Assembly: GCA_945883755.1 (NCBI GenBank)
Contig: CAMCXX010000008.1
Span: 1 to 34,978 of the forward strand
Length of the DNA: 34,978 nt
Direction of reading: 5' to 3'
From: Bifidobacterium breve
Lineage (GTDB): Bacteria > Actinomycetota > Actinomycetes > Nanopelagicales > Nanopelagicaceae
Position numbers and translations under genes: made by a program. The number at the start of each line of letters is the position of its first letter. Within the stretch, counting starts at the first letter, position 1. Below, in pieces: positions 1-34,978 of the stretch. The notes beneath the pieces were generated by a model. The model was not told the DNA's origin. It saw only the letters and a list, made by a program, of their open reading frames with translations, and did no database searches.

Positions 1-191
1 AATACTTTGTATCGATGATGATTAGAACTGTCTGCTTTATTGCCGCAGTAATCTTGCCTAGCCCGTGGCGCTGGGTTGCGCTATTTGGAGCAGTCACCTT
101 GCCTTACATTGCAGTGATTGCAGCTAACGCCGGTAGAGAGACAATTAAAGGGCGCGCTGTTTACACCGGCAAATTCAAAGAGTTAAATTAA
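1..191 (+). CDS. DUF3099 family membrane protein (C-terminal fragment)
   Basis: This is the 3' end of a gene that begins before the window. Reading from base 3, the frame is open to a TAA stop at 189-191 and gives about 62 residues. The fragment has one clear hydrophobic stretch ([20 protein letters not shown], then [16 protein letters not shown]) and a short basic tail. The IRTVCF...LPYIAV..ANAGR pattern is what I know from actinobacterial DUF3099 proteins, small predicted two-helix membrane proteins of unknown function. The last nine bases overlap the 3' end of the convergent ABC exporter gene. No terminator fits between the two. The family call rests on motif recall only. Confidence 0.6.
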
Positions 192-2054
192 CTCCCGTTG
201 AATATCCTGCCTCTGGTATAGATCGAAATATCCACCACCTTTTTTAATTAGCTCTTCATGATTGCCTCGTTCAGAGATCTGACCTTTATCAATAACTAAG
301 ATTTGATCCGCATTAACGATTGTAGATAGACGATGTGCAATAACAATACTGGTGCGCCCAACTAAGGCGGTCTTCAACGCCTCTTGCACTAAAGACTCAT
401 TTTCAGAATCCAAATGTGCGGTAGCTTCATCCAAGATCACGATCGAAGGGCGTTTCAAAAGCAGACGTGCAATTGCTAGCCTTTGCTTTTCACCACCAGA
501 TAATCGGTGGCCTCTCTCGCCCACAACTGTTTCCAATTTATTTGGTAGCGATTGTATAAACTCCCAAATCTGCGCCGATTCACAAACATCTTTAATCTCA
601 GACTCTGAAGCTTGCGGATTGGCATAAATCAAATTGTTTAGGATTGAATCATGAAACATATGAGAATCCTGGGTTACTACGCCAATATGAGCCCGTAAAG
701 ATTTAACTGTGTAATCACGAATATCGGTATCTGCAATCAAAATTGCACCACCCGTTACATCGTATAAACGCGGCAGTAAGGCGCTGATCGTTGTTTTTCC
801 CGAACCTGAGGCACCGACTATTCCAGTAAATGAGCCAGCTTCAGCCCGAAAAGATAAATTCCTTAACACCTCTCCGCTATCGACCACTTCAGGTTTAGCA
901 ATTGCCTCAAGGGATGCCAGTGAGATCTCCGATGATTTTGGATAGGAGAATGAAACATTTTTGAATTCAATTGATGGGCTTTTCGTAACGAGAGCTTTTG
1001 CATTGGCGCGATCTTTTACCATTGGTTCAAGATCTAGCACCTCAAATACTCTTTCAAATGAAACCAAAGCGCTCATAACATCTACTCGTACATTGGATAA
1101 TGCGGTCAGTGGTCCATACAACCGGGCCAGTAAGGCAGTTATTGCCAGTAAAGTTCCAACGGTAATTGATTTACTTATAGCAAGATGACCGCCCACTCCA
1201 TAAGCTATTGCGGTTGCAACGGCAGCAATTGATGTGAGAGAAATAAAAAAGATTCGATTTAATAATGCTATCGATATACCAATATCTGCAACTCGCCTAG
1301 CTTTCCTGCCGAAGCTCTCCTTCTCTTGGTAAGTATCACCGTAAAGAGATACCAAAAGAGCGCCAGAGACATTAAATTTTTCAGTCATTGTTGATGACAT
1401 TTCAGCGTTTAGATTAAATGATTGTCGGGTGTAATTCTGTAATCGACGCCCAACCCATTTAGTGGGGTATAGAAAGAGTGGAAGCAAACAAAGTGAGATC
1501 AAAGTTATCTGCCAACTCAGGGTGAACATTGCAATACTGACAAGTGTCAAAGTTAAGACATTACTAATCAAACCAGACAAGGTTGCCGTAAATGCCTGCT
1601 GAGCGCCTATAACATCTGAGTTTAATCTCGAGATTAATGCACCTGTTTGTGTGCGGGTAAAGAAGGAGATGGATTGTTTTTGAACATGCTCAAAGATTAA
1701 TTTCCGAAGATCGTAAATTAGGCCCTCGCCAATTCGTGCTGAGAACAATCTACCGATCATATTAAAGATCGCATCAGCAATGGCGATAAGTGCGACTGCA
1801 AAAGCGAGCTTGGTTACTAAATCAGTATTGCCGAGAATAACTCCATCATCAATTAAACTGCGAAGTAAAAGTGGTGTGGCAATAATTAGAAAAGCATCAA
1901 TTACTACAGTGATTAAGAATAAGGTCAATGCAACCTTGTAGGGTTTTGCGAATGAGAGAATTCGTTTAACAGTGCCAGCTTTGAGTTTTTGATCCTTAAC
2001 CGATTGATCAGCAGTGAGTGAACGAAAGGACATCCAGGCGGTGTGCATTGACAT
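183..2054 (-). CDS. ABC exporter, fused permease and ATPase (623 aa)
   Basis: This is a half-size ABC exporter with an N-terminal six-helix membrane domain (about residues 30-330) followed by one ATPase domain (about 360-615); it should work as a dimer in the cytoplasmic membrane. The ATPase is complete: Walker A GASGSGKT at 414-421, Q-loop VTQDSH, signature LSGGEKQ from 518, Walker B ILDEA with Asp542 and Glu543, and switch His574. About 30 extra residues sit just before Walker A, between the first beta strands. The N-terminal [10 protein letters not shown] resembles other actinobacterial members, which supports the ATG at 2054. It follows sufT by 21 bp on the same strand, so it may be the last gene of the suf transcript. 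The substrate cannot be told from sequence; lipid or drug export are the usual guesses. Confidence 0.85.
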
Positions 2055-2075
2055 GGATTAACCTAAAAGAGAGTT

Positions 2076-2387
2076 TTAAACAGTAAATCCGATCGAGCGA
2101 AGTTGCTCTCGACCATCATCTGTAATTTTGTTAGGACCCCATGGCGGCAGCCACACCCAGTTAATCTTTACATCTGATGTTAGATCAGCAAGTACCTGTC
2201 TCGTTTGATCTTCAATCACATCCTGTAGCGGACAAGCCGCTGATGTTAAGGTCATATCCAAAATCGCGATATTGTTATCATCAACTCGCATGTCGTATAC
2301 CAAACCAAGATCAACAACATTGATACCTAATTCCGGGTCAATAACATCCTTCATCGCCTCGGTTACATCATCGATTGACGCGCTCAT
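2076..2387 (-). CDS. sufT: SufT-like DUF59/MIP18 Fe-S assembly factor
   Basis: This 103-residue protein is a single DUF59 (MIP18) domain. It shows the family hallmarks DPELGINVVDLGLVY near residues 17-31 and the reactive TSAACPL motif with Cys52. Members of the family help mature or deliver Fe-S clusters, and some (PaaD) belong to phenylacetate oxygenases. Its place directly after sufU, 9 bp downstream, makes the Fe-S role much more likely. An AGGA ribosome-binding site sits 7 bases before the ATG. The length is normal for the family. Confidence 0.85.
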   Translation of the reverse strand: MSASIDDVTEAMKDVIDPELGINVVDLGLVYDMRVDDNNIAILDMTLTSAACPLQDVIEDQTRQVLADLTSDVKINWVWLPPWGPNKITDDGREQLRSIGFTV

Positions 2388-2396
2388 GTTTTAATC

Positions 2397-2831
2397 CTAC
2401 GCCATTAATTGGGATGAGGCATCTTTATAAGCCATCCACCCCAATAATGCGCATTTGATTCTTGCTGGGAATTTTGAAACTCCAGCGAAAGCAACCGCAT
2501 CATCTAGCAGCGCTTCATTACCTTGCGACTGTCCCTTGCTCTGCATCAGCTCAACAAACTCTGCAAGTATTTGATTAGCGTCTTCATAACTTTGATCCAG
2601 TAAAAGATCACTCATCATGGAGGCACTTGCCATAGAGATAGAGCAGCCGACACCATCCCAAGAGATAGCCTTGATTACCCCATCTGATATGGAAAGATTC
2701 AAAGTGACCTCATCACCACAACTTGGATTATTATGTTTAACCTGTATATCAAAACCAGATTGCAATCCTTTATGGTGTGGTTTTCGATAATGATCCAAGA
2801 TAACCGCTTGGTATAAAGAATCTAACTCCAT
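2397..2831 (-). CDS. sufU: SufU, zinc-dependent sulfurtransferase for SufS
   Basis: SufU accepts persulfide sulfur from the cysteine desulfurase SufS and hands it to the SufBCD scaffold. The 144-residue protein has the IscU-like fold and keeps all four zinc ligands seen in Bacillus subtilis SufU: Cys38 and Asp40 (NNPSCGDEV), Cys63 (GVGCSIS) and Cys127 (FPARIKCALLGW). The insert between Cys63 and Cys127 that separates SufU from IscU is present. Its ATG overlaps the sufS stop codon by one base (TAATG), so translation is probably coupled. Within the suf operon it is the natural partner of the adjacent SufS. Confidence 0.95.
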   Translation of the reverse strand: MELDSLYQAVILDHYRKPHHKGLQSGFDIQVKHNNPSCGDEVTLNLSISDGVIKAISWDGVGCSISMASASMMSDLLLDQSYEDANQILAEFVELMQSKGQSQGNEALLDDAVAFAGVSKFPARIKCALLGWMAYKDASSQLMA

Positions 2832-4081
2832 TAAATTTTAACCTTAAAATAAGCTTGAACCTCGGAGACTGAATCAAGTAATTTGATTACATCATCTGCG
2901 TTATTGTACAAATGAAAAGAGGCCCGAGTGGTTCCAACTAGATTTAATTTCCGCATCAACGGCCAGGCACAATGATGTCCAGTGCGGACTGCTATGCCAT
3001 GTTGATCTAAGTACTGCCCCACATCATGAGGATGAACTCCATCAATGGTGAAGGAAACCACCCCGCCACGATCTTTAATTTCAACTGGTCCAATGATGTT
3101 AACTCCCTGAATCTGCGATAACCCATCTAACATCTGCTTTGTTAACGCAATCTCATGTTCGTGCAGATTCTTCATACCTACCTTATTTAAATAATCAACT
3201 GCAGCGGACAAACCAACCGCCTGTGCCATATTTGGAACACCTGCTTCAAATTTCTGCGGCAACTGGGCCCAAGTTGCCTCCGTCATTGTTACTGAATCAA
3301 TCATCGAGCCGCCAAAGAGGAATGGTGACATCTCATTTAACAAAGTTTCGCGTCCCCAAAGGATGCCAACTCCAGTTGGACCAAGCATTTTGTGCCCAGA
3401 AAACATTATGAAATCAACATCTAACTCCTTTACATCAACTTTAAAATGAGGCACTGATTGACAAGCATCTAAAACAATTAATGCTCCTACCGCTCTTGCC
3501 GCCGCTGTGATCGGCTTTAAAGGGGTGATGCTGCCAAGAACATTTGATTGATGGGTAATAGCCACGATCTTTGTTTTTGCGTTAATTACATCTGACAATT
3601 TACTTAGATCTAAACGACCTTCTGGAGTAACTTCAAACCATCTTAATTTTGCGCCAGTACGTTTGGCTAGCTGTTGCCACGGAATTAAATTTGCGTGATG
3701 TTCCATCTCTGAAACAACGATTTCATCACCCGCCTTTATAGAGAATTTTGAGGATGAATCTGAATTGCCAAAAGAGTAGGCGATCGCATTGATCGATTCG
3801 GTAGCACTTTTGGTGAAGATAGTTTCGGCAGCCTTTGCACCAATAAAGGTAGCCACATTCTCCCTGGCTGATTCATAAGCGGCAGAAGCCTCCTCTGCCA
3901 ATAAGTGTGCACCTCTGTGAACCGCTGCATTATGTTTACGGTAAAAGTCACCCTCAGCTGAAATTACCTGCTCTGGTTTTTGTGATGTGGCACCGCTATC
4001 TAAATAAACCAAAGGATTTCCACCACGAACAGTTCGTGAAAGGATTGGGAAATCCTTTTTATACTGAGATAGATCAACCAT
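2831..4081 (-). CDS. sufS: SufS cysteine desulfurase
   Basis: This is the PLP-dependent group II cysteine desulfurase that releases sulfur from cysteine as an enzyme persulfide. The 416-residue protein has the PLP-binding lysine in FSGHKMLGPTG (Lys231), the cofactor-contacting Asp205 and the EHHANL motif at about 127-132. The catalytic cysteine is Cys371 in RTGHHCAWPLM, in the short-loop form typical of SufS. It lies 5 bp after sufC and overlaps sufU by one base, so the three are almost certainly cotranscribed. Nothing in the sequence is unusual. Confidence 0.96.
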   Translation of the reverse strand: MVDLSQYKKDFPILSRTVRGGNPLVYLDSGATSQKPEQVISAEGDFYRKHNAAVHRGAHLLAEEASAAYESARENVATFIGAKAAETIFTKSATESINAIAYSFGNSDSSSKFSIKAGDEIVVSEMEHHANLIPWQQLAKRTGAKLRWFEVTPEGRLDLSKLSDVINAKTKIVAITHQSNVLGSITPLKPITAAARAVGALIVLDACQSVPHFKVDVKELDVDFIMFSGHKMLGPTGVGILWGRETLLNEMSPFLFGGSMIDSVTMTEATWAQLPQKFEAGVPNMAQAVGLSAAVDYLNKVGMKNLHEHEIALTKQMLDGLSQIQGVNIIGPVEIKDRGGVVSFTIDGVHPHDVGQYLDQHGIAVRTGHHCAWPLMRKLNLVGTTRASFHLYNNADDVIKLLDSVSEVQAYFKVKI

Positions 4082-4086
4082 TAAAA

Positions 4087-4842
4087 TTACGCAGTTGTAT
4101 AAGCTGCGTAACCCTGTTCTTCTAATTTATTTGCTAACTCAGGTCCACCCGCTTCAACAATCTTTCCATTAGCAAAAACATGTACAAAATCAGGTTTGAT
4201 GTAGCGCAAAATTCGGGTGTAGTGAGTAATCAACATGACACCAAGATCTGAATTTGCTTTTACTCTGTTAACCCCCTCGGAAACAATTCGAAGGGCGTCG
4301 ACATCTAATCCGGAGTCGGTTTCATCTAAAATTGCAATCTTTGGACGCAATAACTCCATCTGAAGGATCTCATGACGTTTCTTTTCACCACCAGAGAAAC
4401 CCTCATTAACATTTCGCTCAGAGAAAGCGGTGTCCATATTTAACGCAGCCATCGCCTCTTTAACCTCACCAACCCAGGTTCGTACCTTTGGCGCTTCGCC
4501 TCTAATGGCTGTTACCGCAGTTCGCAAGAAATTAGAGACTGATACTCCTGGCACTTCTACCGGATACTGCATAGCCAGGAACAAACCCGCCTTAGCTCGT
4601 TCATCAACTGACATCTCCAATAGATCCTTACCATCTAAAGTTACTGAGCCACCCGTAATTGTGTATTTGGGATGACCCGCAATCGAATAAGCCAGAGTTG
4701 ATTTACCAGAACCATTAGGGCCCATAATTGCATGGGTTTCACCAGATTTAACTGTTAGATCAACTCCTCTTAAAATCTCTTTGCTACCTGCATCGGTTTC
4801 TACACTTACCTGCAGATTCTTTACGATTAACTCACTCATCAT
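4087..4842 (-). CDS. sufC: SufC, ATPase of the SufBCD scaffold
   Basis: SufC is an ABC-type ATPase that binds SufB and SufD and drives cluster assembly in the cytoplasm. The 251-residue protein shows Walker A GPNGSGKST at 41-49, the signature FSGGEKKR at 149-156 and Walker B ILDETDSGLD with Asp173 and Glu174. The EKKR variant is characteristic of SufC. Two in-frame ATGs open the frame (4842 and 4839). The GGGAG ribosome-binding site is about 4 bases from the first and 7 from the second, so the second may be the real start. It sits between the Rieske gene and sufS. Confidence 0.96.
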   Translation of the reverse strand: MMSELIVKNLQVSVETDAGSKEILRGVDLTVKSGETHAIMGPNGSGKSTLAYSIAGHPKYTITGGSVTLDGKDLLEMSVDERAKAGLFLAMQYPVEVPGVSVSNFLRTAVTAIRGEAPKVRTWVGEVKEAMAALNMDTAFSERNVNEGFSGGEKKRHEILQMELLRPKIAILDETDSGLDVDALRIVSEGVNRVKANSDLGVMLITHYTRILRYIKPDFVHVFANGKIVEAGGPELANKLEEQGYAAYTTA

Positions 4843-4852
4843 TGATCTCCCT

Positions 4853-5149
4853 TTACTCAGTTACAACTACTTGATTGCCATTACGTTTTACATTGAACTT
4901 TTGCAGTGATTGTGTAGCAGGCGGTGTTAGCGCCTCACCAGTTCTTAAATCAAACTCGGCACCATGCAGCCAACATTCAATCTTAAAACCTGAAATCTCT
5001 CCTTCGGATAAAGATGCTTCTGAGTGTGAACAGGTATCTGCAACGGCAAAAACCTCTTCGCCAATCCGAGCAACACATACAGATATACCATTTACCTCAA
5101 CACTGACTGGCTTGCCATCAACTAATGAATCAAATGCAATCTCACTCAC
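4853..5149 (-). CDS. Rieske-type [2Fe-2S] ferredoxin in the suf operon
   Basis: This 98-residue protein is a complete soluble Rieske domain with no membrane anchor. The cluster ligands are Cys40 and His42 (TCSHSEA) and Cys59 and His62 (ECWLHGAEF), matching the C-x-H ... C-x2-H pattern of non-heme-oxygenase-type ferredoxins. It starts on the last base of sufD (one-base overlap) and ends 10 bp before sufC, so it is cotranscribed with the scaffold genes. A Rieske protein at this position is a recurrent actinobacterial arrangement as I recall it. Its role in cluster assembly, perhaps supplying electrons, is inference. Confidence 0.9.
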   Translation of the reverse strand: MSEIAFDSLVDGKPVSVEVNGISVCVARIGEEVFAVADTCSHSEASLSEGEISGFKIECWLHGAEFDLRTGEALTPPATQSLQKFNVKRNGNQVVVTE

Positions 5150-6234
5150 TAGACACCCACCTTTGATAACTCATTATCAATACGATCCATAATCCGCTCT
5201 TCTATCGTTTCATTACTTAATTTGCTAATGATCTCCGCAAAAAAACCACGGATAACTAGACGACGCGCCAGCTCAGATGGAATACCCCGCGATTGCAGAT
5301 AAAACAATTGCTCATCATCAAATCGTCCAGTTGTACTGGCGTGTCCTGCGCCGACAATTTCACCAGTTTCAATCTCTAGATTTGGTACTGAGTCAGCACG
5401 TGCGCCATCTGTTAATAAAAGGTTTCTATTTAACTCGTAGGTATCGGTGCCATCTGCACCTTTATGGATAAAAACATCACCTATCCAAACTGTGTGTGCA
5501 TCCTTGCCAGATAAGGCGCCTTTATAGTTGACACGAGATTTAGCGTTAGCGATTTTGTGGTCAACATGGATTCGGTGCTCTAGATGTTGTCCAGCTGTTG
5601 CAAAGTACAAACCAAATAGATTTGCATTCGCGCCCTCGCCCGTGAAATCAACTGTTGGGTTTAATCGAACAACTGATCCGCCAACGGTTATGACATATGA
5701 ATTAAACTCACCATCTTTAGCGATTAGAGCGTGATGCTGTCCCAAATGAATTGCATCAGAACTCCACTCTTGCAACGTGACGAAATTAAGTTTTGCGCCA
5801 GCAGAGACAATTATTTCAATCTCCTCCCCTATTTGCGCATCCCCTGAGTTCTCAATTATCACTGTCGAAACACTGTTAACCCCCGCCTCAATAACTAATC
5901 TGGATACTTGAGGTTTACCAGTGCAGTATCGGCCCAAGATTATGGGTTCAGTTAATTCGGCATCTTTAGCTATTGTTAACAAGGAGGTGCGTGCGACCTC
6001 TTGACGAACTCGCTTGGTTATTAAATCATCGCTGTCATAACTAGGTGTTAAATCTGCACTATCAATCTCTTTGAAAACCACCTGTGAAGAGGCACCACTT
6101 TTAACAGTGAATGAGATCTCAGAGGTTGTAGATGTCTCGGGGATCTGCAATCCACCTAACCGTTTGAGCGGTGTAAACCGCCACGCCTCCTCACGGCCTG
6201 AAGGCGCTAAGTAATTTGTGGTGAGTGTGCTCAT
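5149..6234 (-). CDS. sufD: SufD, scaffold subunit of SufBCD
   Basis: SufD pairs with SufB to form the beta-helical core of the SufBC2D cluster-building complex. The 361-residue protein has the family's beta-solenoid pattern and the conserved C-terminal signature VPNLEIETGEIVGAGHAST followed by DDEQLFYLQSRGI. An early segment SGREEAWRFTPLKRL is typical of SufD N-termini. Its ATG overlaps the sufB stop by one base (TAATG). SufD is somewhat shorter than the enterobacterial protein but within the actinobacterial range. Confidence 0.95.
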   Translation of the reverse strand: MSTLTTNYLAPSGREEAWRFTPLKRLGGLQIPETSTTSEISFTVKSGASSQVVFKEIDSADLTPSYDSDDLITKRVRQEVARTSLLTIAKDAELTEPIILGRYCTGKPQVSRLVIEAGVNSVSTVIIENSGDAQIGEEIEIIVSAGAKLNFVTLQEWSSDAIHLGQHHALIAKDGEFNSYVITVGGSVVRLNPTVDFTGEGANANLFGLYFATAGQHLEHRIHVDHKIANAKSRVNYKGALSGKDAHTVWIGDVFIHKGADGTDTYELNRNLLLTDGARADSVPNLEIETGEIVGAGHASTTGRFDDEQLFYLQSRGIPSELARRLVIRGFFAEIISKLSNETIEERIMDRIDNELSKVGV

Positions 6235-7646
6235 TAACCAACGGCACCTTCCATTTGCAACTCAATCAAACGGTTTAGCTCTAATGCATACTCCATTGGT
6301 AACTCTTTTGCGATTGGTTCAATAAAGCCACGAACAATCATCGCCATAGCTTCATCCTCAGTTAAACCACGTGACATGAGATAGAACAATTGATCATCGC
6401 TTACCTTTGAAACAGTTGCTTCATGTCCCATCGACACATCATCTTCACGAATATCCACATAAGGGTAGGTATCGGAGCGAGAAATTGTGTCTACTAAAAG
6501 CGCATCACACTTCACAGTGCTCTTTGAATGATGAGCTCCTTGCTCAACCTTTACCAAACCACGGTAAGAGGTTCGGCCACCGCCACGAGCAACAGATTTT
6601 GAGATGATAGTTGAAGAGGTATAAGGCGCTGCATGCACCATCTTCGCACCAGAATCTTGATGTTGTCCTTCGCCGGCAAAGGCAATTGACAAGGTTTCAC
6701 CCTTTGAGTGCGGACCCATTAGTAACACTGCTGGATACTTCATCGTTACCTTTGAACCAATATTGCCATCAATCCACTCCATTGTTGCACCTTCTGCACA
6801 AGTAGCCCGCTTTGTCACCAAGTTGTAAACATTGTTTGACCAGTTTTGGATTGTTGTGTAACGAACACGTGCATTTTTCTTCACAATAATTTCCACTACA
6901 GCTGAGTGCAATGAATCAGATGAGTAAATTGGTGCGGTACATCCTTCTACATAGTGAATGTATGAGTCCTCATCTGCGATGATCAAGGTACGCTCAAATT
7001 GACCCATGTTCTCGGTATTGATGCGGAAGTATGCCTGCAACGGAATATCTACCTTTACACCCTTTGGCACATAGATAAATGAACCACCAGACCAAACTGA
7101 GGTGTTTAATGCGGCAAATTTATTATCGCCAACTGGAATAACGGTGCCAAAGTATTCGCGGAACAAATCCTCATGTTCGCGTAGTGCAGTATCGGTATCT
7201 AGAAATAAAACACCCTGCTTCTCCAAATCCTCGCGAATTGAGTGGTAAACAACCTCAGATTCATACTGAGCTGCGACACCTGAAACCAGGCGATTCTTTT
7301 CCGCTTCCGGAATTCCTAATCGATCATATGTATTTTTAATATCATCAGGTAGCTCTTCCCAAGTGGTTGCCTGCTTCTCTGTCGATCTTACAAAGTACTT
7401 GATTGTGTCGAAGAAAATACCGGATAAATCAGATCCCCAAGATGGCATAGGTTTTTTCTCAAACAAAGCTAAACCCTTAAGTCGCAGATCTAACATCCAT
7501 TGAGGTTCACTCTTCTTTGCTGAGATATCCCGTACTACCTCTTCATTAAGACCACGTCGTGAGTTTGAACCAGCATCAGTCTTATCAGACCAGCCATACT
7601 CGTACTTTCCAATACCTTCAAGCTCTGGATGGGTTATCTGGCTCAT
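6234..7646 (-). CDS. sufB: SufB, scaffold subunit of SufBCD
   Basis: SufB is the subunit on which the nascent Fe-S cluster is built together with SufD, and it accepts sulfur from SufU. The 470-residue protein is strongly conserved. It carries the beta-helix core, Cys236 ([13 protein letters not shown]) and the cysteine in [11 protein letters not shown] (Cys380), which corresponds to the cluster-linked cysteine of Escherichia coli SufB. The C-terminal [12 protein letters not shown] block is the family hallmark. The start codon overlaps the sufR stop (ATGA), and a purine-rich GAGAGAG lies upstream as a ribosome-binding site. It is the first structural gene of the operon. Confidence 0.97.
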
Positions 7647-8395
7647 GCGTTAGCTCTCTCTCGTTTGTTAGTTTTTATAGCTGGTGGAATATATGTAGTA
7701 CATACGCCATCTCCATGAGCGATGGTCGCAAGGCGTTGCACATGAGTTCCCAGAATTCTGGAGAATGCAGCGGTTTCCTCCTCGCATAATTGCGGGAATT
7801 GGGAGGCCACATGAGCAATTGGACAATGATGTTGGCAGATCTCCTCGCCTTTGCCTTTCTTAGCTGTCGATGCTGCAAAACCTTCATCTGTTAATAACTT
7901 CGCTAATGATTTATTTTTTTCAGTTAAAGATTTATTTGAATCTTTTATCAAAGATGCTTTTCGTTCAATCTCACCTGCCCGTACTTGTGCGAACTCTTTT
8001 ACTAAGTGGGCCCCACTCTTTGAACTCATAAACTTAAGTGCGGAAACAGCTAAATCATCATAAGAGTGTTCAAACTGCTCTCTGCCAAGATCACTCATAA
8101 TAAATAATTTGGATGGTCGACCACGTCCTTTTGAAGAGAGAGTTGGGTATGGCTCACGCGCTATCAAAACACCTTCGGCAATTAAGGAATCTAAGTGGCG
8201 ACGAATCCCAGCTGCAGTGATTTTCAGGCGCGCAGAGAGATCTGCCGCTGTGGCAGGACCATTCTCGAGAATCGCTCTGGCGACAAGGTCGCGGGTGCGG
8301 TCAGCCTCATTCTTTTTCACAACATAAGTGTTGCGTAAATAACCACTCTGCGCCACCCCAGTTGATAGAAGTTGGTGTGAGGTTGGCCAACTCAT
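7643..8395 (-). CDS. sufR: SufR-type Fe-S-sensing repressor of the suf operon
   Basis: This is a winged-helix regulator with a C-terminal Fe-S site. In the longest frame (250 aa) the DNA-binding domain covers about residues 33-80 ([12 protein letters not shown] then [11 protein letters not shown]), followed by the RGRPSK wing. Four cysteines in the C-terminal third (187, 191, 204, 232) form the C-x3-C-x12-C-x27-C pattern of actinobacterial SufR, which holds a cluster and represses suf genes when clusters are plentiful. The start is uncertain. The ATG at 8395 has no good ribosome-binding site. A GTG at 8320 would give 225 aa and would place the CAAC-N6-GTTG inverted repeat directly over the start rather than inside the gene. 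It overlaps sufB by 4 bp and diverges from ctaA. Confidence 0.88.
8320..8333. promoter_or_regulatory. putative SufR operator, CAAC-N6-GTTG
   Basis: Bases 8320-8333 read CAACATAAGTGTTG, a perfect CAAC-N6-GTTG inverted repeat; the arms extend to CAACA/TGTTG. This is the motif I recall for SufR in cyanobacteria. It lies at the upstream end of sufR, where an autorepressor site is expected. A second dyad, GTTGGCCAAC, lies at 8382-8391. A possible sufR promoter on the minus strand is TTGGCC, 17 bases, TATCAA, which would put the operator early in the transcript. Confidence 0.5.
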
Positions 8396-8430
8396 CTGGG
8401 TAAATCAGCCCCGCTTTGAGCCCTACCTAA

Positions 8431-8442
8431 TAGGCTTAAAAC
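8431..8442 (+). promoter_or_regulatory. ctaA start region: TAGGCT box or weak ribosome-binding site
   Basis: TAGGCT at 8431-8436 ends six bases before the ctaA ATG. It fits a TANNNT -10 box for a leaderless transcript, but the AGG could equally be a weak Shine-Dalgarno. The same 15-base context with one change (TAGGATTAAAACATG) precedes sufT inside an operon, where it acts more plausibly as a ribosome-binding site. Confidence 0.25.
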
Positions 8443-9339
8443 ATGATCCTTACGCGAAAATCAATAAAGGGTCGATTATTCACCTTGTTATTAATTTTGC
8501 AATCAGCCCTTGTGGTGACCGGTGGAGCTGTTCGACTGACCGGCTCCGGCCTTGGTTGTCCTACCTGGCCTGAGTGCACACCTGGCTCATACACCCCCGT
8601 TCCGAATCAGGCTGAAGGTCAACTGCATGCCTGGATTGAATTTGGAAATAGGTTGTTAACTTTCGCATTACTTCTGGTAGCCCTGATTGCAGTATTTATA
8701 GCTGTGAAAATTAGCAAGGATTTAACAAACCGAAGTGAGATTAGATCACTTGCCATTGGTCAAATCTTAGGAATTTTTGGACAAGGCATTCTGGGTGGAA
8801 TTACAGTACTTACGCAGCTTCATCCCGCGACAGTGGCTCTGCATTTACTACTCTCAATGCTACTCATTTCAGGCGCTGCCTCCTTAAGATTTGCAATGGT
8901 TGGAATAGCAACGCAATCGGTTGATTCAAATACCTCTATCTTGTTGCGAGCTCAAGTAATTGTGACAGCAATTATTCTGATCATTGGTTCAATTGTTACC
9001 GGAAGCGGTCCACATGCCGGAGATGACGAGACAGTTCGCTTTGGATTTGATCCGCAAGCAGTTTCAGTACTTCATGCTGAGTTTGTCATAGTTCTATCTG
9101 TTATAACTTTGATTATGTGGCTGTTTAATCGAAAAAATAAGGGGTTAATTTACAAACGCAATAATATTTTACTGCTGGTAATTCTCTTTCAAGGCGGAAT
9201 TGGTTATGTGCAATACTTCAACGGCTTACCTGAACTTTTAGTTGGTTTTCATCTTTTAGGATCAACCCTTACATGGATAGCGGTATGGAGCTTGTTTAAG
9301 ACAGCGAATATAAAGTTACTAAAGGGGGTGCGATCATGA
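8443..9339 (+). CDS. ctaA: heme A synthase CtaA
   Basis: CtaA (COX15 family) oxidises heme O to heme A for aa3-type cytochrome oxidase in the membrane. The 298-residue protein has about eight hydrophobic segments. Conserved features are Cys39 and Cys45 in the first outer loop (GLGCPTWPEC), HAWIEFGNR with His62 and Glu66, and further heme-ligand histidines in TQLHPATVALH, LHAEFV and GFHLLGSTL. It is divergent from sufR with only 47 bp between the annotated starts. Its last codons overlap the tkt start (ATGA), so it heads the sugar-phosphate operon. The heme O synthase gene ctaB, usually close by in actinobacteria, is not here. Confidence 0.93.
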   Translation: MILTRKSIKGRLFTLLLILQSALVVTGGAVRLTGSGLGCPTWPECTPGSYTPVPNQAEGQLHAWIEFGNRLLTFALLLVALIAVFIAVKISKDLTNRSEIRSLAIGQILGIFGQGILGGITVLTQLHPATVALHLLLSMLLISGAASLRFAMVGIATQSVDSNTSILLRAQVIVTAIILIIGSIVTGSGPHAGDDETVRFGFDPQAVSVLHAEFVIVLSVITLIMWLFNRKNKGLIYKRNNILLLVILFQGGIGYVQYFNGLPELLVGFHLLGSTLTWIAVWSLFKTANIKLLKGVRS

Positions 9340-11402
9340 TCCAATCTAGACCGGCCTGGAGCTCACTTGATGATGATGCAGTTCGGATTAGCCGAGCACT
9401 TGCCATGGATGCCGTACAGAAAGTTGGTAATGGACATCCAGGAACTGCAATGTCATTAGCGCCTGTTGCCTACACCTTATTTCAACGAGTTTTAAAGCAT
9501 GATCCAATTAACCCAAACTGGATAGCGAGAGATAGATTTATTCTCTCTTGCGGCCACTCCTCCTTAACCCTATATATCCAATTATTTCTCTCTGGTTATG
9601 GTGTTGAGTTATCTGATTTACAAAATTTCAGAACCTTCAACGCAGCCACTCCAGGGCATCCTGAATATGGACATACTGTTGGTGTTGAAACAACCACTGG
9701 CCCTTTAGGCCAAGGTGTTGCAAATGCGGTTGGTATGGCGATGGCCGCCCGGTATGAAAAAGGGTTGTTGGATCCAGATAACAAAACAGATATTTTTGAT
9801 CATAATATTTGGGTTATCTGTTCTGATGGTGATTTACAAGAGGGCGTTAGCGCAGAAGCCTCCTCCCTTGCCGGATTACAAGAGTTGGGCAATTTGAAGG
9901 TTATTTACGATGATAATCGAATCTCGATTGAGGGTGATACTCATGTCGCATTTAATGAAAATGTTTCTGATCGATATAGATCATATGGTTGGCATGTTAT
10001 CGAAGTAGATACTCAATCAAATGGTGATGTTGATCGCGAGAAATTAGAAAGCGCTATGGATCAAGCTTTAACCGAAAAGATCAAACCTGTTTTAATTAGA
10101 TTGCACTCTGTTATTGCTTGGCCAGCACCAAAAGCGCAAGGAACTGCCGAATCTCATGGATCAGCCTTGGGTGCGCAAGAGGTCGCTGCAACAAAGCGAG
10201 TTCTTGGTTTAAATCCAGATGAAAGCTTTGCTGTATCTGAAGCAATAATTGAACACACGCGAAAGGTAAAGGTTCGCGGAGCAGGCGCATACCACGCATG
10301 GGATGCAAAGTTTAAACAATGGCAAATTGATAATCCAATTCAAAATGCATTACTGGAACGAATCAGCAAAAAGAAATTACCAAAGGATTGGGCTGCGACT
10401 TTTCCGCAGTTCAGTACTGAAAAGGATATTGCCACTAGAGCAGCATCAGGATTGGTAATACAAGAGATTGCCAAAGCGCTTCCTGAATTTTGGGGAGGTT
10501 CTGCTGATCTAGCAGGTAGCAATAACACAACTATTGCAGGTGGTGGTTCCTTCCTGCCAGCCACTAGTTCAATGAAGGATGCAAATCCTTACGGTCGAGT
10601 AATCCACTTTGGTATCCGTGAACATGCCATGGGTGCAATTCTAAACGGCATTGCTTTACATGGAATGGCTAAACCTTACGCCGGCACATTTTTAGTCTTC
10701 AGTGATTACATGCGTGGTGCAGTTAGATTGTCAGCATTAATGAAGTTACCAGTTACCTATGTTTGGAGTCATGACTCAATTGGTTTAGGTGAGGATGGGC
10801 CAACTCATCAACCAGTTGAACACTTAGCTGCGCTACGTGCAATTCCAGGTCTATCAATTGTTCGGCCTGCAGATGCAAATGAGGTAAGCATTGCTTGGCG
10901 TGAAATCATAACCAGAGCCCTGCCAGTTGGTTTAGCTCTGTCAAGACAAAACCTTCCTGTAGTGGATCGAAAAAAATACAATTCTGCCGAAGGTGTTGCA
11001 AAAGGAGCGTATGTTCTCTTTGATACTTCTCCAGAGTTCTCCGTAATTTTAATTGCAACTGGCTCTGAGGTTTACCTGGCCCTACAAGCCCAAGATCAGT
11101 TGTTAAGTTCTGGAGTTAACTCAAGAGTTGTTAGTGCGCCGTGTCTTGAGTGGTTTACTGAACAAAGCCCCGATTATCAAGAGTCAGTACTGCCTAAAAC
11201 AGTTAAAGCCCGAGTAAGCATTGAGGCAGGAGTAGCAATGCCTTGGTACAAAATAATTGGAGATGCTGGCGTCGCGGTTGCCCTTGAACATTTCGGTGCC
11301 TCCGCCGATGCTAAACGCTTATTCAGAGAGTATGGCTTTACTCCCGAAAACATTGTCGCCTGCGCGATGGAGTCAATCAAAAAGACGCAGCTCAAGGATT
11401 AG
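9336..11402 (+). CDS. tkt: transketolase
   Basis: Transketolase moves two-carbon units between sugar phosphates using thiamine diphosphate in the non-oxidative pentose phosphate pathway. The 688-residue protein is full length. It shows GNGHPGTA with the conserved His34, the cofactor-binding motif SDGDLQEG at 163-170 followed by DDNRISIEGD, the central pyrimidine domain with FGIREHAMGA, and DGPTHQPVEH. The ATG at 9336 overlaps the ctaA stop by four bases. Transaldolase follows 17 bp downstream, so both rearrangement enzymes are made together. Confidence 0.97.
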   Translation: MIQSRPAWSSLDDDAVRISRALAMDAVQKVGNGHPGTAMSLAPVAYTLFQRVLKHDPINPNWIARDRFILSCGHSSLTLYIQLFLSGYGVELSDLQNFRTFNAATPGHPEYGHTVGVETTTGPLGQGVANAVGMAMAARYEKGLLDPDNKTDIFDHNIWVICSDGDLQEGVSAEASSLAGLQELGNLKVIYDDNRISIEGDTHVAFNENVSDRYRSYGWHVIEVDTQSNGDVDREKLESAMDQALTEKIKPVLIRLHSVIAWPAPKAQGTAESHGSALGAQEVAATKRVLGLNPDESFAVSEAIIEHTRKVKVRGAGAYHAWDAKFKQWQIDNPIQNALLERISKKKLPKDWAATFPQFSTEKDIATRAASGLVIQEIAKALPEFWGGSADLAGSNNTTIAGGGSFLPATSSMKDANPYGRVIHFGIREHAMGAILNGIALHGMAKPYAGTFLVFSDYMRGAVRLSALMKLPVTYVWSHDSIGLGEDGPTHQPVEHLAALRAIPGLSIVRPADANEVSIAWREIITRALPVGLALSRQNLPVVDRKKYNSAEGVAKGAYVLFDTSPEFSVILIATGSEVYLALQAQDQLLSSGVNSRVVSAPCLEWFTEQSPDYQESVLPKTVKARVSIEAGVAMPWYKIIGDAGVAVALEHFGASADAKRLFREYGFTPENIVACAMESIKKTQLKD

Positions 11403-11419
11403 AAAAGGATTAGTAAACG

Positions 11420-12499
11420 ATGAGCAATATTGCACAACAGATTCAAGCCGCTGGAGTTTCCATTTGGCTTGATGATCTGTCGAGAGAGAGATTGATCAAT
11501 GGCTCTCTTAAAGATTTAATTGAGAACGAGGTGATTCGAGGCGTTACTACTAATCCAAGTATCTTTAATAACGCGATAAGCAAATCAGATCTTTATGTGA
11601 ATAGCATTAAATCCATGAGTGATAAATCAATTGATCAAATAATCTCGACCTTAACCTGCGATGATGTATCAAAAGCTTGTGATCTTTTTTCAAATCTTTA
11701 TCGTGAAAGCAAAGGTCAAGATGGTCGGGTTTCGATTGAGGTAGATCCGCGATTTGCCCGTGACACTAAAGCAACTATTGATCAAGGAGCTTTACTATGG
11801 CAGGAGATAAATAAACCAAATTTGCTGATCAAAGTACCTGCAACAAAGGAGGGATTGCCGGCTATCTCGGCGCTGATCGGTATGGGAATTAGTGTGAATG
11901 TAACTTTGATCTTCTCACTTACGCGATACCGCGAGGTACTTGATGCTTACGCTGCCGGATTGAAGATCGCAGCTAATGCGGCTTTGGATTTGAGTAAGAT
12001 TTTTTCAGTCGCCTCTTTTTTTATTAGTCGAATCGATACCGAGGTTGATAAATCACTTCCAAATGATTCTCCGCTTAGAGGTACGGCAGCGATTGCAAAT
12101 GCGATTTTGGCTTATCAGTACTTTGCTGAATTTACGCTAACCTCTCAATGGAAATCTCTGCAAGGTAATGGCGCAAATTTACAACGCCCATTGTGGGCAT
12201 CAACTGGTGTGAAGGATCCAGCATATGATCCCACTCGCTACGTTATGCAGCTCATCGCATCTAATTGTGTGAATACAATGCCAGAAGCAACCCTAAATGA
12301 GGTTTTACAAAATGGTGTTTTTGTTGGCGATACCATTTCTTCAAATTATCAAAATGCAAAAGCTGTTATGGCAAAGATAGCGCTATCTGGAATAGATCTA
12401 GAGAAAATTACAAACTTTCTTGAGATTGATGGTGTGAGCAAGTTTGAAGCGGCCTGGTTTGAATTGATTGATTCGGTTCGAATTATTGCGGGAAGATAG
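11420..12499 (+). CDS. tal: transaldolase
   Basis: Transaldolase transfers a dihydroxyacetone unit between sugar phosphates and links the pentose phosphate pathway to glycolysis. The 359-residue protein is the long actinobacterial form. Its active-site lysine is Lys138 in LLIKVPAT, and GVTTNPSIF at 41-49 and the late RPLWASTGVKDP segment are family signatures. An AAAGGAT purine stretch upstream of ATG 11420 can act as the ribosome-binding site. It ends exactly one base before pgi. In many actinobacteria zwf, opcA and pgl follow near here; they are missing from this window. Confidence 0.96.
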   Translation: MSNIAQQIQAAGVSIWLDDLSRERLINGSLKDLIENEVIRGVTTNPSIFNNAISKSDLYVNSIKSMSDKSIDQIISTLTCDDVSKACDLFSNLYRESKGQDGRVSIEVDPRFARDTKATIDQGALLWQEINKPNLLIKVPATKEGLPAISALIGMGISVNVTLIFSLTRYREVLDAYAAGLKIAANAALDLSKIFSVASFFISRIDTEVDKSLPNDSPLRGTAAIANAILAYQYFAEFTLTSQWKSLQGNGANLQRPLWASTGVKDPAYDPTRYVMQLIASNCVNTMPEATLNEVLQNGVFVGDTISSNYQNAKAVMAKIALSGIDLEKITNFLEIDGVSKFEAAWFELIDSVRIIAGR

Positions 12500-14020
12500 A
12501 TGAAGATCAGCGGTAAATTGTTAGATCAGATCGATCCCAAGATAGTTGCGGAGTTGATTGAGATCTCAGGTCGAATTTCGAGAAAAGATCCCACGATCTG
12601 GGGGGATGCAGCCACCGCTGAGGCGAAGCTTCGATTAAATTGGGTTGACCTTCCATCTAGCTCTCGCGAGTTATTGCCGCAATTAGATGCAATTTCTGCG
12701 TGGGCGCGTACTCGCTCATTAACTCAAGTTGTTTTATGTGGAATGGGTGGATCATCCTTGGCACCAGAGGTGATCGCAAATACCTATAAAAAAAATTTAA
12801 CCATCTTAGATTCAACTGATCCAACACAGATTTCTAATGCAACTCCTAACGATCTCACTTCAACCTTAATCATCATCGCCTCTAAATCTGGTGCAACTAT
12901 TGAAACTAGATCCCAAATGGCGTTCTTTGAAGAGAGAATCTCATTAGCCAACCTGAACGCAGCGGATCATTTTGTAATTGTTACAGATCCTGGATCGGCG
13001 TTGGATTCTGATGCCCGATCTAAAGGATATAAAGTTGTAAACGCAGATCCTAAAGTTGGGGGGCGATTTAGCGCTCTTAGTGCATATGGTTTACTTCCAG
13101 CGGCTCTAATCGGCATAGATGTAAGTTCACTTCTTGATGATGCACTCATCGCATCAAAACTCTTTGTCGGTGAGCAATCCCCTGCTGCGTTGATTGCCGC
13201 TGCAATCTATCAATCCCCTTCTCAATTTGTAACATTTACCAAGAATAAATCCACACTTCCCCGAATCGAAGATTGGATCGAACAACTTATCGCAGAATCA
13301 ACTGGCAAGGATGGCAAAGGTAAATTACCGATCATTAATGAATCAGCTGCGCAAGTAAAATTTGGAACAAGCATTGGTTTTGCAGCGGGTGATTATGATT
13401 TGGTTGTCGAAGCAGATCTTGGTGCGCAGTTTATCTTGTGGGAGTGGGTGACAGCTCTTCTCTCATACCTCCTAAAGGTGGATCCGTTCAATCAACCAAA
13501 TGTTGCAGAGGCTAAGGAACAGACCAATTCCATTATTAAAAAGGGCAACTTTGCCTATCCCGATGATTTAAAGGTTTTCGAAGATGATGATCTCCAACTT
13601 TACTCAAATAGAGATGTGAGATCTCTGGCTGATTTCCTTCAGGTTAAGTGTGGTTACTTCGCAGTTATGGCATACCTGACCCGTACTGAAAATGATTTGG
13701 TAACACAAACCAACCAGTTGATCACTACCATCACTGGAACCGCCACTACCTTTGGTTGGGGACCGCGCTTTTTACATTCAACTGGTCAATTTCATAAAGG
13801 TGGTAGCGCTAATGGCGCATTTATTCAGATTACATCTGCCGCTGATGTGGATCTGCCAATCCCTGGCGCGCAATTAACATTTAAGGAGTTAATCTCCGCT
13901 CAAGCGATTGGTGATGCGGCTGCACTTAAACAGCGAGATTATCCATTTTTACAGATTCACTTAAAAAAAGGGCAGATAGGCACTAGAAAATTAATTGAAG
14001 TTTTAAAGAAAATTAATTAA
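12500..14020 (+). CDS. pgi: glucose-6-phosphate isomerase
   Basis: Phosphoglucose isomerase interconverts glucose 6-phosphate and fructose 6-phosphate. The 506-residue protein has the two SIS sugar-phosphate folds: CGMGGSSLAPEV around 80-91, the phosphate loop SKSGAT at 128-133, KVGGRFSALSAYGL, and the C-terminal STGQFHKGGSANGAF. It is the divergent actinobacterial branch rather than the enterobacterial type. The gene abuts tal with no spacer and its stop codon overlaps that of the convergent rbpA by four bases. I see no hairpin terminator at this junction. Confidence 0.93.
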   Translation: MKISGKLLDQIDPKIVAELIEISGRISRKDPTIWGDAATAEAKLRLNWVDLPSSSRELLPQLDAISAWARTRSLTQVVLCGMGGSSLAPEVIANTYKKNLTILDSTDPTQISNATPNDLTSTLIIIASKSGATIETRSQMAFFEERISLANLNAADHFVIVTDPGSALDSDARSKGYKVVNADPKVGGRFSALSAYGLLPAALIGIDVSSLLDDALIASKLFVGEQSPAALIAAAIYQSPSQFVTFTKNKSTLPRIEDWIEQLIAESTGKDGKGKLPIINESAAQVKFGTSIGFAAGDYDLVVEADLGAQFILWEWVTALLSYLLKVDPFNQPNVAEAKEQTNSIIKKGNFAYPDDLKVFEDDDLQLYSNRDVRSLADFLQVKCGYFAVMAYLTRTENDLVTQTNQLITTITGTATTFGWGPRFLHSTGQFHKGGSANGAFIQITSAADVDLPIPGAQLTFKELISAQAIGDAAALKQRDYPFLQIHLKKGQIGTRKLIEVLKKIN

Positions 14021-14358
14021 TCATCACCTTGCATTTTTTTAATGGCGTTATCAAGAATCTTTGTCGCTTCAGCTTCGGTGCGTCTTTCCTTTACATAAGC
14101 TAAGTGAGTTTTATAAGGCTCATTTTTTACCGGCAGCGGTGGCTTGTTCTTGTCTCTGCCAGCTGGGAAACCGCATCTAGGACAATCCCATTCAGCTGGA
14201 ATCTCAACGGTGCCATCTTCGGCAAAGGAGGGTTTCGTCTCATGACCATTTGCACACCAGTAAGAGATGCGAAAACGTGCAATTGCTTCGCCGCGTTCTG
14301 CTTCGCCCATTGGGCCAGCACCAACACGTGATCCTCTAATTGCACTTCCACCAGCCAT
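14017..14358 (-). CDS. rbpA: RbpA, RNA polymerase-binding transcription activator
   Basis: RbpA is an actinobacteria-specific protein that binds RNA polymerase and the principal sigma factor and stabilises open promoter complexes. The 113-residue protein has the N-terminal IRGSR tail, a core with Cys35, His39, Cys59 and Cys62 (WCANGHE ... WDCPRCG) that matches the zinc-type RbpA of Streptomyces, and the C-terminal sigma-binding helix KTHLAYVKERRTEAEATKIL. An AGGGAG ribosome-binding site precedes ATG 14358. It lies 33 bp after secG at the end of the gap-pgk-tpiA-secG run and overlaps pgi at the 3' end. Confidence 0.9.
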   Translation of the reverse strand: MAGGSAIRGSRVGAGPMGEAERGEAIARFRISYWCANGHETKPSFAEDGTVEIPAEWDCPRCGFPAGRDKNKPPLPVKNEPYKTHLAYVKERRTEAEATKILDNAIKKMQGDD

Positions 14359-14391
14359 CTTTACTCCCTTGTTACTTTAATCGGATTTGAA

Positions 14392-14619
14392 TTACTTTAA
14401 CAATAAACTTAATGCGATCACAGTTGCTAGCCATAAGCCACCAACCACAATTGTTATTCGATCCAAGTTCTTCTCTACTACTGATGAACCGCCATATGTT
14501 GAAGATACGCCACCGCCAAAGAGGTCAGATAATCCTGAACCTTTTCCCTTGTGCAGAAGAACCAAAACAATCATCAGCACGCTAGTAAGAATCAGCAGAA
14601 TTGACAGTCCTAACTCCAT
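14392..14619 (-). CDS. secG: SecG, preprotein translocase subunit
   Basis: SecG is the small third subunit of the SecYEG channel and aids protein export. The 75-residue protein has two membrane helices (about 2-20 and 52-73) joined by a glycine- and serine-rich loop, with the conserved LLHKGKGSGLSDLFGGG motif between them. A GGTGAG ribosome-binding site precedes the ATG. Its position after tpiA, with a 93-bp gap, is the usual actinobacterial and firmicute context. I see no RNA gene in the gap before it. Confidence 0.94.
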   Translation of the reverse strand: MELGLSILLILTSVLMIVLVLLHKGKGSGLSDLFGGGVSSTYGGSSVVEKNLDRITIVVGGLWLATVIALSLLLK

Positions 14620-14712
14620 TTACTCACCCTCACAATATATTGAGTTTAACTTGAATACCAAGGTTGATAAGGATACTAGATCTCAACGCTGATAACCCCA
14701 TTAATGCGCGAT

Positions 14713-15504
14713 CTAGCTTACCTTCGGCACGCTTTGTACGCGATGGAACTTGCAGATTCGGGCAAACTCCTCGGGATCAAGCGAGGCGCCACCAACTAAA
14801 GCGCCATCAACATCATCCTCTCGCATTATCTCGAGAATATTGATTGATTTAACTGAACCACCATAGAGAATTCGACAATTATCTGCAATCTCATCACTAC
14901 CTATTTTTCGTAGCTCATTTCTTATCGCCCCACAAACTTCCTGAGCATCCTCAGGGGTTGCAGTTTTGCCAGTGCCAATTGCCCATACTGGTTCATATGC
15001 AATCGTGATCTTTTTTAAATCTGGTTTATGGAAACCTTTTAGCGCTCCACGAAGTTGATTTAAAACATAATTAATCTGTTCTCCAGATTCGCGAATTGCT
15101 AATTCCTCGCCAATGCAAAGAATCGGTTTTAACTCATTAGCTAACGCGGCTTTGATTTTGCTGTTTATTAATAAATCATCCTCGTTGTGATTTGCACGTC
15201 GTTCGCTATGGCCAATAACAACGTAGGTACAGCCAATCTTCGCCAACATTGATCCGGAGATCTCTCCTGTGTATGCCCCTAAAGCGGCTGCGGAGATATC
15301 CTGAGCGCCATACGTAAGTCGTAATCGATCCCCATCAACTAAGGTTTGAACAGAACGCAGATCGGTAAATGGTGGTACAACAACAACTTCAACCGCATCA
15401 TGATCGCGATCCTCCAAGGAGTAAGCTAATTTCTGTGTAACCGCAATTGCTTCGAGATGGTTCAAATTCATCTTCCAATTACCCACGATTAATGGTTTAC
15501 GCAT
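14713..15504 (-). CDS. tpiA: triosephosphate isomerase
   Basis: TpiA interconverts dihydroxyacetone phosphate and glyceraldehyde 3-phosphate. All catalytic residues are visible in the 263-residue chain: Lys11 in GNWKMN, His99 in VVIGHSERR and Glu171 in [14 protein letters not shown], whose following residues form the mobile loop 6. The phosphate-binding GGSV and GALVGGASL motifs close the barrel. The start overlaps the end of pgk by 8 bp, pointing to translational coupling in the glycolytic operon. Confidence 0.97.
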
Positions 15505-16696
15505 CTCTCCCCTGACTTAAAGCAACTAGGCCTGGCAGCTCTTTACCTTCTAAGTACTCGAGCGAGGCGCCACCACCAGTTGAAATATAACCAAAGGAAC
15601 TCTCTTTGAAGCCTAATTGTCGAACCGCCGAGGCCGAGTCGCCACCGCCGACAACAGATAAACCAGAAACCTCTGTTAACGCTTGCGCAATCACCTTGGT
15701 TCCATTTGAGAAGTTCGCAAACTCAAATACTCCCATTGGCCCATTCCAGAAAACAGTTTTACATTTAACTATCTCGCGAGCAAACTCTTGCGCACTCTTC
15801 TCACCAATATCTAAGCCCATTTGATCAGATGGAATTGCATCTGTAGATACCAATGTCGCAACCGCTTGATCGGAGAATTCAGGACCCACAAAGATATCGG
15901 TTGGCAGAAGGATCTTTACTCCCAAAGATTGAGCCCGTTCAAGGAGCTCGCTAACCACTTGGAATAGATCAGGTTCAACTAGAGATTTTCCAATCTCCTT
16001 ACCCTGTGCTGCTAAGAAGGTAAAAACCATTCCGCCGCCAATGGCAATTAAATCAACTTTATTTAAAAGATTTGAAATAACCGCAATCTTGTCTGAGACC
16101 TTAGCGCCGCCAAGAACCACGCCATATGGACGTGCAGGTTGATCTGTCAATCTCTCAAGCACCTTAATCTCAGCTGAAACGAGTTCACCTGCAGCGTTTG
16201 GTAACAGTTTTGCTAATTCATATACCGATGCATGTTTTCGGTGGACAGCACCAAATCCATCACCAATGTAAAGATCACCATATGTACTCAACTCTTTAGC
16301 CAATGCTTCGCGAAGCTTTTCATCCTTGCTAGTTTCTGCCTCTTCAAATCTGATATTTTCAAGAAGAAGTATTTGCTTAGCTTTTAAGGCTCGAGCATCT
16401 TGTGATTGACCACGAATTTCTCCATTGAACTCAACTGGCGTATCAAGTAATTTTGATAATCTCTTTGCCACAGGAGCCAAGGACAATTCCGCTGAAACCA
16501 CCCCTTTAGGTCTACCTAAGTGCGCGATGATTACAATTGAGCAATCCGCAGCTAACAACCGCTTGATTGTTGGAAGCGAGGCCACAATTCGGCCATCATC
16601 TACTATCTCTCCATTTTTAATTGGAACATTAAAATCACACCTCAAGATCACCTTTGAGGAGTTCAAATTTAAATCGTTGAGATCTTTTACGCTCAT
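15497..16696 (-). CDS. pgk: phosphoglycerate kinase
   Basis: Pgk transfers phosphate from 1,3-bisphosphoglycerate to ADP. The 399-residue protein has the substrate-binding [11 protein letters not shown] and AHLGRPKG motifs in the N-terminal domain, the GGAKVSDK hinge region, and the nucleotide-binding GPMGVFE and GGGDSASAV motifs in the C-terminal domain. It lies 6 bp after gap and overlaps tpiA by 8 bp. No unusual features are visible. Confidence 0.97.
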
Positions 16697-16702
16697 TAAG
16701 AT

Positions 16703-17716
<1,014 letters not shown>

Positions 17717-17748
17717 TTATTTACTTTACGAAAGATGATGAACTTCAA

Positions 17749-17776
17749 TTCACTGCATTGTGAAGAGGTAATCTTA
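17749..17776 (-). promoter_or_regulatory. probable gap promoter with inverted repeat at the start site
   Basis: On the minus strand TGATAAGAT contains an extended -10 box, with TAAGAT at 17771-17776. Transcription would begin near 17764. Exactly there starts TTCACAATGCAGTGAA (17764 down to 17749), a perfect TTCAC-N6-GTGAA inverted repeat. A weak TTAATC lies 17 bases upstream of the -10 box. The repeat is placed as a repressor operator would be, or it could form a short hairpin at the mRNA 5' end. Confidence 0.4.
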
Positions 17777-17795
17777 TCAGGCGAAAAGAGCTTGA

Positions 17796-18773
17796 TTAAT
17801 TCAGTAGATCTGGACTAACACTCGCTTCGGTATCTGGTATTCCGAGATCTCGTGCACGTTTATCAGCCATCGCCAATAATCTTCTTATTCGCCCAGCTAT
17901 GGCATCTTTAGTCATCGGCGGTGAAGCCAATGAACCTAGCTCCTCTAAACTGGCTTGCCCATGATTTACCCGTAACTCCCCCGCCTCTTTTAGGTGGATA
18001 GGAATTGCCGGACCAAGAATCTCCATCGCTCTTTGAACACGTGCAGATGCTGCAACTGCAGCACGTGCCGATCTGCGCAGATTTGCATCATCAAAATTTG
18101 CCAATCGATTTGCAGTAGCACGCACCTCGCGACGCATTCTGCGCTCTTCCCATGCTAGAACAGTTTCATGAGCACCTAATCTAGTAAGCAGTGCACCGAT
18201 TGCGTCGCCATCACGAATGACAACTCGATCAACATTTCTTACCTCACGCGCCTTTGCAGTAATACCCAACCGGCGCGCAGCTCCCACTAATGCAAGTGCT
18301 GCCTCGGGTCCTGGGCAGGTGATCTCAAGAGCTGATGATCTGCCAGGTTCAGTTAATGAACCATGCGCAAGAAAGGCCCCTCGCCAAGCCGCCTCTGAAT
18401 CGCAAATTGCAGCGGAAACTACTTGAGGTGGCAAACCTCTGATTGGTCGATTGTTTGAATCAACTAAACCTGTTTGTCTGGCTAGCGCATCACCATCAGC
18501 AACCACCCGAACGATGTATCTGCTGCCTTTACGAATGCCACTAGCGGATACAACTGATAACTCACTTTCGTGACCGAAAACCTCTGCGATATCTTTACGT
18601 AATCTGCGAGCAACCTGTGCAGTATCTAGCTCTACCTCAATATTTATCTTTCCCGCAGCGATGTGCAAACCTCCGGCAAAACGCAATAATGCTGAAACCT
18701 CCGCTTTGCGGCAACAAGGTTTTGTAACGGAGAGTCTGCTCAGCTCATCCTTCACCGCTTCAGTCATCGCCAT
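17796..18773 (-). CDS. whiA: WhiA, sporulation-type DNA-binding regulator
   Basis: WhiA combines a degenerate LAGLIDADG homing-endonuclease fold with a C-terminal helix-turn-helix. In streptomycetes it activates sporulation septation genes, but it is conserved in nearly all Gram-positive bacteria. The N-terminal part includes [19 protein letters not shown]. The C-terminal helices contain [33 protein letters not shown] and a final [12 protein letters not shown] tail. The frame is open to 18857, but that start lies inside yvcK and adds 28 residues of no family character. The ATG at 18773, four bases after the yvcK stop, gives [14 protein letters not shown], the normal beginning. The usual yvcK-whiA-rapZ linkage is kept. 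Confidence 0.93.
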
Positions 18774-18777
18774 GAGA

Positions 18778-19728
18778 TTATCTAAGCAGATTCTCTTGCA
18801 AAATGTGGCGGATAGCTGAAGATAATTTCTTCGGATCATGGTGGAATGTTTGTTCATTTTCTGCTAAGTCAAAGGCAACAACCTGTCCACCGCAGGATTC
18901 AACTAATCTTTCAAATACCGAGTTATTAGTATTTATGCTTTGATCGACAAGGGCATAATCAAACTTTAAATTTGGTAGATGCTTTAAAACAAATTGTAAA
19001 TGATCAGTTAATGATAAATCTGCATACTCCTCCGATGTTGTTGGATCCGGCAGATTAAAGATCAAAATCTTCTTCGCTTTTGCGGTGTTGATCGCATCTG
19101 CTTGCTCTTCTAAAAGAAAATGTGGCATCACACTTGAAAGCCACGAACCAGGGCCTACAGTGATCCAATCAGCATCACTTAAAGCAGTGATGGCCTCTGG
19201 CGTTGCCTTTGGTTTAGATGGAATTATGCGAAGTTGGGAAACCTCACCTCTTGCTGCTGCAACCTCAATTTGCCCCTGTACAGTTTTTACTTTACCTTTT
19301 TCATTAAATGTAGCTTCGATGTCCAAAGGCTCGAGCGCCATGGGTAAAACTCTTCCGACTACTTGCAGTAAATCGCCTACTCGAGCTAAGCCCTTTACTG
19401 GATCACCATCTCTATCCCACAAAGCGGTGAGCAGTAAATTTCCAATTGCATGGTTATCCATTGGACCATCACTGGTAAATCGATACTGCATTATCTCTGC
19501 CCAACTTTTGCCCCAATCATCATCGCTGCACAGGGCGGCAAGTGCCATTCGTAAATCACCGGGTGGAAGTGAGTTGAACTCACTTCGTAATCTGCCCGAG
19601 GAGCCACCATTATCAGCGACAGTCACAATTGCAGTGACCTCATTTGTTATATCCCGCATTGCCGATAATGTTGCAGCTAAACCATGCCCACCACCTAAAC
19701 AAACAATCTTTTGATTTGTTAGTGGCAA
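18778..19728 (-). CDS. yvcK: YvcK/CofD-like gluconeogenesis factor
   Basis: This is a YvcK (GlmR/CuvA-type) protein of the CofD-like fold. Such proteins bind UDP-sugars and affect cell-wall precursor supply and growth on gluconeogenic carbon. The 316-residue chain has the N-terminal [14 protein letters not shown] loop, [27 protein letters not shown], and the later [16 protein letters not shown] motif. It starts 2 bp after rapZ and stops 4 bp before the likely whiA start. Its operon with rapZ and whiA is conserved from firmicutes to actinobacteria, although the biochemical link between the three is not settled. Confidence 0.93.
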
Positions 19729-19730
19729 GA

Positions 19731-20609
19731 TTAAATCTCTCTACCCAGATCACGATGCAAAGCTTTGCTTTGTATGCGCTTGCCCGGCATTGACTTACTT
19801 GATGTTAAGCGCAAATTTAACTCCTGCGTAATGGCGACTGATCGATGTTTACCACCGGTGCATCCGATGGCCAAGGTTAGGTACTTTCTGCCCTCCTCAA
19901 TAAAGCCATTAGCCATAGTTTCGAAGAGTGATTGATAGCGAGTCAGGAACTCCTGCACATTAGCCGAGTTTAAAACCGCATCGCTTACCGGTTTATCTAA
20001 ACCAGACATCGGTCTTAACTCAGGATCCCAGTGTGGATTGGCGATGAAGCGACAATCAACAACCAGATCGGCATCTACTGGAATTCCATACTTGTAGCCA
20101 AAGGAGAGGATATTCACCTGCAGATCAACGGAGTTATCCTCATGAAAGTAATCAGCTATCTTCTTCTCAAGTTGATGAATATTTAAAGAGGAGGAATCAA
20201 TAATTAAATCTGCGCTCTCACGTATTTCACGCAACCGTGACCGCTCTTTTCCAATGCCATCTAATATGCGATCAGTTGCTTGTAGCGGATGAGGTCTCCT
20301 TGTTGATTCAAACCGCCTTACTAATGCCTCATCGCTAGCATCTACAAATAAAATCTTGCGACCAACTCCTTGCTCGCCAATTTCAGCCAGAGATCGGGTT
20401 AGATCATCGAAAAATGCTCGACCCCGAACATCGATAACGACCGCTATCTGCTTAACCGATCCTTCAACTAAATCAATCAAATTGGCTAACAAAGCTGGCG
20501 GAAGATTATCAACTACATACCACCCTAAATCTTCAAGTGAATGTGCAACAGTTGATCGTCCAGCACCGCTCATGCCGGTGATAATTAAAAGTTCGGTATC
20601 ACTTTTCAT
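19731..20609 (-). CDS. rapZ: RapZ nucleotide-binding protein
   Basis: RapZ is a P-loop protein that in enterobacteria guides RNase E to small RNAs controlling glmS; its actinobacterial role is unclear. The 292-residue protein has Walker A GMSGAGRS at 12-19, the VVDNLPPALL motif, a Walker B-like IAVVIDVRG and the C-terminal domain with SFGYKYGIP and CTGGKHRSVAI, which is the part linked to RNA binding or sensing. Its ATG at 20609 lies within a perfect 15-base palindrome and has no clear ribosome-binding site. The uvrC stop is 21 bases upstream, so coupling is possible. Confidence 0.92.
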   Translation of the reverse strand: MKSDTELLIITGMSGAGRSTVAHSLEDLGWYVVDNLPPALLANLIDLVEGSVKQIAVVIDVRGRAFFDDLTRSLAEIGEQGVGRKILFVDASDEALVRRFESTRRPHPLQATDRILDGIGKERSRLREIRESADLIIDSSSLNIHQLEKKIADYFHEDNSVDLQVNILSFGYKYGIPVDADLVVDCRFIANPHWDPELRPMSGLDKPVSDAVLNSANVQEFLTRYQSLFETMANGFIEEGRKYLTLAIGCTGGKHRSVAITQELNLRLTSSKSMPGKRIQSKALHRDLGREI

Positions 20610-20621
20610 GATGTCATCATG
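20607..20621. repeat. perfect 15-base palindrome at the rapZ start codon
   Basis: CATGATG-T-CATCATG is symmetric over 15 bases and includes the rapZ ATG. It could sequester the start in an RNA hairpin or be chance. Confidence 0.6.
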
Positions 20622-20630
20622 CTAGATCTG

Positions 20631-22544
20631 TCAAGCATCTAAAATCTCACCCGTTTGCAGATCTACGCCTTGGCTTACAAAGGCGGTTTCTAGCATCTGG
20701 AAAATGCTCTGCGCCATTTTTTCACCTATCCCAGGCACCGCTGCCAACTCAGCAACTGAAGCTTTTCGTAAGGCGGTAACTGAACCAAAGCTTTCCAAAA
20801 GTGATCTGCTGCGGCTTTGTCCAAGCCCTGGTACCTCATCTAGAAGTGATTCCAACATCATCTTTGATCTCTTGCTTCTATGAAAGGTAATCGCAAATCT
20901 ATGCGCCTCATCTCGAATTCGTTGAAATAGATAGAGCGCTTCACTATGACGTGGAAATATTATTGGCTCAGAGGTATTTGGTAGATACACCTCTTCTAAT
21001 CGTTTCGCTAATCCCACCAATGCCACATCAGTTATTCCCAACTCTCGAAAAGCTCTGGCCGCAGCATTTACCTGACCCTTGCCGCCGTCAACGATTACAA
21101 GTTGTGGTGGATAAGCAAATCGCGGCTTTGGTGCGCCATCTATATCAGCCTGCAGCTGATCAATATCTTTCTCCGCTAAATACCTTTTAAATCGACGGGT
21201 AATAACGTGATGGATAGCTCTAGTGTCATCAAATCCATCATCGTCATTTAGAGAGAATCTCCGATAATCACTCTTCTTGGCCTGACCATCCTCAAATACG
21301 ACCATTGATGCAACCATGTTTGTTCCTTGGATATTTGAAATATCAAAACATTCGATACGAAGTGGTAACTCCGCTAATTCAAGAAACTCACTTATCTGCG
21401 TCAATGCATTTCCACTTACAGCTGCATCATTGGCTCGTTTGCTCAAATATTGAATTAAGGCTTGATGGGCATTTCGTTTGACCATCTGAACGATTTCAAC
21501 CTTCTCACCACGCTGTGGCTGTAGGAGATTTACTACTGTGCCTTTTTTCGCACTCAACCACTGAGCTAACTCGTCACTGTCCGGAGGTAGTTGATCAACC
21601 AGGATCTCTGCTGGAGGGGTTGTTTCATCATAGATCTTGCCGAGCATGGCAGAGATTATTGATTGATCTTCAAGAATATTTGCTCTATCAATTATCCAAG
21701 AACGCGAACCAGTGATTCGCCCAGATTTAATTATGAATTGAGAGAGTGAGGCATGAGTAATATCTTCGTGGATTGCAAGTACATCAGCATCTATTTTTTC
21801 ATTTAAGAATCGATCGGTGGATTCAAAGGCTTTATTGATCGCATCTAATTGATCACGCAATCGAGCTGCTTTTTCAAACTCCTCGTTACCCGAGGCTGCT
21901 AACATCTCTGATTCAACTCGAGTTGCAATATCCTCCGGTGATTTCTCCAAAAATGTCACTAGATTATTGGCCAACTTCTTGTGTTCGACCTCGCTGATCC
22001 AATCAACGCATGGCGCGGCACACTTTCCAATATCTCCCAATAAACACTGCCGCTTATTTCGCTGAGCAGTCTTGAAGTTTGCCTCCGTGCAACTTCTGAT
22101 TGGATATATCTTTATTAATGTCTCATATGTACTTCGTAGCGCCCAAGCGTGCGAATACGGGCCGAAGTATCTGACCCCTTTTACCTTCTTTGCTCGCGAA
22201 ATAAATAGACGCGGAAATTTCGCATCTAAATCAATAGCCAGGAACGGGTAAGACTTATCATCTTTAAACTGAACATTAAAATCTGGGTTGAACTGCTTTA
22301 TCCAAGTGAACTCCAGTTGTAACGCTTCTACCTCTGTCTTAACCAAGGTCCAATCCACTCTTACTGCGGTGTGCACCATTCTTCTGGTTTTTACCTGCAG
22401 ATTGCTGCCAAAGTAAGAGTTCAACCGATTCTTTATATTTTTAGCTTTTCCAACATAAATTACCTTGTCATCCTTATCGAAGAATCGATAAACACCTGGG
22501 TCACTGGGTAGATTGCTTGGGCGATAACTTTGTGGATCTGCCAT
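20631..22544 (-). CDS. uvrC: UvrC excinuclease subunit
   Basis: UvrC makes both incisions around a DNA lesion bound by UvrB. The 637-residue protein has the GIY-YIG nuclease at the N-terminus (DPGVYRF then VIYVGKAKN), a UVR UvrB-binding motif in the middle (EEFEKAARLRDQLDAI), the RNase H-like second nuclease with IECFDISNIQG and LVIVDGGKGQVNAA, and a C-terminal helix-hairpin-helix pair (LDEVPGLGQSRSRSLL and LAAVPGIGEKMAQSIF). It is full length. It starts 5 bp after uvrA, so the three uvr genes lie in one transcription unit in the order B, A, C. Confidence 0.97.
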   Translation of the reverse strand: MADPQSYRPSNLPSDPGVYRFFDKDDKVIYVGKAKNIKNRLNSYFGSNLQVKTRRMVHTAVRVDWTLVKTEVEALQLEFTWIKQFNPDFNVQFKDDKSYPFLAIDLDAKFPRLFISRAKKVKGVRYFGPYSHAWALRSTYETLIKIYPIRSCTEANFKTAQRNKRQCLLGDIGKCAAPCVDWISEVEHKKLANNLVTFLEKSPEDIATRVESEMLAASGNEEFEKAARLRDQLDAINKAFESTDRFLNEKIDADVLAIHEDITHASLSQFIIKSGRITGSRSWIIDRANILEDQSIISAMLGKIYDETTPPAEILVDQLPPDSDELAQWLSAKKGTVVNLLQPQRGEKVEIVQMVKRNAHQALIQYLSKRANDAAVSGNALTQISEFLELAELPLRIECFDISNIQGTNMVASMVVFEDGQAKKSDYRRFSLNDDDGFDDTRAIHHVITRRFKRYLAEKDIDQLQADIDGAPKPRFAYPPQLVIVDGGKGQVNAAARAFRELGITDVALVGLAKRLEEVYLPNTSEPIIFPRHSEALYLFQRIRDEAHRFAITFHRSKRSKMMLESLLDEVPGLGQSRSRSLLESFGSVTALRKASVAELAAVPGIGEKMAQSIFQMLETAFVSQGVDLQTGEILDA

Positions 22545-22549
22545 ATTGG

Positions 22550-25390
22550 TTACTTTGCTAAAGCCTCAGCTAGATACTTTCCGGTATAGCTCTTTGAACT
22601 CTTAGCCACCTCTTCTGGACGGCCTTCGGCAACAACTAAGCCGCCACCCGATCCACCTTCAGGTCCAAGATCAATAATCCAATCTGCAGATTTGATTACA
22701 TCAAGATTGTGTTCAATCACAATTACCGTATTTCCAGAATCAACTAGACGATTTAGGACCAGTAATAACTTTCGCACATCCTCAAAGTGCAACCCAGTTG
22801 TTGGCTCATCTAAAACATAGATGGTGCGTCCAGTCGATCTACGCTGAAGTTCAGTAGCAAGCTTGACTCTTTGCGCTTCGCCACCAGATAAAGTTGGGGC
22901 TGATTGACCAAGCCGCACATAACCTAATCCCACATCACTCAAGGTTTTTAAAAAGCGAGCGATTGCCGGAACAGATTCAAAAAATTTATTCGCCTCCTCA
23001 ATGGGCATATCTAAAACTTGCGCAATTGTTTTACCTTTGTAATGAACTTCAAGGGTTTCTCGGTTGTACCTGGCCCCATGGCAAACCTCGCATGGAACAT
23101 AGACATCTGGCAAGAAATTCATCTCGATTGTGATTGTGCCATCACCTGAACAATTCTCGCACCGTCCACCTTTTACATTAAAGGAGAATCTTCCTTGTTG
23201 ATATCCCCGCACCTTAGCTTCGCTGGTTTCGGCAAACAGAGCGCGTACCTTGTCGAAAACTCCGGTGTATGTAGCCGGATTAGAACGTGGCGTTCGGCCA
23301 ATCGGAGATTGATCAACATGTACAACTTTATCTAGTTGATCTAATCCCGTAACGGTGCGATGTCTGCCTGGAACAATGGCTGCACCATTTAATTTATTGG
23401 CCATTACTGAGTAGAGAATGTCATTTACTAATGTTGATTTGCCAGAACCGGAAACACCTGTGACCGCCACAAATGCTGCGAGCGGAAAGGAGACATCAAT
23501 ATTTTGTAAATTATTCTCCTTTGCCGCCTTTACTGTAATGACCTTTTTTTCATTAATCGGGCGTCTTTTTTTGGGAATCTCAATAACACTTCGGCCAGCT
23601 AAATATGCACCTGTAATAGATCCCGCTGCCTTAATCAGATCCTCATAAGAGCCAGATGAGACAACCTCTCCGCCATGCTCTCCCGCCCCTGGTCCAATAT
23701 CTACAATCCAATCAGCGGTTCGAATTGTGTCCTCATCATGTTCTACAACGATCAACGTATTTCCTAAATCACGCAATCTGGTTAGGGTTTCAATTAATTT
23801 GCGATTATCTCGTTGATGCAAACCAATGCTTGGCTCATCTAAAACATAGAGCACGCCAGTTAAGCCAGAACCTATCTGGGTGGCCAATCTAATTCGTTGT
23901 GCTTCTCCACCTGACAAGGTGGCGGCGGGTCTAGCCAAGGATAGGTAATCAAGTCCAACATCAAGTAGAAAACCTAACCGAGCGTGTACCTCTTTTAAAA
24001 CTCGCTCTGCAATCTGCTTCTGTCTAGCGTTAAGTGAGATGTTCTTTAAAAATTTGGCGCACTCTGCGATTGAAAGTTCACAAATTTGTGCAATATTTCT
24101 TTCTCCAATTGTCACCGCTAATACCTCTGGTTTTAGCCTCGCCCCATTGCAAGCAGGACATGGAGTCTCCCGCATGTACGCTTCATATTTGCCTCGGCTG
24201 TAATCACTTTCTGTTTCCAGATGCTTTCTACGAATAAATGGTGCAACGCCTTCGAAACCAGTTGAGTAATCTCGTACGCGGCCATATCTATTTTTGTACT
24301 TCACATGCACTTCATACTCGTAGCCATTAATGATTGCTGCTTTTGCTTTTTCAGATAGTTTTTTCCAAGGAGTTTCCAATGAAAACTTCACATCAGTCGC
24401 TAATCCTTGAAGGAGTCTTTGAAAATACTCATTAACATTGCCGCTAGACCAAGGTGCGATTGCTCCTTCATAAATCGAGATTGAATCATCTGGAATTACT
24501 AACTCCTCATCAACCTCCAGTTTGGTTCCAATTCCGCCACACTCAACACATGCACCAAATGGTGAGTTAAATGAAAAGGATCTGGGCTCAAGCTCTTCAA
24601 AGGAGAGCTCGCAATCGGCGCACGCCATATGTTCGCTATAGCTGCGCTCTTTATCTGGAGAACCAACTTTTAAATCAACAAAATCTAAAACGACCAGGCC
24701 ACTTGCCAGGCGCAATGCGGTTTCTATTGAATCGGTGATGCGAGATTTACTTTCAGGCTTCACAGATAATCGGTCGACAACTACCTCGATTGTGTGCTTT
24801 TCCTGCTTCTTTAACTTTGGTACTTCGGCAATTGCGTAAACTGTGCCATCAACTCTAACTCGGGCGTAGCCTTGAGTTGTAAAATCCTTAAAGAGGTCAA
24901 CAAACTCACCCTTTCGGGCGCGAATAACTGGTGCCAGTACCTGAAATTTACTTCCAGCTGACATCTGCAAAATCTGGTCAACAATATTTTGCGGTGTCTG
25001 TCTAGCTATCTCTTTTCCGCAATTAGGACAGTGTGGCTGACCCGCTCGAGCAAAAAGCAGGCGAAGGTAATCGTAAACCTCGGTGATTGTTCCTACCGTA
25101 GAACGAGGATTTCTATTTGTAGATTTCTGATCGATCGATACCGCCGGAGATAAGCCTTCAATAAAATCAACATCTGGCTTATCCATCTGCCCTAAGAATT
25201 GACGGGCGTATGCGGATAAAGACTCTACATATCTGCGTTGTCCTTCAGCGAAGATGGTGTCAAAAGCTAATGAGGATTTACCAGAACCAGATAATCCAGT
25301 AAAAACTATAAGTGAGTTACGTGGTAAATCCAGCGAAATATTTTTTAAATTATGTTCGCGGGCACCACGGATTATTAATCGATCATTCAT
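22550..25390 (-). CDS. uvrA: UvrA, DNA damage recognition ATPase
   Basis: UvrA dimerises, finds helix-distorting lesions and loads UvrB. The 946-residue protein has two ABC ATPase modules, with GLSGSGKSS at 32-40 and GVSGSGKST in the second half, each with an LSGGEAQR signature and a VLDEP Walker B. Zinc motifs CADC ... CVEC and CENC ... CEVC are intact. The ATG overlaps the uvrB stop by one base (TAATG). Length and motif order are normal. Confidence 0.98.
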
Positions 25391-27459
25391 TAATTACCCG
25401 CCTCCTCCATGCCGCGCAGCTCCTTTTTCAGCTCTCTGATTTCATCACGCAGTCGTGCTGCAACTTCGAAAGCCAGTTCAGCAGCGGCAGCGCGCATCTG
25501 ATCAGTAAGGGATTGTATGAGAGCGATCAACTCCTGTCTTGGTAATGAGGAGGTATCTGAGCGGGATAAACCGGAGCTAATAACCGATCTCTTCTGATCT
25601 CCAGTTAATTCAGCTGTGTCATCAACCTCCTTTGCAATTAGATCTGTGATGTCGGCAATCTTCTTGCGTAATGGAGTTGGATCAATACCATGTTCGAGGT
25701 TGTAAGCCACCTGCTTTGCTCGACGTCGATTTGTTTCATCAATCGCTTGTGACATCGAGTTGGTTATTCGATCAGCGTACATGTGTACCTCACCAGAAAC
25801 ATTTCGTGCAGCTCGACCAATTGTTTGAATCAACGAGGTGGTGGAACGAAGAAATCCCTCTTTATCTGCATCTAGAATTGCCACTAACGATACTTCGGGT
25901 AGATCTAAACCTTCACGCAACAAATTGATACCGATCAAAACATCATACTCACCCGTACGAAGCTCTCGTAAAAGTTCAACTCGACGTAAAGTATCTACTT
26001 CCGAGTGCAGATACCGAACCTTTACTCCAAGGCCCAACATGTAATCGGTCAACTCTTCCGACATTTTTTTAGTTAATGTTGTTACCAATACACGTTCATT
26101 TTTCTCGGCACGAGTTCGAATTTCCCCGATCAAATCATCAATCTGTCCTTTAATTGGTTTTACAACAATTCTTGGATCAACCAAGCCAGTTGGCCTAATT
26201 ACCTGCTCCACCAGATTGCTGCCAACCTTGGCCAGCTCATACTTTCCAGGTGTTGCCGATAGGTAAAGTATTTGGCCGGTTCGCTCTAGGAACTCATTAA
26301 ATCTTAAGGGCCGATTATCCATTGCACTTGGTAAGCGAAATCCATGTTCAACTAATGTTCGCTTTCTGGCGGCATCACCTTCGAACATTGCACCAATCTG
26401 TGGCACAGTTACATGTGACTCATCTATAACTAGTAGAAAATCCTCTGGAAAGTAATCAAGCAAACAATTTGGAGCAGATCCTGCAGCGCGGCCATCTAGC
26501 TGCCTTGAGTAATTTTCAATTCCCGAACAAAATCCGAGCTGCTGCATCATCTCAAGATCAAAGGTTGTTCGCATTCGAATCCGTTGTGCTTCTAGCAATT
26601 TACCAGCCGCTTCAAACTCTTTAACCCGCGCCTCCATCTCTGCTTCTATCTCAACCATCGCTCGTTTCATGGTTTCTGGACCAGCGGCGTAATGTGTTGC
26701 TGGAAAGATGTACATCTCAGATTCATCGCGAATAATTTCGCCAGTCAACGGATGAAGCGTCATGATCTTTTCAATTTCATCACCAAACATCTCAATTCGA
26801 AGTGCTAACTCCTCATACATTGGAATAATTTCAATAGTGTCTCCGCGGACTCGGAATGTGCCGCGCTCAAAAGCCATGTCATTTCGCTTGTATTGAATAT
26901 CAACAAACTTACGTAGTAATTGGTTGCGGTCAATTGAATCTCCGACCTTTAGCCGAACCATTCGATCTATGTACTCTTGTGGTGTTCCAAGGCCATAGAT
27001 GCAAGAGACGGTAGCAACGACAATTACATCTCTCCTGGTTAATAGAGAGTTAGTTGCTGAGTGCCGCAGTCGTTCTACCTCATCATTTACCGATGAATCT
27101 TTTTCGATAAAGGTATCAGTTTGCGGAACGTAGGCTTCTGGTTGATAGTAATCGTAATAAGAGACAAAGTACTCAACCGCGTTATTTGGCATAAGCTCAC
27201 GAAACTCATTGGCCAATTGGGCAGCTAGGGTTTTATTTGGAGCTATAACAAGTGTTGGTCGTTGCACTTGCTCAATCAGCCACGCGGTGGTTGCGGATTT
27301 TCCAGTTCCAGTTGCGCCTAGCAAGACTATATCTGGCTCACCAGCTTGCAGCCGTGTAACTAGTTCAGCGATCGCAGTCGGTTGGTCACCAGATGGTATG
27401 TAATCACTTATAACCTCAAATGGCTCTACTTTGCGCTGTAAATCTGAGATCGGTCGCAT
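25390..27459 (-). CDS. uvrB: UvrB, excinuclease helicase subunit
   Basis: UvrB verifies damage after loading by UvrA and recruits UvrC. The 689-residue protein has Walker A GATGTGKS at 48-55, the damage-probing beta-hairpin region [17 protein letters not shown], the helicase motif [14 protein letters not shown] in motif VI, and a C-terminal UVR helix ([20 protein letters not shown]) that binds UvrC. Its start overlaps the coaE stop by one base. It has no ribosome-binding site of its own, so translation probably depends on coaE. Confidence 0.98.
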
Positions 27460-28055
27460 TACTTGGCTTTATTTGCACTCACAAGTAAGTGCCAAACCCC
27501 TTCTACCTCTTGTGTTAAGGCTGAGAGATCTCCTGAATTATCAATTACATAATCAGCAATCGATTCGCGTTGACTATCACTTGCTTGTGCAGTTAACCTC
27601 GCTTTGATTTGGGCTTGCGATAAACCACGAGCGAGCAACCTTTCAATCCTTACCGATTCTGACGCAGATACGGCAATAACAAGATCAAAGTTATATTGAT
27701 GTTTCGACTCAAAAAGTAATGGTATTTGATTGATCACGATTGAATCTTTTGCTGATTGCTCCACTATCTGCGAAAAAGCTTTGCGAATAAGTGGATGGGT
27801 GATTGCTTCTAATTTGCCTAATTTACTTTGATCGGCAAAAACCAACTCCCCTAGTGCGGAACGATTTATTTCGCCATCTTTCAAAACGCCATCACCAAAC
27901 TCAGCAACTACCAAATTAAAGCCCTCACTGCCACGCTCAACTATCTCGCGGGCTAACTGGTCGGAATCAACTACAACTGCACCTAGTCCAGCAAAAATAG
28001 CTCCAACCGTAGATTTACCTGATCCAATTCCACCAGTTAGGGCGACTATCAACAT
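27459..28055 (-). CDS. coaE: dephospho-CoA kinase
   Basis: CoaE phosphorylates dephospho-CoA in the last step of coenzyme A synthesis. The 198-residue protein has the P-loop GGIGSGKST at 8-16, the [12 protein letters not shown] substrate segment and the lid with the [15 protein letters not shown] motif. Many actinobacteria have a longer CoaE with a C-terminal GrpB-like extension; this one is the minimal kinase. It is first in the run leading to uvrB, uvrA and uvrC. No Shine-Dalgarno is seen; a TAGAGT box ends six bases before the ATG, which fits a leaderless mRNA. Confidence 0.95.
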
Positions 28056-28061
28056 GGAGTA

Positions 28062-28067
28062 ACTCTA
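28062..28067 (-). promoter_or_regulatory. possible leaderless -10 box of coaE
   Basis: TAGAGT on the minus strand is followed by six bases and the coaE ATG. It lies just after the rpsA terminator, where a new promoter is expected. No clear -35 box is visible. Confidence 0.35.
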
Positions 28068-28093
28068 TCTTTTCCCTTGATTTTAATTAGCTG

Positions 28094-28130
28094 GAAATAA
28101 AAATTGCCCCGGTTTCCCGAGGCATTTTTA
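28094..28130 (-). terminator. rho-independent terminator after rpsA
   Basis: On the minus strand GCCTCGG-GAAA-CCGGGGC forms a seven-pair stem (one G-T pair) with a GNRA-type tetraloop at 28106-28123. It is followed by AATTTTTATTT. The other flank is T-rich on the plus strand, so it might act both ways. It lies 11 to 48 bases past the rpsA stop. Confidence 0.85.
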
Positions 28131-28141
28131 TCTAAGTATCT

Positions 28142-29482
28142 TTATTCAGCAGCTGGCGCAGGCGCAGCAGCATCTGCGGCCTTCGCCTCAGATTTCTGCT
28201 TTTTGTGTGCAATAAATTTTGCTTGAGCTTCAGCGTATTGACGCTCCCACTCCTCCCGTTGAGATTCATATCCAGCCTGCCAATCTTGAGTATCTGGATC
28301 AAATCCTTCCGGATAAATAAACTTTCCATTTGCATCATAACGCGCTGGCATTCCATATTGGGTTGGATCAAATGCTTCAATCGCAACCTCCTCGCCCTCA
28401 TTTGCTTGCTTTAAAGAGAGAGATATCCGACGGCGTTCTAGATCAATATCAATTATTTTCACAAATAACTTATCGCTAACTTGAACAACCTGTTCTGGAA
28501 TTTCAACATGTCGTTCTGCCAACTCTGAGATGTGCACTAAACCTTCGATTCCTTCAAATACCTTTATGAAGGCACCGAATGGAACTAACTTAGTTACCTC
28601 ACCTGGCACAACTTGGTTAATTGTATGAGTGCGAGCAAATGCTTGCCATGGATCTTCTTGTGTGGCCTTCAGAGAAAGCGATACTCGCTCGCGTTCAAAA
28701 TCAACTTCAAGAACTTCTACCGTTACCTCATCGCCAACCTCAACCACCTCTGAAGGGTGATCGATATGTTTCCAAGAAAGCTCTGATACATGAACTAATC
28801 CATCAACGCCGCCAAGATCTACGAAAGCACCAAAGTTTACAATTGATGAGATCACACCAGATCTAACCTGGCCCTTTTGTAGTTGATTTAAAAATGTAGT
28901 TCGTGATGCAGACTGAGATTGCTCAAGAAATGCTCGACGAGAAAGCACAACATTGTTTCGATTCTTGTCCAACTCAATGATGCGACATTCAACCTGTTGA
29001 CCAATGTATGGAGAGAGATCTCTAACTCGGCGCATCTCAACTAAGGATGCTGGTAAGAAGCCACGCAGACCAATATCTACAATCAGGCCGCCCTTAACAA
29101 CCTCAATTACCGTTCCAGTAACAACCTCATCACGCTCTTTCTTGCCTTCAACATCGCCCCAAGCTTTTTCATATTGAGCGCGCTTTTTAGAAAGGATTAA
29201 TCTTCCCTCTTTATCCTCTTTTTGAAGAACTAGTGCTTCAACTCGATCGCCAACCTTGACTAACTCATTTGGGTCAACATCATGGCGGATAGAAAGTTCA
29301 CGTGAAGGAATTACACCCTCTGTTTTGTAACCAATGTCTAGTAAAACCTCTTCACGATCAATTTGTACGACAATTCCTGAAACTAAATCTCCATCATTAA
29401 AATTTTTGATTGTGCCTTCAATAGCGGCTAAGAAATCTTCTGCGCTTCCAATATCATTTACAGCAATTTGTGAGGGTGTCAT
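28142..29482 (-). CDS. rpsA: 30S ribosomal protein S1
   Basis: S1 binds mRNA on the small ribosomal subunit and helps start translation. The 446-residue protein has four S1 (OB-fold) repeats at roughly 30-100, 115-185, 200-275 and 290-360. The third and fourth are closest to consensus (FGAFVDLGGVDGLVHVSEL and FGAFIKVFEGIEGLVHISEL). A charged, aromatic segment and an alanine/proline-rich tail (ADAAAPAPAAE) follow. Four repeats is the actinobacterial form rather than six as in Escherichia coli. It is a single-gene unit with its own promoter and terminator. Confidence 0.96.
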   Translation of the reverse strand: MTPSQIAVNDIGSAEDFLAAIEGTIKNFNDGDLVSGIVVQIDREEVLLDIGYKTEGVIPSRELSIRHDVDPNELVKVGDRVEALVLQKEDKEGRLILSKKRAQYEKAWGDVEGKKERDEVVTGTVIEVVKGGLIVDIGLRGFLPASLVEMRRVRDLSPYIGQQVECRIIELDKNRNNVVLSRRAFLEQSQSASRTTFLNQLQKGQVRSGVISSIVNFGAFVDLGGVDGLVHVSELSWKHIDHPSEVVEVGDEVTVEVLEVDFERERVSLSLKATQEDPWQAFARTHTINQVVPGEVTKLVPFGAFIKVFEGIEGLVHISELAERHVEIPEQVVQVSDKLFVKIIDIDLERRRISLSLKQANEGEEVAIEAFDPTQYGMPARYDANGKFIYPEGFDPDTQDWQAGYESQREEWERQYAEAQAKFIAHKKQKSEAKAADAAAPAPAAE

Positions 29483-29545
29483 TATTGGGTTGTACTCCGA
29501 GGGTGTTGCAACTAGTAGGGACAGGGACGGGTAGAGCGAGGCGCA

Positions 29546-29575
29546 AGGTTACCTTTGCTCGGTTGCTATGGTCAA
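29546..29575 (-). promoter_or_regulatory. probable rpsA promoter
   Basis: On the minus strand TTGACC (29570-29575) and TAACCT (29546-29551) are separated by 18 bases. This predicts transcription from about 29539 and a leader of nearly 60 bases. A GGAG lies about 12 bases before the rpsA ATG. Confidence 0.55.
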
Positions 29576-29707
29576 AGCGGACTTGGCCGGCATCATCCAG
29601 ATAAGGCTGGATTTACAGTTTACTCAAATCTCAGGCTCTAAAAAACCACCTAAAGCCACAAAAAATCGAAAAGAGATCGCTCAAAAATCACTGGTAGGCA
29701 GAGCGCA
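29576..29707. other. polA-rpsA spacer with inverted repeats
   Basis: This stretch between the polA stop and the rpsA -35 box has no credible gene. It holds ATCCAG-N6-CTGGAT at 29595-29612, about 20 bases upstream of the rpsA -35 box. It also holds a weak long-loop hairpin (CGCTC at 29678-29682 with GAGCG at 29701-29705) followed on the minus strand by a T-rich run. That hairpin may act as a poor terminator for polA. Confidence 0.4.
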
Positions 29708-32296
29708 TTAGTGAGCTGCTAGATCCCAACTTTCACCAAATCCAATATTTACATCCAGTTTAACTTTAAGTTTAAATGCATTTGCCATCTGCTCTCGCAC
29801 AACCGTTTCCAGAATTTGTGCTTCATCTGGCATTACTTCAAAAATTAGCTCATCATGAACTTGCAGTAGTGGACGAGATTTTAAACTTTTCTCAAGTAAT
29901 TGCTGATTAATATTTAGCAAAGCAATTTTGATTATGTCAGCTGCTGAGCCTTGGATAGGTGCATTCAACGCTGCTCGTTCTGCAATCTCTCTGCGCTGGC
30001 GATTATCATGATTTAGATCTGGCAGATAACGACGTCGTCCAAGAATAGTTTCGGTGTAACCCTTCTGCCTTGCTTCGATTACAACTGTTTTTAAGTAATC
30101 GCGGATACCACCAAATCTTTCAAAGTATGTGCTCATTAGTTTTGAAGCTTGGGTTGGATCGATATCCAATGTTTGAGATAGACCAAATGAAGATAGGCCA
30201 TAGGCCAAGCCATATGACATCGCTTTAATAGTTCGACGCATTTCAGCATCAACTTCAGTGGGTTTAACCCCAAAAACTAAGGCACCAACAGTTGAATGTA
30301 GATCCTCTCCTGATTCAAATGCCTTAATTAATCCTTCATCATTTGAAAGGTGCGCCATTATGCGCATCTCAATTTGACTGTAATCAGCGGTTAATAACTG
30401 TGTATATGGATGTTGAGCGACAAAACATCCGCGAATGTGTCGACCTTCATCGGTACGAACTGGAATATTTTGTAAATTTGGTTCAGTTGATGAAAGTCTT
30501 CCCGTTGCCGCAACCGTTTGCTGAAAGGTGGTATGAATTCGACCATCATTAGCGGTAGCAGAGATCAAACCCTCAACAGTGGTTTGTAATTTGCTGCTCT
30601 CTCTTATTCGCATTAAATGTTGCAATATCGGGTGGTTTGTCTTGTTTAGTAACCAATTCAAACTTTCGGCATCGGTAGTAAAACCAGTTTTAATCTTCTT
30701 AGTTTTTGGAAGTTTTAACTCATCAAAGAGAACTACTTGAAGCTGTTTGGGAGAAGCGGCGTTGAACTCGTGCCCCGCCACCTTGTATGCAGCCTCTGTC
30801 TGCTCTTTCACTATCGCGGCAAAATCTAGTGACAACTCTTTAAGTTTTGCCGCATCAACTGCAATTCCAATCTTTTCCAGTTGCGCCAATGCGATCAGGG
30901 TTGGAATTTCGATTTTTTCATAAAGTTCAACCATCTCCTTATTACTTAACTCCGTAAATAAGATTTCATGCAAAGCGTAGATCCATCCGGCAGCTTTCGG
31001 TTGAAAAGATTCAAATAAGCCATCTTGATCAATCTGGATTCCAAGTAAACGTTGAGCCAAATCATTGATCTCTAGATTTCTACTTCCAGGATTATTTAAG
31101 TAAGCCAAAATCTCTACATCTGATTTCAAGCCATTTAAGTTAAACTGCTTAATGAGCCATTTCGCTCCATGCACAATCTTCTTAATCTTCGAATCATTAA
31201 TCCAGTCACCGATATCACTATCTGTTGCTTCGTAAATATTAAGTGGGTCAATTGCAATCGAATACCTAATCAAATTACCCTCAACAACCTCAATATGAAT
31301 AGACACTGGATTTTTTGTCGTGGCTACCTTGGTTGAAATTTCGGCTGAGGTACAAAGAGTTACTGCGGGTTCTAGCGCCCTAACAATTGGTGCTTCAACA
31401 CCTATTTGCGGAAGAACCTTTATGCGCTCCTTAAGCGCTTTGATCTCAAGTTCATCAAATATCTTATTTGTTGCATTTATATCAAAGCCTTGCCAGGTGA
31501 GCTCCTGAATTTGCACCTTGAGCTCTACATTACTTAGCAATTGTGTGAGTTCACGATTTAACTTAACTGAATCAATATTTTCACGCAATGCCTGGCCTAC
31601 CTTGCCAGTTATTTGATCGGCATGTGACAACAACTCTGTCAGCGATCCGTAATCAACAATCCATTTGGTAGCGGTTTTTTCACCTACGCCGGGAAGTGAA
31701 GGGAGGTTGTCACTTGGATCCCCGCGCAGGGCGGCAAAGTCTGCATACTGTGCAGCAGTAAGTCCATATTTTTCAAAGAGTGCATCTGGCGTCATTCGAA
31801 TCATCTCAGTAACGCCTTTTTTAGGGTATAGAACTGTAGTTTGTTGATTTACTAATTGAAATGCATCTCTATCCCCCGTACAGATTGAGACTTTAAAATC
31901 TTCAAGTTCGGCGCGCTTAGCAAAGGTTGCGATGATGTCATCCGCTTCAAATCCTTCAACTGCAAAGTATTTAATGCCAAAGGCGGTGATCAACTCATTT
32001 ATGTGACTGAGCTGGGATCGGAACTCATCAGGAGTGCTACTTCGCTGAGCTTTATACTCAGGAAATCTTTCGCTTCTAAATGTTTTTCGAGAAACATCCA
32101 AGGCAACCGCGATATGAGTCGGCCGCTCTTCCTTGAGTAAATTTATAATCATTGAGGCAAAGCCGTAAATTGCATTTGTTGGTTGTCCATTTGAACTACG
32201 AAAATTGTCGGCAGGTAAGGCATAAAATGCTCGGTAGGCCATTGAGTGGCCATCAATCAGCAGTAGATGTTGCTTCCTTATATCCCCCGAACTCAT
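29708..32296 (-). CDS. polA: DNA polymerase I
   Basis: Pol I fills repair gaps and removes RNA primers. The 862-residue protein has an intact 5' nuclease (LLLIDGHSMAYRAFYAL, EADDIIAT, CTGDRDAFQLV, GDPSDNLPSLPGVGEKTA). The middle 3'-5' exonuclease-like domain has lost its metal-binding residues: the DxE of motif I reads HIE and the motif II Asp is missing. The polymerase domain is complete, with motif A TADYSQIEMR, motif B RRTIKAMSYGLAYG and motif C VHDELIFEV near 813-823. Motif B has Tyr where Escherichia coli has Phe762, which is common in actinobacteria. No Shine-Dalgarno precedes the ATG. Confidence 0.96.
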   Translation of the reverse strand: MSSGDIRKQHLLLIDGHSMAYRAFYALPADNFRSSNGQPTNAIYGFASMIINLLKEERPTHIAVALDVSRKTFRSERFPEYKAQRSSTPDEFRSQLSHINELITAFGIKYFAVEGFEADDIIATFAKRAELEDFKVSICTGDRDAFQLVNQQTTVLYPKKGVTEMIRMTPDALFEKYGLTAAQYADFAALRGDPSDNLPSLPGVGEKTATKWIVDYGSLTELLSHADQITGKVGQALRENIDSVKLNRELTQLLSNVELKVQIQELTWQGFDINATNKIFDELEIKALKERIKVLPQIGVEAPIVRALEPAVTLCTSAEISTKVATTKNPVSIHIEVVEGNLIRYSIAIDPLNIYEATDSDIGDWINDSKIKKIVHGAKWLIKQFNLNGLKSDVEILAYLNNPGSRNLEINDLAQRLLGIQIDQDGLFESFQPKAAGWIYALHEILFTELSNKEMVELYEKIEIPTLIALAQLEKIGIAVDAAKLKELSLDFAAIVKEQTEAAYKVAGHEFNAASPKQLQVVLFDELKLPKTKKIKTGFTTDAESLNWLLNKTNHPILQHLMRIRESSKLQTTVEGLISATANDGRIHTTFQQTVAATGRLSSTEPNLQNIPVRTDEGRHIRGCFVAQHPYTQLLTADYSQIEMRIMAHLSNDEGLIKAFESGEDLHSTVGALVFGVKPTEVDAEMRRTIKAMSYGLAYGLSSFGLSQTLDIDPTQASKLMSTYFERFGGIRDYLKTVVIEARQKGYTETILGRRRYLPDLNHDNRQRREIAERAALNAPIQGSAADIIKIALLNINQQLLEKSLKSRPLLQVHDELIFEVMPDEAQILETVVREQMANAFKLKVKLDVNIGFGESWDLAAH

Positions 32297-32302
32297 ATTG
32301 GG

Positions 32303-32308
32303 ATCTTA
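32303..32308 (-). promoter_or_regulatory. possible leaderless -10 box of polA
   Basis: TAAGAT on the minus strand is followed by six bases and the polA ATG. There is no ribosome-binding site in between, so the mRNA may start at or next to the start codon. Confidence 0.4.
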
Positions 32309-32334
32309 ATTGCCAAAGATCATCATTGTCGGGA

Positions 32335-32340
32335 TAAACT
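32335..32340 (+). promoter_or_regulatory. possible leaderless -10 box of the thioesterase
   Basis: TAAACT ends seven bases before ATG 32348. TTGCCA lies 19 bases upstream of the box. No ribosome-binding site is present. Confidence 0.4.
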
Positions 32341-32347
32341 TCCCGCC

Positions 32348-32752
32348 ATGAGTGATTTCTTAGAAGTAATTAAGGCTCGCGGTAGTGGTGCCCTTGATAA
32401 AAAAATGGGAATTGAAATTCTCGAGGCATCCCCTAATCGGCTAGTAGGAAAAATGCCGGTTGAAGGAAATACGCAACCAATCGGATTACTTCATGGTGGC
32501 GCTAATGTAGTTCTTGCTGAATCTTTGGGATCGATCGGCACTCAATTACATGCTGGTCCTAATCGAAAAATTGTTGGCGTGGATATCAACGCCACCCACC
32601 ATAAATCAGCGACAGCTGGTTTTGTTACGGGAGTAGCCACAGCAATCTCTCTGGGAAAGACTATGTGCAGTTATGAGATTGTAATCAGTAATGATGCGGG
32701 TGAAAGAACCTGCACGGCGAGAATTACCTGTTTGATTCTTGCCGAAAGATAG
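32348..32752 (+). CDS. hotdog-fold thioesterase, YdiI/MenI-like
   Basis: This 134-residue protein is a PaaI-type acyl-CoA thioesterase. The segment PIGLLHGGANVVLAESLGS closely matches Escherichia coli YdiI (MenI), with His49 and the catalytic Glu58. VGVDINATHHKSA and the final ARITCLIL strand also fit. YdiI hydrolyses 1,4-dihydroxy-2-naphthoyl-CoA in menaquinone synthesis, but close relatives act on other acyl-CoAs, so the substrate is open. The frame is open from 32267, inside the divergent polA; the ATG at 32348 gives the normal N-terminus MSDFLEVIKARG. Divergence from polA is, as I recall, common in actinobacteria. Confidence 0.88.
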   Translation: MSDFLEVIKARGSGALDKKMGIEILEASPNRLVGKMPVEGNTQPIGLLHGGANVVLAESLGSIGTQLHAGPNRKIVGVDINATHHKSATAGFVTGVATAISLGKTMCSYEIVISNDAGERTCTARITCLILAER

Positions 32753-32859
32753 GCCTAGGGTTATTGTGTGCCTCTACCTTTTCAACCTCGGCAGCACCTT
32801 TGACCTAGGTATATGGATCACTAACGGCGGTTGTTACAGGAAGAGTTTCTAATTAACAA

Positions 32860-32864
32860 GGGAG
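32860..32864 (+). promoter_or_regulatory. ribosome-binding site that fixes the livH GTG start
   Basis: GGGAG in AAGGGAG lies eight bases before GTG 32873. The ATG at 32831 has no such site, so the GTG is preferred. The 120-bp gap before it has no promoter I would defend. Confidence 0.6.
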
Positions 32865-32872
32865 AGTTGCTT

Positions 32873-34186
32873 GTGATAAAAATTAGCTCCCTGGCTACGG
32901 TTTCATTCTCAAAAAAAGCCACCTACTCTCTTCTGTTTGTACTAATCATCAGTATCTTCTCCTTTGGAGTTTCGCTTAGCCCTGCAACTGCAGCGCAAGC
33001 TGATGAGGCTGTTCTATATGGAGTGGTCACAGATAAAGATGATTTGGCGTTACCTGGTATTGGAATTTCCGTAATTGGACCAGATGGATTTGAGGATCAG
33101 GTATTAACTGATGCTGAAGGTGCATGGCGGATTGTCACCAAAGCCACAGGAGCATATGAAATTTCCATAGATGAGAACTCACTACCTGAAGGTCAGGGAT
33201 TAACTAATCCAGAGCGGGCTACCGTAAAAGTATCGGTCTTTATGCTTGGTATAGATCTAGCAATTCAATTTCCAGTTGGTGTAGGAGTTGTGAAAGCTAC
33301 GCGATTAGAGCGAGCACCACAGCTTGCACTAGATGGTTTAATTCTTGGTTTGATTATCGCCTTAGCTGCTCTTGGTCTAAATTTGATTTTTGGTACAACT
33401 GGCCTGACAAACTTTGCACATGGTGAAATTTTGACCATGGGTGGCATTGTTACCTATTACCTAAGCTCAAATTTTGGTGTCCCTGTAATTATTGCGATAC
33501 CACTTGCGATCTTAATCACCGCTGCTGTAGCGGGATGGGCGCAGAATCAATACCTATGGAAACCGTTGCGAAAAAGAGGCACTGGTTTAATTGCAATGCT
33601 GGTAGTTTCAATTGGTTTTGCGATATTTGTTAGATACTTCTTCTTATTTATATTTGGTGGTGACACTGAGCAGTTACCAGAGTATGCCGGTCAAGCAGGT
33701 CTTGATTTGGGGTTAGTAAGCATTACGCCAAAATCCATCATCACTACATTTTTTGCCATCATATTTTTAATTTTAGCCACTCTTTGGTTGTTAAAGACAA
33801 AGATGGGTAAGGCTAGTCGCGCCGTTGCAGACAATCCTGCTTTAGCTTCTGCCTCCGGCATTGATGTAGAAAAGGTAATTAAATCGGTTTGGATTTTAGG
33901 AGCTGCCCTTGCTGCGTACGCCGGTATTATCTTGACAACAAATCAAGGTGTGAGCTTCTTAATGGGTCAGGACACCTTGTTATTGATATTCGCCGCTGTA
34001 ACCCTAGGAGGCTTGGGCACAGCAAATGGTGCATTAATTGGCTCACTGATAATTGGTTTGATGGTGCAACTATCGACACTATTTATACCAACTGAGCTGA
34101 AGTATGTGGGAGCGCTAGTTGTCTTAATTTTGATTCTGATCATCAGGCCTCAAGGAATTCTTGGCAAGAAAGACAGGATCGGATAA
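32873..34186 (+). CDS. livH: LivH-type permease with secreted N-terminal beta-sandwich domain
   Basis: This is a branched-chain amino-acid ABC permease (BPD_transp_2) of 437 residues from GTG 32873; typical LivH is near 300. The extra N-terminus has a basic start, a hydrophobic core (YSLLFVLIISIFSFGVSL) and an ATAA-Q cleavage-like site near residue 41. A segment at about 45-105 then reads VLYGVVTDKDDLALPGIGIS ... TDAEGAWRI ... GAYEISI, the pattern of carboxypeptidase-regulatory-like folds. The permease begins near 150 (GLILGLIIALAALGLNLIFG, then GLTNFAHGE) and contains the ATPase-contacting loop ASRAVADNPALASASGID. The membrane domain would place the extra domain outside the cell. It directly precedes livM. 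The transported substrate may be amino acids, amides or urea-like compounds. Confidence 0.88.
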   Translation: MIKISSLATVSFSKKATYSLLFVLIISIFSFGVSLSPATAAQADEAVLYGVVTDKDDLALPGIGISVIGPDGFEDQVLTDAEGAWRIVTKATGAYEISIDENSLPEGQGLTNPERATVKVSVFMLGIDLAIQFPVGVGVVKATRLERAPQLALDGLILGLIIALAALGLNLIFGTTGLTNFAHGEILTMGGIVTYYLSSNFGVPVIIAIPLAILITAAVAGWAQNQYLWKPLRKRGTGLIAMLVVSIGFAIFVRYFFLFIFGGDTEQLPEYAGQAGLDLGLVSITPKSIITTFFAIIFLILATLWLLKTKMGKASRAVADNPALASASGIDVEKVIKSVWILGAALAAYAGIILTTNQGVSFLMGQDTLLLIFAAVTLGGLGTANGALIGSLIIGLMVQLSTLFIPTELKYVGALVVLILILIIRPQGILGKKDRIG

Positions 34187-34978
34187 ATGGATTTCCTTTT
34201 CATAATTCAGCAAACCCTTGGCGCCACAATTGGTGTTAATACCATCATCTTCGCTTTAGCTGCGATCGGCCTAAATATGCACTTCGGTTACACCGGCTTA
34301 CTTAACTTCGGCCAAGCTGGATTTTTAGCGGTCGGCGCCTACTCAGTTGCAGTTTCAGTGGAGACCTACGGAGTTCCACTTTTCATCTCATTTTTGATTG
34401 GTATTTTTAATTCAGTGCTCTTTGCGTTGATCCTAGGTATTCCTACACTTCGCCTTCGAGCAGATTATCTAGCAATAGTCACAATTGCCGCGGCTGAAAT
34501 TATTCGAAAGGTTACCCGATCTGCCACATTTAATGATGTGCTCGGTGGCTCAGATGGAATTAGTGGAAAATTTGGTAAAGATTTCTTTGATTTTAATCCA
34601 TTTAAATCAGGGCTAGAAACATCAATCATTAGATTTAGCGCAAATGATCTCTGGGTAGTAATCGTTGGCTGGGTAATTGTTGCGATTATTACCTTCCTAA
34701 TGTGGGTGATGGTCAACTCCCCTTGGGGTCGGGTATTGAAGGCGATCCGTGAGGATGAGGATGCGGTCCGATCATTAGGAAAGAATGTGTATCTCTATAA
34801 GATGCAATCTTTAATAATTGGTGGCGTGATTGGCTCGATTGCCGGCTTTGTATATGCACTCTCGCGTCAATCTGTACAGCCAGATAATTACAGCACCGCT
34901 CTAACATTCTTCGCCTATACAGTTTTAATCCTCGGTGGTGCCGCCCGGGTCTTCTCACCAATTATTGGTGCAATGATC
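34187..34978 (+). CDS. livM: LivM-type permease (partial, runs off the window)
   Basis: An open frame begins at ATG 34187, immediately after the livH TAA stop (34184-34186), and continues for 264 codons to the window edge. The protein starts MDFLFIIQQTLGATIG and has the LivM signature GYTGLLNFGQAGFLAVGAYS, LGIPTLRLRADYLAIVTIA, LGGSDGI and the ATPase-contacting loop AIREDEDAVRSLGKN. About seven hydrophobic segments are visible. Together with livH it would form the membrane channel; the ATPases livG and livF and a binding protein are expected further along. The 3' end is outside the window. Confidence 0.93.
   Translation, partial: MDFLFIIQQTLGATIGVNTIIFALAAIGLNMHFGYTGLLNFGQAGFLAVGAYSVAVSVETYGVPLFISFLIGIFNSVLFALILGIPTLRLRADYLAIVTIAAAEIIRKVTRSATFNDVLGGSDGISGKFGKDFFDFNPFKSGLETSIIRFSANDLWVVIVGWVIVAIITFLMWVMVNSPWGRVLKAIREDEDAVRSLGKNVYLYKMQSLIIGGVIGSIAGFVYALSRQSVQPDNYSTALTFFAYTVLILGGAARVFSPIIGAMI

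Follow-up and report, generated by a model that had tools for sequence, protein, structure and literature searches.

A LivH-type permease with a predicted signal peptide and an outer-face beta-sandwich domain in Actinomycetota

The window, a stretch of 34,978 nucleotides that is the entire contig C8 of a draft genome (998 kb, 81% complete), contains a frame predicted to encode a LivH-type permease that opens, over ~143 residues, with a signal peptide followed by a single beta-sandwich domain. The fusion marks a LivH subfamily of Actinomycetota and is not an oddity of one genome. The computations support the anatomy, topology, fold, selection, single origin and operon of this gene; the role of the domain is one that we infer. 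The protein would be the LivH half of a LivHMGF importer, and the chances are about even that its domain serves as a structural cap or spacer, next to the face on which the binding protein LivK lands.

Anatomy, fold and topology of the fused permease

The SD-like sequence of livH occupies nt 32860-32866, ahead of the GTG at 32873, and the stop codon of the frame occupies nt 34184-34186. The positions of the gene, its predicted parts and its neighbors are listed in Table 1. The true start of the thioesterase gene probably lies downstream of nt 32267.

Table 1. Features of the livH region in the window
Feature	Positions	Strand	Description
polA	29708..32296	-	Left flank of the conserved locus
4HBT thioesterase gene	32267..32752	+	Just upstream of livH, part of the conserved locus
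livH-type permease gene	32873..34186	+	437 aa from a GTG start, which an SD-like gggagag precedes by 6 nt
Signal peptide region, residues 1-43	32873..33001	+	Predicted; h-region spanning about 18-31, with Ala-x-Ala near 41-43
Extracytoplasmic CarboxypepD_reg / transthyretin-like domain, residues 44-139	33002..33289	+	From profile and fold model
LivH transmembrane core, residues 144-437	33302..34183	+	TM1 predicted to begin on the outer side; from profile and model
livM-type permease partner	34187..34978	+	Directly after livH, cut by the contig end

The BPD_transp_2 profile (PF02653) matches residues 152-422 with an E value of 2.5e-41 and 142.1 bits against a cut-off of 26.8, and the match covers profile positions 2-269 of 269. 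The CarboxypepD_reg profile (PF13620) matches residues 48-102 with 24.7 bits; the window domain scores 24.7-28.7 bits, which is under the cut-off of 32.3. Among four relatives scanned singly, L066 (39.3 bits) and L099 (33.5) are above the cut-off and L125 (31.1) and L131 (28.1) are below it, and PF13620 reaches E ≤ 0.001 in all 67 aligned rows. The ~35 residues past the PF13620 match bear the LPxG and LFPxG motifs of the fused LivH subfamily. The initial annotation had described a LivH permease fused to an N-terminal domain, and the profile search matches both parts, the N-terminal domain below the cut-off.

AlphaFold2 predicts the full protein from the 67 rows with a mean pLDDT of 88.2 and a pTM of 0.74, giving a helix at residues 12-31, beta-sandwich strands at 46-137, and TM1 at 144-176. 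The domain alone is predicted with a pLDDT of 94.3 and a pTM of 0.84. Its nearest folds are TTR/prealbumin/CnaB-like, with Z scores of 9-11.6 over 74-99 residues and rmsd mostly 2-3 Å; they include the TIE protein, SdrD B, CnaB2, transthyretin, and carboxypeptidase D. A search of the PDB with the sequence profile of the domain returns NOMO2 and SdrD domains. The fold of residues 44-139 is shared with these CarboxypepD_reg/transthyretin-like domains, whose PF13620 profile the window domain matches below the cut-off, and here it is fused to an ABC permease. The confident folding of the isolated domain and its transthyretin-like matches agree with the earlier description of a carboxypeptidase-regulatory-like beta-sandwich. 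A disordered extension, which that description had named as the finding that would count against it, is ruled out by the AlphaFold2 models, in which the domain is ordered.

VIA-align pairs the core with BtuC, HmuU, and PsaC at Z scores of 13-16. Residues 140-426 of the model align with residues 35-324 of BtuC (1l7v_A; Z 15.7, 249 residues, 4.0 Å). The core fold is shared with these permeases, whereas BtuC has one more N-terminal helix and no outer domain. The N-terminus of BtuC lies inside. Because the alignment begins at BtuC residue 34-35, the first helix of BtuC is without a counterpart, and the first core helix of LivH would therefore start outside. Lys and Arg are found in the predicted inside loops (four in residues 230-239, three in 309-331, and four in 425-437), and none is present in residues 262-285. 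The BtuC alignment thus places the domain on the outer face of the membrane, as first proposed, and the Lys/Arg distribution agrees with it. The model gives the side of the membrane, not the position of the domain over the mouth. A sequence-level search of solved structures with the permease core found no match.

Start site and conservation of the extension

It is scarcely credible that translation begins near residues 140-145 and that the upstream part is an annotation artefact that is never made. The GTG at nt 33290 (residue 140) does have a GGAG ahead of it, yet at a spacing of only 2 nt. A start codon is found at the V140 column in 2 of the 67 aligned rows, and in at most 8 of 67 across columns 134-152, so that the internal start near residue 145 which the initial annotation had raised is absent as a conserved feature. 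Comparison of three congeneric copies gives dN/dS values of 0.036, 0.104, and 0.088 for residues 44-141, against 0.037, 0.027, and 0.052 for the core. The N-terminal domain is under purifying selection. These values (0.04-0.10 for the domain) and the rarity of start codons in columns 134-152 rule out an internal start as far as sequence evidence reaches, and the fold, the signal peptide and the AxA are kept in relatives.

A hydrophobic stretch precedes the domain across 121 LivH frames, with a lowest mean hydropathy of 1.83; the set includes the window protein, and 112 of the frames differ in their last 300 residues. AxA follows it in 115 of the 121 in a simple motif scan without a chance control. 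In the 67-row alignment A2, Ala occupies column 41 in 96% and column 43 in 94% of the rows. The sequence has the n-region, h-region, and AxA of a signal peptide, which would then be cleaved. The signal-like segment reported earlier is thus recovered in the window protein and in its relatives, as an h-region with AxA and as the predicted helix.

Locus, distribution and origin

The gene order of the Planktophila locus L064 is coaE, rpsA, an MFS gene, polA (-), thioesterase (+), livH, livM, livG, livF (+), livK (-), an ANTAR response regulator gene (-), and pyk (-), in which coaE, rpsA, polA, the MFS gene, and pyk are named from sequence only. Among 80 loci, LivM adjoins LivH in all 80, LivG and LivF are found in 76 each, and LivK in 69, some contigs ending early; in the window itself the contig end leaves only LivM of these in view. 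PolA is found in 57, the thioesterase in 51, the ANTAR gene in 26, and pyk in 13, many contigs being short. In many lineages livHMGF sits between polA-thioesterase and livK-ANTAR-pyk. Contamination or a chance fusion in one metagenome-assembled genome is ruled out, because the polA-thioesterase-livHMGF locus is common to Nanopelagicales relatives and two congeners carry the fusion at 93% identity.

The LivK of L064 is a Peripla_BP_6 binding protein whose nearest solved proteins are branched-chain amino acid binding proteins. A lipobox-like sequence is present in 35 of 69 LivK by a simple scan in which some false matches are likely, and 13 of the remainder are cut by contig ends. Branched-chain amino acids would be the substrate. 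The score against NF008011, the E. coli-type LivH equivalog, is 116 of 379 bits and does not reach the cut-off. The permease was also considered as UrtB (TIGR03409) and rejected, at 130.5 bits against a curated cut-off of 250.3.

In two Streptomyces-sized genomes (G319 and G298) the slot is flanked by polA-thioesterase and, at its far end, by the ANTAR gene, which pyk accompanies in G319. Between these flanks lies a domain-free LivKHMGF of 25-42% identity, with livK in front and on the same strand. Two transporter types thus share one chromosomal slot, which suggests in-place replacement of one by the other. In G486, pyk-ANTAR lies beside a domain-free LivKHMGF operon. In the loci L184, L185, and L186, from Streptomyces-sized genomes, the polA / ANTAR-pyk slot is taken by a domain-free LivKHMGF.

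At the family level the N-terminal part is present in 15 of 121 genomes. Within the genus the full-length form occurs in 3 of 25 genomes. The others have no match or just core-type ones, of at most 36% identity, and the fusion is absent from all four congeners whose genomes are near-complete (90% or more). Across the phylum the full model at E ≤ 1e-20 matches 210 of 396 genomes, mostly core-only, in a scan that scored the best four candidates per genome and may therefore miss copies. The domain-only model at E ≤ 1e-12 gives 67 matches in 61 of the 396 genomes: 65 on LivH, one (L182) on a LivH fragment at a contig break, and one (L183) on another membrane protein. The suggestion that similar fusions may exist in other actinobacterial LivH proteins is supported by these strong matches. 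Most of the weaker domain matches fall in large frames, whose lengths range from several hundred residues to several thousand. From the phylum scan 75 LivH rows, the strongest plus two fragments, were carried into the domain search, and a domain match is absent in eight: G412, G196, G299, and G340 are partial or at a contig edge, G155, G279, and G140 are of a domain-free sister type, and the eighth is G255. The named hosts among the best 80 matches include Nanopelagicales, Arthrobacter, Sinomonas, Nonomuraea, Planotetraspora, Glycomyces, Dactylosporangium, and Nocardioides.

Several observations accompany this survey. The frame that contains the related domain of L183 (G245:C1, near 3229154-3229423) is 436 aa long, begins with a zinc-ribbon-like part, and has a single hydrophobic segment; from its sequence it appears to be a second membrane context for the domain. 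Five loci, titled Bifidobacterium breve (L066, L067, and L072), Candidatus Fonsibacter lacus (L080), and Streptomycetaceae (L083), encode LivH 66-72% identical to that of the window. They are syntenic with Nanopelagicales loci, and their record names are probably wrong. A LivH paralogue in the genus (L028:1480-2589) has an extra hydrophobic segment ahead of its core, so LivH N-termini differ in more than one way.

The history of the fusion was read from a quick tree of 80 permease cores less than 80% identical, 58 fused and 22 unfused. The trait needs two changes on this tree; the mean after shuffling is 19.4, and none of 500 shuffles is as low. A 59-row clade with an SH-aLRT of 98 unites every fused row with a single unfused one, G255. 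The LivH frame of G255 (L144 / L187), ~336 aa, has the signal peptide, ~10 residues, and then the core, and its nesting has a support of 93. On this tree, which draws its fused rows from a search with a fused profile and has a midpoint root and long branches, the fusion seems to have been gained once and lost once. Inheritance after a single gain in an actinobacterial LivH lineage, often in place, is most likely. The LivH of G255 is a natural deletion: its beta-sandwich is gone, and the signal peptide, which remains, comes directly before the core; LivM, LivG, LivF, and a binding protein are also kept.

Role of the domain and related architectures

A Sec-type signal peptide would send the N-terminus of LivH out of the cell, where a single transthyretin-like domain of ~95 residues would fold on the outer face. 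A linker of about four residues would then lead into the first core helix, which would run from outside to inside. The likeliest role of the domain is that of a rigid structural cap or spacer at the outer mouth, on its LivH side; it would shape and stabilise the surface where the lipoprotein LivK lands, and would not be a fast co-evolving specificity partner. Other observations weigh against a cap. The domain is lost in G255 while the transporter parts stay. In Streptomyces-sized genomes the slot is used by a domain-free LivKHMGF, showing that such transporters can work without the domain. The domain also diverges fast, its mean column identity being 32% vs 50% for the whole protein, which would fit a dispensable appendage too.

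The initial annotation had proposed a docking role for LivK. A specific docking module, which would bind LivK and raise its local concentration or orient it, agrees with the predicted place of the domain on the outer face beside the landing site and with a LivK encoded alongside in 69 of 80 loci, but we consider it unlikely. Covariation was measured over 47 loci, with LivK taken as the minus-strand match nearest LivF and 33 of the 80 loci dropped as redundant LivH rows or for a missing LivK, LivM, or LivF. The partial distance correlation of the domain with LivK beyond the core, LivM, and LivF is -0.002 (permutation p 0.52), whereas 0.49 remains between LivM and LivK and 0.38 between the core and LivK. 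Conserved domain positions are mostly Gly, Pro, and aromatic positions of the fold. G255 loses the domain and keeps a binding protein. The docking proposal is not supported by these results, of which the absent distance signal is weak evidence. Since no residual domain-LivK covariation is left, a cap or spacer is preferred over specific docking, its chief rival.

The signal peptide and a fast-folding domain may instead have no role in transport and only ensure that LivH assembles and inserts with its N-terminus out. The core starting outside and the signal peptide kept where the domain is lost (L144) favor such a folding aid. However, a domain-free relative of the same core (L145) has ~14 residues of frame before the aligned core and presumably inserts, and the domain and the core are under purifying selection of similar strength; we regard this explanation as quite improbable. 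It is very improbable that the domain binds a surface protein, a glycan, or peptidoglycan, although domains of related fold in surface proteins may act in this way. The nearest folds include surface-protein domains, and a related domain occurs in the unrelated membrane-anchored protein of L183, but fold likeness shows no function, and the conserved positions in the 67-row alignment are mostly structural, with no ligand-like residue set among them.

Core-only LivH shares with the fused form the core, the LivM partner, the LivGF ATPases, and a Peripla_BP_6-type binding protein, and lacks the signal peptide and the beta-sandwich. The UrtB of Sinorhizobium meliloti (pSymA, CP090105.1, 537 aa; L195:1209-2822) resembles the window LivH in having a signal-peptide-like N-terminus, an extension, and a BPD_transp_2 core (245-519). 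Its extension of ~215 residues has a helical look and a weak HEAT_2 match below the cut-off, whereas that of LivH is a beta-sandwich, and this UrtB belongs to a urea operon. UrtB of Methylovirgula (~300 aa) and four actinobacterial UrtB above the cut-off (frames of 295-318 aa) are without such an extension. The rhizobial UrtB shows that the same core can follow a signal peptide and an outer extension whose fold is different. It is doubtful, though conceivable, that the LivH domain takes an active part in transport, as a docking or gating module of the permease that touches LivK or closes over the outer mouth. It would then give actinobacterial LivHMGF importers a mode of engaging the binding protein that core-only LivH lacks and that evolved independently of the rhizobial UrtB extension.

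The architecture is visible to domain databases; a literature search for LivH with an N-terminal extension or for a PF13620 and PF02653 fusion found no paper that describes it. The domain is an ordinary-looking accessory domain of putative role. A structure of the complex would be informative, as the LivH-type core is without a sequence-level match among solved structures. The broad actinobacterial fusion, its apparent single origin, the natural loss in G255, and the domain-free transporters in the same slot make the effect of the domain on transport directly testable.
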